Positions 1 through 64,000 of a stretch of 64,000 nucleotides of DNA are shown here, in pieces. A program made the translations under genes and the position numbers. This DNA comes from Tessaracoccus palaemonis. Lineage in GTDB: Bacteria > Actinomycetota > Actinomycetes > Propionibacteriales > Propionibacteriaceae. Each line of letters opens with the position of its first letter. The first letter of the stretch is position 1. The notes under the pieces are model-generated. The model ran no database searches and had not been told where the DNA came from. It saw only the letters and a list, made by a program, of their open reading frames with translations. The DNA is taken from the NCBI RefSeq assembly GCF_019316905.1, contig NZ_CP079216.1:1240001-1304000 (forward strand), in the 5' to 3' direction.

Positions 1-62
1 TCCGCAGTCACCTCGGGGCCGATGCCGTCGCCGCCGATGACGGCAATCTTCGCTGAAGTCAT
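1..62 (-). CDS. leuB: 3-isopropylmalate dehydrogenase, N-terminal fragment (cut by window edge)
   Basis: Reading the minus strand from an ATG at 62 gives 20 residues, MTSAKIAVIGGDGIGPEVTA, before the window ends. The IxVIxGDGIGPEV signature is the nucleotide-binding N-terminus of isopropylmalate and isocitrate dehydrogenases, and the leucine context (cimA next door, leuCD at 9.9 kb) favours LeuB, which oxidises and decarboxylates 3-isopropylmalate. A -10-like TAGGGT (complement of 70-75) ends 7 nt before the ATG, so the mRNA is probably leaderless. The gene is divergent from cimA. The family call rests on a short peptide but the match is very characteristic. Confidence 0.85.
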   Translation of the reverse strand, partial: MTSAKIAVIGGDGIGPEVTA

Positions 63-101
63 GGCGGGAACCCTACGCGAGCGCGCCTCGGGCCCGCCCC
101 G

Positions 102-131
102 GTCTCAGAGTGTCCGTCCACTGGGTGAGAC
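102..131. promoter_or_regulatory. Interrupted palindrome between leuB and cimA
   Basis: The divergent leuB/cimA spacer holds nested inverted repeats: GTCTCA (102-107) with TGAGAC (126-131), and inside them AGTG (109-112) with CACT (119-122). It sits upstream of a cimA -10 candidate, TACTCT at 155-160. It could be an operator for a leucine-pathway regulator such as the IclR protein encoded at 9.0-9.8 kb, or an RNA hairpin. The function is inferred from position only. Confidence 0.35.
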
Positions 132-192
132 ATCCCCGGGCGGGATCTTCGGCGTACTCTGTCCGAGGCCCACGAACCGATGGAGTGATCAG

Positions 193-1770
193 ATGCCGCT
201 TCTTCCCCAACGTCCCGCCGAGTTCCACGTCTTCGACACCTCCCTGCGCGACGGCGCGCAGCAGGAGGGTCTGCGCCTCTCCGTCGCGGACAAGCTGAAG
301 ATCGCCGGATACCTCGACGAGCTGGGCGTCGGCTACATCGAGGGCGGCTGGCCGGGAGCCAACCCCAGCGACACCGAGTTCTTCCGGCTGGCCCGCGACC
401 TGGAGCTGGACACGTCGACGCTCGTTGCCTTCGGCGCGACCCGCAAGGCGGGGGCGAAGGCCGCCGACGACCCGCTGACGCGGGCCCTGGTCGAGGCCGG
501 CACCGACGTCGTGTGCATCGTCGCCAAGTCCCACGACGAGCACGTCGCAAGGGCGCTGCGCTGCTCGCTCGAGGAGAACCTCGAGATGATCACCGACACC
601 GTGCAGTACCTCATCTCCGAGGGTCGGCGCGTCTTCGTCGACTGCGAGCACTTCTTCGACGGCTACCGCGCCAACCCGGACTACGCGCTCAAGGTGGTCG
701 CCACCGCCCACGAGGCCGGCGCCGAGGTCGTCGTGCTGTGCGACACCAACGGCGGCATGCTGCCGAGCTGGATGGGGGAGGTTGTCGAGGCGGCCGCCGC
801 CACCGGCGCGAACCTCGGCATCCACTGCCACAACGACACGGGCTGCGCGGTGGCGAACACCATGGCCGCCGTCGAGGCCGGCGTCATGCACGTGCAGGGC
901 ACCTTCAACGGCTACGGGGAGCGGACCGGCAACGCCGACCTGAGCGCCGTCATCCCGAACCTGGAGCTCAAGTACGGCTGGTCCGTGCTGCCCACCGGCC
1001 GGCTGACAGAACTCAGCCGCGTCGCCCACGCCATCGCGCAGGTGGCGAACCAGCCCGTGATCGGCCGCCAGCCCTACGTCGGTGCCTCCAGCTTTGCGCA
1101 CAAGGCCGGCCTGCACGCCTCCGCGATCAAGGTGGACGCCAACCTGTACCAGCACATCGATCCCGAGCTGGTCGGCAACAGCATGCGCATGCTCATCTCC
1201 GACATGGCCGGCCGCGCCAACATCCAGATCAAGGGCTCGCAGCTGGGCTTCGATCTGGATGACCGCGAGCTCGCCGCGCGCGTCACCGCGGTGGTGAAGG
1301 ACCGCGAGGCGCAGGGCTACTCCTACGAGTCCGCCGACGCCAGTTTCGAGATGCTTCTCCGCGACGAGCTCGGCTTGCTCAGGCTGCCGTTCGAGGTGCA
1401 GTCCTGGCGCGTCTTCACCGAGGAGCGCGACGGCCTCAACACATCGGAGGCCACCGTGAAGCTGACGGCCAAGGAGCGCCGTCAGATGGTCGTCGGCGAG
1501 GGCAACGGCCCGGTCAACGCGCTCGATGCGGCCCTGCGTGCGGCGCTGATCCCCGCGTACCCCGAGGTCGCCGACTTCGACCTGCGCGACTACCGCGTCC
1601 GCATCCTCGACGAGGGCCACGGCACCGACGCGACCGTCCGGACGCTGATCGACACCGCCTACGAGGGCAACAGCTGGACGACGGTCGGCGTCGGCACCAA
1701 CGTCGTCGAGGCCTCCTGGGAGGCGCTGTCCGACGCCCTGGCCTACGGGATCATCACGCACCTGGCCTGA
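193..1770 (+). CDS. cimA: (R)-citramalate synthase / 2-isopropylmalate synthase-family enzyme
   Basis: 525 aa. Condenses pyruvate and acetyl-CoA to citramalate, feeding 2-oxobutyrate and isoleucine synthesis. The N-terminal HMGL-like TIM barrel shows the catalytic DTSLRDGAQQEG near residue 14, a metal-binding HCHND around residue 212 and HKAGLHASAI near residue 302. The C-terminal ~130 residues form the LeuA-type allosteric dimer domain, the usual site of feedback inhibition. Length and motifs fit the Leptospira/Geobacter CimA type (TIGR00977-like) rather than LeuA. The ATG at 193 was chosen because GGAG lies 7 nt upstream and the fold begins there; the open frame extends back to 22 but that part lies antisense to leuB. 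Transcribed away from leuB, with FAH-family gene 17 nt downstream. Confidence 0.9.
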   Translation: MPLLPQRPAEFHVFDTSLRDGAQQEGLRLSVADKLKIAGYLDELGVGYIEGGWPGANPSDTEFFRLARDLELDTSTLVAFGATRKAGAKAADDPLTRALVEAGTDVVCIVAKSHDEHVARALRCSLEENLEMITDTVQYLISEGRRVFVDCEHFFDGYRANPDYALKVVATAHEAGAEVVVLCDTNGGMLPSWMGEVVEAAAATGANLGIHCHNDTGCAVANTMAAVEAGVMHVQGTFNGYGERTGNADLSAVIPNLELKYGWSVLPTGRLTELSRVAHAIAQVANQPVIGRQPYVGASSFAHKAGLHASAIKVDANLYQHIDPELVGNSMRMLISDMAGRANIQIKGSQLGFDLDDRELAARVTAVVKDREAQGYSYESADASFEMLLRDELGLLRLPFEVQSWRVFTEERDGLNTSEATVKLTAKERRQMVVGEGNGPVNALDAALRAALIPAYPEVADFDLRDYRVRILDEGHGTDATVRTLIDTAYEGNSWTTVGVGTNVVEASWEALSDALAYGIITHLA

Positions 1771-1787
1771 GCACTACCCTTGGGGTC

Positions 1788-2618
1788 ATGCGCATTGCAC
1801 GTTTCGCCACCGCAGGACAGGACCCCGCCTACGGGATCATCGAACTCGCCGTCGACGGGGGAGAGCACCCCGACACCATCTCGACGCTGACCGGGGACCC
1901 GCTCGCCGGCGTGCCGGTCAACTACACCGGCGAGCGGCACGACCTGGCCGCGGTGCGCCTGCTCGCGCCGGTGATCCCACGCTCCAAGGTGGTGGGCGTC
2001 GGCCGCAACTACGCCGAGCACGCCGCAGAGATGGGCAACGAGCTGCCCGCCGCGCCGCTGCTGTTCTTCAAGCCGAACACGACCGTCATCGGGCCCGACG
2101 AGACCATCCTCCGGCCAGAGGGCTGCACGGACCTGCACTTCGAGGGCGAACTGGCCGTCGTCATCGGGTCGAGGCGCACCAGCAGCGGCCGCGACGTGTA
2201 CTGCAAGCGGGTCCCCGTGGAGCAGGCCGCCGAATGGGTCTTCGGCTACACCATCGCCAACGACGTGACAGCCCGCGACTGGCAGGCCGCCGACGACCAG
2301 TGGGCCCGGGCGAAGGGGTCCGACACCTTCCTGCCGCTGGGACCCTGGATCAACACTCACGTCCCGCTGGAGGAGGCCGCCTCGCTGTCGATCGAGACCC
2401 GCGTCGGCGACGAGGTGAAGCAGTCCGGCAGCACGTCGCAGATGGTGCACGGCATCGCCGAGCTGATCTCCTACATCAGCGCGTCCATCACCCTCCTGCC
2501 CGGCGACGTCATCCTGACCGGCACGCCCGCCGGCGTCGGGCCGATGGTCGCCGGCGACGAGGTGCACGTCTCCATCGACGGTCTCGGCACCCTGTCGAAC
2601 CCGGTCGCCGAGGCATGA
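1788..2618 (+). CDS. Fumarylacetoacetate hydrolase (FAH) family protein
   Basis: 276 aa, a typical single-domain member of the FAH/2-hydroxyhepta-diene-dioate isomerase family; these metal-dependent enzymes cleave or decarboxylate beta-diketo acids such as oxaloacetate or acylpyruvates. Visible family signatures are VVGVGRNYAEHAAEMG near residue 66, the metal-binding HFEGELAVVIG near residue 118, and the C-terminal LLPGDVILTGTPAGVGP loop. The substrate cannot be told from sequence. A -10-like TACCCT (1776-1781) ends 6 nt before the ATG, so it can be transcribed as a leaderless message independently of cimA. Its stop overlaps the start of the next gene by 4 nt. Confidence 0.85.
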   Translation: MRIARFATAGQDPAYGIIELAVDGGEHPDTISTLTGDPLAGVPVNYTGERHDLAAVRLLAPVIPRSKVVGVGRNYAEHAAEMGNELPAAPLLFFKPNTTVIGPDETILRPEGCTDLHFEGELAVVIGSRRTSSGRDVYCKRVPVEQAAEWVFGYTIANDVTARDWQAADDQWARAKGSDTFLPLGPWINTHVPLEEAASLSIETRVGDEVKQSGSTSQMVHGIAELISYISASITLLPGDVILTGTPAGVGPMVAGDEVHVSIDGLGTLSNPVAEA

Positions 2619-3559
2619 GCCAGCCGCCTGCGCCGATGCAGCTGTTCGTCCCGGGGGAGCCGAGCGATCCCCCCGCGGGACTCAGCTACCCGGAGGCGCT
2701 GACGCGGCCCGGGCAGTCTCCGGCGCAGCCGGTCTTCGGCCTCCTGCTCGCCTTCTCGGCGTTCGCGCTCATCACCCCGCTGTTCGCGCAGCTGATCCTG
2801 CGCGTCGGCCATCTGTTCAGAGGTGGGGAGTGGGCGGACTACCTCGAGGCGGCCAACTCGTACCTCGTGGTGGAGGGGCCGGTCTCGGGACTGCTCGCGC
2901 TCGCACTGCTCACCCCGATCTGCATGCTGCTGGTGCGCTACGTCAACGGGATCCGGCCCAGGTGGCTCTTCTCCGTGCAGCCGGGGCCGCGCTGGCGCTA
3001 CCTGCTGATGTGCCTCGTGGTCGCGGCGGTGATCCTCAACGCCGTCCTGTGGGTCGGCTACGCGGTCAAGGGCGTGCCGGAGTTCCACGGCGGCGACGCC
3101 GGCTGGCTCGTGTACCTCGTCGCGCTGAGCATCACCTCCCCGCTGCAGGCCGTCGCGGAGGAGGTCTTCTTCCGCGGCTACCTGCTGCAGGGCATCGGCA
3201 CCGCCGTCGGCCACGGCGCCTGGGGCACCTGGGCGGGAGTCGTCGGCTCCGCGGTGGTCTTCGCGCTGCTGCACGGCACGCAGAACCCCGCGCTGTTCGC
3301 GCACCGCCTGTCGTTCGGGCTCATCATGGGCGCCCTGGTCGTCGTCACCGGCGGTCTCGAGGCCGGCATCGCCGCGCACGTGGTCAACAACCTCGGCGCC
3401 TACGCCTACGCGCTGTTCACCAGCTCCATCGCAGAACTCAAGTCCACCACCGCCATCACGTGGACCGACGCGGCCTTCGACATCGCCGGCTTCGCCCTCT
3501 TCGCGGTCGTCGCGTGGTGGCTGGGGAGGCGGCTCAAGGTGGCCGTCACCACCCCCTGA
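2615..3559 (+). CDS. CPBP family intramembrane metalloprotease
   Basis: 314 aa with several hydrophobic spans. The CAAX-protease/bacteriocin-processing (Abi) signature is present: EEVFFRG near residue 182 (glutamate pair plus arginine), ALLHGTQ about 45 residues later, and HVVNNLGAY near the C-terminus, supplying the metal-binding His and Asn. These are membrane-embedded proteases whose bacterial substrates are mostly unknown. The ATG at 2615 overlaps the stop of the FAH gene in an ATGA arrangement, so the two are translationally coupled. The longer frame upstream is a shadow of the FAH gene and was not used. Confidence 0.85.
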   Translation: MSQPPAPMQLFVPGEPSDPPAGLSYPEALTRPGQSPAQPVFGLLLAFSAFALITPLFAQLILRVGHLFRGGEWADYLEAANSYLVVEGPVSGLLALALLTPICMLLVRYVNGIRPRWLFSVQPGPRWRYLLMCLVVAAVILNAVLWVGYAVKGVPEFHGGDAGWLVYLVALSITSPLQAVAEEVFFRGYLLQGIGTAVGHGAWGTWAGVVGSAVVFALLHGTQNPALFAHRLSFGLIMGALVVVTGGLEAGIAAHVVNNLGAYAYALFTSSIAELKSTTAITWTDAAFDIAGFALFAVVAWWLGRRLKVAVTTP

Positions 3560-3567
3560 GTGCCGAT

Positions 3568-3597
3568 TTGGCAGGCCCTCGAGAGGTGGTGTAGTGT
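3568..3597 (+). promoter_or_regulatory. Promoter of the tRNA-Gln/tRNA-Glu unit
   Basis: TTGGCA (3568-3573), an 18-nt spacer and TAGTGT (3592-3597) form a housekeeping-type promoter about 55 nt upstream of tRNA-Gln. No gene starts between it and the tRNAs. Confidence 0.6.
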
Positions 3598-3652
3598 TCT
3601 TTCTCGTGCCCCGGGAATCCGGGACACGCTAGAGATCAAGACATTGATCCCT

Positions 3653-3724
3653 AGGGGTATGGGGTAATTGGCAGCCCGACGGTTTCTGGTTCCGTTAGTT
3701 CAGGTTCGAGTCCTGGTACCCCTG
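3653..3724 (+). tRNA. tRNA-Gln (anticodon CTG)
   Basis: A 72-nt cloverleaf. Acceptor AGGGGTA pairs perfectly with TACCCCT, followed by discriminator G. The D-stem is GGG/CCC. The anticodon arm ACGG/CCGT (the fifth pair is a T-T mismatch) has loop TTCTGGT, giving anticodon CTG for CAG codons. The T-arm is TCAGG/CCTGG with loop TTCGAGT. CCA is not encoded. Confidence 0.9.
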
Positions 3725-3754
3725 CGGAAGGTGTTACGCTCTCTAAGCGCTCTT

Positions 3755-3830
3755 GGCCCCGTTGTGTAGCGGCCTAGCACGCCGCCCTCTCAAGGCGGTA
3801 GCGCGGGTTCGAATCCCGTCGGGGCTACCA
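3755..3830 (+). tRNA. tRNA-Glu (anticodon CTC)
   Basis: Acceptor GGCCCCG pairs with CGGGGCT, discriminator A at 3827. The anticodon stem CCGCC/GGCGG carries loop CTCTCAA, giving anticodon CTC for GAG codons, which fits a high-GC genome. The T-arm is GCGGG/CCCGT with loop TTCGAAT. The 3' CCA (3828-3830) is encoded, unlike the tRNA-Gln 30 nt upstream. Confidence 0.92.
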
Positions 3831-3835
3831 GGAGC

Positions 3836-3872
3836 AGATGGCCTGGTCAGACTGAGTCTGACCAGGCCATCT
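3836..3872 (+). terminator. Perfect 17-bp hairpin after tRNA-Glu
   Basis: A 17-bp perfect inverted repeat with a 3-nt loop starts 5 nt after the tRNA-Glu CCA. There is no strong U-tract (only GTCATTCC follows), which is common for actinobacterial terminators. It ends tRNA transcription and insulates the esterase downstream. Confidence 0.75.
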
Positions 3873-3926
3873 GTCATTCCCCGCGCATCGGTGCTCCCCG
3901 CCCATCCACGGGAGTACGTTGGGCCG

Positions 3927-4874
3927 ATGACGACCGTCCGGCTGCGCCCGTCGGCGCTCCACCCCCAGCTGCGGAGCTTCTTCCGGTTTGTGCCGAACCC
4001 GCCGATCACCCGACCCTGGCTCCTGCGGCTGATGCAGGCCGGCTCGACCAGGGCGAGCCGTCCGAAGCTGCCCGCATCGATGACGCACCGGTTCGTGCCG
4101 CTCGGCGACGGGGCCGGGGTGCACGTCTACCGCCCGGAGGGCGATCGGCCTCGTGCGGGCGTGCTGTGGATCCACGGCGGCGGGTTCGTCGTCGGGAGCG
4201 CGTCGCAGGACCATGCCCGCTGCGTGCGCCTGGCCACGGACTTGGACGTCCTTGTGGTCTCCGCCGAGTACCGCACGGCCCCCGGCAGCCCGTTCCCGGC
4301 CGCCCTCGACGACGTGCACGCGGCCTGGACGTGGCTGGTCGGCCACGTCGACGAGCTGGGGATCGATCCCGGCAGGCTGGCGATCGGCGGCCAGAGCGCC
4401 GGCGGCGGCCTCGCCGCCGCCCTCGTGCAGCGCGTCCACGACGCCCCCGGGGTGCAGCCCGTCGCCCAGTGGCTGTTCTGCCCGATGCTGGACGACCGCA
4501 CCGCGGCGGACCGGTCCCTCGACCCGGTCCGGCACTACCTGTGGAACAACCGCTCGAACCGCGTCGGCTGGCGCTCGTATCTGGGCGTCGAACCGGGAGC
4601 CCCCGTCGTGCCCCGCTACGCGGTTCCGGCCCGCCGCGAGAACCTCGCCGGGCTGCCGCCCACCTGGATCGGGTGCGGAGACATCGAGCTGTTCCACGGT
4701 GAGGACCGCCGCTACGCGGAGGCCCTCACCGCAGCCGGCGTCCCTACCGTCCTCGACGTCGTCCAGGGCGCCCCCCACGCCTTCGAGTCAATCAGCGGCG
4801 GGGCCGCCGTCTCCACGGCCTACCTCCGACGCGCTGAGGGGTGGCTCCGCGGCCACCTCGCCGTTGGCCTGTAG
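3927..4874 (+). CDS. Alpha/beta hydrolase of the hormone-sensitive lipase type (HGGG esterase)
   Basis: 315 aa. The oxyanion-hole motif IHGGGFVVG lies near residue 83, the nucleophile in GGQSAGGG near residue 155 (the usual GDSAGG has D replaced by Q), an acidic residue in GCGDIELF, and the catalytic histidine in APHAFES near residue 283. This fits short-chain carboxylesterases of the HSL (family IV) group. The start at 3927 is supported by a -10-like TACGTT (3915-3920) 6 nt upstream, so the message is probably leaderless; upstream in-frame sequence is the tRNA. Its 3' end overlaps the convergent tetR gene by 87 nt. Confidence 0.85.
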   Translation: MTTVRLRPSALHPQLRSFFRFVPNPPITRPWLLRLMQAGSTRASRPKLPASMTHRFVPLGDGAGVHVYRPEGDRPRAGVLWIHGGGFVVGSASQDHARCVRLATDLDVLVVSAEYRTAPGSPFPAALDDVHAAWTWLVGHVDELGIDPGRLAIGGQSAGGGLAAALVQRVHDAPGVQPVAQWLFCPMLDDRTAADRSLDPVRHYLWNNRSNRVGWRSYLGVEPGAPVVPRYAVPARRENLAGLPPTWIGCGDIELFHGEDRRYAEALTAAGVPTVLDVVQGAPHAFESISGGAAVSTAYLRRAEGWLRGHLAVGL

Positions 4875-5432
4875 CAGCCGACCGTCGATCAGGGCCAGGG
4901 CGCGCCCGACCGCAACGGGCACGTCGGCGGGGTCCGTCTGAGCCTGGGCGACTCCGTGCAGCATGTGGATGACGAGGACGACGTCGCCTACGGTCCATGT
5001 CGGGTCCGCGAGCCCTGCCTCCCGGGCGCGTGCGAGGGGCTCGCCGATGAGGGCGGAGAGTCGCTCGAGACCGATGTCGCTGGGGTACTCGGTCTGGGCG
5101 TCGAGCACCATGTCGATGAAGGCTGTGGAGTCGATGGTGAAGTCGACCAGGAGCGAGAACAGGTCGCCGAAGGCGCCAGGCCCGTCGGCCGAGGCCGCCA
5201 GCTCCTCCAACGCCACGAAGTTCTCCTCGAAGACGGCAAGCGCCAGATCGAACCGACGCGGGAAGTGCCGGTAGAGGACCCCCTGGCCGACTCCGGCCTC
5301 GCGTGCGATGGCGCTGAGCGCGACGTGATAGCCGTCGCGGGAGAAGAGCCTGCGTGCCGCCTTCAGCAGGGCGGCCCGGTTGGCTGGCGCCGCCGCCGGC
5401 CCCCTATTGCGGGCGCGCTTGGATGGAGGCAT
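4788..5432 (-). CDS. TetR/AcrR family transcriptional regulator
   Basis: 214 aa. The N-terminal ~60 residues are a TetR helix-turn-helix (LLKAARRLFSRDGYHVALSAIAREAGVGQGVLYRHF); the remainder is a helical ligand-binding domain with no recognisable ligand. The gene is divergent from the KstD-like dehydrogenase, only 50 bp away, and shares with it a palindrome at 5448-5465, so it most likely represses that unit and itself. TAGGAT (minus strand) ends 6 nt before the ATG, pointing to a leaderless message. The 3' end overlaps the convergent esterase gene. Confidence 0.88.
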   Translation of the reverse strand: MPPSKRARNRGPAAAPANRAALLKAARRLFSRDGYHVALSAIAREAGVGQGVLYRHFPRRFDLALAVFEENFVALEELAASADGPGAFGDLFSLLVDFTIDSTAFIDMVLDAQTEYPSDIGLERLSALIGEPLARAREAGLADPTWTVGDVVLVIHMLHGVAQAQTDPADVPVAVGRALALIDGRLLQANGEVAAEPPLSASEVGRGDGGPAAD

Positions 5433-5447
5433 GCTGGGATCCTACTT

Positions 5448-5465
5448 CCGGACAGCGTTGTCCGG
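5448..5465. promoter_or_regulatory. Candidate TetR operator
   Basis: CCGGACA-GCGT-TGTCCGG, two perfect 7-bp arms with a 4-bp centre, lies in the 50-bp gap between tetR and the KstD-like gene. It is immediately upstream of the tetR -10 element and 18 bp before the flavoprotein start, a position where binding would block both promoters. Confidence 0.65.
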
Positions 5466-5482
5466 TAGGGAGGGGAACAATC

Positions 5483-7162
5483 ATGAAGACCGACATCGAC
5501 GTGGATGTCGTCGTGGCAGGAACCGGCGTCGCGGCATTCTCCGCGGCCATCACCGCCGCAGACCAGGGGCTGACGGTGTTGATGCTCGAGAGCACGGAGA
5601 AGTGGGGCGGCAGCAGCGCCATGTCCGGCGGCGGCCTCTGGCTGCCCAACAACCCCCTGATGGGCCGCGCCGGGGTCGATGACTCCCGCGACGCGGCACT
5701 CACCTACCTGGAGGAGACCGTCGGGGACGCGGGGCCGGCCACCTCCCGGGAACGCAAGGAGGCCTTCGTCGACGGCATCGCGTCCTTCGTGGAACTGGCG
5801 GAGAAGCACGGCGTCACCTTCGCGCGCTCGACGGACTACCCGGACTACTACCCCGAGCTGCCGGGCGGCCGGATCGGGCGCGCCCTCGAGGTCGAGCCCT
5901 TCGACGTGAAGCGGATCGATGGCTGGTGGGACAGTTCCCGTGGCCAGGACGGCGTTCCTGCCCCGGTGAAGACCGACGACTTCTGGCTGCTGTCCCGCGC
6001 CTGGTCGACGCCGGGCGGCTTCGTCCGGGGCGCGAGGGTCGTGTTCCGGGTGATCGGCTCGGCCGTCCGCGGCCGTAAGGCCGTCGGCATGGGGGCGGCC
6101 ATCACGGCCGCGTTCATGGACGTCGCCCAGCGGCTCGGCGTCGAGGTCCGTCTCAGCTCCCCGGTCGATGAGGTTGTTGTCGAGGACGGCCGCGCCGTCG
6201 CCGTCCGGACGACGTCCGGCGGCACCACCCAGCTGGTCGGCGCGCGCAAGGGCGTCGTGCTCGCGGGCGGTGGCTTCGACCACAACGCCGAGCTCCGCGA
6301 GCAGTACCAGGGTGTCAGCGGCGTCGACTCGTCCGGTTCCAAGGGCAACCTCGGCTCCGCCATCGCGGCCGGACGCAAGGCGGGCGCCGCCGTCGACCTC
6401 ATGGAGGACGCGTGGTGGGGAGGCTCCATCCCTCCCGCGACGCCCGGCGGCTCCGCGGCGTTCCTCGTCAGCGAGCGGTCGATGCCGCACTCGATCATCG
6501 TCGACGGGGCGGGGAACCGGTTCGCCAACGAGTCAGAGTCCTATGTCGACCTGGGCCACCACATGCTCGAGCGCCGCAAGACGGTGCCGGGACGCTTCTG
6601 GATGGTGACCGACGTCCGGCACGCCCGCAGGTACCTGCGCTCCTACGCCCTCGACCCGCGGACGGTCAAGGCGTGGACCCAGTCCGGCGTGCTGGTCAAG
6701 GACTCCACCATCGCGGGGCTGGCCAAGAAGATGGGCGTCGACGCGCAGGCGCTCGAGGCGACCGTCTCGCGGTTCAACTCGTTCACGCGTTCCGGGATCG
6801 ACGCGGACTTCGCCCGCGGCAACTCCGCCTACGACCGCTACTACGGCGACCCGCTTGTCCGGCCGAATCCGAACCTCGGCCCGCTGGAGAAGGGCCCGTT
6901 CACGGCCGTCGAGATCGTGCCGGGCGACCTCGGCACCAAGGGCGGCCTGATGACCGACGAGTTCGCGCGCGTGCTGCGCGAGGACGGCACGATCATCGAC
7001 GGGCTCTACGCGGCGGGCAACACGTCCGCCTCGGTGATGGGCCACACGTACCCGGGCCCGGGGTCGACGCTCGGCCCCGCCGCCGTGTTCGGCCACATCG
7101 CCGGCCTGCACCTCGCAGGCAGGGCGCTGGCGGGCCGGGAGCTGTCGGGAGCCCGGTCATGA
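5483..7162 (+). CDS. FAD-dependent 3-ketosteroid delta-1-dehydrogenase-like oxidoreductase
   Basis: 559 aa. The N-terminal FAD-binding fold runs VDVVVAGTGVAAFSAAITAAD, followed by the GGSSAMSGGGLWLPNN segment of the FrdA/KstD flavoprotein family. The C-terminus carries AAGNTSASVMGHTYPGPGSTLGPA, a near-diagnostic KstD/KSTD signature for the second FAD-contacting region. KstD enzymes insert the 1,2 double bond in ring A of 3-ketosteroids; the true substrate here may be another cyclic ketone because no other steroid genes are in view. RBS-like GGGAGGGG precedes the ATG. Coupled by a 4-nt overlap to the SDR downstream, and divergent from its likely TetR regulator. Confidence 0.8.
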   Translation: MKTDIDVDVVVAGTGVAAFSAAITAADQGLTVLMLESTEKWGGSSAMSGGGLWLPNNPLMGRAGVDDSRDAALTYLEETVGDAGPATSRERKEAFVDGIASFVELAEKHGVTFARSTDYPDYYPELPGGRIGRALEVEPFDVKRIDGWWDSSRGQDGVPAPVKTDDFWLLSRAWSTPGGFVRGARVVFRVIGSAVRGRKAVGMGAAITAAFMDVAQRLGVEVRLSSPVDEVVVEDGRAVAVRTTSGGTTQLVGARKGVVLAGGGFDHNAELREQYQGVSGVDSSGSKGNLGSAIAAGRKAGAAVDLMEDAWWGGSIPPATPGGSAAFLVSERSMPHSIIVDGAGNRFANESESYVDLGHHMLERRKTVPGRFWMVTDVRHARRYLRSYALDPRTVKAWTQSGVLVKDSTIAGLAKKMGVDAQALEATVSRFNSFTRSGIDADFARGNSAYDRYYGDPLVRPNPNLGPLEKGPFTAVEIVPGDLGTKGGLMTDEFARVLREDGTIIDGLYAAGNTSASVMGHTYPGPGSTLGPAAVFGHIAGLHLAGRALAGRELSGARS

Positions 7163-7971
7163 AGGTCGCGGGCAAGGTCTTCGTCGTCACCGGCGGAGGA
7201 AGCGGCATCGGGCGGGAGGTCGTGCTCGGCCTCCTGCGCCGCGGCGGCCGCGTGGCGGCGGTCGACCTGAGCGCCGCCGGGCTGGCCGGCACGGTGGAGC
7301 GGGCGGGCCGTGACGCGGACCGGCTGACGACGCACGTCGTCAACGTGACGGACACCGAGGCGGTCAAGGCGCTGCCGGAGGCGGTGCTGGCCGCTCACGG
7401 GCAGATCGACGGGGTCCTCAACATCGCCGGCATCATCCAGAAGTTCGTGCCGTTCGCCGACCTCGACCAGGCCGAGATCGAGCGGGTGCTGACCGTCAAC
7501 TTCTGGGGCGTGGTCAACATGGTCCGGGCGTTCCTGCCGCACCTGATGATCCGCCCGGCGGCCGCCCTGGTGAACGTCTCCAGCATGGGGGCGTTCATCC
7601 CCGTGCCGGGACAGACGATCTACGGTGCCTCGAAGGCCGCGGTCAAGCTGCTCACGGAGGGGCTCCACGCCGAGCTGCGGGGCACCCCGGTCCGCGTGAC
7701 CGTGGTGTTCCCGGGCGCGGTCGCGACCAGCATCACCGAGAACAGCGGGGTGCGGGCGCCCGCCGTCGCAGGCGCGAACGACAACGCCGCGAACCAGAAG
7801 GTGCTGGCTCCCGACAAGGCGGCCGACATCATCATCGCCGGCATGGAGAAGGGCTCCTACCGGGTGCTGGTGGGCCGCGACGCGCGGGTGATGGACTGGT
7901 TCACCCGGCTCGTGCCCGAGCGGGCGATGACGCAGATCGCCGACCGGATGGCGGGCCTGATGCAACGCTGA
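7159..7971 (+). CDS. Short-chain dehydrogenase/reductase (SDR)
   Basis: 270 aa, classical SDR length. The Rossmann motif TGGGSGIG lies near residue 12, NIAG near residue 91, a serine in NVSSMG, and the catalytic YGASK pair Y155/K159. It is an NAD(P)-dependent alcohol/ketone oxidoreductase. It starts by a 4-nt ATGA overlap with the KstD-like gene, so the two probably act in one pathway, for example hydroxysteroid or cyclic alcohol oxidation followed by desaturation. The substrate is inferred from the neighbour only. Confidence 0.88.
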   Translation: MKVAGKVFVVTGGGSGIGREVVLGLLRRGGRVAAVDLSAAGLAGTVERAGRDADRLTTHVVNVTDTEAVKALPEAVLAAHGQIDGVLNIAGIIQKFVPFADLDQAEIERVLTVNFWGVVNMVRAFLPHLMIRPAAALVNVSSMGAFIPVPGQTIYGASKAAVKLLTEGLHAELRGTPVRVTVVFPGAVATSITENSGVRAPAVAGANDNAANQKVLAPDKAADIIIAGMEKGSYRVLVGRDARVMDWFTRLVPERAMTQIADRMAGLMQR

Positions 7972-7979
7972 GCCTCGGC

Positions 7980-9023
7980 TCAGGCCTCGTCGGGCTGGGG
8001 CATCCGCCGTCGCAGGGCAGCGGACGCCACGGCGACGACCGTGCCGACCGTCACGCCGACGAACGTGTCGAGGACCCGGTCGCGCACCAGCGCGGCCGGG
8101 TCCGCCGCGACCGCCATCTGCACCATGATCAGCGCGATCGTCGTCGCGAACAGCATGGCCAGCGCGTAGTTGTGGTCCATCAGGATCTCGACGATGCCCT
8201 GGAAGACCATCGCCAGGATCACCAGCGCCCAGTGGGGGAGACCCAGCGCCATGACGCCCGCGGCGAGCAGCACGCCGACCAGCGTGCCGACGAGGCGCTG
8301 CAGGCCGCGCGCGACGCGGGCCGTGACGTACGCGCCCGAGAGCGCGGCCACGGAGGCGACCATCGCCCAGTACCAGTGCCCGGCGGCGACGACGAGCCCG
8401 GCGCAGCCGGCGAGCGTCGACCCGACGAGGATGGTCAGCGCGACCGGGACCGCCTGCGGGTTCGGCGTCGGCCTCGGGGCCGGGCCCCTGAGGTCCCGCC
8501 AGCGACCCCGCACGACGCCGAGGCCCGCGGTGACGAGCAGGCTGAACAGCACGGTGCAGCCGCCCACCACGATCACGTGGCTGAACGAGACGAGCGTCGC
8601 GGGCAGGGCCGCCGTCGTGCCGGAGGCGAAGGCCGAGAACAGGCCACCCGGCGGGTGCCACTTCATGACGGCGGCCACCCAGGTGACCACCGAGGCGATG
8701 ACCGCCACCCCCAGGACGCGCATGGGAGCGGGCGCGTCCAGGTATGACATCCAGGTGCCGAGCAGCATCGCCGAGACCAGCATGACGCCGGCGCTGGCCT
8801 GCATCCAGAGCCGCTCGCCGTAGCGGTCATGGCGCCCGTACACGGAGGTGAAGGCCGCGAACGACGCGTACATGCCGAGGTCGAGCCGCCCGACCAGCAG
8901 CAGCACGATCAGGGGCACGCCCAGGCATACCGCCGAGCGGACGGCGACGCGAACGCCGCCCTTGTAGGGGCCGATGCGGACCGCGTGGTCGAACACCTCA
9001 CGGGCGCTGTCCCGCAGGGCCAT
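7980..9023 (-). CDS. FUSC family membrane protein
   Basis: 347 aa with two blocks of hydrophobic helices separated by a polar loop near residue 170 (RGRWRDLRGPAPRP), the layout of fusaric-acid-resistance/aromatic-acid-exporter (FUSC) domain proteins. No substrate can be assigned. The ATG at 9023 was chosen because membrane-protein composition begins there; the open frame continues further upstream but reads as an Arg/Pro-rich shadow of the IclR gene. The stop lies 8 bp from the convergent SDR stop. It is 7 bp downstream of the IclR stop, so it may be co-transcribed with it. Confidence 0.75.
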   Translation of the reverse strand: MALRDSAREVFDHAVRIGPYKGGVRVAVRSAVCLGVPLIVLLLVGRLDLGMYASFAAFTSVYGRHDRYGERLWMQASAGVMLVSAMLLGTWMSYLDAPAPMRVLGVAVIASVVTWVAAVMKWHPPGGLFSAFASGTTAALPATLVSFSHVIVVGGCTVLFSLLVTAGLGVVRGRWRDLRGPAPRPTPNPQAVPVALTILVGSTLAGCAGLVVAAGHWYWAMVASVAALSGAYVTARVARGLQRLVGTLVGVLLAAGVMALGLPHWALVILAMVFQGIVEILMDHNYALAMLFATTIALIMVQMAVAADPAALVRDRVLDTFVGVTVGTVVAVASAALRRRMPQPDEA

Positions 9024-9030
9024 GGGGGTT

Positions 9031-9756
9031 CTACTCCGGCGCGCCGCTGCGGCGCAGGACCTCGCTGAGTCGCTCGGCCGCCGCGAGCACGGCGGGCGCG
9101 TGCAGTCGGCCGGGGGAGCGGGTGAGGCGCTCGATCGGACCGGAGACGGAGACGGCGGCGATGAGCTTGCCCGACGGGGCCAGGACCGGCGCCGACACCG
9201 ACGCCACACCGGTCTCGCGCTCGGCCACCGACTGGGCCCAGCCTCGACGGCGAACGGCCTGCAGCGTCGCCAGGGAGAACGAGGCGTGGTCGAGCAGCTT
9301 CTCGATCTTGTCCGGCTCCTCCCAGGCCAGCAGCACCTGGGCGGCGGAACCGGCATTCATGGGTAGCTGGGCGCCGATCGGGACGGTGTCGCGCAGGCCG
9401 TGGGGGCGCTCGACGGCGGCGACGCAGATGCGCTGGTCGCCCTGCCGGCGGAACAGCTGCACCGACTCGCCGGTGATGTCGCGCAGCCTGCCGAGGATCG
9501 GGCCGGCGGTGGCCAGCAGCGGATCCTCGCCTGCGGACTCCGCCAGCTCGATCAGGCGGGGGCCGAGCACGAAGCGGCCCTGGAGGTCGCGCCCGACGAA
9601 GCGGTGGTGCTCGAGCGCCACGGCCAGGCGGTGGGCCGTCGGCCGGGCCAGTCCGGTGGCCGTCACGAGGCCGGCGAGGGTCAGGGGATTGTGTTCGAGG
9701 GCAGACAGCACGGCGGCCGCCTTGTCGAGTACTCCGACGCCAGAAGAATCGTCCAT
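9031..9756 (-). CDS. IclR-family regulator, NdgR/LtbR-like (leucine biosynthesis)
   Basis: 241 aa. An N-terminal winged HTH (LAGLVTATGLARPTAHRLAVAL, residues ~25-46) is followed by an IclR effector-binding domain. The gene is divergent from leuCD, the arrangement of LtbR in Corynebacterium and NdgR in Streptomyces, IclR proteins that control leuCD and, in some species, leuB. That role is inferred from position and family. The ATG at 9756 was preferred: GATATT on the minus strand ends 8 nt before it, and the upstream extension reads as non-homologous sequence. The 103-bp divergent spacer contains an AT-rich stretch (ATATAACGAGAATAT) that could be part of its operator. Confidence 0.82.
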   Translation of the reverse strand: MDDSSGVGVLDKAAAVLSALEHNPLTLAGLVTATGLARPTAHRLAVALEHHRFVGRDLQGRFVLGPRLIELAESAGEDPLLATAGPILGRLRDITGESVQLFRRQGDQRICVAAVERPHGLRDTVPIGAQLPMNAGSAAQVLLAWEEPDKIEKLLDHASFSLATLQAVRRRGWAQSVAERETGVASVSAPVLAPSGKLIAAVSVSGPIERLTRSPGRLHAPAVLAAAERLSEVLRRSGAPE

Positions 9757-9816
9757 ATAACGAGAATATCCATCCGCATTGTGGACACGCAACCTCGGGG
9801 CAGCAGCCGCCCGACG

Positions 9817-9822
9817 CATACT
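9817..9822 (+). promoter_or_regulatory. Candidate -10 element for leuCD
   Basis: CATACT lies 37 nt upstream of the leuC ATG. A GAGGAG ribosome-binding site sits at 9852-9857. No clear -35 was recognised. Confidence 0.4.
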
Positions 9823-9859
9823 GGACCCCGTCAATCAGCCATCAGATGAGCGAGGAGCC

Positions 9860-11257
9860 ATGGGCAGAACCCTGAGCGAGAAGGTGTGGGACGATCACGT
9901 CGTCCGGTCGGCCGAAGGAGAGCCTGATCTCCTCTACATCGACCTCCAGCTCGTGCATGAGGTCACCAGCCCCCAGGCCTTCGAGGGCCTGCGGATGGCG
10001 GGGCGGAAGGTGCGCCGCACCGAGCTGACCCTGGCGACGGAGGATCACAACACCCCGACGCTCAACATCCTCGCCCCCATCGCCGACCCGGTATCCCGCA
10101 AGCAGGTCGACACGCTGCGCGCCAACGCCGCCGAGTTCGGCGTGCGCATCCACTCGCTGGGCGACAAGGACCAGGGCGTCGTGCACATCATCGGCCCCCA
10201 GCTCGGCGTCACCCAACCGGGCATGACGATCGTGTGCGGCGACTCGCACACCTCGACGCACGGCGCGTTCGGTGCGCTGGCCTACGGCATCGGTACCTCC
10301 GAGGTCGAGCACGTGCTCGCCACGCAGACCCTGCCTCAGGCGAAGCCGAAGACCATGGCCGTCAACATCAACGGCGAGCTGGCCGACGGCGTCACCGCCA
10401 AGGACGTCGTGCTGGCGCTGATCGCGAAGGTCGGCACCGGCGGCGGCCAGGGCTACATCGTCGAGTACCGCGGCACGACCATCGAGAACCTCTCGATGGA
10501 GGGCCGCATGACGATCTGCAACATGTCGATCGAGTGGGGCGCCAAGGCGGGCATGATCGCGCCCGACGACACGACGTTCGCCTACCTGAAGGGCCGCCCG
10601 CACGCGCCCGAGGGCGAGGACTGGGACGCCGCCGTCGAGTACTGGCGCACCCTGAAGACCGACGACGACGCCACGTTCGACGTCGAGGTCGACATCGACG
10701 CCGCCGCGCTGACCCCCTTCGTCACCTGGGGCACCAACCCCGGCCACGGCGTGCCGCTCGGCGGCGTCGTGCCCAGCCCGGAGGACTTCGACTCCGAGGT
10801 CGAGCAGGCGACCGCAGCCCGCGCGCTGGAGTACATGGCCCTGACGCCCGGCACCCCGATGCGCGACATCGCCGTCGACACCGTCTTCCTCGGCTCCTGC
10901 ACCAACGGCCGCATCGAGGACCTGCGGCTCGCCGCGTCTGTCCTGAAGGGGCGCAAGAAGGCCGACAGCATCCGCATGCTCGTGGTCCCCGGCTCCGCCC
11001 GGGTCCGCCTGCAGGCCGAGACGGAGGGCCTCGACGAGGTCTTCAAGGAGTTCGGCGCCGAGTGGCGCGCGGCCGGCTGCTCGATGTGCCTCGGCATGAA
11101 CCCCGACCAGCTCGCCCCGGGAGAGCGTTCGGCCTCCACCTCGAACCGCAACTTCGAGGGCCGCCAGGGCAAGGGCGGACGCACCCACCTGGTGTCTCCC
11201 GCCGTCGCAGCCGCCACCGCCGTCGCCGGCCATCTGGCCGCCCCCGCCGACCTCTGA
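9860..11257 (+). CDS. leuC: 3-isopropylmalate dehydratase large subunit
   Basis: 465 aa. With LeuD it isomerises 2-isopropylmalate to 3-isopropylmalate using a [4Fe-4S] cluster. Visible aconitase-superfamily motifs are [13 protein letters not shown] near residue 129, LGSCTNGR near residue 345, and [10 protein letters not shown] near residue 406; the cysteines of the last two bind the cluster. The length matches bacterial LeuC. The ATG at 9860 follows GAGGAG. The leuD start is 15 nt downstream, forming a leuCD operon divergent from an IclR regulator. Confidence 0.96.
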
Positions 11258-11271
11258 TCCAGGAAGAGAAC

Positions 11272-11877
11272 ATGGAAGCGTTCATCAACCACACCGGCAT
11301 CGCGGTCCCGCTGCAGCGCAGCAACGTCGACACCGACCAGATCATCCCCGCCGTCTACCTGAAGCGCATCACGCGCACGGGCTTCGAGGACGGGCTGTTC
11401 GCCGCCTGGCGCAACGATCCCGAGTTCGTGCTCAACCGGGAGCCGTTCACCACCGGCACCATCCTGGTGCCGGGCCCCGACTTCGGGACCGGCTCCTCGC
11501 GCGAGCACGCCGTCTGGGCGCTGCAGAACTACGGCTTCAAGGTCGTCATCGGGTCGCGCTTCGGCGACATCTTCCGCTCCAACTCCGGCAAGGCCGGGCT
11601 CCTGGTCGCGCTCGTCACCGAGGAACAGGTCCGCGAGCTCTGGGCGGCCATCGAGGCCGACCCGGACGTCGAGACCACCGTCGACCTGCCGAGCCAGACC
11701 ATCACGCGCGGCGACCTGACACTGAGCTTCACGATCGACGACTACACGAAGCACCGTCTCCTCAACGGCCTCGACGACGTCTCCATGACGCTGCAGCACG
11801 AGGACGAGATCGCGGCCTACGAGGCGCGTCGCCCGAGCTGGAAGCCGAAGACGATCCCGGCGCGCACCGCCGGCTGA
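11272..11877 (+). CDS. leuD: 3-isopropylmalate dehydratase small subunit
   Basis: 201 aa, the swivelling subunit of isopropylmalate isomerase. The family markers [14 protein letters not shown] near residue 19 and [17 protein letters not shown] near residue 67 are present. GGAAGAG precedes the ATG. It completes the leuCD operon and is followed by a GC-rich hairpin. Confidence 0.96.
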
Positions 11878-11888
11878 CAACCCTTCGT

Positions 11889-11926
11889 CGGCCCCGCTCC
11901 CCGGACGATCCCGGGTGGCGGGGCCG
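11889..11926 (+). terminator. Terminator-like hairpin after leuD
   Basis: CGGCCCCGC (11889-11897) pairs perfectly with GCGGGGCCG (11918-11926), with an inner CCCGG/CCGGG helix. It begins 11 nt after the leuD stop. There is no U-tract. Confidence 0.65.
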
Positions 11927-11989
11927 AATCACGCACACGCTGCGGCGCGGGCAGATACGGTGGGCCGGGATTGATTCCGGGGAGGCGAG

Positions 11990-14026
11990 ATGGATCCGCA
12001 TCAGTGGCTCGAGGACGTGGTCGGCGACGACGCGCTCGACTGGGTGAGGGAGCGTAACGCGCTGACCGTGGGCGAGTACGGCTCGAGCGACGACTTCGTC
12101 TCCCTCCGCGACGACCTGCTCGCGATCTACGACGCCGACGACCGGATCCCCGTCGTCAGGGCGCGCGGCGACCTGCTCTACAACTTCTGGCGCGACGGGG
12201 AACACCCACGCGGGCTGTGGCGCCGCACGACGCTCGACGAGTACCGAGGCCCCTCCCCGAAGTGGGAGACGGTCCTCGACCTCGACGCCCTGTGCGAGGC
12301 CGAGAACGAGAACTGGGTCTGGCACGGAGCCGACGTGCTGCGGCCCGGTAACCGGCGCGCGCTGATCTCGCTGTCGAGGGGCGGCGCCGACGCCGACGTC
12401 ACCCGCGAGTTCGACCTGGAGACGCTCGGATTCGTCGAGGACGGGTTCCTCCGCCCGGAGTCGAAGGGCGGGCTCTCCTGGATCGACGACGACACGGTGT
12501 TCCTCGTGTCCGCCGACGGGCCGGAGACGGTGAACCTCGCGGGCTACGGGCGACTCGTCCGCCAGTGGCGCCGCGGGACGCCCATCGATTCGGCGGAGGT
12601 GGTCTTCGCGGGCCCCGCCGACAACAACGGCTACGGCATCTACCCGGGCCGCGACCATGCCGAGGGGTTCGAGCGCGACCTGCTCGTCCACTACCTCGAC
12701 AGCCGCGACACCGCGCTGTACGTGCGGGCCATCGGCGAGGACGGGTTCACGAAGGTCGAGGCGCCCGACAGCGCCTCCAAGGACGTCCACCGGCAGTGGC
12801 TCACGATCGAGTTGCGCGAGCCGTGGACCGTCGAGGGCGTCACGTACCCGGCGGGAGCGCTGCTGGTCGCGCGGTTCGACGAGTGGCTCGCCGGGGACCG
12901 GCGCAGCCTCGAGATGGTCTTCGAGCCGACGGACACCACGTCGCTGGTCGGGGTGACCTACACCCGCGGCCACCTGGTCCTCAACGTGCTCGACGACGTG
13001 AAGAACGCGCTCGTGGTCCTCACACACGGCGGTGACGGATGGTCGAGGCGCCCGCTGGGCGGTGTGCCGGAGTTCGGCACCATCGCGGTCAGCGCCGTCG
13101 ACGGGGATGAGAGCGACGGGCTGTGGCTCAGCGTCAACGACTACCTGACGCCGCCCTCCCTCCTGCTCGGCAGCGCCGACGCGGTGGCTCCTGCGCCGGA
13201 GGTCCTGAAGTCGCAGCCGGCCATGTTCGACGCGTCGCGGCACCTGGCCGAGCAGCGTTTCGTGGTCTCTCCCGACGGCACCCGCGTTCCGTACTTCGTG
13301 GTGCGTCCGAAGGATGCCCCCTTCGACGGCTCCACACCCACGCTGCTCTACGGCTACGGGGGCTTCGAGATCCCGCTGCTGCCGGGCTATTCCGGCGGTA
13401 TCGGCAAGGGGTGGCTGGAGAAGGGCGGCGCCTACGTGGTCGCCAACATCCGGGGCGGCAGCGAGTACGGGCCGCGATGGCACCAGGCGGCTCTACGGGA
13501 GAACCGGCACCGCGCCTACGAGGACTTCGCCGCGGTCGCGCGGGACCTGGTGGCCACCGGCCTCACGTCGCCGGAGCACCTCGGCATGATGGGCGGCAGC
13601 AACGGCGGCCTGCTGGCCGGCAACATGCTCACGCAGTACCCGGAGCTGTTCGGCGCCATCGTCATCCGGGTCCCGCTGCTCGACATGCAGAGGTATCACA
13701 CGCTGCTCGCCGGGGCGTCCTGGATGGCGGAGTATGGCGACCCGGACGACCCCGCCGACTGGGAGTTCATCCAGGGCTTCTCGCCGTACCACCTGTTCGA
13801 CGCGGACCGCGAGTACCCGCCGACCCTCATCATGACCTCGACGCGCGACGACCGCGTCCATCCCGGGCATGCGCGCAAGTTCATGGCGAAGATGCTCGAG
13901 GCGGGCAAGGACGTGCGGTACTTCGAGAACATCGAGGGCGGGCACGGCGGGGCGGCCGACAACAGCCAGGCCGCCCGGATGGATGCCCTGTATCTCACGT
14001 TCCTCTGGCGTCAGCTGGCGGGCTGA
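11990..14026 (+). CDS. Prolyl oligopeptidase family serine peptidase (S9)
   Basis: 678 aa. The N-terminal ~400 residues form the beta-propeller; the C-terminal alpha/beta hydrolase carries the nucleophile in GGSNGGLLAGN near residue 533, the aspartate in STRDDRVHPGH near residue 616 and the histidine in EGGHGGAADN near residue 649. The order and length match S9A prolyl oligopeptidase / oligopeptidase B-type enzymes, cytosolic peptidases of short peptides; no signal peptide is seen. A -10-like TACGGT (11956-11961) and RBS GGGGAGGCGAG precede the ATG. The last 32 nt overlap the convergent HNH gene. Confidence 0.88.
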   Translation: MDPHQWLEDVVGDDALDWVRERNALTVGEYGSSDDFVSLRDDLLAIYDADDRIPVVRARGDLLYNFWRDGEHPRGLWRRTTLDEYRGPSPKWETVLDLDALCEAENENWVWHGADVLRPGNRRALISLSRGGADADVTREFDLETLGFVEDGFLRPESKGGLSWIDDDTVFLVSADGPETVNLAGYGRLVRQWRRGTPIDSAEVVFAGPADNNGYGIYPGRDHAEGFERDLLVHYLDSRDTALYVRAIGEDGFTKVEAPDSASKDVHRQWLTIELREPWTVEGVTYPAGALLVARFDEWLAGDRRSLEMVFEPTDTTSLVGVTYTRGHLVLNVLDDVKNALVVLTHGGDGWSRRPLGGVPEFGTIAVSAVDGDESDGLWLSVNDYLTPPSLLLGSADAVAPAPEVLKSQPAMFDASRHLAEQRFVVSPDGTRVPYFVVRPKDAPFDGSTPTLLYGYGGFEIPLLPGYSGGIGKGWLEKGGAYVVANIRGGSEYGPRWHQAALRENRHRAYEDFAAVARDLVATGLTSPEHLGMMGGSNGGLLAGNMLTQYPELFGAIVIRVPLLDMQRYHTLLAGASWMAEYGDPDDPADWEFIQGFSPYHLFDADREYPPTLIMTSTRDDRVHPGHARKFMAKMLEAGKDVRYFENIEGGHGGAADNSQAARMDALYLTFLWRQLAG

Positions 14027-15499
14027 GGTCGTCGGGCGGCCCGTCGCGGCTGGTGCCCTCTCGCGTGACGCGGTAGCGGTAGCCGAGGGGGCTGGTCCAC
14101 AGGATCTCCCATGACCCGCCCTTGGCCGGCTCCCAGTGCTGCGTCACCTGCCAGAGGTCTGCGCTCTTGGCCCGGTGGAGGGTCCTGCCGAACGGGGCGA
14201 GGTTGCCCAGTCGCGTCTGCCCGCGCCGACCGTCGATGTAGGCGACGTTGTGGTCCACGTCGAGCCCGGCGCTGGAGCGGTTGGAGAAGGGGAACGGCTC
14301 GACGGGGAACGTCAGCTGCACGGCCCGCCGCATGCGGGGCGTGGGGTCGTGCCGGTCCTCCGGGGCCATCGCCACGGCGTCGATCACCGGCTGCACCGTG
14401 ATCCGCGTGCCGGAGCCGTTGATGCCCTCGCCGAGGAACTGAGCCAGCAGGCGCGTGGTGATGTGCCCGGCCGCCTCGACGCGCGCGGCCGGGTCCAGCG
14501 TGCCGAGCGAGTCGCCGCTGATGTGCACCGCGATCCCCAGCCGCGGCGCAGCGAGCCTGAGGTCGGCCTCGGGTTCCCTGAGCTCGCATCCCGGTTCCCT
14601 GAGCTCGCATCCCGGTTCCCTGAGCTCGCATCCCGGTTCCCTGAGCTCGTCGAAGGGCATTGAGCTTGTCGAAACGTCCATGCCCGCGACGCCGGATATC
14701 AGCTCGCCGGCCGTCTCCCCACCGAGCGCGGAGGTCACCTCCACCAACGGTGCCTGACCGCTGGCGCGCTGCAGCAGCGCCAGCGCCATGGCCGGATGAG
14801 CCAGGATGCCGAGCGCCTTCGCGCGGAGTTCCGCGACGTCAGCTCGGGGTTGGTCGGGAGCAGGATCTCCGCCAGCCGGTTGACCGTGGCCATGAGGTAC
14901 TTCGCGTCGAGGACGCCCATGACGGCCGACAGGTTGACGGCGCCCTCGAAGAAGCCCCACACGTACACGCCTCGGGTGGTGCGACGCTCCCGCTCGCGCT
15001 CGTACGCGGCTACGGGGTCGGCCTCGATGATGAGCCTGTCCAGCAGCTTCATAGCGCCCGAGTAGGAGAGCCTCAGCTGCCGCGGGAGCCACCGCTCGGT
15101 CACCTGCTCGGCCACCGTCGCGTCCAGAGCCGCGCAGCGGTGGGCGGCCGCTACCGCCCTGTGCACCTCGATCTCGTCGGCCTCGACAGCGGCCAGCACC
15201 GACGGGTGGCGGTACTTGAGGCGGACCGCGTCGATGACCTTCGACGCGGCCGCGTGGGCGGAGATGCCCAGCAGCCCGGCGACCTCCAGCGCGAGGTACT
15301 GCGACGCGCCGATCTCCTCGACGGTGCCCTGCACGATGCGCTGCCGGTCGGCGAGCGCCTCGATCATCTCCACGTCGTCGAAGCGGTACTCCTCGGCGAG
15401 TTCGATAAGCATCAGCAGGACCCCGGCCTCGTCCCGGCGGCGCGCACGATCGAAGCTGACAAGCCTGTCGGCCGCCCTCTTCACGCGCTCAACGTCCAT
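13995..15499 (-). pseudogene. DUF222/HNH endonuclease (13E12-repeat family) with a one-base frameshift
   Basis: Two adjoining minus-strand frames make one DUF222-HNH protein. The first (ATG at 15499) covers the DUF222 helical domain and runs normally to LLPTNPEL at about 14840; the second continues with DVAELRAKALGILAHPAMAL through the HNH domain (DHNVAY, then GNLAPFGRTLHRAKSADLW) to the stop at 13995. One missing G (CTGACGTC where CTGGACGTC would keep frame) joins them; restored length is about 501 aa. Between the domains is an ELREPGC repeat encoded by tandem 21-bp DNA units. A PafBC-type promoter (15506-15528) and TAGCAT 6 nt from the ATG indicate a leaderless, DNA-damage-induced transcript. 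Either a recent pseudogene, a phase-variable gene or a sequencing error. Confidence 0.75.
14572..14673 (-). repeat. Tandem 21-bp repeat joined to a dispersed-type palindromic element
   Basis: Three perfect 21-bp units lie at 14572-14592, 14593-14613 and 14614-14634, then a partial fourth to 14649. They run into TGAGCTCGTCGAA (14642-14654) and TGAGCTTGTCGAA (14661-14673). On the minus strand this reads like the TTCGACAAGCTCA...GAGCTCAGGGAACCGGG repeat that I recall as dispersed in many high-GC genomes. It is in frame with the HNH gene and encodes SMPFDELREPGC followed by ELREPGC copies between the two domains. The unit length is a multiple of three, so copy-number change would keep the frame. 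Confidence 0.85.
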
Positions 15500-15505
15500 G
15501 AACCC

Positions 15506-15528
15506 ATGCTAGGTACACCCACCGACAA
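15506..15528 (-). promoter_or_regulatory. PafBC (RecA_NDp)-type DNA-damage promoter of the HNH gene
   Basis: On the minus strand: TTGTCGGTG (complement of 15520-15528), exactly 8 nt, then TAGCAT (complement of 15506-15511), and 6 nt later the ATG at 15499. This is a full match to the LexA-independent mycobacterial damage motif tTGTCRGTG-N8-TAnnnT recognised by PafBC. Confidence 0.75.
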
Positions 15529-15656
15529 TTTAGAACGGGCGAGTGATTCCGTGACAACACCTGTCAGTCTCCGGACAGCACCTGGATGCCGCGCGGCCGT
15601 CACTGGGAGCCGCTGGCTACGCTGATTGCGGGCCGTCCGGACGAGGAGTGATACAG

Positions 15657-15719
15657 ATGGTGCTGATGACCGCTGACGGGTACCGGGTTCCGACGCTGAC
15701 CGTGCGGGGGGCGGCGTGA
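15657..15719 (+). CDS. Possible 20-aa leader peptide coupled to the GIY-YIG gene
   Basis: ATG at 15657 with GAGGAG 9-10 nt upstream and a -10-like TACGCT at 15618-15623 gives MVLMTADGYRVPTLTVRGAA. It ends in a GTGA overlap with the GTG start of the GIY-YIG gene, so translation of one could load the other. It resembles no family I know and may be a remnant of a longer gene. Confidence 0.3.
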   Translation: MVLMTADGYRVPTLTVRGAA

Positions 15720-16618
15720 GCGGGAAGCACATTGAACTGTTCCTGGTGGACGGTGAGCCTGGTGGGATCACCACCGCGGAGATCGCAGGCTGGACGGGGC
15801 ATGTGCTCGCGGGTGCACGGTCCGACCTGGCACGCATCCTCAGACGCGACGAGGCGAACCGCAACGGCGCCTATCTACTGATCGGTGAGGACGAGGACGC
15901 GGTCGGCGGCATCCAGTGCTACATCGGTCGCACGGAGAACTTCGCGCAGCGGATCAGGAATCACGACGCCAACAAGGACTTCTGGGACCGCGTCGTGCTG
16001 ATCAGCGCCAAGGACGATGTCTTCAACGAGGGGCACTGGGGTTACCTCGAGGCCCGCCTCGTGGAGCTGGCGCGGCTCGCGGAGCGGTCCACTCTGCCGA
16101 ATATCCAGACACCGCAGGGCAGGAGGCTCTCCGAGGCACAGCAGTCGGACATGAATGCCTTCCTCTCCCAGTTGGAGATCGTGCTGCCAGTGCTGGGGGT
16201 GAACGTGCTCCGCATCCGACCTTCGAAGAAGGCAGCCGCGGCCCCTGTCGAGCCGGAGACGGCGGAGTCGCCGGTGTTCACCCTCGCCGATGCCAGGCAC
16301 GGGGTGTCAGCCCGGGCCCAGGTCGATGGAGACGAGTTCACGATGCTGGCCGGATCGGTCATCGTCGGCACATGGTCGCGGGTGGGCAAGTCGGAGAGCA
16401 CACGGAGGTCGTACGCGTCCCTTGCCCAGCGGCACGCCAAACTCGTCGCTGATGGTTCGATCCGCGTGGTGGGCGACACAGGCACCCTGACCCGCGACGT
16501 GGCCTTCAGCTCGCCCTCGACTGCGGGTGCAGTCGCACTGGGTCGCTCGTGCAACGGACGTATCAGCTGGCTCTGGGAAGAGGGCACGTATGCCCAGTGG
16601 GAAGCCAGGGGGCTCTGA
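15716..16618 (+). CDS. GIY-YIG nuclease domain protein with DUF4357
   Basis: 300 aa. Residues ~1-45 are the LFLVDGEPGGITTAEIAGWTGHVL segment typical of this family. A GIY-YIG-like core follows: GAYLLIG, CYIGRTENFAQRI with the catalytic arginine, and the glutamate in GHWGYLEARL. A C-terminal DUF4357 region starts around residue 185. It looks like a complete member of the GIY-YIG/DUF4357 family, whose cellular role is unknown though it is often found in restriction or accessory loci. It starts with GTG overlapping a short upstream ORF. It sits beside the damaged HNH gene, both being nuclease-type accessory genes. Confidence 0.78.
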   Translation: MSGKHIELFLVDGEPGGITTAEIAGWTGHVLAGARSDLARILRRDEANRNGAYLLIGEDEDAVGGIQCYIGRTENFAQRIRNHDANKDFWDRVVLISAKDDVFNEGHWGYLEARLVELARLAERSTLPNIQTPQGRRLSEAQQSDMNAFLSQLEIVLPVLGVNVLRIRPSKKAAAAPVEPETAESPVFTLADARHGVSARAQVDGDEFTMLAGSVIVGTWSRVGKSESTRRSYASLAQRHAKLVADGSIRVVGDTGTLTRDVAFSSPSTAGAVALGRSCNGRISWLWEEGTYAQWEARGL

Positions 16619-16679
16619 CCCGACACTCCACACGGGCCGGGGTCCCGATCGCCGACCGGGCGCAACTACGCTTGTCCCC

Positions 16680-16991
16680 ATGCATCACCGTTGGCTTCCC
16701 CCGTCGATCCTCGGCCTCGCCGCGCTCTGCGCCGCCGTCATCGGGGGCTGGGCCGTCGTCGAGGGGGCAACGATCCTCGTGCTGCTCCCGGCCGTCGTGC
16801 TCGTCGCGGCCCTCGCCACGTGGCGGACCAAGGTCGGCGTGTGGGTGGCGTTCGGCGGGGCGGCGCTCGCGCTGATCGTCGGGATGGTGCTGGGCGACCT
16901 CGTCGAGGCGTACCTCCTGCCCGCGGCGCTGTTCGCCGCGATGGCCGCCGCGCTGAAGCTGGCGCCCCGCCGGGCGGAGGTCCGGGCATGA
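16680..16991 (+). CDS. Small membrane protein, function unknown
   Basis: 103 aa with three to four hydrophobic segments (residues ~9-30, 32-48, 53-71, 74-93) and a basic C-terminus. No family was recognised. A -10-like TACGCT ends 7 nt before the ATG at 16680, so the message is probably leaderless. It overlaps plsC by 4 nt (ATGA), which suggests a link with phospholipid synthesis, but that is inference. Confidence 0.7.
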   Translation: MHHRWLPPSILGLAALCAAVIGGWAVVEGATILVLLPAVVLVAALATWRTKVGVWVAFGGAALALIVGMVLGDLVEAYLLPAALFAAMAAALKLAPRRAEVRA

Positions 16992-17764
16992 GCCGCGACC
17001 TGGCGACCCAGCCCTGGAAACGGCCGCTCTCGCAGGTCATCACCGAACCTGCCAGCCGCACGTTCCGCGGGCTCGCCCGGTTCGTCAACGCCGTCGTGCC
17101 GCTCGTGGCCAGGCGCCACTGGGAGGGCCAGGATCACATCCCGCAGACCGGCCCCGTGATCGTCGTCGCGACGCACATCTCCAATGCCGATCCCGTCCTG
17201 CTCGGCGAGTACCTCATCTGGTCCGGCCGCTGGGTCCACTACCTCGGCAAGTCGGACATCTGGAAGGTGCCCGTGCTCGGCTGGCTCGGCCGAGCCTGCG
17301 AGCAGATCCCCGTCTACCGCAACACCGAGCGGGCCTCGGAGTCGCTCGTGCACGCCCGCGAGGCGCTCGCGAAGGGGCAGCTCGTCGCGATCTACCCTGA
17401 GGGCACCATCACCCGCGACCCCGAGGGCTGGCCCATGACGGGCCGCCGGGGCGCCGCGCAGCTCGCCCTCATGACGGGAGCCCCTGTGGTTCCCGTGGTC
17501 CAGGTCGGCTCGGACAAGATCCTCGGCGGCCACCGGATCGAGCTGCGTCGCCTCTTCTCGGGCCGCCACGACGTGTACCTCAAGGCCGGCCCGGCCATCG
17601 ACCTCGGCGGGTACGAGGGAAGAGAGCTGACCAAGGAGCTCGCCGACGAGGTCACCGACCGTTTCCTCGAGACTCTGACCGCAATGCGGGCCGAACTGAC
17701 CGGCCTCACGCCGCCGGATGGCCGGTGGGACATGCGTGTCGGGGGCCGGGTGGCGGCGCAGTAG
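16988..17764 (+). CDS. plsC: 1-acyl-sn-glycerol-3-phosphate acyltransferase
   Basis: 258 aa. PlsC acylates lysophosphatidic acid to phosphatidic acid at the membrane. Block I appears as THISNADP near residue 60 (the HxxxxD His and Asp are present although the usual N before H is T); the EGT motif is in YPEGTITRD near residue 138, and VPVVQVG matches block IV. A 4-nt overlap with the upstream small membrane protein couples the two. ddl follows after 31 nt with its own strong RBS. Confidence 0.88.
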   Translation: MSRDLATQPWKRPLSQVITEPASRTFRGLARFVNAVVPLVARRHWEGQDHIPQTGPVIVVATHISNADPVLLGEYLIWSGRWVHYLGKSDIWKVPVLGWLGRACEQIPVYRNTERASESLVHAREALAKGQLVAIYPEGTITRDPEGWPMTGRRGAAQLALMTGAPVVPVVQVGSDKILGGHRIELRRLFSGRHDVYLKAGPAIDLGGYEGRELTKELADEVTDRFLETLTAMRAELTGLTPPDGRWDMRVGGRVAAQ

Positions 17765-17795
17765 AGTGAGCCGCGCACTGAACCTAGGAGGACCC

Positions 17796-18917
17796 GTGAC
17801 GGACCGGACCCACGTAGCGCTGATCTTCGGAGGGCAGTCGTCGGAGCACGGCATCTCCTGCCTGACCGCCGCCTCGGTGCTCGGCGCGCTGGACCCGGAA
17901 CGCTTCGACGTCGTCGGCGTCGGCATCTCCAGGACCGGCAGGTGGACCCAGGTCCCGCTGGAGACCATCCGCGACTACCGCATCATCGACGGTGTCGCTC
18001 CCGAGGTCGCCGAGCCCGAGCACGTCGCCGTGTGGATGGTGGGGGAGGACGGCTGTCAGGTCGCGACCCGCGACACCAGCGAACACCTCGCCGACATCCA
18101 CGACGTCGACGTCGCCTTCGCGCTGCTGCACGGCCCCTTCGGGGAGGACGGCACCATCCAGGGCATGTTCGAGATGATGGGCATCCGCTACGTCGGCAGC
18201 GGCGTGACGTCGTCGGCCATCGGCATGGACAAGCACTACATGAAGGTCGCCTTCGAGGCTGCCGGGCTGCCCGTGTGGCCGTACGTCGTCGCCACCGCGC
18301 ACCGCCTGCGCCACCACCGCGAGCAGGTGCACGCCGAGGTAGCCGAGAAGCTGACCTATCCGCTCTTCGTCAAGCCCGCCCGCGGCGGCTCGTCCATCGG
18401 CATCAGCCGCGTCACGGACCCGGCCCAGCTCGACGAGGCCATTGACGAGGCGCAGAAGTTCGACCCGAAGGTCGTCATCGAGCAGGGCTTCACCGGCGCC
18501 CGCGAACTGGAGTGCGCGGTGCTCGGCGACCCCGACTCGCCCGACGGGTGCCACGCCTCCGTCATCGGCGAGATCCGGGTGAAGGCCGACGACGGCTTCT
18601 ACGATTACGAGGCCAAGTACTTCGACGAGGACGGCGCCGCGCTCGACGCGCCCGCCGACGTCACGCCGGAACTCACCGCCACGCTGCAGGAGCTTGCGAA
18701 GCGCTCCTTCCTCGCGGTCGATGCCGAGGGTCTCGTGCGCGCCGACTTCTTCGTGACCCCCGAGGGCGACGCGTTCATCAACGAGGTCAACACCATGCCG
18801 GGCTTCACTCAGATCTCCATGTGGCCGACGCTGTGGCAGGTCTCCGGTCACACGTACCCGGAGCTCGTCGGGCGCCTGGTGCAGCTCGCACTCGACCGCC
18901 CCGTCGGCCTGCGCTGA
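17796..18917 (+). CDS. ddl: D-alanine--D-alanine ligase
   Basis: 373 aa ATP-grasp enzyme that joins two D-alanines for peptidoglycan. N-terminal FGGQSSEHGISCLTAASVL, central KPARGGSSIGISRV, and the metal-binding FINEVNTMPGFTQISMWP near the C-terminus are all present. The GTG start at 17796 follows a perfect AGGAGG at 17786-17791. The thiL start overlaps the stop by 1 nt. No second ddl or murF is in view. Confidence 0.95.
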   Translation: MTDRTHVALIFGGQSSEHGISCLTAASVLGALDPERFDVVGVGISRTGRWTQVPLETIRDYRIIDGVAPEVAEPEHVAVWMVGEDGCQVATRDTSEHLADIHDVDVAFALLHGPFGEDGTIQGMFEMMGIRYVGSGVTSSAIGMDKHYMKVAFEAAGLPVWPYVVATAHRLRHHREQVHAEVAEKLTYPLFVKPARGGSSIGISRVTDPAQLDEAIDEAQKFDPKVVIEQGFTGARELECAVLGDPDSPDGCHASVIGEIRVKADDGFYDYEAKYFDEDGAALDAPADVTPELTATLQELAKRSFLAVDAEGLVRADFFVTPEGDAFINEVNTMPGFTQISMWPTLWQVSGHTYPELVGRLVQLALDRPVGLR

Positions 18918-19834
18918 TGCACGAGTTCGAGCTGATCTCCTCCATCACCTCCGATGTGAGTGTCGGCGACGACGTGACGCTCGGCATCGGCGACGACGCA
19001 GCCGCGCTGCGCCTCACGGGGGACACTGTCGTGACGACCGACATCCTCGTCGAGGGTGTGCACTTCAAGCGCCAGTGGTCGCCCGCCCGCTCGGTCGGTC
19101 GCAAGGCCATCGCGGTCAACGTCTCCGACGTCGAGGCCATGGGCGCCAGGCCCAGCGCCATCGTCGTGGCGCTCGCCTTCCCGAAGGACCTTGACCAGGT
19201 GTGGGTCGCCGAGTTCGAGGCGGGCGTCAAGGAGGAGTGCGCGCGCGCGGGCGTGAGCCTCGTCGGCGGCGACCTCAGCAGCTCGCCGACGGTCACCGTC
19301 TGCGTCACCGCCATCGGCGACCTCGAGGGACGCCTCCCCGTGACCCGCTCCGGCGCCCGCGTCGGGCATGTCGTCGCCGTGACGGGCAACCTCGGCTGGG
19401 CCGGGGCCGGCCTCGTGACCCTGCAGCGGGGCTTCGCGTCGCCGAAGGAACCGGTCGCGGAGCAGCTCACCCCGAGCGTGCCGTACGGCCAGGGCGTCAT
19501 CGCGTCCGACCGCGGCGCCACCTCGATGCTCGACATCTCGGACGGGCTGCTGGGCGACCTCGGCCACATCTGCGAGCGCAGCGGCGTCGGAATCGACATC
19601 GACACCTCGCTCATCGAGATCCCCGACCCCGTGGCCCGCGTGGCGGCGGCCACGGGCAGGAACGCGCTGGCCTTCGTGCTGGCGGGAGGCGAGGACCACG
19701 CGCTGGCCGCGACGTTCCCGACCGAGGTGCTGCCCGAGGGGTGGCGCAGGGTCGGCGTCGTCGTCAGCGGCGACGCGGTCAGCGTCGACGGACACCCGTG
19801 GGACGGCGCGGCCGGCTGGGATCACTTCGCCTGA
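18917..19834 (+). CDS. thiL: Thiamine-monophosphate kinase
   Basis: 305 aa. Phosphorylates thiamine phosphate to thiamine diphosphate. Signatures are the N-terminal GIGDDAAALR, TTDILVEGVHF near residue 41, NVSDVEAMGARPSAIVVALAFP, GGDLSSSP and SMLDISDGLLGDLGHI near residue 203. It overlaps the ddl stop by 1 nt, so it is translated from the ddl message. Confidence 0.95.
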   Translation: MHEFELISSITSDVSVGDDVTLGIGDDAAALRLTGDTVVTTDILVEGVHFKRQWSPARSVGRKAIAVNVSDVEAMGARPSAIVVALAFPKDLDQVWVAEFEAGVKEECARAGVSLVGGDLSSSPTVTVCVTAIGDLEGRLPVTRSGARVGHVVAVTGNLGWAGAGLVTLQRGFASPKEPVAEQLTPSVPYGQGVIASDRGATSMLDISDGLLGDLGHICERSGVGIDIDTSLIEIPDPVARVAAATGRNALAFVLAGGEDHALAATFPTEVLPEGWRRVGVVVSGDAVSVDGHPWDGAAGWDHFA

Positions 19835-19883
19835 CGGCTCTGCCTACTGGGGCGCGCGGCCGCTCTGGTTTACGCTGTGGACC

Positions 19884-22439
19884 ATGGCGTCCCGCGGTAC
19901 TTCCTCCCCAGCGCGGAACACCAGCACCAAGACCCGCTCATCGGGCGCGTCCGGAGCTGCTCGTTCCACGACCAAGAAAACGACCTCCAGGTCCTCGTCG
20001 TCCTCCAGGGCCTCGTCGACCGCGAAGACGAAGCGCCAGCCCGCGGCGAAGTCCTCCCAGGGCTCCGGCTTCGGGATGAGCATCCTGCGCGGCATCGGCA
20101 GGGCCTTCTCCGGCCTCGCGGCGGGCGTCGGCTGGATCGCGCGCAGCTTCGGCGGCGCGGCGAAGGACGTCGACCCCAAGCTCCGCCGCGACGGCTGGGG
20201 TCTCCTGCTGCTGAGCATCGGCATCGTGGTGGCGGCACGCTTCTGGTTCGCGCTGCCCGGGCCGGTCGGCGAGTTCCTCGACCTGACCATCAGCACCGTC
20301 TTCGGGTCGCTGTCTCCTGTCGTGCCCGCGGTGCTGCTGTACGGTGCCTGGCGGGTGCTGCGGCACCCGCGCGACGTGGAGGCCGCCCCCCGCACCGGGC
20401 TCGGCTGGCTACTGATCACCTTCGGCGTCCTCGGCCTCGTGCACATCTCCCGCGGCCTCCCACTGCCCGCCGACATGGACGCCGTGCGGCAGGCCGGAGG
20501 CGTGATCGGCTACGTGGCCTCCAGCATCCTGACCGACCTCCTGACCGTCTGGGTCAGCGTCCCGATCCTCGTCATCGTGACGCTGTTCGGCATCCTGGTC
20601 GTCATCGGCCGCCCGCTGCACGAGATCGTCGCGGGGCTCGGGCGGGTCTTCGGGGCCCTCGTGGAGTCCGACAAGGACGGCAAGGAGGACGGCGAGAAGC
20701 TGAAGTACGGCGTCGACGTCCCCTACGACACCCCGCTGATCGAGGAGAAGAAGCCCGAACCGGAGCTCGAGCCGGTGAGCACCTTCCTCGACGACGAGGT
20801 AGACCACTTCTTCAACATCGAAGAGGAGGACGACCTCACGCTGCGGCCCGCCCCGAAGCTCGCCGCCAAGGCGGAGAAGGCGCCGAAGACGGAGCCCGTC
20901 GCGCCGAAGCCGCTCGACCCGCCGCAGCACACGCCCGCCCCCGCCGGGGCCCAGCAGCTGCAGCTCAGCGGCGACATCGCCTACCTCCTGCCCGACGACC
21001 AGACGCTCTCCCCGGGCACGAAGCCGAAGACGCGCACCGAGGCCTCCGACAAGGTCGTGCGCCAGCTGGCGTCCGTCCTGACGGAGTTCGAGATCGACGC
21101 GCGGGTCACCGGCTACACGCGCGGCCCGACGGTCACGCGCTACGAGGTCGAGCTGGGCTCGGCCATCAAGGTCTCCAAGGTGACGGGCCTGGCGGACAAC
21201 ATCGCCTACGCCGTCGGCTCCAACGAGATCCGCATCCTGACCCCGATCCCCGGCAAGTCCGCCATCGGCATCGAGATCCCGAACCTCGACAAGGAGGTCG
21301 TCTCGCTGGGCGACGTGCTGCGCTCCGCGGCCGCCAAGAACGACCACCACCCCATGACCATGGGGCTGGGCAAGGACGTCGAGGGCGGCTTCGTGCTCGC
21401 GAACATGGCGAAGATGCCGCACCTGCTCGTGGCGGGCGCCACCGGCTCCGGCAAGTCCAGCTTCGTGAACTCGCTCATCACGTCGATCATGATGCGCGCC
21501 ACGCCTGACGAGGTGCGCATGCTGCTTGTGGACCCCAAGCGGGTCGAGCTCAACCAGTACGAGGGCATCCCGCACCTGGTCACGCCCATCATCACGAGCC
21601 CGAAGAAGGCGGCCGAGGCGCTCGCCTGGGTCGTGCGCGAGATGGACATGCGCTACGACGACCTGGCGTTCTACGGCTTCCGGCACGTCGACGACTTCAA
21701 CAAGGCCGTGCGTGCGGGCCAGGTCAAGGCGCCGGAAGGGTCCGAGCGGGTGCTCTCGCCGTACCCCTACCTGCTGGTGGTCGTGGACGAGCTTGCCGAC
21801 CTCATGATGGTCGCGCCGCGCGACGTGGAGGAGTCCATCGTCCGCATCACGCAGCTGGCGCGCGCCGCAGGCATCCACCTGGTGCTCGCGACGCAGCGTC
21901 CCTCCACCGACGTCGTGACCGGCCTGATCAAGGCCAACGTGCCCTCCCGGCTCGCCTTCGCCACCTCGTCGATGACCGACTCCCGGGTCATCCTCGACCA
22001 GCCGGGAGCCGAGAAGCTCGTGGGCAAGGGCGACGGCCTCTTCCTCCCGATGGGCGCCTCCAAGCCGGTCCGCGTGCAGGGCGCCTGGGTCAACGAGCAC
22101 GAGATCCGTGACGTCGTCGAGTTCATCACCGGCCAGCTGCAGCCCAACTACCGGGAGGACGTCACGGCGGGGGCGGGCGCCGAGAAGAAGGTCGTCGACG
22201 ACATCGGCGACGACCTCGAACTCGTGCTGGACGCCTGCCGACTCGTCGTCGAGCTCCAGCTGGGATCGACCTCGATGCTGCAGCGCAAGCTGCGCGTCGG
22301 TTTCGCGAAGGCCGGCAGGCTCATGGACATCCTGGAGTCCAGGGGCGTGGTCGGGCCGTCCGAGGGCTCGAAGGCCCGCGACGTGCTGGTCAAGCCCGAG
22401 GACCTCGACGACGTCCTGGCAAGCCTGGCTGCGGGCTGA
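19884..22439 (+). CDS. ftsK: DNA translocase FtsK
   Basis: 851 aa. The first ~60 residues are Ser/Thr/Lys/Arg-rich, followed by about four membrane helices (residues ~105-255), an acidic/Pro linker, and the FtsK motor with Walker A GATGSGKSS near residue 519. The Walker B region VVVDELADLMM is near residue 632 and the C-terminal gamma winged helix (SMLQRKLRVGFAKAGRLMD) binds KOPS. It pumps chromosomes through the closing septum and activates XerCD at dif. TACGCT ends 7 nt before the ATG at 19884, so the message is probably leaderless. Confidence 0.96.
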   Translation: MASRGTSSPARNTSTKTRSSGASGAARSTTKKTTSRSSSSSRASSTAKTKRQPAAKSSQGSGFGMSILRGIGRAFSGLAAGVGWIARSFGGAAKDVDPKLRRDGWGLLLLSIGIVVAARFWFALPGPVGEFLDLTISTVFGSLSPVVPAVLLYGAWRVLRHPRDVEAAPRTGLGWLLITFGVLGLVHISRGLPLPADMDAVRQAGGVIGYVASSILTDLLTVWVSVPILVIVTLFGILVVIGRPLHEIVAGLGRVFGALVESDKDGKEDGEKLKYGVDVPYDTPLIEEKKPEPELEPVSTFLDDEVDHFFNIEEEDDLTLRPAPKLAAKAEKAPKTEPVAPKPLDPPQHTPAPAGAQQLQLSGDIAYLLPDDQTLSPGTKPKTRTEASDKVVRQLASVLTEFEIDARVTGYTRGPTVTRYEVELGSAIKVSKVTGLADNIAYAVGSNEIRILTPIPGKSAIGIEIPNLDKEVVSLGDVLRSAAAKNDHHPMTMGLGKDVEGGFVLANMAKMPHLLVAGATGSGKSSFVNSLITSIMMRATPDEVRMLLVDPKRVELNQYEGIPHLVTPIITSPKKAAEALAWVVREMDMRYDDLAFYGFRHVDDFNKAVRAGQVKAPEGSERVLSPYPYLLVVVDELADLMMVAPRDVEESIVRITQLARAAGIHLVLATQRPSTDVVTGLIKANVPSRLAFATSSMTDSRVILDQPGAEKLVGKGDGLFLPMGASKPVRVQGAWVNEHEIRDVVEFITGQLQPNYREDVTAGAGAEKKVVDDIGDDLELVLDACRLVVELQLGSTSMLQRKLRVGFAKAGRLMDILESRGVVGPSEGSKARDVLVKPEDLDDVLASLAAG

Positions 22440-22468
22440 CGACCGGCGGGGCGGATAATGGACGGGAT

Positions 22469-23893
22469 ATGACTCAGCATCTCGTCCACATCGCCTCCCT
22501 CGGGTGCGCCCGTAACGACGTCGACTCCGAGGAACTCGCCGCCCGTCTCGAACTCGGCGGGTTCACCCTCACCGACGACCCGACGAGCGCCGAGACCGTC
22601 GTCGTCAACACATGCGGGTTCGTCGAGCAGGCCAAGAAGGACTCCATCGACACCCTGCTTGCCGCCGCCGACCTGAAGGACGGCGGCACCGTCCGTTCGG
22701 TCGTCGCAGTGGGATGCATGGCGGAGCGGTACGGCGTGCAGCTCGCCGACGAGCTGCCGGAGGCCGACGCGGTGCTCGGCTTCGACGACTACGCCGACAT
22801 CGCCGACCGCCTCAAGGGGATCCTCGACGGCGACCGCCACATCTCCCACGTGCCGCGCGACCGCCGCACGCTCCTGCCGCTGACCCCCATGGCCCGACAG
22901 GCGGCCGCTGACCGCATCGCGACGCCCGGCCACCGGCATGAGCCGCTGCCCGCAGGGCTGGCCCCGGCCACCGGCCCGAGGGCGCTGCGCAGGCGGCTGT
23001 CCGGCGGCCCGTCCGCCAACCTGAAGATCGCCTCGGGCTGCGACCGGCGGTGCGCCTTCTGCGCCATCCCGGCCTTCCGCGGCTCCTATCTCTCCCGCCC
23101 GATCGACGAGCTCATCGCCGAGGCGCAGTGGCTCGCGGAGCAGGGCGTCAGGGAGCTGTTCCTCGTCTCCGAGAACACGTCGTCCTACGGCAAGGACCTG
23201 GGGCCGGACACCCGGCTCGAGGCGCTGCTGCCGGAGCTGTCGCTGGTCGACGGGATCGACTGGATCCGCGTCAGCTACCTGCAACCCGCCGAGATCCGCC
23301 CCTCCATGTTGGACGCCATGCTGGGCACCGAGAAGGTCGTGCCGTACTTCGACCTCAGCTTCCAGCACGCGTCCCCGACCGTGCTGCGCTCCATGCGTCG
23401 GTTTGGCGACCCGGACAGCTTCCTCTCGCTCATCTCGACCATCCGCGACGCCGCACCCGCCGCCGGCATCCGCAGCAACGTCATCGCCGGGTTCCCCGGG
23501 GAGACCGCGCGCGACGTCGAGATCCTGCGCGACTTCATCGTCGAGGCCAACCTCGACGTGATGGGCGTGTTCGGCTACTCCGACGAGGAGGGCACCGAGG
23601 GCGTCACGCTGCCGGGCCACCTCGAGCCTGCAGAGGTGGAGGAGCGCCGCGCGATGCTCGCCGATCTGGCCATCGAGGTCTGCGAGGCGCGCGCGGCCGA
23701 CCGCATCGGCGAGGAGATCGTCGTGCTGGTCGAGTCGGACGAGGACGGCGAATCGGTCGGCCGAGGCGCCCACCAGGCCCCGGAGACCGACGGATCCACA
23801 ACCCTCTCCGGGTTCGCCGGTAGGGTGGGGGAGTTGGTCCGCGCCGTCGTCGTCGACGCGGCAGGAATCGATCTCATCGCGGAGGCGCAGTGA
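22469..23893 (+). CDS. rimO: Ribosomal protein S12 methylthiotransferase
   Basis: 474 aa radical-SAM enzyme that adds a methylthio group to an aspartate of ribosomal protein S12. The MTTase N-terminal domain has three cysteines (SLGCARND, VNTCGFVEQAKKDSID, VGCMAERY). The radical SAM motif is CDRRCAFCAIP near residue 191, and a TRAM domain closes the protein. The KKDSID context separates RimO from MiaB, which is encoded separately at 30.8 kb. A GATAAT -10 lies 9 nt before the ATG. pgsA overlaps by 4 nt. Confidence 0.94.
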   Translation: MTQHLVHIASLGCARNDVDSEELAARLELGGFTLTDDPTSAETVVVNTCGFVEQAKKDSIDTLLAAADLKDGGTVRSVVAVGCMAERYGVQLADELPEADAVLGFDDYADIADRLKGILDGDRHISHVPRDRRTLLPLTPMARQAAADRIATPGHRHEPLPAGLAPATGPRALRRRLSGGPSANLKIASGCDRRCAFCAIPAFRGSYLSRPIDELIAEAQWLAEQGVRELFLVSENTSSYGKDLGPDTRLEALLPELSLVDGIDWIRVSYLQPAEIRPSMLDAMLGTEKVVPYFDLSFQHASPTVLRSMRRFGDPDSFLSLISTIRDAAPAAGIRSNVIAGFPGETARDVEILRDFIVEANLDVMGVFGYSDEEGTEGVTLPGHLEPAEVEERRAMLADLAIEVCEARAADRIGEEIVVLVESDEDGESVGRGAHQAPETDGSTTLSGFAGRVGELVRAVVVDAAGIDLIAEAQ

Positions 23894-24480
23894 CTCAGAA
23901 CCAGGACATGCCCGTCAGCAACTGGAATGTTCCCAACGTCCTCACGGTGATCCGGATCATCCTGGTCCCGGTCTACATCGTGGTGCTGTTCATGGGTCCG
24001 CATGAGCTCTCGTGGCGGCTCGCCGCGACCGCGGTTTTCACGGTCGCGATGCTGACGGACCTGGCCGACGGCCACATCGCCCGCAAGTACAACCTGGTCA
24101 CGGACTTCGGCAAGCTCTGGGACCCGTTCGCGGACAAGGCCCTGACCGGGGCCGCGTTCATCTGCCTGAGCATCCTGCAGGAGCTGCCCTGGTGGATCAC
24201 GATCATCATCCTGGTGCGCGAGTGGGGCATCACCTGGGTGCGGGCCGCCATCAAGAAGTACGGCGTGGTGATGGCGGCCAACAAGGGCGGCAAGGCCAAG
24301 ACCGTCACGCAGACCATCGCGCTGATCCTGTTCAACATCGGCCTGGTGTTCCTGCCCGGCCCGGTCCAGGTGATCGCCTGGATCCTGATGCTGGCCGCGC
24401 TGATCCTCACGGTTGTCACGGGCATCGACTACCTGCGCGCCGCCTGGAAGGTCCGCCGAGACGCCCACAGCGCCGCCTGA
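23890..24480 (+). CDS. pgsA: CDP-diacylglycerol--glycerol-3-phosphate 3-phosphatidyltransferase
   Basis: 196 aa membrane enzyme making phosphatidylglycerophosphate. The CDP-alcohol phosphotransferase motif D-G-x2-A-R-x8-G-x3-D-x3-D is seen as DLADGHIARKYNLVTDFGKLWDPFADK with several flanking membrane helices. It starts with GTG overlapping the rimO stop by 4 nt. The rimO-pgsA-cinA-clgR order is a conserved actinobacterial block. Confidence 0.92.
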   Translation: MTQNQDMPVSNWNVPNVLTVIRIILVPVYIVVLFMGPHELSWRLAATAVFTVAMLTDLADGHIARKYNLVTDFGKLWDPFADKALTGAAFICLSILQELPWWITIIILVREWGITWVRAAIKKYGVVMAANKGGKAKTVTQTIALILFNIGLVFLPGPVQVIAWILMLAALILTVVTGIDYLRAAWKVRRDAHSAA

Positions 24481-24515
24481 ACCGCCCCACCCCTACCGAG
24501 CTGAGAAGAGGAATC

Positions 24516-24998
24516 ATGTCGCTGGCCGAAGATGTGATCGCGAAGATGAAGGGTCGCTCGGTGACGCTGGCGACGTGCGAGTCCATCACGGGGGGCGGGC
24601 TCGGCGCCGAACTGACGTCGGTGCCCGGCGCGTCCGCCGTGTTCATGGGGGCGCTGGTCACCTACGCCCGTGAGCTGAAGAACACCCTGGCCGGCGTGGA
24701 CCAGGACCTCATCGATCACGAGGGCGTCGTCAACGAGTTGACCGCCATCCAGATGGCGATCGGCGCGCAGACCCGGTGTGACGCCGACTGGGCCGTCGCC
24801 ACCACCGGCGTCGCGGGGCCGACGCTGCAGGACGGGGTCGAGGTCGGCACGGTGTGGTTCGCCGTCGTCGGGCCGAAGATGGGGATGTCCCAGGCGCCCC
24901 AGTTCACCGAGGTCAAGCACTTCGAGGGAGACCGCCGGGAGATCCGCGAACAGGCCATCGCGCACGCGCTCGGGATGCTGCTGCGCATCCTTGACTGA
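24516..24998 (+). CDS. cinA: CinA C-terminal domain protein (nicotinamide-nucleotide amidase)
   Basis: 160 aa, corresponding to the PncC-type deamidase domain alone; the N-terminal MocF-like domain of long CinA proteins is absent. Signatures are TLATCESITGGGLGAELTSVPGAS, a YxxELK segment, and ATTGVAGPTLQDGVEVGTVWFAV. It recycles NMN to nicotinic acid mononucleotide. GAAGAGG precedes the ATG at 24516. It sits between pgsA and clgR. Confidence 0.9.
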   Translation: MSLAEDVIAKMKGRSVTLATCESITGGGLGAELTSVPGASAVFMGALVTYARELKNTLAGVDQDLIDHEGVVNELTAIQMAIGAQTRCDADWAVATTGVAGPTLQDGVEVGTVWFAVVGPKMGMSQAPQFTEVKHFEGDRREIREQAIAHALGMLLRILD

Positions 24999-25046
24999 CC
25001 CCGCCCAGGGTGTCCAGGGATGCCCTGATATTCTTTTTCGCTTTCC

Positions 25047-25074
25047 GGGAACAAACACGCAGGCCTTATGGTTG
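25047..25074 (+). promoter_or_regulatory. ECF (SigE/SigR-like) promoter upstream of clgR
   Basis: GGGAAC (25047-25052), a 17-nt spacer and GGTTG (25070-25074) match the GGAAC/GTT pattern of actinobacterial extracytoplasmic sigma factors. It lies in the cinA-clgR spacer about 50 nt upstream of the clgR start. In mycobacteria clgR is known to be SigE-dependent. Confidence 0.6.
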
Positions 25075-25123
25075 CACCTGTGTGAGGCGGGCAGATCGCA
25101 CGCCGGGAACAGGTGGTAGGACC

Positions 25124-25405
25124 GTGAAGACGATTCTGATTCGCAAGGTGATGGGTGAGACGCTCCGGGAACACCGGATGGCCGCGGGCATGACCCTGCG
25201 TGAGGTCTCCCTGGCCAGCATGGTCTCGCTCGGTTACCTCTCCGAGATCGAGCGCGGCCACAAGGAGGCCTCCAGCGAGGTCCTCTTCTCCATCGCGACG
25301 GCTCTCGGCCTGTCGCTGTCCGACCTGATGAGCGCCATCAGCGCCAAGCTGGCGGTCCTCGAAGCCGAGCGCGCGCCCCGCGGTCGGATGGTCGTGGCCG
25401 CCTGA
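25124..25405 (+). CDS. clgR: ClgR-like XRE-family regulator of Clp proteases
   Basis: 93 aa, almost entirely one helix-turn-helix of the Xre/ClgR type (LREHRMAAGMTLREVSLASMVSLGYLSEIERGHKEASSEVLFSIATALG), followed by a short C-terminal tail ending MVVAA. ClgR activates clpP, clpC and related genes, and in Streptomyces is itself removed by ClpP through a C-terminal alanine pair; the -AA end here would fit such a degron. Its location after pgsA-cinA matches the mycobacterial and streptomycete clgR locus. GTG start at 25124. The ECF promoter upstream suggests envelope or thiol stress control. Confidence 0.88.
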   Translation: MKTILIRKVMGETLREHRMAAGMTLREVSLASMVSLGYLSEIERGHKEASSEVLFSIATALGLSLSDLMSAISAKLAVLEAERAPRGRMVVAA

Positions 25406-25413
25406 GCCGGTCA

Positions 25414-26214
25414 CTACTGGGCGGGTAGCTGTGCGACCCGCACCTCGAGCCCTGTGACGCGCAACTGTTCCAGTTGCGCGTCACTTGCGCCCGAGTCCGT
25501 CACGAGAACCTGAACCTGCGAGAGATCGGCCATCTTGGCCAGCATGGCGTGGCCGATCTTCGACGAGTCGCAGGCCACGATCACCCGCTGCGCCCGTTCG
25601 ATCAGCGCCAGATTCGTGCGGGCCTCCACCTCGTCGTGCGTGGTGAGCCCTGCATCGACCGACAGCCCATCGGCGCCGACGATGGCCGTGCCGATGTTGA
25701 CCAGTTTCAGCGTCTGCTCCGCAAGCGAGCCGACCAGCTCCAGCGAACTGCGGCGCAGCACCCCGCCGACCATCAGCACGCGGGCCATCCCGAGATCTGC
25801 GGCCTCCAGCCCGATGGTGAGGGAGTTGGTGATGATCGTCAGATCCCCCCGGTTCCTCAGCTGACGCATGACCTCGGCGGCGGTCGTGCCCCCGGTCAGG
25901 CCGATCGCATGTCTCCCTGCGGGAATCATGGCGGCCACCTCGCGGGCGATGTACTGCTTCGCCAGCTGGTTGTGCCCGTCGCGCAGATGGACCGGCAGTT
26001 CGCCTCCGCGTTTGCCGGGCCGTGCCCCGCCGTGCGTGCGCTCGAGCAGCCCCTGTGCCGCGAGGAGGGCGACGTCGCGGCGGATCGTCGCGGCGGAGGC
26101 GCCGAACTCGGCGGCAAGGTCGGACAGCGGCACCTGGCCCCGCTCGCGGAGCACACTCAGCAGAGCGACCATTCGCTCACTTCGCTTCTGGGTGGACACA
26201 GCCGGGTTGACCAT
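25414..26214 (-). CDS. DeoR/GlpR family transcriptional regulator
   Basis: 266 aa. An N-terminal DeoR HTH (ERMVALLSVLRERGQVPLSDLAAEFGASAATIRRDVALLAAQGLLERTHGGA) is followed by the DeoRC sugar-phosphate sensor with GLTGGTTAAEVMRQL and a C-terminal ACDSSKIG motif. Such proteins usually repress carbohydrate operons, but no sugar genes adjoin it, so the target is unknown. TAGATT on the minus strand ends 6 nt before the ATG at 26214, indicating a leaderless message. It is convergent with clgR and divergent from the DUF3046 gene. Confidence 0.88.
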   Translation of the reverse strand: MVNPAVSTQKRSERMVALLSVLRERGQVPLSDLAAEFGASAATIRRDVALLAAQGLLERTHGGARPGKRGGELPVHLRDGHNQLAKQYIAREVAAMIPAGRHAIGLTGGTTAAEVMRQLRNRGDLTIITNSLTIGLEAADLGMARVLMVGGVLRRSSLELVGSLAEQTLKLVNIGTAIVGADGLSVDAGLTTHDEVEARTNLALIERAQRVIVACDSSKIGHAMLAKMADLSQVQVLVTDSGASDAQLEQLRVTGLEVRVAQLPAQ

Positions 26215-26283
26215 ATGGACAATCTAGCCGTGCAGTCTGCAGCGCCGGGATGCGGGGTGGCCGGACGGAGTACGGTTGGCCGG

Positions 26284-26478
26284 GTGCGTGAGGTTGAGCT
26301 GTGGCAGCGGATGGACCAGGTGCTGCCCGGTGGGTACGCGGCCACCTGGGCGGAGCACGTCGTGCTCGAGGAGCTGGGCAGCCGAACGGTTCACGACGCG
26401 CTGCGTGCGGGAGTCGCCTGCAAGCGGATCTGGCGGGCCGTGTGGAAGCAGTTGGAACTGCCGGAATCGCTGCGCTGA
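26284..26478 (+). CDS. DUF3046 domain protein upstream of recA
   Basis: 64 aa, one compact helical domain (LWQRMDQVLPGGYAATWAEHVVLEELGSRTVHDALRAGVACKRIWRAVWKQLELP) characteristic of DUF3046, a family I know only from actinobacteria and usually found next to recA-recX (Rv2738c in M. tuberculosis). The function is unknown. The GTG start is supported by TACGGT ending 7 nt upstream (leaderless). The recA LexA box begins 22 nt after its stop. Confidence 0.85.
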   Translation: MREVELWQRMDQVLPGGYAATWAEHVVLEELGSRTVHDALRAGVACKRIWRAVWKQLELPESLR

Positions 26479-26500
26479 CGCCCCGCGTGTCGTTCGTCAT

Positions 26501-26516
26501 TCGAACGGATGTTCGC
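26501..26516 (+). promoter_or_regulatory. LexA (SOS) box of recA
   Basis: TCGAAC-GGAT-GTTCGC, one mismatch from the actinobacterial LexA palindrome TCGAAC-N4-GTTCGA. A -10-like TACGGT (26517-26522) begins immediately after it, so LexA would cover the spacer of the upstream recA promoter. Confidence 0.9.
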
Positions 26517-26520
26517 TACG

Positions 26521-26559
26521 GTGGAGGGGTAGTTCTCCACAGGTGTCGGCGCGCCGACA
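26521..26559 (+). repeat. Two inverted repeats in the recA leader
   Basis: GTGGAG (26521-26526) pairs with CTCCAC (26535-26540), and TGTCGGCGCGCCGACA (26544-26559) is a perfect 16-bp palindrome. Both lie between the SOS promoter and the PafBC-type promoter. The half-site TGTCGG recurs at 26564 inside the PafBC motif. Confidence 0.7.
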
Positions 26560-26563
26560 AAAC

Positions 26564-26585
26564 TGTCGGTGGGGCTTCCTACAGT
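26564..26585 (+). promoter_or_regulatory. LexA-independent (PafBC/RecA_NDp) promoter of recA
   Basis: CTGTCGGTG (ending at 26571), exactly 8 nt, then TACAGT (26580-26585) matches tTGTCRGTG-N8-TAnnnT, with a C in place of the first T. In M. tuberculosis recA also has a LexA-controlled promoter and a separate promoter of this type. The start of this transcript would fall near 26592, leaving a ~47-nt leader with GAGGAGAGGAAA before the ATG. Confidence 0.8.
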
Positions 26586-26638
26586 GAACACTGACCGAGA
26601 CCACCTGGCGCCAGTGCCAGTCGAGGAGAGGAAATCCG

Positions 26639-27671
<1,033 letters not shown>

Positions 27672-27682
<11 letters not shown>

Positions 27683-28169
27683 GGCCCCGGAGCCGCGGGA
27701 GCGTCAGCTCGAGGTCGCGCGCACGATCGCGCTCGACCTGCTGACGACCCGCCAGCGGTCCATCAAGGAGCTGCGTGACGCCATGGCGAAGCGCAACGTC
27801 CCCGCCGACGTGGCCGACGAGGTCCTCGAGCGGTTCGGCGAGGTGGGGCTGGTCGACGACTCCGCCTTTGCCGCCTCGCTGGTGGCCTCGCGGTCGCGCT
27901 ACAGCCAGCGCGGCCGCGCCCGGATCCGTCAGGAGCTGCAGGCCAAGGGGGTGGACCGCGACATCGCGGCCGACGCTCTGGAGGCGTTGGACCCGGGCGA
28001 CGAGCTGGAGTCCGCGCGGGCGGTGGCGGCCAAGCGCGCCAGGTCACTGGCAGGGCTGGAGCCTCAGGTGGCCCGCCGCCGCCTGGCCGGCGTCCTGGCC
28101 CGACGCGGTTTCCCGTCAGATGTCGTGACCCGGGTCCTCGGCGAGGTACTGGGGTCGGATGTCGATTGA
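27672..28169 (+). CDS. recX: Regulatory protein RecX
   Basis: 165 aa of three-helix repeats ([29 protein letters not shown]..., followed by [20 protein letters not shown] and a C-terminal repeat), the RecX modulator that caps RecA filaments. It starts with TTG at 27672, overlapping recA by 11 nt in another frame, so expression follows recA by translational coupling. No better downstream start exists before the conserved first repeat. Confidence 0.92.
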
Positions 28170-28197
28170 GTTGGACACGGGAGGACAATAGGCTTTC

Positions 28198-29808
28198 ATG
28201 GTGCCCTGGCTTGGATGGTTGACCGCTGCGATCCTGACGATCGTGGTCGTCGTCCTCGCCGTGCTGCTGTGGCGGCGCGGCGCGCAGGTCGCGGCGGAGC
28301 GGGAGAACTGGGAGCGTCGCTCCACGGCCGACCTCGCATCGGTGAAGGAATCTGCCAGGGCGGCGGCGGAGACGCTGCGCGAGGACGCGGAACGCGTGCT
28401 GAACCAGTCCCGCGAGCGGCTGCAGGAGGAACGGGAGGACCTGACCCGGCGACGCGCGGAACTGGACTCGTCGATCTCGACCCAGCGTGCAGAGCTGCGC
28501 GAGGAGCGAGCCAGCCAGGAGCGCCGTGAGGCGCGGCTGCACGAGCGTGAAGACCGGCTCGCCGCCGACCTCGAGGGCCTCGAGGTACGCGTCCAGAGGC
28601 TCGATGAGAGGCGCGCCGAGGTCCGCGAGCAGGAGGCCCGCGCCGCGGCGACCCGCGAAGAAACCTCCCGTGAGCTGGAGCGGGTCGCGGGGCTCAGCCA
28701 CGAGGACGCCCGCGCCGAGGTGATCGGTGAGGCCGAGCGTCAGGCCAGGCTGTCCGCCGCTCAGATCGCCCGTGACATCGAGTCCGGAGCGAAGCGCGAC
28801 GCCGACAGGCGGGCCCGCAACATCGTGGTCACTGCCATCCAGCGGGTCGCATCCGAGCAGACCAATGAGTCGGTCGTCAGCACGGTGCAGCTGCCCAGCG
28901 ACGAGATGAAGGGACGCATCATCGGCCGCGAGGGCCGCAACATCCGTGCCTTCGAACAGATCACAGGCGTCAACATCCTCATCGACGACACGCCGGAGTC
29001 CGTCCTGCTGAGCAGCTTCGACCCCGTCCGCCGCGAGATCGCGCGCCTGACCCTCGTCGACCTCGTTGCCGACGGGCGCATTCACCCGGTGCGCATCGAA
29101 GAGGTGTACGAGCGCAGCGAACGCCGCATCACCGAGCGGATCGACAGGGCGGCGGAGGACGCGCTGCTCGAGGTGGGCATCACCGACCTCGACCCGGACC
29201 TGATCCCCATCCTCGGCTCGCTGGCCTACCGGACCTCCTACGGGCAGAACGTGCTGCGCCACCTGGTTGAGTCCGCGCACCTGGCCGGCGTGATGGCCGC
29301 CGAGCTGGGCCTGGACGTGGCCAGCTGCAAGCGCGCCGCCTTCCTGCACGACATCGGCAAGGCGCTCACCCACGAGATCGAGGGTCCCCATGCCCTGATC
29401 GGCGCGGAACTGCTACGCCGCCATGGCGAGAGCGAGGACGTGGTGCATGCCGTCGAGGCCCACCACAACGAGGTGGAGCCCCACACGGTCGAGGCGGTCC
29501 TCACGCAGGCGGCCGACGCCATCTCGGGGTCCCGCCCCGGAGCCCGGCGCGAGTCGCTGGAGGCGTATGTGGAACGGATGGAGACCCTCGAGCACCTCGC
29601 CATCGCGCACGAGGGTGTGCAGCGCGCCTACGCCATGCAGGCGGGTCGAGAGGTTCGGGTGATGGTGAACCCCGAGGCCGTCGACGACATCGGGGCACAG
29701 GCGCTCGCCCGCGACATCGCGCGAGAGGTGGAGGAGAACCTCAGCTACCCGGGGCAGATCCGCATCACGGTGGTGCGGGAGTCCCGGGCGACGCAGACGG
29801 CCCACTGA
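28198..29808 (+). CDS. rny: Ribonuclease Y
   Basis: 536 aa. One N-terminal membrane helix (LGWLTAAILTIVVVVLAVLLW), a long Arg/Glu-rich coiled coil to about residue 205, a KH domain (MKGRIIGREGRNIRAFEQITGVNILIDD), and an HD domain with the metal motif AAFLHDIGKAL near residue 380. It starts 5' decay of mRNA at the membrane. A TAGGCT or GACAAT -10 lies just before the start; ATG 28198 and GTG 28201 are both possible. It is 28 nt after recX. Confidence 0.94.
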   Translation: MVPWLGWLTAAILTIVVVVLAVLLWRRGAQVAAERENWERRSTADLASVKESARAAAETLREDAERVLNQSRERLQEEREDLTRRRAELDSSISTQRAELREERASQERREARLHEREDRLAADLEGLEVRVQRLDERRAEVREQEARAAATREETSRELERVAGLSHEDARAEVIGEAERQARLSAAQIARDIESGAKRDADRRARNIVVTAIQRVASEQTNESVVSTVQLPSDEMKGRIIGREGRNIRAFEQITGVNILIDDTPESVLLSSFDPVRREIARLTLVDLVADGRIHPVRIEEVYERSERRITERIDRAAEDALLEVGITDLDPDLIPILGSLAYRTSYGQNVLRHLVESAHLAGVMAAELGLDVASCKRAAFLHDIGKALTHEIEGPHALIGAELLRRHGESEDVVHAVEAHHNEVEPHTVEAVLTQAADAISGSRPGARRESLEAYVERMETLEHLAIAHEGVQRAYAMQAGREVRVMVNPEAVDDIGAQALARDIAREVEENLSYPGQIRITVVRESRATQTAH

Positions 29809-29829
29809 CCGTCCGCGCCACGGTGTGGG

Positions 29830-30711
29830 TCAGCTGACGATGATGCCCCAGGAGCAGGACGTCGTCTCGCCCGGCTCCAGCACGATGACCCCGTCGTGCG
29901 TCGGCCCATCGTTGAAGGCGTCAGGGCCGCAGGTCATCGGCTCGATCGCGATGGCCTGGCGCGACGGATCGGTGTAGATCTGTCCCCAGTCCTGAGTCCC
30001 GTCGGCCCAGAACTCCACCCTGCGGTCGCCGGTCTCCAGCGTGACCGACCACGCGCCCTCGACGCCCGCGAAGGCAGTGTCCAGCTCGGTGTCGCCGATC
30101 ACACGCCCGCCGCGGAAGTCGCACCTCTCGCTGACGGGGGCCAGCTCGATGGGAAGGAGACGCACCGGGTCGACGATCAGCTCCCTGGAGAAGGTGTGCG
30201 TCAGCTTCGCCGTCGCCAGATCAGCCTGGATGTAGGGGTGGGCGCCGTAGCCGTAGGGCGCGCGGGTGCCGCCGATGTTGGTGGTCGTCACGGTGACGAT
30301 GAGCCCGTCCGCCGGGTCGAGTCGGTGCCCGATCTCCACCTCCAGCACCGCGTTCCAGCCGGCCTGCGCGAAGATGACGCCGGCGAGCACGACCTCGTCC
30401 GTCGAGCGCTTCACGAGCCGCCACCCGACCCCGTCCCCGAGGCCGTGCAGCGCCGTGTTCCGGGGCACCTCGGTGATGGGCAGCTGGTAGTCCACCCCGT
30501 CGAAGCTGTAGCGGCCGTCCCTGATGCGGTTGGGCCACGGGACGAGCTGACGGCCACGCGAACCGAACGGTGCCTGGTCCTCGGCGAAGGTGGAGAGCAC
30601 CTCGTCGCCGTCGATGGTGAGGCTGCGCAGCGTCGCGCCGACCTCGGTGACCACGGCGCCGAAACGGCCGGCGGCGATGGAGTACTGGAGCCCGGTGGGG
30701 AGAGTCGTCAT
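29830..30711 (-). CDS. Aldose 1-epimerase family protein
   Basis: 293 aa galactose-mutarotase-like beta-sandwich. It contains SRGRQLVPWPNRIRDGRYSFDGV, a histidine in NTALHGLG, the second histidine in YGAHPYIQ near residue 159, and the acidic IAIEPMTCGPDAFN segment near the end. It interconverts anomers of a hexose or hexose phosphate; the substrate is unknown. TAGGAT on the minus strand ends 7 nt before the ATG. Convergent with rny and divergent from miaB. Confidence 0.87.
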   Translation of the reverse strand: MTTLPTGLQYSIAAGRFGAVVTEVGATLRSLTIDGDEVLSTFAEDQAPFGSRGRQLVPWPNRIRDGRYSFDGVDYQLPITEVPRNTALHGLGDGVGWRLVKRSTDEVVLAGVIFAQAGWNAVLEVEIGHRLDPADGLIVTVTTTNIGGTRAPYGYGAHPYIQADLATAKLTHTFSRELIVDPVRLLPIELAPVSERCDFRGGRVIGDTELDTAFAGVEGAWSVTLETGDRRVEFWADGTQDWGQIYTDPSRQAIAIEPMTCGPDAFNDGPTHDGVIVLEPGETTSCSWGIIVS

Positions 30712-30782
30712 GCAGCAGATCCTAACGGCCGACCCGGGGCGCGCTTGGAGGGGGGATCGGAGCCGATTAGCATGGTCGGGCT

Positions 30783-32252
30783 ATGACCAATCCCCGCACA
30801 TACCACGTCATCACCTACGGGTGTCAGATGAACGTCCACGACTCCGAGCGCATCAGCGGCCTCCTGGAGGAGGCGGGCCTCGAGCGCGTCGCCCCCGGCA
30901 GCGACGCGCTCGGCGCGGGCGCGGACGTCGTGGTCTTCAACACGTGCGCGGTGCGGGAGAACGCCGACAACCGCCTCTACGGCAACCTCGGCCACATGGC
31001 CAGCATCAAGGCGACCCACCCCGGCCTCCAGATCGCCGTCGGCGGCTGCATGGCCCAGAAGGACCGCGACACCATCATCGGCAAGGCGCCGTGGGTCGAC
31101 GTGGTGTTCGGCACCCACAATGTCGGGGCGCTGCCGCGGCTGCTGGAGCGCGCGCGCATCGAGCGCGAGGCACAGGTCGAGATCGCCGAGGCCCTCGAGA
31201 CCTTCCCCAGTAATCTGCCGAGCCGCCGCGAGTCGCCCTACTCCGCGTGGGTCAGCGTCAGCGTCGGCTGCAACAACACCTGCACGTTCTGCATCGTGCC
31301 CGCGCTGCGGGGCAAGGAGACGGACCGCCGCCCCGGCGACATCCTGCAGGAGATCGGGATGCTGGTCGACCAGGGCGTGCAGGAGATCACGCTGCTCGGC
31401 CAGAACGTCAACGCCTACGGCGTCGAGTTCGGCGACCGGCAGGCGTTCGCGAAGCTGCTGCGGGCCTGCGGGACCATCGACGGCCTCGAGCGCGTGCGGT
31501 TCACCTCCCCACACCCCAAGGACTTCACCGACGACGTCATCGCCGCCATGGCCGAGACGCCCAACGTCATGCCACAGCTGCACATGCCGCTGCAGTCCGG
31601 CTCTGACAGGGTGCTGAAGCACATGCGCCGCTCGTACCGGTCGCAGAAGTTCCTCGGGATCCTCGAGCGCGTCCGCACCGCCATGCCCGACGCCGCCATC
31701 ACCACCGACATCATCGTCGGCTTCCCCGGCGAGACCGAGGAGGACTTCCAGGCCACCCTCGACGTCGTGCGCGAGTCGCGCTTCTCCGCCGCCTTCACGT
31801 TCCAGTACTCGATCCGACCGGGCACCCCGGCGGCGACCATGCCGGATCAGGTGCCGAAGCAGGTCGTGCAGGAGCGCTACGACCGGCTGACCGACCTGGT
31901 GGGGGAGCTGTCCTACGAGGAGAACCTGAGGCTCGAGGGCCGCGACGTCGAGGTGATGTTCGCGACCGGCGAGGGTCGCAAGGACTCCGAGACCCGCCGG
32001 ATGAGCGGCCGCGCCCGCGACAACCGCCTGGTACACGTCGCGGTACCCGACGAGCCGGAGCTCAGGCCCCGACCCGGCGACATCGCCACCGTCACCGTCA
32101 CCCACGCCGCACCGCACCACCTGAACTCCGACTCCGGGTTCCGCGACCTGCGCCGCACCCGCGGCGGCGACGCGTGGGAGGCCGCGACCTCCGCGCCTCC
32201 CGCCCCGGCGGGCGTCGGCCTGGGCATGCCGGCCGTCGGTCGGCCGCGGTAG
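30783..32252 (+). CDS. miaB: tRNA-2-methylthio-N6-dimethylallyladenosine synthase
   Basis: 489 aa radical SAM methylthiotransferase acting at A37 of tRNAs, on the product of MiaA. Cysteines in [31 protein letters not shown] and [10 protein letters not shown] form the first cluster. The radical SAM cluster is [17 protein letters not shown] near residue 161, and a TRAM domain follows. The C-terminal ~30 residues are a Pro/Ala/Gly tail. It lies 17 nt upstream of miaA, so the two A37 modification genes are co-transcribed. TAGCAT lies 9 nt before the ATG. Confidence 0.96.
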
Positions 32253-32268
32253 GCAGAGGTCGAGGCGG

Positions 32269-33201
32269 GTGGGAACCCCACTGATCGTGCTCGTCGGACC
32301 GACGGCGACCGGCAAGTCCGCGCTGGCCGTCGACGTGGCGCTGGAACTGGGCCGCCGCGGCCGGCGGGCTGAGGTCGTCAACGCCGATTCGATGCTCGTC
32401 TACCGGGGCATGGACATCGGCACGGCCAAGCCGACGCCGGAGGAGCGGCGAGGGGTTCCGCACCATCTGATCGACATCCTCGAGGTCACGGAGCTGGCCT
32501 CCGTCGCCGACTTCCAGACGCTCGCCCGCGACACCATCGCCCGGCTGCGGGCCGACGGCGTGGTGCCGATCCTCGTCGGCGGATCCGCGCTCTACACCCG
32601 CGCGATCACCGACCACTTCGACTTCCCGGGTTCGGACCCCGGGGTGCGCGCCCGCCTCGAGGATGAGTTGGACCGCGTCGGTGCCCCGGCGCTGCACGCG
32701 CGCCTCGCCGAGGTGGCGCCGGACTCCGCCGCCCAGATCGAGCCCGGCAACGGGCGCCGAACCGTGCGGGCGCTGGAGGTGCTCGAGTTGACCGGTGGCC
32801 ACCGACCCACCGTTCCCGACTGGACCTACGAGTTGGACGACGTGCATATCTTCGGCCTGGCCCTCGAACGGGCCGAGCTGGACCGCAGGATCGAGGCGCG
32901 CGTCGAGCAGATGTTCGCCGACGGCCTCGTCGACGAGGTGCGAGGCCTGCTGGATCGAGGCCTGCGCGACGGCACGACCGCCGTGCGCGCCATCGGCTAC
33001 CGCCTGGTCGTCGACCTGCTCGACGGGCAGCTGACGCGCGAGGAGGCGATCGTGCGGATCCAGGCGCTCACCCGGCGCTTCTTCCGCAAACAGCTGGGCT
33101 GGTACCGCCGGGATCCCCGCATCCAGTGGCTGGACGCCGGCGACCCCGGCAACGTCGAGGTGGTGGCCGCCGTCGTAGACTCGGAAGCCGAGACGAGGTG
33201 A
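32269..33201 (+). CDS. miaA: tRNA dimethylallyltransferase
   Basis: 310 aa. Adds dimethylallyl to A37 of tRNA. P-loop VGPTATGKSALAVDVA near residue 7, the NADSMLVYRGMDIGTAKPTPEERRGVPHHLIDI block, and FPGSDPGVRARLE are standard MiaA signatures. It starts with GTG at 32269 after the miaB stop. dapF starts 6 nt downstream. Confidence 0.96.
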   Translation: MGTPLIVLVGPTATGKSALAVDVALELGRRGRRAEVVNADSMLVYRGMDIGTAKPTPEERRGVPHHLIDILEVTELASVADFQTLARDTIARLRADGVVPILVGGSALYTRAITDHFDFPGSDPGVRARLEDELDRVGAPALHARLAEVAPDSAAQIEPGNGRRTVRALEVLELTGGHRPTVPDWTYELDDVHIFGLALERAELDRRIEARVEQMFADGLVDEVRGLLDRGLRDGTTAVRAIGYRLVVDLLDGQLTREEAIVRIQALTRRFFRKQLGWYRRDPRIQWLDAGDPGNVEVVAAVVDSEAETR

Positions 33202-33206
33202 CTGAC

Positions 33207-34022
33207 ATGCGCAGATACAGCTTCCACAAGGGACACGGCACCGAGAACGACTTCATCATCCTCGACGACTCCTACGGCCTGCACGACATGCAACCGGAGC
33301 TCATCGCCCACCTGTGTGATCGACGCGCCGGTGTCGGGGCCGACGGCGTGCTTCGCGTCATCCGCGCCGGCCAGATCGGCTGCTGGGACGGCGACCCTCA
33401 GCTGTGGTTCATGGACTACTACAACGCCGACGGCTCCATCGCGGAAATGTGCGGCAACGGGCTGCGGGTCTTCGCGCGGCACCTCATCAACGAGCAACTG
33501 GTGACAAGCGGATCCTTCGACGTCGCGACCCGGGCCGGGGTCAAGCATGTCGAGATCGGCCACCAGGGCCTCATCAGCGTCGGCGTCGGGCGCGTGACGC
33601 TCCTCGACGAGCCCGTCCAGGTCACCGCGGACGGTCGCACCTGGAATGCCAGGAAGGTCAGCGTCGGCAACCCGCACGCCGTCGCCTTCGTCGACGACGG
33701 GGTCCTCGACGACCTGCCCCTCCACGAGGCACCCGCCTGGGAGCCGGCCTCCGCCTTTCCCGACGGCGTCAACGTCGAATTCGTGCACGTCGACGGGCCG
33801 GGCCGGCTCGGCATGCGCGTGTACGAGCGCGGCGTCGGCGAGACCCGGAGCTGCGGCACCGGGGTCGTGGCGTCCGCCGCCGCCTACCGGGCCGCAAGCG
33901 GACACGAGGGACCGGTCCAGGTGCACGTGCCCGGGGGAGACCTCGAGGTCACATTCGACGGCGACGAGGCCACCCTCACCGGGCCCGCCGTGATCATCGG
34001 CCGCGGAGAACTCTGGCTCTGA
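33207..34022 (+). CDS. dapF: Diaminopimelate epimerase
   Basis: 271 aa. Interconverts LL- and meso-diaminopimelate for lysine and peptidoglycan synthesis. The two catalytic cysteines lie in EMCGNGLRVFARHL near residue 83 and RSCGTGVVASAAAY near residue 217; KGHGTENDFIILDD is the N-terminal signature. GAGGTG lies 8 nt upstream of the ATG at 33207, in the miaA-dapF junction. It is part of the miaB-miaA-dapF unit typical of actinobacteria. Confidence 0.96.
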   Translation: MRRYSFHKGHGTENDFIILDDSYGLHDMQPELIAHLCDRRAGVGADGVLRVIRAGQIGCWDGDPQLWFMDYYNADGSIAEMCGNGLRVFARHLINEQLVTSGSFDVATRAGVKHVEIGHQGLISVGVGRVTLLDEPVQVTADGRTWNARKVSVGNPHAVAFVDDGVLDDLPLHEAPAWEPASAFPDGVNVEFVHVDGPGRLGMRVYERGVGETRSCGTGVVASAAAYRAASGHEGPVQVHVPGGDLEVTFDGDEATLTGPAVIIGRGELWL

Positions 34023-34031
34023 GCTTTGACT

Positions 34032-34053
34032 CGTCGGTGCTGCCTGGGAGAAT
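34032..34053 (+). promoter_or_regulatory. Weak PafBC-like promoter before hflX
   Basis: CGTCGGTG (34032-34039), exactly 8 nt, then GAGAAT (34048-34053), 9 nt before the hflX ATG. The GTCRGTG core and spacing match the damage motif but the first bases and the -10 are imperfect. dinG, a DNA-repair helicase, is coupled to hflX, which makes damage control plausible. Confidence 0.35.
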
Positions 34054-34062
34054 GGGCGGATC

Positions 34063-35466
34063 ATGACTCATGACCCCGATGTACACGTCGACACAGACGT
34101 TGAAGAAGAACAGCTCGATCTCGAGGCCCGTCACTCGCTGAAGCGCGTGGACGGCCTGCGGACCGAGCTCGAGGACGTCACCGAGGTCGAGTACCGCCAG
34201 CTGCGCCTCGAGCGTGTCGTGCTCGTCAGCGTGTGGACCAGCGGGACGCAGGAGGATGCCGACAACGCGATGGCCGAGCTGAAGCTGCTCGCCGAGACCG
34301 CGGGCTCCGAGGTGCTCGATGCCCTCGTCCAGCGCCGCAGCCACCCGGACCCCGCCACCTATGTCGGCCGCGGCAAGGTCGAGGAGGTCGCCGAGGTGGT
34401 GCACGCGACCGGCGCCGACACGGTGATCTGCGACGGCGAGCTCGAGCCTGCCCAGCTGAGGAACCTGGAGGACCGGATCAAGGTCAAGGTGGTCGACCGC
34501 ACCGCCCTGATCCTCGACATCTTCGCCCAGCACGCCAAGAGCGCCGAGGGCAAGGCCCAGGTGGAACTGGCGCAGCTGCAGTACCTCAAGCAGCGGCTCC
34601 GCGGCTGGGGCGGCAACCTGTCCCGGCAGGCCGGCGGCCGTGCCGCCGGCGGCGCCGGCATCGGCGGCCGCGGACCCGGTGAGACGAAGATCGAGACGGA
34701 CCGCAGGCGCATCGGATCGCGCATCGCCATCCTGCGGCGGCGCCTGCGCGCCATGGACGCCACGCGCGAGGGCAAGCGCGCCGAGCGCCACCGCAACCAG
34801 GTGCCGTCCGTCGCGATCGTCGGGTACACCAACGCGGGCAAGTCGTCGCTGCTGAACCGGCTCACGGGTGCCGGGGTGCTGGTCGAGAACGCGCTGTTCG
34901 CGACCCTGGACCCCACGACGCGGCGCACGGAGACGGCCGACGGCCGCATCTACACGCTCACCGACACCGTCGGCTTCGTCCGCCACCTGCCACACGACCT
35001 GGTCGAGGCCTTCCGCTCGACGCTGGAGGAGTCGGCCATGGCCGACCTGCTGGTGCACGTGGTCGACGCCTCCGACCCCGACCCGGCCGGCCAGATCGCG
35101 GCCGTCCGGACCGTCCTGACGGAGATCGGCGCCTCCAGCGTCCCCGAGCTGCTCGTGCTCAACAAGGCGGACCTGGCCGACGAGGGGACGCTGCTCGCAT
35201 TGCGCGGCTCCTTCCCGGGCGCGCTGATCGTCTCGGCGCAGACGGGCGAGGGCATCGACGCGCTGTCGGCGGAGATCGACGAACGGCTGCCCCGCCCGGA
35301 GGTCGAGCTGCGCGTGCTGCTGCCCTATGACCGCGGCGACCTGGTGGACCGCATCCACAGGACCGCGCGGATCGTCTCCCTGGAGCACACCGGCGAGGGC
35401 ACCCAGATCCACGCCCGCGTCCGCCCCGACCTCGCCGACGAGCTCGCCCCCTACCGACGTGACTGA
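34063..35466 (+). CDS. hflX: GTPase HflX
   Basis: 467 aa ribosome-associated GTPase involved in ribosome splitting and rescue. The HflX N-terminal domain (TYVGRGKVEEVAE, then a helical linker with SRQAGGRAAGGAGIGGRGPGETKIETDRR) precedes the G domain: G1 GYTNAGKSSLLN near residue 258, G3 DTVGFVRHLPH and G4 NKADL near residue 367. Its last 8 nt overlap the GTG of dinG, so the two genes are coupled. Confidence 0.94.
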   Translation: MTHDPDVHVDTDVEEEQLDLEARHSLKRVDGLRTELEDVTEVEYRQLRLERVVLVSVWTSGTQEDADNAMAELKLLAETAGSEVLDALVQRRSHPDPATYVGRGKVEEVAEVVHATGADTVICDGELEPAQLRNLEDRIKVKVVDRTALILDIFAQHAKSAEGKAQVELAQLQYLKQRLRGWGGNLSRQAGGRAAGGAGIGGRGPGETKIETDRRRIGSRIAILRRRLRAMDATREGKRAERHRNQVPSVAIVGYTNAGKSSLLNRLTGAGVLVENALFATLDPTTRRTETADGRIYTLTDTVGFVRHLPHDLVEAFRSTLEESAMADLLVHVVDASDPDPAGQIAAVRTVLTEIGASSVPELLVLNKADLADEGTLLALRGSFPGALIVSAQTGEGIDALSAEIDERLPRPEVELRVLLPYDRGDLVDRIHRTARIVSLEHTGEGTQIHARVRPDLADELAPYRRD

Positions 35467-37471
35467 CCCCGGCGCGATCCTCGCGGCCGCCGTCGGCACC
35501 ATCGGGGGCCAGGCGCGCCCCGGGCAGCAGCTGATGGCCGACGCGGTGGCCGAGGCCATCGTCGACGGCACCCACCTCCTCGTGCAGGCAGGCACGGGCA
35601 CGGGCAAGTCGCTGGGCTACCTCGCCCCCGCACTCGCCCGGATCATCGACTCGGGCGACCGGGACCGCGTCGTCGTCGCCACCGCGACCCTCGCCCTGCA
35701 GGCCCAGCTGGCCACCAAGGACATCCCCACGGCGCTCGACGCCGCGCAGGCCGTCACGGGGAAGAGGCCGAAGGCCGCCATCCTCAAGGGCCGCACCAAC
35801 TACGCGTGCCTCTACAAGGTGCGCGGGGGCGGCCCGCTCGAGCAGGACTCGCTGCTCGGAGCCGAGTCCCTGGTCGAGGCCGCCGCCTCCGGCCGGGGCG
35901 ACGACGTCGGACGGTTCGGCGCCGAGGTGCTCGCCCTGCGCGAGTGGGTCGAGGAGGAGGCCCAGCGCGAGGGGCTCGCCGACCGCGACGACGCGCCGTC
36001 GCACACGGCACGGGGCTGGGCGCAGGTGTCCATCCCCACGCGAGAATGCCTCGGCGTGGCCAGCTGCCCGTTCGGCAACGAGTGCTTCGTCGAGCGGTCC
36101 CGCGAGCAGGCCCGTGACGCCAGCCTCGTCATCACCAACCACGCGCTGCTCGCCATCAACGCCATGCACGGCGGCACCGTGCTGCCCGAGCACGCCGCGC
36201 TGATCGTCGACGAGGCGCACGAGCTCGTCAGCCGCATCACCACCGCCGCGACCGACGAACTGACGCCCGGACTGGTCGAGCGGACGGCGCGCCGCTGCCT
36301 GGCCTGGCTCGACGACGATCTCGGTGCGGACTTCCTGACGCAGGCCGACGACATCCGCGAGGCCCTCGACGAGTCTGAGGCCGGCCGGGTGACGGCCACG
36401 TCCGCGCCGCTCGTGCGCGCCGCCGAGGCGCTGCGCGACGTCGCACGCAGGGTTGTCAGCGCGCTCGGGAAGGGCGACGGCGACAAGAGTGCCCCCGACC
36501 CCGACCGGCAGCAGGCCGCCTCCGCAGCGCAGGAGGTCTTCGACGTCGCCGAACGCATCGCCAAGCTGGCCGACGTGGACGTCGTGTGGGTCTCCCACTC
36601 CGAGATCGTCGGGGCCGCCGCGTATGTCGCGCCGCTGAACGTCGCCGGGCTGCTGCGTGAGCAGGTGTTCGCCGAGACGCCGACGGTGCTGACGTCCGCC
36701 ACCCTGTCGCTCGGCGGGTCCTTCGAGCCTGCTGCCGCAAGCGTCGGACTGAGGGCCGCGGACCGCGTGGCGGCCGGGGCCGAGGCACCCGACCCGCTCG
36801 CCTGGCGCGGGCTGGACGTCGGCTCGCCGTTCGACTACCGGCGCCAGGGCATCCTGTACGTGGCGAGGAAGGGCCCCGAGCCCGGCCGCGACGGGCTGCG
36901 GGAGGAGACGCTCAGGGAGATCGCCCAGCTCATGTGGGCCGCCGGCGGGCGCACGCTCGGGCTGTTCGCGTCGCGGCGCGCGGCCGAGCAGGCTGCCGAG
37001 TGGTGCCGCCGTGAGCTGCCGGACCTGACGATCCTGTGCCAGGGCGACGCGCAGCTCTCGGAGCTGACCGCGCGCTTCGCGGCGGAGCAGGACACGAGCC
37101 TGTTCGGCACCATGTCGCTGTGGCAGGGGGTTGACGTGCCGGGGGAGACGTGCCAGCTCGTCATCATCGACAAGATCCCGTTCCCACGCCCCGACGACCC
37201 GCTCATGCAGGCCAGGAAGAGGGCGGTCGACGACGCGGGCGGCAACGGCTTCATGTCGGTCGCCGCGACGCACGCCGCCCTGCTGTTCGCGCAGGGCACC
37301 GGGCGCCTGATCCGACGCTCGACGGACCGAGGCGTCGTCGCGGTGCTGGATCCGCGGCTGGTCACCAAGCGCTACGGGTCGTTCCTGAAGTCGTCCCTGC
37401 CCGACTTCTGGCTGACCACCGACGGCGACGTCGCCGTCCAGGCGTTGCGCAGGCTCCGCGGCGAGGAGTAG
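35459..37471 (+). CDS. dinG: DinG-family ATP-dependent DNA helicase
   Basis: 670 aa XPD/DinG superfamily-2 helicase. Walker A is AGTGTGKSLGY near residue 43, the DEAH box is VDEAHEL near residue 250, and the C-terminal motif is WQGVDVPGETCQLVIIDKIPFPRPDDPL. Four cysteines expected for the [4Fe-4S] cluster are visible as NYACLYK near residue 115 and ECLGVASCPFGNECF near residues 197-210. The GTG start at 35459 overlaps hflX by 8 nt. It is convergent with lexA, whose stop is 3 nt away. No LexA box was seen directly upstream; the gene depends on the hflX message. Confidence 0.9.
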   Translation: MTDPGAILAAAVGTIGGQARPGQQLMADAVAEAIVDGTHLLVQAGTGTGKSLGYLAPALARIIDSGDRDRVVVATATLALQAQLATKDIPTALDAAQAVTGKRPKAAILKGRTNYACLYKVRGGGPLEQDSLLGAESLVEAAASGRGDDVGRFGAEVLALREWVEEEAQREGLADRDDAPSHTARGWAQVSIPTRECLGVASCPFGNECFVERSREQARDASLVITNHALLAINAMHGGTVLPEHAALIVDEAHELVSRITTAATDELTPGLVERTARRCLAWLDDDLGADFLTQADDIREALDESEAGRVTATSAPLVRAAEALRDVARRVVSALGKGDGDKSAPDPDRQQAASAAQEVFDVAERIAKLADVDVVWVSHSEIVGAAAYVAPLNVAGLLREQVFAETPTVLTSATLSLGGSFEPAAASVGLRAADRVAAGAEAPDPLAWRGLDVGSPFDYRRQGILYVARKGPEPGRDGLREETLREIAQLMWAAGGRTLGLFASRRAAEQAAEWCRRELPDLTILCQGDAQLSELTARFAAEQDTSLFGTMSLWQGVDVPGETCQLVIIDKIPFPRPDDPLMQARKRAVDDAGGNGFMSVAATHAALLFAQGTGRLIRRSTDRGVVAVLDPRLVTKRYGSFLKSSLPDFWLTTDGDVAVQALRRLRGEE

Positions 37472-37474
37472 CGC

Positions 37475-38239
37475 TCAGAGTCGGCGCATGACGGCGACGA
37501 CCTTGCCCATGATGCTGGCGTGCGTGCCGTCGATGGGGGAGTAGTCGGGGTTGTGCGGCAGCAGCCACACGTGCCCGTCTTTGCGCTGGAACGTCTTGAC
37601 GGTGGCCTCGTCGTCGAGGAGCGCGGCGACGATGTCTCCGTTGACGGCGTCGCTCTGCTGCCGGACCACGACCCAGTCCCCGTCGCAGATGGCGGCGTCG
37701 ATCATCGAGTCGCCCCGGACCTCGAGCATGAAGACCGTGCCCTCTCCGACCAGCTGCTTCGGCAGCGCGAAGACGTCCTCGATCTCCTGCTCGGCGAGGA
37801 TCGGCCCGCCGGCGGCGATGCGGCCGACCAGCGGTGTGGGGACCGACGGGGCCGTCGAGTCGTAGGACTGCTCCGGCGTCAGGGCTGCTCCCAGCCCCGG
37901 GGCGGGCGTCTCGACGCCGGTCTCGTCGTCGGGCAGCTTCACGACCATCGCGCGGGGGCGGTTGGGGTCGCGACGCAGGAAGCCCTTGTCCTCGAGGACC
38001 TTCAGCTGGTGGCTGACGGACGAGGTGGACGCCATGCCTGCGCGCTTGGCGATCTCGCGGATGCTCGGCGGGTAGCCGACGGCCTCGATGGATTCGCGGA
38101 TGACGCGCAGGATCGCGACCTGGCGCATCGTCAGCCCGTGTCGGTTCTCCGGGCCGTCGGGAAGCTCGGAGATGTCTCCGAGCTGGGTCCTCAGCTGGGC
38201 GTTACTCGGGCGTCCTCGGCGGGGGTTCGTGTCAGCCAT
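37475..38239 (-). CDS. lexA: SOS repressor LexA
   Basis: 254 aa. N-terminal winged HTH ([49 protein letters not shown]), a variable linker and an S24 self-cleavage domain. The scissile Ala143-Gly144 bond is in RIAAGGPIL, the nucleophile is Ser178 (RGDSM) and the general base Lys215 (ATVKTF). TAACAT on the minus strand ends 6 nt before the ATG, so the message is leaderless; its -35 falls inside the LexA box at 38260-38275. Confidence 0.97.
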
Positions 38240-38259
38240 GTACAGATGTTAGCCCCGCT

Positions 38260-38275
38260 CGGAACAGGTGTTCGA
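38260..38275 (-). promoter_or_regulatory. LexA box of lexA (autoregulation)
   Basis: CGGAAC-AGGT-GTTCGA, a close match to TCGAAC-N4-GTTCGA, overlapping the predicted -35 of the leaderless lexA promoter (-10 complement of 38246-38251). Confidence 0.88.
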
Positions 38276-38305
38276 TAAGACGCGCCGTGTCGTCGGATCA
38301 GAAAC

Positions 38306-38327
38306 TGTCGGTGGCCCCTGTTTGAGT
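38306..38327 (+). promoter_or_regulatory. PafBC-like motif upstream of the small SOS gene
   Basis: CTGTCGGTG ending at 38313, then 8 nt and TTGAGT (38322-38327). The upstream half matches the PafBC motif as well as the recA copy does, but the -10 has T instead of A at its second base, so activity is uncertain. Confidence 0.35.
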
Positions 38328-38365
38328 GATCCGTGTCGCAGCAGCGACACGCCGGAGAAGAAACT

Positions 38366-38426
38366 TCGAACAGCTGTTCCAATGTGGCCTCCGGCGGGTT
38401 ATAGTTTGATTCGAACAGACGTTCTA
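38366..38426 (+). promoter_or_regulatory. SOS promoter with two LexA boxes
   Basis: Box 1 TCGAAC-AGCT-GTTCCA (38366-38381) overlaps the -35 TTCCAA (38377-38382). After 17 nt comes the -10 TATAGT (38400-38405), then Box 2 TCGAAC-AGAC-GTTCTA (38411-38426), which covers the expected start site. Two repressor sites bracketing one promoter imply tight control, for a product that is probably harmful when SOS is off. Confidence 0.88.
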
Positions 38427-38449
38427 GGCTTCACGAAGGGAGAGGTCCC

Positions 38450-38791
38450 ATGACCGCTTCGACCACCACCTCGTTCACGGTTGTCGGCACCGGCGACCGT
38501 CGCCGCGTCGTCACCCCGGCCGGCCGGCCCGACCTCCGCCTGCCCCGCGCCCACGCGCCGCGCCCCGTCGCCCCTGGTCGCGTCGGCTCCGTGTCCTCCT
38601 GTGTTGCGCCCCGTGTCGAGGCGCCCGCCCCGTCGACCCTGTGGCTCAAGATCAAGGTGGCCGCCGTCGGCGCGCTGGCCATCGCCGGCGTGGCCGCCTC
38701 GGCGTCCTCGTTCATCGCCATGGCCCAGCCTGATCCGGCCACCGGGTATGTGGCCGGAGACCCCGCCTGGGCGCACGTCACGCAGCCCTGA
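38450..38791 (+). CDS. Small SOS-regulated single-pass membrane protein (DivS/ChiZ position)
   Basis: 113 aa, not recognised by sequence. The Pro/Arg/Val-rich N-terminal ~60 residues are basic and probably cytoplasmic. One hydrophobic helix follows (residues ~64-92, WLKIKVAAVGALAIAGVAASASSFIAMA), then a ~20-residue tail ending HVTQP. The gene lies between lexA (divergent) and nrdR, exactly where M. tuberculosis has Rv2719c (ChiZ) and corynebacteria have divS, SOS-induced cell-division inhibitors. Unlike Rv2719c there is no LysM domain. Two LexA boxes control it, and GGGAGAGG precedes the ATG. A division-inhibitor role is inferred from locus, regulation and topology. Confidence 0.75.
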   Translation: MTASTTTSFTVVGTGDRRRVVTPAGRPDLRLPRAHAPRPVAPGRVGSVSSCVAPRVEAPAPSTLWLKIKVAAVGALAIAGVAASASSFIAMAQPDPATGYVAGDPAWAHVTQP

Positions 38792-38818
38792 CGTGGCCGT
38801 GACGACCCGCTCGGCGGG

Positions 38819-38893
38819 TTGTCCACCGGCCCCTCCTGGCGTAGGATCACAACATCTAGTGGCCATGACGCGCTTTGACCCCATAACTTGTGT
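38819..38893 (+). promoter_or_regulatory. nrdR promoter with tandem NrdR boxes
   Basis: TTGTCC (38819-38824), a 17-nt spacer and TAGGAT (38842-38847) form a good housekeeping promoter. Two 16-bp sites resemble the NrdR box ACACWATATMTWGTGT at 13 of 16 positions each: TCACAACATCTAGTGG at 38847-38862 and ACCCCATAACTTGTGT at 38878-38893. Their starts are 31 bp apart, the three-helical-turn spacing usual for NrdR box pairs. NrdR-dATP would block its own operon here. Confidence 0.8.
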
Positions 38894-38941
38894 TATTTCG
38901 TCGAGTGTGCCTGCCCGTGACCTACGACGACTGGACCGCAC

Positions 38942-39451
38942 ATGCACTGCCCGTTCTGCCGGCACGCCGACACCAAGGTGTCGGACTCCCGTGCGACGGA
39001 GGATGGCTCCGCCATCCGCCGCCGGCGGGTATGCCCGGCGTGCGGGCGGAAGTTCACCACGGTCGAGCAGATCGTGCTCACGGTCGTGAAGCGGTCGGGC
39101 GTCGTCGAGCCGTTCAGCAGGGACAAGGTCATCCGCGGGGTGTCCAAGGCGTGCAAGGGCAGGCCGGTCTCGGCGGCGCAGCTCGCCTCGCTCGCGCAGC
39201 GGGTGGAGGAGTCGCTGAGGGCCTCCGGGCAGGCCGAGATCCCAGCCGAGAGTATCGGCGTGGCCATCCTCGGTCCGCTCGAGGAACTCGACGCCGTCGC
39301 CTACCTCCGGTTCGCCAGCGTCTACCGCAACTACGAGTCGGTCGACGACTTCCAGCGCGAGATCGACGCCATCCGACTCGGCCAGGACGGGGCCCAGCCG
39401 CGGCTCGAGGCCACGCCTCCCGGGCTCGCGCAGGAACCGCTCATCAGCTGA
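38942..39451 (+). CDS. nrdR: Transcriptional repressor NrdR
   Basis: 169 aa. N-terminal zinc ribbon ([17 protein letters not shown], then VCPACGRKF) and an ATP-cone domain ([30 protein letters not shown]). It senses ATP/dATP and represses ribonucleotide reductase genes. It lies 54 nt upstream of nrdJ, its obvious target, and behind a pair of NrdR boxes, so the unit is autoregulated. Confidence 0.96.
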
Positions 39452-39505
39452 GCTCCTGCCAATCAGCCATTCAGATCAACGAGTTTCGACACCAAGGGGT
39501 ACATC

Positions 39506-42343
39506 ATGACCGCGACCGCAGCGCGCTCCAACCGCCGCAAGTCCGACACCGGGTCCAAGGGACTCGCGATCTCCCGCGTCTTCACCACAAAGGGGGTGCA
39601 CCCCTACGACGAGGTGGAGTGGGAGCGCCGCGATGTGGTGCAGACGAACTGGAAGACCGGTGAGACGGTCTTCGAGCAGAAGGGCGTGGAGTTCCCGTCC
39701 TTCTGGAGCGTCAACGCCTCCACGATCGTCACGACAAAGTACTTCCGCGGCGCGCTCGGCACGGCGCAGCGGGAGGACTCGCTGAAGACGCTGATCGACC
39801 GGGTCGTCAAGACCTACACCAAGGCCGGCGTCGAGTACGGCTACTTCGGCACCGACGCCGATGCCGAGATCTTCGAGCACGAGCTCACGTGGATGCTGCT
39901 CAACCAGTACTTCTCGTTCAACTCCCCGGTCTGGTTCAACGTCGGCACCCCGGCCCCGCAGCAGGTCAGCGCCTGCTTCATCCTGTCGGTCGACGACTCG
40001 ATGGAGTCCATCCTCAACTGGTACAAGGAGGAGGGCTTCATCTTCAAGGGGGGCTCGGGCGCCGGCCTGAACCTGTCGCGGATCCGCTCGTCCAAGGAGC
40101 TGCTGAGCTCGGGCGGCAACGCCTCCGGGCCCGTCTCCTTCATGCGTGGCGCCGACGCCTCGGCCGGCACCATCAAGTCCGGCGGCGCTACGCGCCGCGC
40201 CGCGAAGATGGTCGTCCTGGACGTCGACCACCCCGACATCGAGGAGTTCGTCGAGACCAAGGCGCGCGAGGAGGACAAGATCCGCGCGCTGCGCGACGCC
40301 GGCTTCGACATGGATCTCGGCGGCAGGGACATCACGAGCGTCCAGTACCAGAACGCCAACAACTCGGTGCGCGTCAGCGACGAGTTCATGAACGCGGTCG
40401 TCGACGGCACGCCGTTCGGCCTGCGCGCCCGCATGGACGGCTCGGTCATCGAGGAGGTCGACGCCCGCAACCTCTTCCACAAGATCGCGAAGGCCGCCTG
40501 GGAGTGCGCCGACCCCGGCCTGCAGTACGACGACACCATCAACGCGTGGCACACCAACCCCGCCACCGGCCGCATCACCGCGTCGAACCCCTGCTCCGAG
40601 TACATGAGCCTCGACAACTCGTCGTGCAACCTCGCCTCGCTGAACCTGCTGAAGTTCCTGGGCGACGACGGCGCGTTCGACGCCGAGCTGTTCGTCAAGG
40701 CCGTCGAGCTCATCATCACGGCCATGGACATCTCGATCTGTTTCGCGGACTTCCCGACCGAGTCGATCGGCGAGACCACACGCAACTTCCGCCAGCTCGG
40801 CATCGGGTACGCCAACCTCGGCGCGCTGCTGATGGCGATGGGCAAGGGCTACGACTCCGAGGGTGGCCATTCGACGGCCGCGGCCATCACCTCGATCATG
40901 ACGGGCGCCTCCTACCGCCGCAGCGCCGAGCTCGCCGAGGTCGTCGGCCCCTACAACGGGTACCCGGCCAACGCGGAGGGCCACCAGCGGGTGATGCGCA
41001 AGCATCAGGCCGCCAACGACGACCTGCGCGTGCTGACCGACGACCGCGCGCTGCACGCCGTCGCCACCCGTGAGTGGGACAAGGTGGTCAGCCTCGGAGC
41101 GAAGAACGGCTTCCGCAACGCGCAGGCCTCCGTCCTCGCCCCCACCGGCACCATCGGCTTCATGATGGACTGCGACACCACCGGCGTCGAGCCGGACTTC
41201 TCGCTGGTCAAGTTCAAGAAGCTCGTCGGTGGCGGCTCGATGCAGATCGTCAACCAGACCATCCCCCGCGCCCTCAAGCGCCTCGGGTACAAGTCCGAGG
41301 ACGTCGACGCCATCGTCGAGTTCATCTCGGAGCACGGCCACGTCGTCGGTGCTCCCGGGCTGGCCGCGGAGCACTACGAGGTCTTCGACACCGCCATGGG
41401 CCAGCGTGCCATCCGCCCCATGGGCCACGTGCGCATGATGGCCGCCGTGCAGCCGTTCCTCTCCGGCGCCATCTCGAAGACGGTCAACCTGCCCGAGAGC
41501 GCCACCATCGAGGACATCGAGAACGTCTACCTCGAGGGCTGGAAGCTCGGCCTCAAGGCGCTGGCCGTCTACCGCGACAACTGCAAGGTCGGCCAGCCGC
41601 TGTCCGACGGCAAGAAGAAGCCCGCGGGCAAGGGCGAGGCCGAGGTCGTGGAGAAGGTCGTCGAGAAGATCGTCTACCGCCCCAAGCGTGAGCGCCTCCC
41701 GAAGTCCCGCGCCGGCCGCACCACCAGCTTCTCCGTCAGCGGGGCCGAGGGCTACATGACCTCGGGTGCCTACGCCGACGGCCGCCTCGGCGAGGTGTTC
41801 CTCAAGCTCGGCAAGCAGGGCTCGACCCTGGCCGGCGTGATGGACGCCTTCTCGATCGCGGTGTCGATCGGCCTGCAGTACGGCGTCCCGCTCGAGTCCT
41901 TCGTGCAGAAGTTCACGAACCTGAAGTTCGAGCCCGCCGGCATGACGGACGACCCCGACATCCGGATCGCGCAGTCCTTCATGGACTACATCTTCCGCCG
42001 CCTGGCGCTCGACTACCTGAGCTTCGACGACCGCGCCGAGCTCGGCATCTACACGGCCGGCGAGCGCGCCCGCTACGTCGAGACCGGGTCCTATCTCTCG
42101 GAGGAGGACGAGGCCGAGATGCCCGAGGCGGAGCAGCTCCGCAACGACGCCGGCGACGACTTCAACGTCGACGGCGCCCGCCAGCCCTCCCTGCTCGACG
42201 CCCACACGACGGCCGAGCTGATGGAGGCCATGGGTGTCGCCGAGGTCGACGCCCCGCTGTGCATGACCTGCGGCACCAAGATGCGCCCGTCCGGCTCCTG
42301 CTACGTCTGCGAGGGCTGCGGCTCCACCTCCGGCTGCAGCTGA
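39506..42343 (+). CDS. nrdJ: Adenosylcobalamin-dependent (class II) ribonucleoside-diphosphate reductase
   Basis: 945 aa. Makes deoxyribonucleotides using an adenosylcobalamin-derived radical, without oxygen dependence. Visible are the N-terminal FPSFWSVNASTIVTTKYFRG, WFNVGTPAPQQVSACFILSVDDSMESI, NPCSEYMSLDNSSCNLASLNL with the active-site cysteine, and the barrel segment LAPTGTIGFMMDCDTTGVEPDF. A C-terminal Cys-rich tail (CMTCGTKMRPSGSCYVCEGCGSTSGC) re-reduces the active site. It ties growth to the cobalamin cluster at 51-64 kb. A strong terminator follows. Confidence 0.97.
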   Translation: MTATAARSNRRKSDTGSKGLAISRVFTTKGVHPYDEVEWERRDVVQTNWKTGETVFEQKGVEFPSFWSVNASTIVTTKYFRGALGTAQREDSLKTLIDRVVKTYTKAGVEYGYFGTDADAEIFEHELTWMLLNQYFSFNSPVWFNVGTPAPQQVSACFILSVDDSMESILNWYKEEGFIFKGGSGAGLNLSRIRSSKELLSSGGNASGPVSFMRGADASAGTIKSGGATRRAAKMVVLDVDHPDIEEFVETKAREEDKIRALRDAGFDMDLGGRDITSVQYQNANNSVRVSDEFMNAVVDGTPFGLRARMDGSVIEEVDARNLFHKIAKAAWECADPGLQYDDTINAWHTNPATGRITASNPCSEYMSLDNSSCNLASLNLLKFLGDDGAFDAELFVKAVELIITAMDISICFADFPTESIGETTRNFRQLGIGYANLGALLMAMGKGYDSEGGHSTAAAITSIMTGASYRRSAELAEVVGPYNGYPANAEGHQRVMRKHQAANDDLRVLTDDRALHAVATREWDKVVSLGAKNGFRNAQASVLAPTGTIGFMMDCDTTGVEPDFSLVKFKKLVGGGSMQIVNQTIPRALKRLGYKSEDVDAIVEFISEHGHVVGAPGLAAEHYEVFDTAMGQRAIRPMGHVRMMAAVQPFLSGAISKTVNLPESATIEDIENVYLEGWKLGLKALAVYRDNCKVGQPLSDGKKKPAGKGEAEVVEKVVEKIVYRPKRERLPKSRAGRTTSFSVSGAEGYMTSGAYADGRLGEVFLKLGKQGSTLAGVMDAFSIAVSIGLQYGVPLESFVQKFTNLKFEPAGMTDDPDIRIAQSFMDYIFRRLALDYLSFDDRAELGIYTAGERARYVETGSYLSEEDEAEMPEAEQLRNDAGDDFNVDGARQPSLLDAHTTAELMEAMGVAEVDAPLCMTCGTKMRPSGSCYVCEGCGSTSGCS

Positions 42344-42355
42344 TCCTGGCTTGAC

Positions 42356-42390
42356 CGACGGCGCCCGACCTCCGAGGTCGGGCGCCGTCG
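42356..42390 (+). terminator. Perfect 16-bp hairpin after nrdJ
   Basis: A 16-bp perfect GC-rich stem with a 3-nt loop begins 13 nt after the nrdJ stop. No U-tract follows. Confidence 0.85.
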
Positions 42391-42416
42391 CGCGTCCGGG
42401 CGCCTAGTCTTGGGCC

Positions 42417-43214
42417 ATGATTCCTCCCGTCATCGATGCCGACTGGCTCGCCGCCCACCCGGAAGCCGCGATCCTGGACGCCCGCTACTACCTGGACGGA
42501 CGCTCGGCGGCCGACGCCTACGCACGGGGGCATCTGCCCGGTGCCGTGCGGGTCGACATGGACGAGGTCCTGGCCGACCCGGGCAGCCCCGGGCGTGGCC
42601 GCCACCCGCTCCCGGAGCCCGGGCGCTTCGCCGCCGGGATGGCCGCGCTCGGCGTCGGCGACGACACGCTGGTGGTGGCCTACGACGACGCCGGGGGAGC
42701 GATGGCCGGCCGTGTCGTGTGGCTGCTGCGGATGCTCGGCCACGACGCCGCGCTTCTCGACGGCGGCCTCAGGGCCTGGGAGGGCGAGCTGAGCACCGCG
42801 ACCCCCACGCCGGAGCTCGCGACGTTCACCCCGGGCCCCTGGCCGGACGAGGCGCTGGCCACCATCGACGAGGCCGCAACCGGCAGCTTCGTGATCGACG
42901 CGCGCGCCCCCGAGCGGTACCGCGGCGACGTCGAGCCGATGGACCCCAGGGCCGGGCACATCCCCGGCGCCCGCAGCTTCCCGCTCGGCGGGAACCTCGG
43001 CACCGACGGGCGGTTCCTCAGCCCCGACGAGCTGCGCGACCGGTTCGCCGAGATCGACGCGGACACCGACGTCATCTCCTACTGCGGCTCCGGGGTCACC
43101 GCCTGCCACAACCTCATCGCGATGGAGTACGCCGGCCTCGGCGTGAAGCGGCTGTTCCCGGGCAGCTGGTCGCAGTACGCGGCCACCGACCGGCCGGCCG
43201 CGACGGGCGACTGA
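42417..43214 (+). CDS. Thiosulfate/3-mercaptopyruvate sulfurtransferase (two rhodanese domains)
   Basis: 265 aa, with tandem rhodanese domains: an inactive N-terminal one (ILDARYYLDGRSAADAYARGHLPGAVRVDMDEV) and a C-terminal one carrying the active-site loop YCGSGVTA near residue 222. The CGSGVT loop is typical of 3-mercaptopyruvate or thiosulfate sulfurtransferases; CRxGx[RT]-type discrimination cannot settle the donor. TAGTCT ends 6 nt before the ATG, giving a leaderless message directly after the nrdJ terminator. Confidence 0.87.
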   Translation: MIPPVIDADWLAAHPEAAILDARYYLDGRSAADAYARGHLPGAVRVDMDEVLADPGSPGRGRHPLPEPGRFAAGMAALGVGDDTLVVAYDDAGGAMAGRVVWLLRMLGHDAALLDGGLRAWEGELSTATPTPELATFTPGPWPDEALATIDEAATGSFVIDARAPERYRGDVEPMDPRAGHIPGARSFPLGGNLGTDGRFLSPDELRDRFAEIDADTDVISYCGSGVTACHNLIAMEYAGLGVKRLFPGSWSQYAATDRPAATGD

Positions 43215-43313
43215 TCCGTCCACTCCTCGGCCGACAGCGTATTCGAGGAGGACTTCCGGGGGCCGCAGCGTAGGCTTGCAGGGTTATTCCGCAACACTGC
43301 AGAGGAGCCATCC

Positions 43314-45161
43314 ATGCCGGCGCTTCGGTCCCGCACCACCACCCACGGTCGCAACATGGCGGGCGCGCGCGCCCTCTGGCGCGCCACCGGGGTAACGGAC
43401 TCGGATTTCGGCAAGCCGATCGTCGCCGTGGCGAACTCCTTCACGCAGTTCGTGCCCGGACACGTGCACCTGCGCAACATGGGCGCCCTGGTCTCGGATG
43501 CGATCAAGGAGGCCGGCGGCATCGGCCGCGAGTTCAACACCATCGCGGTCGACGACGGCATCGCCATGGGACACGGCGGCATGCTCTACTCGCTGCCCAG
43601 CCGCGAGGTGATCGCCGACTCGGTCGAGTACATGGTCAACGCGCACTGCGCCGACGCGCTGGTGTGCATCTCCAACTGCGACAAGATCACGCCGGGCATG
43701 TTCCTCGCGGCGCTGCGTCTCAACATCCCGACCGTGTTCGTCTCCGGCGGCCCGATGGAGGCAGGCAAGGCCATCATCAAGGACGGGGAGGCGGAGACGT
43801 CCCTCGACCTGATCGACGCCATGGTCAAGTCCGTCGACGACTCCGTCAGCGACGAGGAGCTCGGCCGCATCGAGGCCAACGCCTGCCCGACCTGCGGGTC
43901 CTGCTCCGGCATGTTCACCGCGAACTCGATGAACTGTCTGATGGAGGCCATCGGGCTCGCGCTGCCCGGCAACGGGTCGACGCTGGCCACCGCCGCCGCG
44001 CGCAAGGGGCTGTTCGAGGAGGCCGGCCGGCTCGTCGTCGAGCTGTGCCGCCGCTACTACGACGAGGACGACGACTCGGTGCTGCCGCGGTCGATCGCCA
44101 CGAAGGACGCCTTCTCCAACGCCATGCGCCTCGACGTCGCGATGGGCGGGTCCACCAACACCGTCCTGCACCTGCTGGCCGCGGCCCAGGAGGGCGAGGT
44201 CGGCTTCGGCCTCGACGACATCGACGCCATCAGCCGCGTCACGCCCTGCCTGGCGAAGGTCGCGCCGAACTCGCACCGCTACTACATGGAGGACGTGCAC
44301 CGCGCCGGCGGCATCCCCGCCATCCTCGGCGAACTGGCCCGCGGCGGCAAGCTCGCCGAGACCGTCCACTCGGTGCACTCCGACTCGCTCGCGCAGTGGC
44401 TCGCCGACTGGGACATCCGCAGCGGCTCCACGACGCCCGAGGCCGTCGAGCTGTTCCACGCGGCCCCCGGCGGCGTCCGCACGACCGAGGCCTTCAGCTC
44501 CACCAACCGGTGGGCCAGCCTCGACACCGACGCCGAGGGCGGCTGCATCCGCTCGACCGACCACCCCTACACGCTGGACGGCGGCCTCGCGGTGCTGAAG
44601 GGCAACCTGTCTCCCGACGGCGCCATCGTCAAGACGGCAGGCGTGCCGGAGGACCAGTGGGAGTTCACCGGCCGGGCGATCGTGACCGAGTCGCAGGAGG
44701 AGGCCGTCGACGCCATCCTGGGCAAGAAGCTGCAGCCCGGCGACGTCGTCATCGTCCGCTACGAGGGCCCCAAGGGCGGCCCCGGCATGCAGGAGATGCT
44801 GTACCCGACCAGCTACCTGAAGGGCGTGGGCCTCGGCCCGAAGTGCGCGCTGATCACCGACGGCCGCTTCTCCGGCGGCTCGTCCGGCCTGTCGATCGGG
44901 CACGTCTCTCCCGAGGCGGCCTCCGGCGGCACGATCGGGCTCGTGGAGGACGGCGACCAGATCACCATCTCCATCCCGCAGCGCCTGATCCAGCTCGACG
45001 TCGACGACGAGACCCTGGCGGCCCGTCGCGCCGCGCGCGACGCCCAGGGGTGGGCGCCGAAGCAGCGCGAGCGCGTCGTGTCGCCGGCGCTGAAGATCTT
45101 CGGCATGCTGGCGCAGTCCGCGGACAAGGGCGCCGCCCGCAAGCTCCCCGAGGGGATCTGA
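43314..45161 (+). CDS. ilvD: Dihydroxy-acid dehydratase
   Basis: 615 aa. Dehydrates dihydroxy-isovalerate and -methylvalerate in valine and isoleucine synthesis. The Fe-S ligand cysteines lie in [11 protein letters not shown] near residue 122 and [19 protein letters not shown] near residue 193; the C-terminal [20 protein letters not shown] signature is present. AGAGGAG precedes the ATG. It complements cimA, leuB and leuCD elsewhere in the window. The stop is 1 nt from the convergent DedA-like gene. Confidence 0.96.
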
Positions 45162-45162
45162 C

Positions 45163-45663
45163 TCAGGACTCGACGCCCGCCTCCGCCTCGGCTGGGCGGG
45201 CGGCGGTGTCCCGGCTGAGCAGCAGCCAGGCGGCGACCGCCACGACGACCAGCCCGATCGCGACGACCGCGACGGGGGACAGGTCCCACAGCCGCTGCAG
45301 GGCGATGAAGCTCACGAACCCGACGGTGCCGTAGACGAAGGCCCACATGATGGACCCGACGATCGTGGCCGGGATGTAGCGGCGCAGCGGCATGCGGGTG
45401 ACCCCTGCCGCGAGGTTGATCATCGTCTGGAAGCCGACGGTGAGGAACGACACCGAGATCGCGGGTGCCCCCCAGCGGTTCAGCCAGCCCGCACCCTTGC
45501 GGTAGGCCGGCGACGACAGGATGCGCCGCGCGCGGGTGTGCTCGGCCCCGGAGGCCATGGCCCTGCCGACCCAGTAGGTGGCGTTCGTGCGGCAGAAGAC
45601 GATCACGAAGAGCGCTGCGAGGACGACGGCATACGGCGCCTCCCAGGTGGTGGGGTCGAACAC
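45163..45663 (-). CDS. DedA/VTT-like membrane protein
   Basis: 166 aa with about four hydrophobic segments. The central FLTVGFQTMINLAAGVTRMPLRRYIPATIVGSIMWAFVYGTVGF resembles the conserved core of DedA (SNARE-associated, VTT) proteins, where an F/GRF...G...M..RF motif is followed by an amphipathic re-entrant loop. It is shorter than standard DedA (~200 aa) and lacks the N-terminal half. GTG start with GAGGAG upstream. An iron-box-like palindrome lies 14 bp before the start, so the gene may respond to iron. The C-terminal ~25 residues are polar. Confidence 0.65.
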   Translation of the reverse strand: MFDPTTWEAPYAVVLAALFVIVFCRTNATYWVGRAMASGAEHTRARRILSSPAYRKGAGWLNRWGAPAISVSFLTVGFQTMINLAAGVTRMPLRRYIPATIVGSIMWAFVYGTVGFVSFIALQRLWDLSPVAVVAIGLVVVAVAAWLLLSRDTAARPAEAEAGVES

Positions 45664-45677
45664 TTCGCGCTCCTCGA

Positions 45678-45696
45678 TTAGGTCAGCCTAACTTTA
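45678..45696 (-). promoter_or_regulatory. DtxR/IdeR iron box upstream of the DedA-like gene
   Basis: The 19-mer at 45678-45696 matches the DtxR/IdeR consensus TTAGGTTAGCCTAACCTAA at 16 of 19 positions. It lies in the 59-bp gap upstream of the minus-strand DedA-like gene, and on that strand contains a -10-like TAGGCT, so a bound metalloregulator would block initiation. Confidence 0.75.
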
Positions 45697-45722
45697 GCAA
45701 GCCCGGGCCCCGGGACTTCGGC

Positions 45723-46583
45723 TCAGTTCGCCTCGGAGAAGCGCACCGCCGCGCGGAACTGGGCGGCCAGCCCCGAGCCGACCGAGAGCGGCCAGCGGTG
45801 CATCACGTACTCGGTCGCCGAGTCGACGGCGAGCTGCCGGGTGGAGTTGCCGGTGCGGACCCACAGCTCGGGCGCGGAGTTCTTGTTCGGCTTCAGGTAG
45901 ACCGGCCGCGGCGACGCCTCGGCGGTGATCTGGCACACGGCCCGCGGCACGCCCTCGCCGTCGGGCAGCTCGTGGAACGCCACCCGGACGGAGGCCGCCG
46001 CGTTGGGGCCGAGGGTGGTGCTCAGCAGGTCGCGCAGCCACAGCTCGAACCGGTCATGGTCGGGGGCCTTCATCGTGCCGAGGTCGCGGTCGAGGCCCAG
46101 CGGGGTCCCCTCGTCGTCCACGCCGACGATCAGCGTGCCGCCGTCGGCGTTGAGGAAGGCGGAGATGGTCTTGGCGATCACCAGTTCCATCCGGTCGTCC
46201 TTCGCGCCCGTGTGGGTGTTTACGCGGGCCGTCGACTTGAACTCGACCCGGTCGGACTCGCCACCCGCCACCAGCTCGGCGATCCCCTTCCGCACGGGCG
46301 TTTGGAAGTGGGCGGCGACGCCCGCATACGCCGCGACGGCGACGACGGCTCCGGCGAGCGCCAGGAGGAGGGAGAGCGGCTGCCAGACGGAGGCGTTCGG
46401 ACGGATCAGCCAGGCCACCAGGAACCCTGCCGCCGATCCGACGATCGACATGACCATGGAGGCCGCCGCCGCGAGCTTCGCCCTGCGCTTCAGGAGGAAC
46501 CGGGCGAACCGACCCAGCAGCCACGAGAGGACCACGATCAGGATGAGCGCGATGGATACGGTCCACAGGGGCATGTTGGGCAT
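45723..46583 (-). CDS. Membrane-anchored Schlafen AlbA_2 domain protein
   Basis: 286 aa. Two or three N-terminal membrane helices (residues ~7-25, 38-58, 68-92) are followed by an AlbA_2/Schlafen-type domain: GESDRVEFKSTARVN near residue 108, then ELVIAKTISAFLNADGGTLIVGVDDEGTPLGLDRDL. AlbA_2 domains occur in ATP-binding regulators and in Schlafen nucleases; a membrane-tethered form is uncommon in my experience. The cellular role is unknown. TAAGCT on the minus strand ends 7 nt before the ATG at 46583 (leaderless). Confidence 0.75.
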   Translation of the reverse strand: MPNMPLWTVSIALILIVVLSWLLGRFARFLLKRRAKLAAAASMVMSIVGSAAGFLVAWLIRPNASVWQPLSLLLALAGAVVAVAAYAGVAAHFQTPVRKGIAELVAGGESDRVEFKSTARVNTHTGAKDDRMELVIAKTISAFLNADGGTLIVGVDDEGTPLGLDRDLGTMKAPDHDRFELWLRDLLSTTLGPNAAASVRVAFHELPDGEGVPRAVCQITAEASPRPVYLKPNKNSAPELWVRTGNSTRQLAVDSATEYVMHRWPLSVGSGLAAQFRAAVRFSEAN

Positions 46584-46607
46584 GCGGTAGAGCTTAGTGG
46601 GACGTGC

Positions 46608-47054
46608 TCAGCCGGTCGTCACGCGGTGGCGGGCGCGCTGCCACAGCGTCCAGATCTCGCAGCCGAGGCAGAAGTCGAAGGCCGCGTTCAGCGCCGCGGC
46701 CAGCAGCGCCAGGCCTGCCGCGGCGTAGAACAGCGGCGCGACGTGGAGCAGCGCGCCCAGCAGCGCGACGACGGCGAACAGGAAGCCGACCAGCTGCGCG
46801 AACCGGGGTGGCCGCTCGTCCTCCAGTTCCGCCGGCGCGCCGAGCCGGGGCCGGACCCAGGCGCGGAAGATGATGCCCCAGGGCTGCAGGTCGAGCCCGC
46901 CGAAGGCGCCCATCGCGAAGGCGGCCAGCGTGATGACCAGCGGCAGGGCTCCCCAGCGGGGGCCGAGCACGATGGCCAGCGCCAGGAGGACTGTGGTGAT
47001 GACGGCCCCGAAGCGGGGGCCGCGCGGGTCGATGAGGCGGGGCTGGTTCGTCAC
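46608..47054 (-). CDS. DUF4395 membrane protein
   Basis: 148 aa with three to four hydrophobic segments and the DUF4395 markers: an N-terminal IDPRGPRFGAVITTVLL, and near the end AFDFCLGCEIW with two cysteines three residues apart. DUF4395 proteins commonly neighbour thioredoxin-like or sulfurtransferase genes, and here the gene overlaps a thioredoxin gene by 4 nt (GTGA at 47051-47054). A role in periplasmic thiol or sulfur transfer is inferred from that pairing. Confidence 0.8.
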   Translation of the reverse strand: MTNQPRLIDPRGPRFGAVITTVLLALAIVLGPRWGALPLVITLAAFAMGAFGGLDLQPWGIIFRAWVRPRLGAPAELEDERPPRFAQLVGFLFAVVALLGALLHVAPLFYAAAGLALLAAALNAAFDFCLGCEIWTLWQRARHRVTTG

Positions 47055-47482
47055 TGCTGCTCCTGCGGGACGAGGCAGGCCCGGGCGATGGCGTCGGAGA
47101 GGTCTGCGCGGGTCAGCGGGCCGGAGGCCCGGAATCGTGGGGTGCGGTCGGCGTCGAGCACGAGCACCGTCGGGGTGCGCATCACGTTGAACCGCTCGGC
47201 GAGTCCGGGATGCCCGGCCACATCCAGTTCGATGGCGCGGATGTCCTCGCGGGCGCCGACCACGTCCGCCACGACGCGCCGGACCCCGCGGCAGGGTGCG
47301 CACACCTCGGAGGAGAACTGCACGACCAGCCTCAGGTCGCCGGCGACGTCCCCGGGGATCGCGGCGCCGGCCGCGCCTCCGTTCACGGCGCGGACGCGCC
47401 CGTCCGTGGCCCGACGCCACAGCCCGAGGGCCGCGGCGACGAGCAGCACTGCGGCCACGATGATCAGCCCGGTGGTGTCCAT
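47051..47482 (-). CDS. Membrane-anchored thioredoxin-like protein
   Basis: 143 aa. An N-terminal signal anchor (TGLIIVAAVLLVAAALGLW) precedes a thioredoxin fold with the redox motif VCAPCRG near residue 61 and the cis-proline loop VMRTPTVLVLD near residue 101. It probably acts outside the cytoplasm or at the membrane surface. It is coupled by a 4-nt overlap to the downstream DUF4395 gene. The ATG at 47482 begins at the hydrophobic anchor; the longer open frame upstream is antisense to the phosphatase gene. Confidence 0.85.
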   Translation of the reverse strand: MDTTGLIIVAAVLLVAAALGLWRRATDGRVRAVNGGAAGAAIPGDVAGDLRLVVQFSSEVCAPCRGVRRVVADVVGAREDIRAIELDVAGHPGLAERFNVMRTPTVLVLDADRTPRFRASGPLTRADLSDAIARACLVPQEQQ

Positions 47483-47572
47483 GAGGGTCACCGTAGGACC
47501 CGCGGCCGGGCCGGCCCAAGGCCGATCTCGCCCGGCGGAACGCGGAATAGACGGGCCACTAGGATCGTTGCC

Positions 47573-48130
47573 GTGATCCTGCACCTCGTCCGTCACGGCC
47601 AGTCCACCTGGAACGTCGAGCACCGCGTCCAGGGGCAGACCATGCACCCCCCGCTGACCGAACTCGGCCGCCGGCAGGCCGACCTGGCGCGCGAGGCGCT
47701 GCGGACCGTCCCGCTGACGGCCGTCCTCACCAGCGACCAGACCCGCGCCGTGCAGACCGCCGACATCGTGGCGCAACCGCACCGCCTCATCCCGCTGCCC
47801 ACCCCGCTGCTCCGGGAGCAGGCCCTCGGCGACCTCGAGGGGCGCCACTACGACGAGCTCGAGCCCCAGGCCGTGCCAAAGGGGACGCACATCTCCGAGG
47901 TCCGGTGGGGCCACGGGGAGTCGCTGGCCGACGTCGCCGTGCGGATGCGCGAGCTGCTCACGCTGCTGGGCGCCGTGTACCCGGCCGACGCGCAGCTTGC
48001 TCTCGTCGGCCACGGCGACGCCCTGCGCGTCCTGGCGTCCGTGCTGCGCGGCGGGTCCCACCGCGACGTCGACTTCGAGGCGTACCCGACGTGGCCGAAC
48101 GGCCACGTCGAGACGCTCGAGCTCAGCTGA
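47573..48130 (+). CDS. Histidine phosphatase superfamily protein
   Basis: 185 aa phosphoglycerate-mutase-like phosphatase. The phosphohistidine motif LVRHGQSTWN lies at the N-terminus, TSDQTRAVQTA near residue 53, and the second catalytic histidine in LVGHGDALRVL near residue 144. Candidate substrates include alpha-ribazole phosphate (CobC), given the cobalamin cluster 3.4 kb downstream, but the family is broad. The GTG start follows TAGGAT by 7 nt (leaderless). It is convergent with the secreted protein gene, overlapping by 8 nt. Confidence 0.85.
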   Translation: MILHLVRHGQSTWNVEHRVQGQTMHPPLTELGRRQADLAREALRTVPLTAVLTSDQTRAVQTADIVAQPHRLIPLPTPLLREQALGDLEGRHYDELEPQAVPKGTHISEVRWGHGESLADVAVRMRELLTLLGAVYPADAQLALVGHGDALRVLASVLRGGSHRDVDFEAYPTWPNGHVETLELS

Positions 48131-49898
48131 TCTTCTTCGTCGAACTGGTCTTCGCTGCGGTGGCGTAGTACTTTTTCTTGCCGGTCACCTTGACGGAGAT
48201 CTTGTTTCCCTTGTCCTTGGAGGTGAGGGTGTAGGTCTTCTTGGTGGCGCCGGAGATGGCCTTTCCGTTGCGGAGCCAGCGGTAGGTGAGCGTCGCCTTG
48301 GGGCTCCAGGTGCCGGCCTTGGCTGTGAGCTTCTTCCCGACCTTGGCTGTGCCGCTGATGGTGGGCTTGGGCGTCCTGGTGAAGGAGTAGAGCGCGGTGA
48401 CCGAGGAGCTGGTCCTCGACACGGTGGCGTAGCCGCTGCGGGATCCGGTGACCTTGACGCTGATCTTGGCGCCCTTGTCCTTCGACGTGAGTGTGTAGCT
48501 GGACTTCGTGGCGCCGGAGATGGCCTTGCCGCCGCGGAGCCACTGGTACTTGAGCGTGACGGTGCCTGGTCCCCAGGTGCCGGGCTTGGCCTTCAGGGTC
48601 TTCCCGATCCGGGCGGTGCCCGTGATCGACGGGGTGGGCGTCTTCGTCAGCGCTCGGGTGACGCTCAGCTGGTAGGAGCGGCCCCACGTCGGCCAGGACT
48701 CGGACCCGTACACGCGCACGTAGGAGCGGCCCGCAGGAAGGGAGACGCTCTGGCCGGCCAGCCAGGCCCCGCTGGACCTGGTTCCGGTCAGGGCGAACGA
48801 GTGGATCCGGGCCTTCGACGGGTTGTAGACGTCGACCTCGTATGCGTCGCCCGCGCCGAGCCCGGACGGGAACGCCAGCTTCAGCGACACGCGGGCGGCG
48901 GCGTCCAGGTCGACGGCGAAGACGTCGTAGTCGTAGGAGTAGATGGACAGGGACGACGCGGAGGTGGCCTTGCCGAGCGTCAGCACGTCGGGTGTGGAGA
49001 AGTTGGCGTTGGACTCGGTCTCGACGTTGCCGGGCGTCACGTCGGCCCGGATGGTGTAGCGCTGGCCCCAGGTCTCCCAGGATTCGTTCCCGCGGATGCG
49101 CACGAAGAGTCGCCCGGCCGGGGCGTAGGTCGCCTTGGCACGCAGCCAGCTGCCGTCGCTGCGCAGGGCGGTCACGTCGAACGCGTAGAGGTAACTCCCG
49201 GACGAGTCGTAGACCGTGACCTCGTACGCGTCCCCGCCGAGACCCGCCGGGAATCTGAGGTCGAGCGTCACGCGCGACGGAGACGGCACGTCGACGGCGA
49301 AGTAGTCGTCGTCGTAGTTGTAGGACGACAGCGAGGACCCGGCGGTCGCCTGGCCGAGGGCCAGGACGTCGGTGGTGGTCCTGGTGGCGTTGGGCTCGGT
49401 CTCGACGTTGCCGGCGGTGAAGCCCACCGCCAGCGTGTACGGCCGGCCCCACGTCTCCCAGGTGTTCTGTCCGTAGACCCGCAGGTAGAGCCGGCCGGCG
49501 GGAGCGTAGGTGGCCTTCGAGCGCAGCCAGCTGCCGTCGCTGCGCAACGCGGACACGGGGAAGTCGTAGAGGATGTGGCCGTCCGAGGTGGCCACCTGGA
49601 CCTCGTAGGCGTCGCCGCCGAGGCCGGTCGGGAACCGGAGGTCAAGCGCAACGCGGCCCGCCGACGGCAGGTCGACGGCGAAATAGTCGATGTCCTGTGA
49701 CGAGGTGCTCAGCGACGAGGCGCTCATGGTGTCGGTCAGGGCGAACGCGTCGGCCGTGGCGCGGGTGGCGTTCGGCTCGGTTTCGGTGACGGTGGCAGCG
49801 GCGGCGGTGGTCGGTGCCAGCATCGGCAGCAGGCCGACGATCAGGGCGACGATCAGGCCGGTCGCGAGGCGGCGTTTCGGGCGCGGAGCGGTGTGCAT
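48123..49898 (-). CDS. Secreted repeat protein A (three PPC-like and two Ig-like domains)
   Basis: 591 aa. A signal peptide (KRRLATGLIVALIVGLLPMLAPTTAAAA) is followed by three ~118-residue beta-sandwich repeats, each opening with an ETEPNAT-like motif and carrying DIDYFAVDLPSAGRV and GDAYEV segments, which resemble pre-peptidase C-terminal (PPC) domains. Two ~93-residue Ig-like repeats follow (TPTPSITGTARIGKTLKAKPGTW...YQWLRGGKAISGA, and a second copy). The C-terminus is very Lys/Thr/Ser-rich and ends KKIS. There is no LPXTG, so it is secreted or wall-associated by charge. No catalytic domain was seen. The ATG at 49898 was chosen at the charged start of the signal peptide. Confidence 0.75.
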   Translation of the reverse strand: MHTAPRPKRRLATGLIVALIVGLLPMLAPTTAAAATVTETEPNATRATADAFALTDTMSASSLSTSSQDIDYFAVDLPSAGRVALDLRFPTGLGGDAYEVQVATSDGHILYDFPVSALRSDGSWLRSKATYAPAGRLYLRVYGQNTWETWGRPYTLAVGFTAGNVETEPNATRTTTDVLALGQATAGSSLSSYNYDDDYFAVDVPSPSRVTLDLRFPAGLGGDAYEVTVYDSSGSYLYAFDVTALRSDGSWLRAKATYAPAGRLFVRIRGNESWETWGQRYTIRADVTPGNVETESNANFSTPDVLTLGKATSASSLSIYSYDYDVFAVDLDAAARVSLKLAFPSGLGAGDAYEVDVYNPSKARIHSFALTGTRSSGAWLAGQSVSLPAGRSYVRVYGSESWPTWGRSYQLSVTRALTKTPTPSITGTARIGKTLKAKPGTWGPGTVTLKYQWLRGGKAISGATKSSYTLTSKDKGAKISVKVTGSRSGYATVSRTSSSVTALYSFTRTPKPTISGTAKVGKKLTAKAGTWSPKATLTYRWLRNGKAISGATKKTYTLTSKDKGNKISVKVTGKKKYYATAAKTSSTKKIS

Positions 49899-49971
49899 GT
49901 CGAGTAATCCCCCCAGAGAACAGGGGTCCCCCATGGCCCCCTGCCAGAAACCTAATGGGCGGCAGGTCTAT

Positions 49972-49989
49972 TGAGACCAGCCGGTCTCA
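49972..49989 (-). terminator. Small hairpin between the two secreted-protein genes
   Basis: TGAGACC-AGCC-GGTCTCA, a 7-bp perfect stem, lies 17 nt beyond the stop of the upstream secreted-protein gene (minus strand). It could be a weak terminator or an operator. Confidence 0.4.
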
Positions 49990-50006
49990 TTCCGGCCCGG
50001 GCGTCC

Positions 50007-51401
50007 TCAGCTGATCTTCTTGGTTGCGCTGGTCTTCGCGACGGTGGCGTAGTACTTCTTCTTGCCGGTCACCTTGACGGAGATCTTCTTGCCCTTGTCC
50101 TTCGTGGTGAGGGTGTAGGTCTTCTTCGTGGCGCCGGAGATGGCCTTCCCGTCGCGGAGCCAACGGTAGGTGAGGGTGGCCTTGGGGCTCCAGGTGCCGG
50201 CCTTGGCCGTGAGCTTCTTCCCGACTTTCGCGGTGCCGCTGATGGTCGGCTTCGGGGTTTTGGAGAAGGAGTAGAGCGCGGTGACCGACTTGCTGGTCTT
50301 CGACACAGTCGCGTAGCCGCTGCGGGATCCGGTGACCTTGACGCTGACTTTGGCGCCCTTGTCTTTGGACGTGAGCTTGTAGGTGGACTTCGTGGCCCCC
50401 GTGATGGCCTTGCCTCCGCGGAGCCACTGGTACTTCAGCGTGACGGTGCCGGGGCCCCAGGTGCCGGCCTTCGCCTTCAACGTCTTCCCGATCCGGGCGG
50501 TCCCGGAGATCGACGGCGTGGGCGTCTTCGTGAGCAGCCCGAGCACCCTCAGCGTGTACGGCTTTCCCCAGGTCGCCCAGGCCGCGCGACCCTCGAGCCG
50601 CAGGTACCAGGTGCCGGCGCCGAGGTCCACGGCCGGGATGCCGGTGCCCGAGTTCTGGTTCGCCTTGACGCTCACCGCCCGCACGGGTGCCCCGGTCGAA
50701 TCGAGGATGCCCACCTGGTAGCCCGCGCCGGTGCCGAGTGACGACTGGAACGTGAGTCGCGGGGAGATCCTCGTCCTGGACGTCAGGGTGAGGCTGTACC
50801 AGTCGAAGTCCTCATCGGTCAGGGCGGCCAGCGACGAGCCAGCCACCCTCTCACCGAGGGCGAGGGACCGGCCGGGCAGCGTCCCGTTGGGCTCTGCCTC
50901 CTGGTTCGCGGGGGTGAGCGTCGGGGTGAGGGTGTAGGCGCGATTCCAGGTGGTCCAGAACTCGTTGCTCGTGACGGCGACGAAGTAGTACCCGGCGGAG
51001 ACGAAGGTGGCCTGCGAGCGCAGCCAGCTGCCGTCGTGCTGCGCGCCACTGAGCGTGAACGTGTACAGGTTCCGGCTGTACGCATCGGAGACCGAGACCA
51101 TGAGGGCGTCGCCGGTCGTCCCGGCCGGGAAGCGGACGTCCAGTGTGAGCCGGCCACCCTGAGGCACGAACACGCGGAACGTGTCCACGTCGTACTGGTT
51201 ACTCGCCGAGTACCCCGTCCCGTGCATGGTGTCGCCGAGGGGGAGGGAATCGGCGGTGGAGACCGAGCCGTTGAACTCGGCCTCGGTCACGTCGGCGGCC
51301 GAGGCCGTCGGGGACGTCACCAGCGACGCCAGCGTGACCAGCGCCACGGTCAGGATGGCGGCGACGCATCGATGCGCCCGCGCCCGTGTGGTGTCGAACA
51401 T
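50007..51401 (-). CDS. Secreted repeat protein B (two PPC-like and two Ig-like domains)
   Basis: 464 aa paralogue of the protein encoded at 48.1-49.9 kb. The signal peptide (AHRCVAAILTVALVTLASLVTSPTASAA) is followed by two PPC-like repeats (AEFNGSVSTADSLPLGDTMHG...VDTFRVFVPQGGRLTLDVRF and EAEPNGTLPGRSLALGERVAG...). The same two Ig-like repeats end in KKIS. The last ~180 residues are nearly identical to those of protein A, including at the DNA level. The ATG at 51401 was chosen at the signal peptide; the open frame upstream is antisense to cbiB. Confidence 0.75.
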   Translation of the reverse strand: MFDTTRARAHRCVAAILTVALVTLASLVTSPTASAADVTEAEFNGSVSTADSLPLGDTMHGTGYSASNQYDVDTFRVFVPQGGRLTLDVRFPAGTTGDALMVSVSDAYSRNLYTFTLSGAQHDGSWLRSQATFVSAGYYFVAVTSNEFWTTWNRAYTLTPTLTPANQEAEPNGTLPGRSLALGERVAGSSLAALTDEDFDWYSLTLTSRTRISPRLTFQSSLGTGAGYQVGILDSTGAPVRAVSVKANQNSGTGIPAVDLGAGTWYLRLEGRAAWATWGKPYTLRVLGLLTKTPTPSISGTARIGKTLKAKAGTWGPGTVTLKYQWLRGGKAITGATKSTYKLTSKDKGAKVSVKVTGSRSGYATVSKTSKSVTALYSFSKTPKPTISGTAKVGKKLTAKAGTWSPKATLTYRWLRDGKAISGATKKTYTLTTKDKGKKISVKVTGKKKYYATVAKTSATKKIS

Positions 51402-51506
51402 GTCCGCCCCCCGGATAGACAGGTGATGCGGCGACGCTACGCCCCGGGGTGGGGCAGCAGAGGCCCACCACGGGCGCCGCGACGCGCCGGTGCTAGCCTC
51501 GCGCCT

Positions 51507-52451
51507 ATGTTGATCTCCCGTGCAGTCGGCATCGGGCTGGGTGTGGTGGCCGACCGGATCCTCGGCGACCCGAAGCGGCATCACCCCGTCGCCTGGTTCG
51601 GCACCTGGGCGGCGAAGGTCGAGAAGCACACCTACCGGGACTCGACGGGGGCAGGCGCGGTGCACGTCGCCGCCGTTGTCGCGCCCGTCGCCGCGGGTGC
51701 CGTCCTGCTGGAACGGGCCACCCGCCGGCACCCGGTCGCGCACGCGGCCGCCACGGCGCTCGTGACCTGGAGCGTGATCGGAGCCACCAGCCTGGCCCGC
51801 GAGGGCGAGGCGATGGCCGACAGCCTCGACGCGGAGGACCTCGACGGCGCCCGGGCGCGGGTGAACAACCTCTGCTCGCGTGACCCCGCGCAGCTCGACG
51901 AGGAGGGCGTCGCCCGCGCCGCGACGGAATCCATGGCCGAGAACACCGCGGATGCCGCCGTCGCGTCGCTGCTCTGGGGGGCCGTCGCCGGCATCCCCGG
52001 CATGGTCGTGCACCGCTGCCTCAACACGCTCGACGCCATGATCGGCTACCGCAACGACCGCTACCGCCACTTCGGCACCGTCGCAGCCAGGCTCGACGAC
52101 GCCGCGGACCTCGTCCCCGCCCGACTGACGGGAGCGACGGCCTGCCTGCTGGCGCCAGCGGTCGGCGGGTCGACGGGCGAGGCCTGGCGCGTCATGGGCC
52201 GCGACGCCCACCGGCACCCCTCGCCCAACGGCGGCTGGTGCGAGTCCGCCTGGGCCGGCGCGTTGGGCGTCCAGCTGGGCGGCGTCAACGTCTACTTCAG
52301 CCGCGAGGAGACCAGGCCCCTGCTGGGCGACGGCCCCCGCCCACGGTCGGCCGAGCTGCGGAAGGCATCCCGGCTCGTCACCCTCGTCACCGGCGCCGTG
52401 ACGGCCGCCGTCGCCACCTCACTGATCGCCATCGGAAAGGCCCGCAGATGA
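51507..52451 (+). CDS. cbiB: Adenosylcobinamide-phosphate synthase
   Basis: 314 aa membrane enzyme (CbiB/CobD) that attaches aminopropanol phosphate to adenosylcobyric acid. Signatures are the N-terminal ADRILGDPKRHHPVAWFG, SMAENTADAAVASLLWGAVAGIPG, LNTLDAMIGYRNDRYRHFGTVAARLDDAADLVPARLTG and the C-terminal GVQLGGVNVYF. TAGCCT ends 7 nt before the ATG (leaderless). It overlaps cobQ by 4 nt. Confidence 0.94.
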   Translation: MLISRAVGIGLGVVADRILGDPKRHHPVAWFGTWAAKVEKHTYRDSTGAGAVHVAAVVAPVAAGAVLLERATRRHPVAHAAATALVTWSVIGATSLAREGEAMADSLDAEDLDGARARVNNLCSRDPAQLDEEGVARAATESMAENTADAAVASLLWGAVAGIPGMVVHRCLNTLDAMIGYRNDRYRHFGTVAARLDDAADLVPARLTGATACLLAPAVGGSTGEAWRVMGRDAHRHPSPNGGWCESAWAGALGVQLGGVNVYFSREETRPLLGDGPRPRSAELRKASRLVTLVTGAVTAAVATSLIAIGKARR

Positions 52452-53890
52452 CCGGTCTGCTCATCGCCGGCACGTCCTCGGACGCCGGCAAGTCGCTGTT
52501 CGTGACCGGCCTGTGCCGCGTCGCCCGCCGCCGCGGCATCGACGTCGCGCCGTTCAAGGCGCAGAACATGAGCAACAACTCGATGGTCTGCTCCGACGGC
52601 TCCGAGATCGGCCGGGCGCAGTACCTGCAGGCGCTGGCCGCCGGCGTCATGCCCACCTCGATCCTCAACCCGGTGCTGCTGAAGCCGGGCACCGACCGGA
52701 GGTCCTTCGTCGTGCTCCGCGGCCAGCCGCACGGGATGCTCGAGGCCGGCGAGTACACCACCGGCCGCCGCCACCTGGCCGAGGCCGCGTTTGCCGCCTA
52801 CGAGGAGCTGGCCCGCGAGCATGAGCTCGTCATCTGCGAGGGCGCCGGGTCGCCGGCGGAGATCAATCTCAGGGTCGGGGACTACACGAACATGGGCCTG
52901 GCCCGGCAGTTCGACCTGCCCGTCGCGCTCATCGGCGACATCGACCGCGGGGGGGTGCTCGCCTCCATCTTCGGCACCTGGGGCCTCCTCGACGACGCTG
53001 ACCGCGCGCTGCTCGCCGGCTACATCATCAACAAGTTCCGCGGGGACGAGTCCATCCTCGCGCCCGGCCTCGAGGAGATCAGCCGGCGCACCGGCCTGGC
53101 GGACTTCGGCACCCTGCCCTGGCTGGAGGGGGTCTGGATCGACGGGGAGGACGCCCTCGAGGTCGGCCGCTGGCGCCACGACGCCGCGGCCACGACCCCG
53201 GACGACCTGACCGTCGCCGCAGTCCGGCTGCCGCGCATCTCCAACGCCACCGACGTCGACGCGCTGGCCCAGGAGCCGGGCGTCGACGTGGTCGTCACCG
53301 TCGACCCGCGCGAGGTCGAGAGAGCCGACATCGTGGTGCTGCCCGGCTCCCGCTCCACGCTGGGCGACCTGGCCTGGCTGCGGTCGACCGGCATCGCCGA
53401 CGTCATCGCGGCCCGGGTCGCGGCCGGCCGGCCGGTGCTCGGGATCTGCGGCGGGTTCCAGATGCTCGCCCGGACCATCGACGACCCCGTCGAGGGCGAC
53501 GGGATCGCCGACGGCCTCGGCGCGCTGCCCGTCGACGTCGTCTTCCACGCCGACAAGGTGCTCGGCACGCCGTCCGGCTCCTGGCGGGGCATCCCCGTGG
53601 ACGGCTACACCATCCACCACGGGCGGCCCGTGATCGACCCCGGCCACGAGGACTTCCTCGGCGGGGTGCACGGGGGCACCGTCTGGGGGACCATGTGGCA
53701 CGGGGCCTTCGAGTGCGACGACTTCCGCCGCGCCTGGCTCGTCGCCGCCGCCCGTGAGGCGGGCCGCGACTGGACCCCCCGGGAGGCCGGGGTGGGCTTC
53801 GCCGGGCTGCGCGAGACGATGATCGACACGACCGCGGACGCCATCGAGGCGCGGATCGACGTCGACGCCCTGCTCGGGCTCGCCCGTTGA
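52448..53890 (+). CDS. cobQ: Cobyric acid synthase
   Basis: 480 aa (CobQ/CbiP), amidates adenosylcobyrinic acid a,c-diamide at positions b, d, e and g. The N-terminal dethiobiotin-synthetase-like domain has P-loop AGTSSDAGKS and PFKAQNMSNNS. The C-terminal class I glutamine amidotransferase domain carries the nucleophile in LGICGGFQML near residue 335 and the histidine in TMWHGAFEC near residue 419. Coupled to cbiB by 4 nt. A cobalamin riboswitch lies between this gene and cbiL. Confidence 0.95.
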   Translation: MTGLLIAGTSSDAGKSLFVTGLCRVARRRGIDVAPFKAQNMSNNSMVCSDGSEIGRAQYLQALAAGVMPTSILNPVLLKPGTDRRSFVVLRGQPHGMLEAGEYTTGRRHLAEAAFAAYEELAREHELVICEGAGSPAEINLRVGDYTNMGLARQFDLPVALIGDIDRGGVLASIFGTWGLLDDADRALLAGYIINKFRGDESILAPGLEEISRRTGLADFGTLPWLEGVWIDGEDALEVGRWRHDAAATTPDDLTVAAVRLPRISNATDVDALAQEPGVDVVVTVDPREVERADIVVLPGSRSTLGDLAWLRSTGIADVIAARVAAGRPVLGICGGFQMLARTIDDPVEGDGIADGLGALPVDVVFHADKVLGTPSGSWRGIPVDGYTIHHGRPVIDPGHEDFLGGVHGGTVWGTMWHGAFECDDFRRAWLVAAAREAGRDWTPREAGVGFAGLRETMIDTTADAIEARIDVDALLGLAR

Positions 53891-53944
53891 GAGACCCCGG
53901 CTGGGCGTGACCCGCGGGCCAGTGCCAGACTGGCCCCAACACCA

Positions 53945-54040
53945 GCATGAGGTGCCGAGGAACCCGGTGTGAGTCCGGGACGGTCCCGCCACTGTGACCG
54001 CGCGCGAGCGCGGGAGTCAGGCACTCGCCCGCATGCGCCA
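53945..54040 (+). ncRNA. Cobalamin riboswitch upstream of cbiL
   Basis: The spacer before cbiL contains the cobalamin aptamer core: GAGGAACCCGGTGTGAGTCC (53957-53976), the B12-box region GCCACTGTGA at 53988-53997, a variable GC-rich arm, then GTCAGGCACTC (54016-54026) that closes on GAGGTGCC near 53949. cbiL starts 37 nt downstream with AGGAAGG at 54061-54067 as the RBS, so control is probably at translation. Confidence 0.88.
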
Positions 54041-54076
54041 TCACTGAGGGCGAGAGACCCAGGAAGGCTGGCACAC

Positions 54077-54841
54077 ATGCCGCTCACGCACATGCGCCCG
54101 CGCCTCATCGGCATCGGCGTCGGCCCGGGCGACCCGGACCTCATCACCGTCAAGGCCATCTCGGCGCTGTGCGCCGCCGACGCCATCCTGGTGCCCGCTA
54201 CTGAGGTCTCGGGAGACGGCCCCGGCCGCGCGGAGCAGATCGTCGTCTCGGCGGCTCCGGAGGTCGCGCACGCGGTCGTCCGCGTGCCGTTCAGCATGGC
54301 CGACCGCAGCGGCGTCACCGACCGTCGCCGCGAGGCCTGGCAGACCTCCGCCGACGCCGCGCTCGCCGCGTACGCGCGTGGCGCCCGCACCGTCGCCTTC
54401 GCCACCGTCGGCGATCCCAGCGTCTACTCGACCTTCTCGTACCTGGCCGCCTACGTCGCCGACCGCGTCGAGGACCTCGCCATCGAGGTCGTGCCGGGCA
54501 TCACCGCCATGCAGGCGCTGGCCGCCGAGTCCCGCACCCCCCTGGTCGAGGGCACCGAGACCCTGGCGCTGGTGCCCGTCACCGCCGGGCTCGACGTGCT
54601 CGGGCGGGTCCTCGACACCGTCGACACCGTCGTCGCCTACAAGGGCGGACGGCGGATGCCCGAGGTCGCGGGCCAGCTCAGGGAGCGCGGCCGCGACGCC
54701 GTCGTCGGCATCAACGTCGGCCTGGAGCAGCAGGAGCTGTTCGGCCTCGACAGGCTCGAGGCCGACCGGAAGGTCGGGTATTTCAGCACGGTGATCGTCC
54801 CCGCGAGGCGGGACGGTCAGGAGACAGGAGGCAGGCTGTGA
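54077..54841 (+). CDS. cbiL: Precorrin-2 / cobalt-precorrin-2 C20-methyltransferase
   Basis: 254 aa tetrapyrrole methylase (CbiL/CobI). The GVGPGDPDLITVKAISAL N-terminus, a FATVGDPSVYSTFSYLA loop and the VVPGITAMQALAAE motif are typical, and position in the operon agrees. It is the first gene after a cobalamin riboswitch. The ATG at 54077 has AGGAAGG 9 nt upstream; an in-frame ATG at 54092 is an alternative. It ends in a 4-nt overlap with cbiF. Confidence 0.92.
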   Translation: MPLTHMRPRLIGIGVGPGDPDLITVKAISALCAADAILVPATEVSGDGPGRAEQIVVSAAPEVAHAVVRVPFSMADRSGVTDRRREAWQTSADAALAAYARGARTVAFATVGDPSVYSTFSYLAAYVADRVEDLAIEVVPGITAMQALAAESRTPLVEGTETLALVPVTAGLDVLGRVLDTVDTVVAYKGGRRMPEVAGQLRERGRDAVVGINVGLEQQELFGLDRLEADRKVGYFSTVIVPARRDGQETGGRL

Positions 54842-55677
54842 AGCGCGGCAAGGTCATCTTCGTGGGAGCCGGCCCCGGCGCCGACGACCTCATCACGGTG
54901 CGCGGCGCCCGCGCCATCGCGCAGGCGGACATCGTCATCTGGGCCTCCAGCCTCGTCCACCCCGGCATCGTGGCCGGCGCCCGCCCCGACGCGCTGGTCG
55001 TCGACTCCGCCAGCGAGGCGCTGGAGGACACCGCCGTCCACTACCGGCGCGCCGCAGAGGAGGGCCTGACCGTCGCCCGGGTGCACACCGGCGACCCGTC
55101 CATCTACGGCGCCACCGGAGAGCAGTACGAGATGTGCCGCCAGCTCGGCCTCGACTACGAGACCATCCCCGGCGTGTCCGCCTACTCCGCCACCGCGGCC
55201 CGGATGAACGCGGAGATCACCATCCCGGAGGTCTCCCAGTCGTTCATCCTCACCCGTCTCGAGGGTGGCCGGACCCCGATGCCGCCGAGGGAGACCGTGA
55301 GGTCCTTCGCCGCGCACGGTGCGACCATGGCCCTGTACCTGTCCGCGGCGCGCAACAAGGTGCTGCAGGAGGAGCTGCTGGCCGGTGGCTACGACCCGGC
55401 CACGCCCTGCATCATCGGCTACCGCGTCAGCTGGCCCGACGAGATGATGATCCGCTGCCGCCTCGACGAGCTCTCCGAGCGGATGCGTGAGCACAAGCTG
55501 TGGAAGCACACCATCGTGATGGTCGGCCCCGCGCTGGCCGAGGGCCACAGCGGCACCCGCTCCCACCTCTACCACCCCGGCTTCCGCCACGAGTACCGCG
55601 CCGCCGAGCCCGCAGCCCAGCAGGAGCTCCGCGAACACGGCGCCGGTGCCGTCGACCTCACCCAGGAGCAGCGATGA
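54838..55677 (+). CDS. cbiF: Precorrin-4 / cobalt-precorrin-4 C11-methyltransferase
   Basis: 279 aa (CbiF/CobM). VIFVGAGPGADDLITVRGARAI is the SAM-binding N-terminus. The C11-enzyme signatures HTGDPSIYGATGEQYEMCRQLGLDYETIPGVSAYSATAA and TRLEGGRTPMPPRE follow. It starts with GTG overlapping cbiL, and its stop overlaps cbiEGH, so the whole run is translationally coupled. Confidence 0.94.
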   Translation: MKRGKVIFVGAGPGADDLITVRGARAIAQADIVIWASSLVHPGIVAGARPDALVVDSASEALEDTAVHYRRAAEEGLTVARVHTGDPSIYGATGEQYEMCRQLGLDYETIPGVSAYSATAARMNAEITIPEVSQSFILTRLEGGRTPMPPRETVRSFAAHGATMALYLSAARNKVLQEELLAGGYDPATPCIIGYRVSWPDEMMIRCRLDELSERMREHKLWKHTIVMVGPALAEGHSGTRSHLYHPGFRHEYRAAEPAAQQELREHGAGAVDLTQEQR

Positions 55678-58055
55678 TCCACGTCCACGGCTACCTCGGT
55701 GGCCTCAGCCCCGAGACCCACGCCATCGCGGCCCGCGCCGCGCTGGTCGTCGGCGGCCGCCGCCACCTCGCCGACCTCGGCGTCGAGCCCGAGCGGCAGG
55801 TCGTGCTCGGCGCGCTGACCCCGGCCATCGAGCGCCTCACCGCCCTCGGCCCCGACGACGAGGCCCTCGTCATCGCCAGCGGCGACCCAGGCTTCCACGG
55901 CATCCTGCGCCGCCTGCGGCTGGCCGGGCTCCCCGTCACAGTCGCGCCCGCCGTCAGCTCCGTATCGGCCGCCTTCGCCGCGGTCGCGCTGCCCTGGGAC
56001 GACGCCGTCGTCGTCTCGGCGCACGGCAAGCCCCTCGACCCGGCGGTCGAGGCCGCCTCGAAGCACCCGAAGGTCGGCGTCCTCACCTCCCCGCACGCCG
56101 GGATCCGCGAGCTCGCCGCCGCGCTGGCCGGGCTGGGCAGGCACTACGTGCTGGCCGAGCGCCTCGGCGAGGCGGACCAGCGGGTCCGCGTCTTCACCGA
56201 ACAGGAGGCACTGGCCGTCGCGGACGTCGAGGAGCCGAACGTGGTACTGATCCTCGACGGCACCCCCGACGACACCGCCCTCATCTCGGGCGAGGCGACG
56301 GGGGAGGGACCCCACACCCCCGTGGTCGGGCAGCTCACCAACTCGCCCGCCGCCAGGCGGCACGCCGACGAGATCGACCGCGTCCTCGGCGAGAAGACCC
56401 GCCGCTACGACGGGCCCGCGAAGGTCACGCTGCCCCGCGCCTGGCAGGACTGCGACCTCATCGTCAGCCACCTCGCCCTTGGCGCCACCACCCGCCTGGT
56501 CGCGCCGCTCCTGAGGAACAAGAAGACCGACCCGGCCGTCGTTGTCGTCGACGAGGCCGGCCGCTTCGCCGTGCCGCTCGTCGGAGGCCACGCCGGCGGA
56601 GCCAACGAGCTGGCCCGCCGCATCGCCGACGGGCTGGGCGCGACCCCCGTCCTGACCACCGCGACCGACGCACTGAACCTGCCGGCTCTCGACACCCTCG
56701 GCTGGGCCTATTCGGGAGACGTGGCAGGCGTGACCAGGGCGCTGATCGACGGCGCCCCCGTCGCGGTCGAGAAGGCCCATGGCTGGCCGCTGCCGCCGCT
56801 GCCCGCCAACGTCGCGGTGGGCGCCGAGGATCCGGTCGCCCGCATCGTCGTCACCGACACCGTCTCGGTGTCGCCCTCGCCGCTGCCCACCGTGGTCCTG
56901 CACCCGGACAGCCTCGTGGTGGGCATGGGCTGCAACCGCGGCACCGGCGTCGATGTGCTGCACGCGCTGCTCACCGAGACCCTCGAGGCCGCCGACCTTG
57001 CCGTGGAGTCGGTGACCGCGCTGACCACCGTCGACGCGAAGGCCGGCGAGATCGGGCTCATCCAGCTCGCCAACCGGCTCGGCGTGCCGCTGAAGGACTA
57101 CGACGCCGACGAGCTGGCGACCTTCGAGGTGCCCACCCCGAGCGACGCCCCGCTGAAGGCCGTCGGCACGCCGTCGGTCGCGGAGGCCTCCGTGCTCGCC
57201 CGCGGAGCCGACCTGATCGTGCCCAAGCAGAAGAACGCCGAGGCCACCTGCGCCGTCGGCCGCATCCCGGCCCGCGGGAAGCTGAGCGTCGTCGGCCTCG
57301 GCCCCGGCGCCCGCGACCTGCTCACCCCGCGCGCGGTGGAGGCGCTCAGGTCGTCGACCCTGATCGTCGGCTACGGCCCCTACGTCAAGCAGATCCGCGA
57401 CCTCGCCCGCCCCGGCACCACCGTCTTTGCGTCCAAGATGGGTACCGAGGAGGAGCGCACCGCCCGGGCCATCGACGCCGCCCGCGCCGGCGAGCACGTG
57501 TCGCTCGTCTGTGGCGGGGACCCGGCCATCTACGCCATGGCCAGCCCCGTCCTGGAGCAGGGCACCGACGGCATCGACGTCGACATCGTTCCCGGCGTCA
57601 CCGCGAGCCTGGCGGCCTCGGCCATCCTCGGCGCGGCGCTCGGCCACGACAACGCGACCATCTCGCTGTCGGACCTGCACACGCCCTGGGACAGCATCGA
57701 GCGCCGGCTGCACGGCGCCGCGGTCGGCGACTTCGTCGTCGCGCTGTACAACCCCCGCAGCAAGAAGCGCACGGCGCACCTGCCGCGGGCGCTGGAGATC
57801 CTCGGCGCTCACCGGAAGCCGTCGACGCCCATCGCCGTCGTCCAGCAGGCCTGCCGGCCCCGCCAGAAGGTCATCATGAGCACGCTGGGCGAGTTCCGCC
57901 CCGAATGGGTCGACATGAACTCCATCGTCATCGTCGGCTCCAGCACCACCCGCTACGTCACCTCCGGCGGCGGCGAGCAGCGCATGGTGACCCCGCGCGA
58001 CTACCAGTGGATGCCGCACACCGCGGAGACCGACCTCGAGGAGAAGACCCGATGA
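55674..58055 (+). CDS. cbiEGH: CbiE-CbiG-CbiH trifunctional fusion
   Basis: 793 aa carrying three corrin-ring enzymes in one chain. Residues ~1-198 are CbiE, the C5-methyltransferase part of precorrin-6Y/7 methylation (HVHGYLGGLSPETHAIAARAALVVGGRRHLADLG, IASGDPGFHGI). Residues ~213-532 are CbiG, cobalt-precorrin-5A hydrolase, with VGGHAGGANELARRIA near 304 and VVGMGCNRGTG near 415. Residues ~536-790 are CbiH, C17-methyltransferase (VVGLGPGARDLLTPRAVEAL, LVCGGDPAIYAMA, VVALYNPRSKKR). CbiG marks the anaerobic, early-cobalt route. The same order is known to me from P. freudenreichii cbiEGH. It overlaps both neighbours by 4 nt. The partner decarboxylase CbiT is encoded separately at 62.8-63.4 kb. 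Confidence 0.92.
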   Translation: MIHVHGYLGGLSPETHAIAARAALVVGGRRHLADLGVEPERQVVLGALTPAIERLTALGPDDEALVIASGDPGFHGILRRLRLAGLPVTVAPAVSSVSAAFAAVALPWDDAVVVSAHGKPLDPAVEAASKHPKVGVLTSPHAGIRELAAALAGLGRHYVLAERLGEADQRVRVFTEQEALAVADVEEPNVVLILDGTPDDTALISGEATGEGPHTPVVGQLTNSPAARRHADEIDRVLGEKTRRYDGPAKVTLPRAWQDCDLIVSHLALGATTRLVAPLLRNKKTDPAVVVVDEAGRFAVPLVGGHAGGANELARRIADGLGATPVLTTATDALNLPALDTLGWAYSGDVAGVTRALIDGAPVAVEKAHGWPLPPLPANVAVGAEDPVARIVVTDTVSVSPSPLPTVVLHPDSLVVGMGCNRGTGVDVLHALLTETLEAADLAVESVTALTTVDAKAGEIGLIQLANRLGVPLKDYDADELATFEVPTPSDAPLKAVGTPSVAEASVLARGADLIVPKQKNAEATCAVGRIPARGKLSVVGLGPGARDLLTPRAVEALRSSTLIVGYGPYVKQIRDLARPGTTVFASKMGTEEERTARAIDAARAGEHVSLVCGGDPAIYAMASPVLEQGTDGIDVDIVPGVTASLAASAILGAALGHDNATISLSDLHTPWDSIERRLHGAAVGDFVVALYNPRSKKRTAHLPRALEILGAHRKPSTPIAVVQQACRPRQKVIMSTLGEFRPEWVDMNSIVIVGSSTTRYVTSGGGEQRMVTPRDYQWMPHTAETDLEEKTR

Positions 58056-59293
58056 GCACGCCCCTGATCATCGCCGCGCACGGTACGCGCGACGCCGACG
58101 GCGAGCAGACCTGCCGCCGGTTCGTCGAGCGCGTCGCCCGCGCCCTGCCCGACGTCAAGGTGGGCCTCGGCTTCGTGGAGCTGAACCAGCCCGGCATCCC
58201 GCAGGCGCTCACCGACATCGTCGACGGCGAGGCCGAGCGCCGCGCCGTCGTGGTTCCGCTGATGCTCGGCACCGGCGCGCACGTCCGCCGCGACATCCCG
58301 GGCTTCATCGCCGAGGCGCTCGAGGAGGTACCCACGGCGCGCATCGACTACGCCGCGCATCTCGGCGCCGACCCGCGCCTGGTCGACGCCGTCAACCAGC
58401 GGATCGACGCCGCGATGGGGGACTGGCAGCGCGACGAGACGTGCCTGGTGTTCGTCGGCCGCGGCGCCGTCGTGGCCGACGCGAACGCCGACCATGTCCG
58501 GCTGGCCCGCATGCACTTCGAGGCGGGCGGCTGGGCCGACGTGCAGGAGTGCTTCATCCAGGTCACCCGCCCCAGCCTTCCCGAGGGCCTCGACCGCGCG
58601 TACGCCGCCGGGCACCGGCAGCTGCTCGTGATGGGCCACTGGATCTTCCCCGGCCGGCTGCGCACCTGGACCTTCGAGCAGGCCGAGGCCTGGGCCGCGG
58701 CGCACCCCGACGCCCGGGTCCGCGTGGCCGAGGTCATCGGGGACTGCGACGAGCTCGCCGAGGTCGTGATCGACCGGTACCGCGAGGCGATGCCGGAGGC
58801 GGCCGCGGAGGGGTCGCCCGCCTACGTCGCGGGGCTGCTGCTGACCGGCCGCCGCGTCGTCGTGGTCGGCGGCGGCGTCGTGTCCACCCGCCGCGTGCCG
58901 AAGCTGCTCGCGGCCGGGGCGCGGGTCACGCTCGTCTCCCCGACGGCCACTGGGGCGCTGGCGGCCCTCGCGGCCGCGGGGGACATCGCGTGGGAGCGCC
59001 GTGAGTTCGCGGAGGGCGACCTTGAGGGCGCCTGGTACGTGCTGGCCGACACCGACGATCCGGGCGTCAACGCCCGCGTCGTGGCCGAGGCGGAGCGGCG
59101 CCACACCTTCTGCGTGCGCGCCGACGACGCGGTGCAGGGCACCGCGTACACGGCCGCGTCGCGGGGCGTCGGGCACCTGACGGTGGCGGTCGTCGGCGAC
59201 CGCAACCCGCGTCGCTCCCGGCACGTGCTCGAGGCCATCGTGGGCTCCGAGGACGTGCGGCAGGCGATCGCGGAGCCCGTCGGGCGGTCCTGA
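58052..59293 (+). CDS. CbiX sirohydrochlorin cobaltochelatase fused to CysG(B)-type precorrin-2 dehydrogenase
   Basis: 413 aa. Residues ~1-255 are a long two-half Cbi[25 protein letters not shown] with the chelatase histidine, then a second half [21 protein letters not shown]. Residues ~268-405 are a siroheme-synthase N-terminal-like domain with a Rossmann motif [31 protein letters not shown] and [11 protein letters not shown]. The fusion would oxidise precorrin-2 to sirohydrochlorin and insert cobalt, feeding CbiL. The start overlaps the cbiEGH stop by 4 nt. It is convergent with cbiC, 7 nt apart. Confidence 0.9.
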
Positions 59294-59300
59294 GAGTCCC

Positions 59301-59954
59301 TCAGTCCTGCCGGGAGGTGTTGGTCAGCTCGTCGGTGCTCGCGATGGCGTTGACCGCGGCGACCGTCATGGCGCTGCCGCCACGGCGACCGCGCACGACG
59401 AGGTACTCGAGGGCGAGCGGGGACCCGATCAGGGCCTCCTTCGACTCGGCGGCGCCCACGAAGCCGACGGGGATGCCGATCACCGCGGCCGGTCGGGCGC
59501 CGGTCTCGGCGACGACCTCCAGCAGCCGGAACAGCGCCGTCGGGGCGTTGCCGATGGCGACGACGGCCCCGTCGAGCCGGGGGGCCCACGCGTCGACGGC
59601 GGCCATGGTCTTGGTGATGCCGCGGTAGGCGGCGTCGCGGGCGATCGCCTCGTCCTTGATGTGGCAGATGACCTCGTTGCGCGCCGGCAGCCGCGACGAG
59701 ATGATGCCGGTCGCCACCATCGAGGAGTCGCACAGGATGGGGGCCCCGGCTCGGAGGGCGGCGTTGGCCGCCGCGACGACGCCTGGGGTGAAGGCGACGT
59801 CGTCGGCGATCGAGGGGTCGCCGGCGGCGTGCACCATGCGCACGACGGCGCGGCTCACGTCGGCGGGGAAGCGGGTCAGATCGGTCTCGGCGCGGATGAT
59901 CCGGAAGGACTCCTCGTAGATCTCGGAGCCGGTGCGCAGGTAGGGGTTCGACAC
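59301..59954 (-). CDS. cbiC: Precorrin-8X / cobalt-precorrin-8 methylmutase
   Basis: 217 aa (CbiC/CobH). Moves the C11 methyl to C12, giving cobyrinate. The catalytic histidine is in [11 protein letters not shown] near residue 95; [13 protein letters not shown], and [17 protein letters not shown] are family signatures. The GTG at 59954 was chosen over the in-frame GTG at 59963 because a TAGGGT -10 (minus strand) ends 7 nt before it and overlaps the other candidate; the transcript is probably leaderless. It faces away from the riboswitch-controlled cbiM unit. Confidence 0.93.
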
Positions 59955-59990
59955 GTGCGCCACCCTAGAACACGCTTAACCCACCCCGCC

Positions 59991-60019
59991 TTGCGGGCCG
60001 CATTACGACGTGCTGTAGT
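59991..60019 (+). promoter_or_regulatory. Promoter of the cbiMNQO unit
   Basis: TTGCGG (59991-59996), 17 nt, TGTAGT (60014-60019), just upstream of the riboswitch aptamer. Confidence 0.5.
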
Positions 60020-60035
60020 TGGTTCCACAACCACA

Positions 60036-60130
60036 GAATCGTTCGGAAGAGACGCCAGGAACCCGGGGATGATCCGGGACGGTCGCGCCACTGTGAGCCG
60101 CCCCACGGGGCGGAAGTCAGGAACTGGCCT
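60036..60130 (+). ncRNA. Cobalamin riboswitch upstream of cbiM
   Basis: A second aptamer with the conserved core: GCCAGGAACCCGGGGATGATCC (from 60054), the B12-box region GCCACTGTGA (60087-60096), a variable hairpin CCGCCCC/GGGGCGG, and GTCAGGAACTGGCC closing the stem. A CCGGGA/TCCCGG hairpin at 60148-60166 lies just before the AGGAG ribosome-binding site of cbiM and could act as the expression platform. Confidence 0.9.
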
Positions 60131-60182
60131 TCTCCGAGCCTTGACCGCCGGGACGCGTAATCCCGGACAAAGGAGTTCGGCG

Positions 60183-60869
60183 ATGCATATCGCTGAGGGA
60201 TTCCTCCCTCCCCTCGAATGCGCGGTGTGGTACGCCGCGTCTGCCCCCTTCGTCGTGCACGGCGCCCGCGCCGTGATCCGCAAGGCCAAGGAATCGCCGG
60301 AGAACAAGCTGCTGCTCGCGGCCGCCGGCGCCTTCACCTTCGTCCTGTCCGCCATCAAGCTCCCGTCCGTGACCGGCTCGTCGTCGCACCCGACGGGCAC
60401 CGGAGCCGGAGCCGTGCTCTTCGGGCCTCCCGTGATGGCCTTCCTCGGCACCATCGTCCTGCTGTTCCAGGCGCTGCTGCTGGCGCACGGCGGCATCACC
60501 ACGCTGGGCGCCAACGTGTTCTCCATGGCGATCGCCGGCCCGTGGGCGGGCTACGCGTGCTGGAAGCTCGTGAAGAAGTTCGGCGGCCCCATGTGGCTGG
60601 GTGTCTTCCTCGCGTTCTTCTTCGCCGACCTGGTCACCTACGTCGTCACCAGCTTCCAGCTGGCCATCGCGTACCCGGACGAGGTCACCGGACTCCTCGG
60701 GGCCGCGGCCAAGTTCCTGGGCATCTTCGCCGTCACGCAGATCCCGCTGGCCGTCGCTGAGGGAGTCCTCGGCATCCTGCTCTTCGGATTCTTCGCGCGT
60801 GTCGCGCCCGACCAGATGATCCGCCTGGGCGTCATGCCCCAGACCGAGAAGGCGGCCGCTCATGTTTAA
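60183..60869 (+). CDS. cbiM: Cobalt ECF transporter substrate-capture protein CbiM
   Basis: 228 aa membrane protein. The N-terminal MHIAEGFLP is the metal-binding start of CbiM (the His at position 2 binds cobalt), and several helices follow, including [50 protein letters not shown], a family hallmark. AGGAG lies 7 nt upstream. It is controlled by a cobalamin riboswitch and coupled to cbiN (8-nt overlap). Confidence 0.96.
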
Positions 60870-61215
60870 GCGCAAGGACTGGTTCATCGGCCTGGCCCTG
60901 CTGGCCGTGATCGTCGTCATCTTCGTGTTCAGTTTCGCGATGGCCCCGCAGCCCGCCGAAGGCGAGGAAGGGTTCGTCGGGACCGACTCCGTCGTCACCG
61001 AGGTGCTGGAGGAGCACGGCGTCGAGCCGTGGTTCAGCCCGATCTGGGAGCCCGGCTCCGGCGAGATCGAGTCCGGCCTCTTCGCCATCCAGGCCGCCCT
61101 CGGCGCCGGCATCGTCGGCTTCGTGCTGGGCAACTTCCGCGGTCGCGCCGTCAAGGCGAAGGAGCTGCAGGAGGCCCCGCAGCCCGAGGCTGCCCCCGCG
61201 GGCGATGAGCAGTAA
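60862..61215 (+). CDS. cbiN: Cobalt transporter component CbiN
   Basis: 117 aa. Two membrane helices (residues ~8-26 and ~76-93) flank an extracytoplasmic acidic loop with [51 protein letters not shown], the CbiN pattern. It assists CbiM in cobalt loading. It overlaps cbiM by 8 nt and cbiQ by 11 nt. Confidence 0.93.
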
Positions 61216-61969
61216 CCACGAGTCAGCGATCGACGATGCCGCCTGGGCCAGCCCCTGGCGGCGTCGTCGCGTCGGCGAGAAGGTCGCCCTCAGCGTCGCG
61301 CTCATCCTGACCGCGCTGCTGACCGACCCGTGGCCGGGCTGCGCCCTGGTCGCCGCCATCTCCCTGGTCCTCATCCTCGGCTCCGCCCGGATAAGCCCGG
61401 CGCTGCTCGCCACCGTGATGGCCGCCCCGCTCGCGTTCCTGCTCGTCGGGGCGCTGCCGGTCGCCGTGCACATCGGGGCCGACGGCTGGGGGATCGGGCC
61501 CCTGCGGGTCAGCGCCACCGGCCTGGCGACGGCCCTCGGCCTGCTGGCTCACGGCATCGCCGGCACGCTCGCCGTCATGGTGCTGGCCACCACCACGCCC
61601 ATGGTCGACCTGCTCACCTGGATGCGCGCGCTGCACGTGCCGGACACGCTGCTGGAGATCGCCTCGCTGACCTACCGCATGCTGTTCGTGCTGCTCGGCA
61701 CCACCTGGGCCGTGCACCAGGCCCAGCGGGCCAGGCTGGGCGACGACGCCTCCTGGCGGCGCCGCATGCACACCGCCGCCGGAACCACCGGCAGCATCAT
61801 GCTGCGGAGCTGGCAGCGGGCCGTCCGGCTGCAGGAGGGGCTCGAGGGCCGTGGCTTCGAGGATGCGCTCGTCACGCTCAGCCCCCGCCGGGAACGCTCC
61901 TGGGCCTTCATCGCCATGACCCTGGCCGTCGTCTCGGCCGTGTGGGTCGCCACGTGGGCGGCGGCATGA
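61205..61969 (+). CDS. cbiQ: Cobalt ECF transporter T component CbiQ
   Basis: 254 aa membrane protein coupling the substrate-binding CbiMN to the ATPase. Several hydrophobic helices precede the cytoplasmic signature [24 protein letters not shown] and [20 protein letters not shown], which holds the Ala-Arg-Gly-like coupling motif. It overlaps cbiN and cbiO. Confidence 0.93.
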
Positions 61970-62784
61970 CCGCCCTGCTCAGCGCCTCGGCGCTCGTCGC
62001 CGGCTTCCACGGCCGACCCCCGGTGCTCGACGGCGCGACCGTCGAGATCCACGAGGGGCGGCGCGTCGCGCTGCTCGGCGCGAACGGGTCCGGGAAGACC
62101 ACCCTGCTCAGGTCCCTGTCGGGGGCGCTGAGGCCGCACGCGGGCGAGATCCGCGCCGACGGTCAGCCCGTCGGCCACCACCGCGACGACCTGCGCCGTC
62201 ACCGCCGCTTCTGCCAGCTGGTCCTGCAGGACCCCGACGACCAGCTGTTCTCCGCCGACGTCCGCCAGGACGTCTCCTTCGGTCCGCTCAACCTCGGGCT
62301 CAGCGACGACGAGGCCGCGGCCCGCGTCGATGAGGCGCTGGAGCTGCTGTCCGTCACGCACCTGGCCGAGCGCCCGACGCACCAGCTCAGCTACGGCGAA
62401 CGCAAGCGCGTCGCGATCGCGGGGGCCGTGGCGATGCGGCCGCGCGTGCTGCTGCTCGACGAGCCGACGGCCGGCCTGGACCCCGCGGGCGTCGAGGAGC
62501 TGATGTCGACCCTCGCGGGGCTCAGCGTCACGGTCGTGCTGGCCACGCACGACGTCGACCTCGCTCTCAGCTGGGCCGACGAGGTCGCGGTGGTGCACGA
62601 CCACACCGTCCGTCAGGGGTCGCCGCTGCTGCTGGCCGACGCTTCCCTCCTCGCGGCGGCGCGCCTGCGCAGCCCGTGGCAGCTCGAGCTGTGCCGCCGC
62701 CTCGGCCTGCCGACGTCGCCGCTGCCCCGCACGGTGGACGACATCGTCGCGTCCGTGAGGGAGGTGGCGCGTGCTACTCCTTGA
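61966..62784 (+). CDS. cbiO: Cobalt ECF transporter ATP-binding protein CbiO
   Basis: 272 aa ABC ATPase. Walker A is [18 protein letters not shown] near residue 35. The Q-loop [15 protein letters not shown], signature [14 protein letters not shown] and Walker [16 protein letters not shown] follow, with the switch histidine in [10 protein letters not shown]. The ATG overlaps cbiQ by 4 nt. Its 3' end overlaps the convergent cbiT by 11 nt. Confidence 0.95.
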
Positions 62785-63364
62785 CCAGCGCCCACTGGAT
62801 GACGGTGCGGGCCGGGGTCCAGCCGCGCAGGCCGCCGAGCGGTGCCGCCGTCTCCACCTGGATGCGGCTGAGTTCGCCGCCCCAGCGCTCCTGTGCGGCC
62901 ACGGCCAGCGTCTCGGCCTCGATCGTCACGCCGTGCAGCACCAGGCGCCCGCCCTCGGGCAGGGCGGCGTGCGCGATCTCCAGCACCCTCATGGAGCCAC
63001 CCCCGCCGACGAACACCGCATGCGGGGCGGGCAGCTCGCGCAGCACCTCCTCGGCGTCGCCCTCGGCCAGCGTGAACGCGCCGGGCGCGGTGAGCCGGTC
63101 GGCGTTGGCCAGTGCGCGCTCGGCGCGCTCGGCGCGGCGCTCGATCCCGATGGCGCGCGCGCCGTCCGCACCCCGGCACCATTCGACGCTGATCGAACCG
63201 GCGCCGGTGCCGACGTCCCACAGCAGCTGGCCCGGCAGGGGGCGCAGGTGGGCGAGGGCGCTGGCGCGCACCACGCGCTTGGTGATGAGCCCGTCGTGGG
63301 CGAAAGCGTCGTCGGGCAGCCCGGGGGCGGAGCCGAACAGGGCCTGGTCGCGGTCGATGATCAC
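62774..63364 (-). CDS. cbiT: Precorrin-6Y C15-methyltransferase (decarboxylating) CbiT
   Basis: 196 aa class I SAM methyltransferase. SAM motif [16 protein letters not shown] near residue 47, [19 protein letters not shown], and [30 protein letters not shown] are typical of CbiT. It completes the CbiE activity encoded in the cbiEGH fusion. It starts with GTG, with TAGGAT ending 6 nt upstream (leaderless). It is divergent from cobO and antisense to the rest of the cluster. Confidence 0.92.
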
Positions 63365-63390
63365 GATGCGATCCTAACCACGGAGGACCG

Positions 63391-63990
63391 ATGACCAGAG
63401 GAACGACCCCCGTCGTCCCCGATGACGGCCTGACGACCGCCGAGCGTCGCCGCCGCCCCGTCGTGCTCGTCAACACCGGCGACGGCAAGGGCAAGACCTC
63501 GGCCGCCATGGGCGTGGCGATGCGCGGCTGGGCCCAGGGCTGGGATGTGGGCGTCTACCAGTTCGTGAAGTCGGCGACCTGGCGCACGGGGGAGCGCGAC
63601 GCGCTGACCCGGCTCGGCGGGCTCTCCGGCGCCGTCACGTGGGAGCAGATGGGCACCGGCTGGTCCTGGACCCGCCGGGGCGACGGGCAGCAGGTGGAGG
63701 CGCGGGAGGCCGCGGTCGAGGGCTGGGAGTACATCCGCGAGGGCCTCGCGGAGCAGCGCCACCGCCTCTGGATCCTCGACGAGTTCACCTACCCGATGGA
63801 TTGGGGCTGGATCGACGCCGACGAGGTGGCCGAGGCGCTCCGGGCCAGGCCGGGCACGCAGCACGTCGTGATCACCGGCAGGCGCTGCCCGCAGGCCATC
63901 GTCGACGTCGCCGACCTCGTCACCGAGATGCGCAAGATCAAGCACCCCTTCGACAACGGGCAGCGCGGGCAGGCGGGCATCGAATGGTGA
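63391..63990 (+). CDS. cobO: Cob(I)yrinic acid a,c-diamide adenosyltransferase
   Basis: 199 aa BtuR/CobO-type enzyme, adding the 5'-deoxyadenosyl ligand to the corrin cobalt. The P-loop is VNTGDGKGKTSAAMGVAMR near residue 27; WILDEFTYPMDWGW and VVITGRRCPQAIVDVADLVTEMRKIKHPFDNG QRGQAGIEW-type C-terminal segments are standard. It starts at ATG 63391 and overlaps the next gene. Confidence 0.95.
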   Translation: MTRGTTPVVPDDGLTTAERRRRPVVLVNTGDGKGKTSAAMGVAMRGWAQGWDVGVYQFVKSATWRTGERDALTRLGGLSGAVTWEQMGTGWSWTRRGDGQQVEAREAAVEGWEYIREGLAEQRHRLWILDEFTYPMDWGWIDADEVAEALRARPGTQHVVITGRRCPQAIVDVADLVTEMRKIKHPFDNGQRGQAGIEW

Positions 63991-64000
63991 GCATCCCCCG
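63984..64000 (+). CDS. cobB: Start of cobyrinic acid a,c-diamide synthase (cut by window edge)
   Basis: An ATG inside the last codons of cobO begins MVSIP before the window ends. CobB/CbiA proteins often begin with a similar M-V-x-x-P-R stretch just before the P-loop, and cobB/cbiA commonly follows cobO. The call rests on five residues and position. Confidence 0.45.

Follow-up and report, generated by a model that had tools for sequence, protein, structure and literature searches.

A LysM-less membrane protein in the lexA-nrdR slot of Tessaracoccus palaemonis: a probable SOS division inhibitor with LexA boxes and a PafBC-type promoter

ChiZ (Rv2719c) of Mycobacterium is one of the described proteins closest to the small membrane protein considered here. 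Both are encoded in a slot beside lexA, both have several SOS boxes, and both possess one transmembrane helix. The basic N-terminus of the present protein is also a feature of ChiZ. The two differ outside the membrane, where ChiZ carries a LysM domain and the present protein instead a tail, about 21 residues long, that contains GDPAWAHV. In M. tuberculosis, lexA has one SOS box of its own, and three more together with a PafBC motif control the divergent operon, which is printed as Rv2019c in the text and as rv2719c in the supplement title of the report; as described there, the PafBC motif is aimed at rv2719c and not at lexA, so that dual control by LexA and PafBC is already known for this gene (PMC8151990). 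The LysM domain of ChiZ has been reported to be dispensable (PMC3989709). DivS of Corynebacterium glutamicum is by description similar to the present protein in being SOS-induced, encoded near lexA, and devoid of LysM (PMC6851548, PMC3989709).

Comparable proteins are described from more distant bacteria. YneA of Bacillus subtilis is likewise an SOS-induced bitopic inhibitor, but its LysM domain is reported as essential for toxicity, and its transmembrane helix docks on TM7 of FtsW (PMC13396833). Models that place ChiZ, SosA, and SidA on this FtsW helix, with SidA at the opposite face, are not regarded by their authors as of high confidence (PMC13396833). SosA of Staphylococcus is SOS-induced, has a single transmembrane segment and an outer tail with conserved residues, works without LysM, requires the outer tail, and owes its turnover to CtpA (PMC6851548). 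It belongs to another phylum and has 77 residues, and its likeness to the present protein is one of architecture alone. DidA, a division inhibitor of Caulobacter, is similar only in its wiring, as it is controlled independently of SOS by the WYL activator DriD (PMC6789036, PMC11804915), comparable to a PafBC input; PafBC itself is reported to be activated by single-stranded DNA (PMC11804915). In Streptomyces, the known inhibitors are said to have no clear homologues (PMC9380542). The need for LysM therefore differs, since YneA requires it for the septal block and ChiZ reportedly does not, and a family whose slot proteins have no LysM but which has kept the promoter offers a natural series for finding which part of the protein acts.

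The window analysed here is a stretch of 64,000 nucleotides of the T. palaemonis genome. The small gene (38450-38791, forward strand) starts with an ATG, directly preceded by GGGAGAGG. It lies between the divergent lexA gene, which encodes the SOS repressor (37475-38239, reverse strand; Pfam LexA_DNA_bind and Peptidase_S24, NCBIfam TIGR00498), and nrdR (38942-39451, forward strand; Pfam and NCBIfam). The open reading frame 3′ of nrdR (39506-42343) was named by eye and is presumably ribonucleotide-reductase-like. An earlier note had placed a single-pass protein of 113 amino acids in the lexA-nrdR interval, and the reading frame, both neighbours, and one predicted helix agree with it.

No terminator was found between the small gene and nrdR by a strict scan of 38200-39000, so that read-through from the damage promoters into nrdR is possible. 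This absence, along with the shared direction of the two genes, would suit a membrane protein that is induced by damage but serves another purpose, such as the tuning of wall hydrolases or action together with nrdR and the ribonucleotide reductase genes. Such a purpose is unlikely, as nrdR has NrdR-box-like sites of its own, and both proteins studied in this slot, ChiZ and DivS, are reported to suppress division (PMC3989709). The NrdR-box-like sites are two in number, 31 bp apart and 5′ of nrdR (38847-38862 and 38878-38893), with 2 and 3 mismatches against the consensus and 0.41 matches expected in the window; they point to autoregulation of nrdR. Some genera (loci L125, L146, L106, L142, and L181) encode a further membrane protein, which has a CP.CG.T-like motif, between the slot gene and nrdR.

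Three LexA-type palindromes are found inside 165 bp, starting at 38261, 38367, and 38412. The first, GGAACAGGTGTTCG (38261-38274), is matched by the pattern in lexA's own promoter, and boxes near the lexA start are present in relatives too. The other two, identified by pattern match and conservation, bracket the putative promoter of the small gene: box 1 (CGAACAGCTGTTCC, 38367-38380) lies over a weak -35 region (TTCCAA, 38377-38382), and box 2 (CGAACAGACGTTCT, 38412-38425) over the expected transcription start. Between them stands a good -10 element, TATAGT (38400-38405, forward strand), supported by its sequence and its conservation. A strict sigma-70 scan of 38200-39000 returned no promoter, and the promoter call thus rests on conservation. 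A single LexA palindrome means little, because GAACN4GTTC has 27 sites in the 3.2 Mb genome versus 24 for the reversed control pattern; a genome-wide census of the palindrome as a regulon list was dropped on these same counts. Equally tight triplets are expected about 2.6e-5 times genome-wide (Poisson estimate from the GAACN4GTTC density), and the closeness of the three palindromes is not a product of chance.

The small-protein profile served to fetch 30 same-genus loci, which correspond to 30 of the 39 genomes of the host genus. A box pair 42-55 bp apart is present in 22 of these loci and absent from 8. The spacing is 45-47 bp in 20 of the 22, and every one of these 20 has TANNNT 12-15 bp 5′ of the second-box core. 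In the locus with the 55-bp pair (L236), the second site falls at a start codon; it is doubtful and probably due to chance. The earlier claim that two LexA boxes flank one promoter, over its -35 and over its start, is therefore borne out, with a good -10, a weak -35, and a pair conserved in 20 of 30 loci. For the box and motif counts in the host family, 89 of its 90 sampled loci were used. Within 330 bp past the lexA start and with one mismatch allowed, at least two LexA boxes occur in 66 of the 89, one in 22, and none in 1, while shuffled regions average 0.09; one box per locus is normally lexA's own.

A PafBC-type promoter, TGTCGGTG-N8-TTGAGT, is directed to the small gene at 38306-38327 on the forward strand, where the full site reads TGTCGGTGGCCCCTGTTTGAGT; the assignment is based on pattern search and family conservation. 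The pattern TGTCRGTG-N8-TNNNNT has three perfect matches in the window (38306-38327, 26564-26585 in front of recA, and 15506-15527 on the reverse strand) versus 0.13 expected from shuffling. The promoter of recA (26639-27682) combines a perfect LexA box (26502-26515) with its perfect PafBC-type motif (TGTCGGTG-N8-TACAGT) and so provides an internal control for the dual arrangement at the small gene. PafBC promoters have a consensus with TANNNT at its end; the recA site matches it, and TTGAGT of the slot site departs from it by one mismatch. The -10 part was loosened to TNNNNT, and it is in this loosened form that the slot site agrees with the PafBC pattern.

Of the 89 host-family loci, 44 carry the core TGTCRGWG directed at the slot gene and 3 carry it on the other strand; the reversed pattern gives 2 and 0 on the two strands, and the core is present in 2.7% of shuffles. 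Both this core and the loosened -10 were fixed after the first listing of sites, with the recA site and the strand control as safeguards. It is this conservation, together with the recA control, that strengthens the earlier hint of a PafBC-like motif at 38306-38327. Within the genus, the core is present in 20 of 30 loci. Two adjacent genes with WYL matches (genome positions 1,223,473-1,224,584) fit pafB-pafC and were named by their arrangement. The small gene is very probably damage-induced via two separate routes, LexA and PafBC. The core was also tried as a genome-wide regulon search, which was dropped, as 11 sites (at most one mismatch) stood against 7 for the control and only the slot locus was perfect.

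In the AlphaFold model of the protein, a single confident helix spans residues 63-92 and confidence is low elsewhere (mean pLDDT 66.6). Eleven R/K and three D/E residues are found on the N-terminal side of the helix, versus no R/K and two D/E on the C-terminal side. From this prediction and the distribution of charge, a single transmembrane helix is predicted, with the N-terminus inside and the C-terminus outside. The protein thus resembles the LysM inhibitors ChiZ and YneA in its linkage to lexA, its LexA boxes, and its predicted N-in/C-out helix, but it has no outer LysM. Pfam gave no match to it at E ≤ 1, and NCBIfam gave one match at E 0.15, far under its cut-off, in agreement with the earlier statement that LysM is absent and no family recognisable. 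A different, known domain, which would have spoken against the earlier interpretation, was looked for in Pfam, NCBIfam, and solved structures, and none was found; the small-protein profile matches no solved structure, and among 34 aligned sequences Pfam detected neither LysM nor a common family, and gave weak stray matches to five families, each in a single member.

The protein database contains 31 homologues at E ≤ 0.001. Eight residues do not vary across the 34 aligned sequences: Cys51, V101, G103, P105, A106, W107, H109, and V110. The cytoplasmic Cys (Cys51 in the window protein) lies mostly 10-20 residues N-terminal to the helix. A Cys within 45 residues before the helix occurs in 34 of 34 members; among the other-genus slots 9 of 25 have one, and among the LysM slots 6 of 52, and these latter counts rule out Cys51 as a slot-wide feature.

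The comparison of the slot across genomes places the protein in a wider context. A LysM model matches 61 of 80 lexA loci, mostly of Actinomycetota; it was built from 52 slots (alignment A2) chosen by eye among these 80, and its 52 matches out of 52 are therefore a matter of selection. Judged by sequence, ChiZ-like LysM proteins are the usual products of the lexA-nrdR slot. The 19 loci without a match comprise 13 assigned to the host family by record title, two contig ends, and loci of Streptomyces, Kitasatospora, Mycolicibacterium, and Rhodococcus; the step from genus to family is presumed for some of the 13, and one locus (L018) was counted in the family by its identity with genome G090. In the host family, the LysM model matches none of 90 loci from 26 genera, two of which are of insufficient length for the slot gene, whereas a transmembrane-type segment is present in 83 of the 90. 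These loci were taken from 111 host-family genomes with a lexA match, as the 30 best and 60 others; fragments, contig ends, and weak matches are among the loci left out. The homologue search at lexA-nrdR loci proposed in the earlier note thus had a twofold outcome: the small-protein profile matches 37 of 39 genomes of the genus (and once in the host genome), and the gene is not an isolated oddity, since LysM is missing family-wide.

Profile comparisons give a tentative, stepwise link between the slot genes. Slots from other genera of the host family (alignment A4, 25 slots picked for easy coordinates and hence not a fair sample) match the LysM slots over an LTRRG-TM core with an E value of 7.8e-7. 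The host-genus alignment (A1) matches A4 over the pre-helix region and the helix (E 2.3e-4, probability 45%). Directly against the LysM slots, only five columns of A1 are aligned (E 0.065); the comparison of the window protein with ChiZ was made through this alignment, A2, which includes mycobacterial slots, and there is no direct profile match. The simplest history would be that the host family's ancestor lost LysM and that the present tail was shaped later in the host genus.

The conserved outer tail AGDPAWAHVT occupies codons 102-111 (38753-38782, forward strand). Its residues are kept in relatives, and its synonymous codons vary among the same-genus loci wherever the residues permit. The motif G-x-x-x-W-x-H-V, usually as GDPAWAHV, was recovered in all 30 fetched same-genus loci, 24 at the first scan and 6 as variants, which include GDPGWAHV (3) and GAPEWAHV (1); 9 of the 39 genus genomes are without a fetched locus in this census. 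In one locus (L231, genome G122), the tail motif stands in a different frame from the remaining gene. The family sample includes eight genomes of the same genus: GDPAWAHV is present in five and GEAAWSHV in G054, and in G095 and G105 the motif is missing or decayed, with VGWRSV or nothing in its place. The 25 aligned slots from other genera do not contain it. The homologue of G122 (G122:C1:868296-868627) is split across two frames with two profile matches, which reflects a frameshift or an assembly error.

The split copy of G122 and a very short variant of 62 amino acids in the host family (L066) are what would be expected of a decaying relic, non-functional since the loss of LysM, of which mainly the promoter persists. 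Such a relic is hardly credible in view of tail residues conserved despite varying synonymous codons, a profile that matches nearly all genomes of the genus, and a gene retained where lexA was not found.

Two further explanations concern what the tail does. The letters of the tail resemble the start of a LysM, and Asp46 and Thr47 of the YneA LysM are reported to be needed for toxicity (PMC13396833), so that the tail could be what remains of the LysM motif that comes first (V-x-x-G-D-T-L-W-x-I-A) and have been retained for a residual contact with glycan. This origin is quite improbable, given that the profile comparison aligned only the five columns mentioned above and that the other-genus slots read in the host family have neither LysM nor the tail motif. 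The motif might otherwise be a turnover signal, with a membrane protease clipping the protein after repair and the helix alone acting as the inhibitor. The last 10 residues of SosA are reported to control its turnover, and CtpA clips it (PMC6851548); the motif is close to the C-terminus and missing from the aligned other-genus slots, and the host genome has a 359-residue Lon_C-type reading frame with an N-terminal hydrophobic stretch. The sole S41 (CtpA-type) match, however, lies in an open frame of 1181 residues and is not an obvious CtpA, and a turnover signal is possible but somewhat doubtful.

Two genera inform on the control of the gene in the absence of a typical lexA. In both, the nrdR locus is otherwise normal. 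In genus g4 (G003, G027, G047, G063, and G077), a search with the LexA of the window as sole query gave no lexA match in four of five genomes; in the fifth it gave just a weak S24 match, which lies on a different contig from nrdR. Genus g4 may therefore have a diverged lexA. A bitopic reading frame is kept 5′ of nrdR in all five. In the 360 bp examined, gene start included, a LexA box with at most one mismatch occurs in none of the five, and the PafBC-type motif is present with no mismatch in three and one mismatch in two. In genus g14 (G013, G035, G069, G083, G094, and G104), a LexA-like gene of strongly diverged sequence stands next to nrdR, and a bitopic reading frame is kept. The six genomes together have one box-like site, which carries one mismatch. 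The PafBC-type motif has one mismatch in four and two mismatches in two; the latter two sites carry no weight because such sites occur on the opposite strand in four of six. The LysM model matches none of the 11 g4/g14 loci. Lineages of this type would allow a test of whether PafBC alone can run a division checkpoint.

Taken with the known systems, the small gene is probably the host form of the actinobacterial SOS division inhibitor of the ChiZ/Rv2719c slot, which would have lost LysM and would act in a SosA-like mode; its inhibition of division is inferred. LexA on the two boxes around the promoter would keep the gene shut until DNA damage lifts it from them, and single-stranded DNA would render PafBC active and open the second promoter just upstream. 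The protein would then insert in the membrane so that the basic N-terminus stays inside and the tail of about 21 residues faces outwards. FtsW/FtsI, the septal wall synthase, is the probable docking partner of the helix, and it would be the GDPAWAHV tail, instead of a LysM domain, that blocks septal peptidoglycan synthesis until repair ends. We infer this docking partner, the role of the tail, and the division block from the features above. A relative without LysM might not inhibit at all, because YneA is described as non-toxic without its LysM (PMC13396833). If it does, the tail is a candidate for a very short peptide that targets the divisome.

The earlier note had read the gene as a divergent or undescribed SOS division inhibitor. 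Its regulation, synteny, and architecture fit an inhibitor of this kind, but dual control and LysM-less inhibitors are already known. Neither the conserved tail nor the retention of the gene where lexA was not found figures in that note. As far as literature searches reach, the new elements are a slot without LysM throughout the family, the motif in the tail, and lineages in which no lexA was found but the gene persists with a PafBC-type motif; no paper pairing Tessaracoccus with 'cell division inhibitor' was found. A more far-reaching history may be proposed tentatively, with less confidence than the function itself: the wall-binding LysM was shed family-wide, one genus gained an exposed G-x-x-x-W-x-H-V peptide that itself disables the septal synthase, and the brake of a lexA-less sister lineage is run wholly by PafBC.

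The third perfect PafBC-type motif of the window ends six bases before the ATG of a reading frame on the reverse strand (14735-15499), which presumably resembles a DUF222/HNH-type gene. The second half of this gene apparently continues in another frame (13995-15092, reverse strand) after a run of GCELREP repeats, and the change of frame after this run may mark a frameshift or a slippage site.
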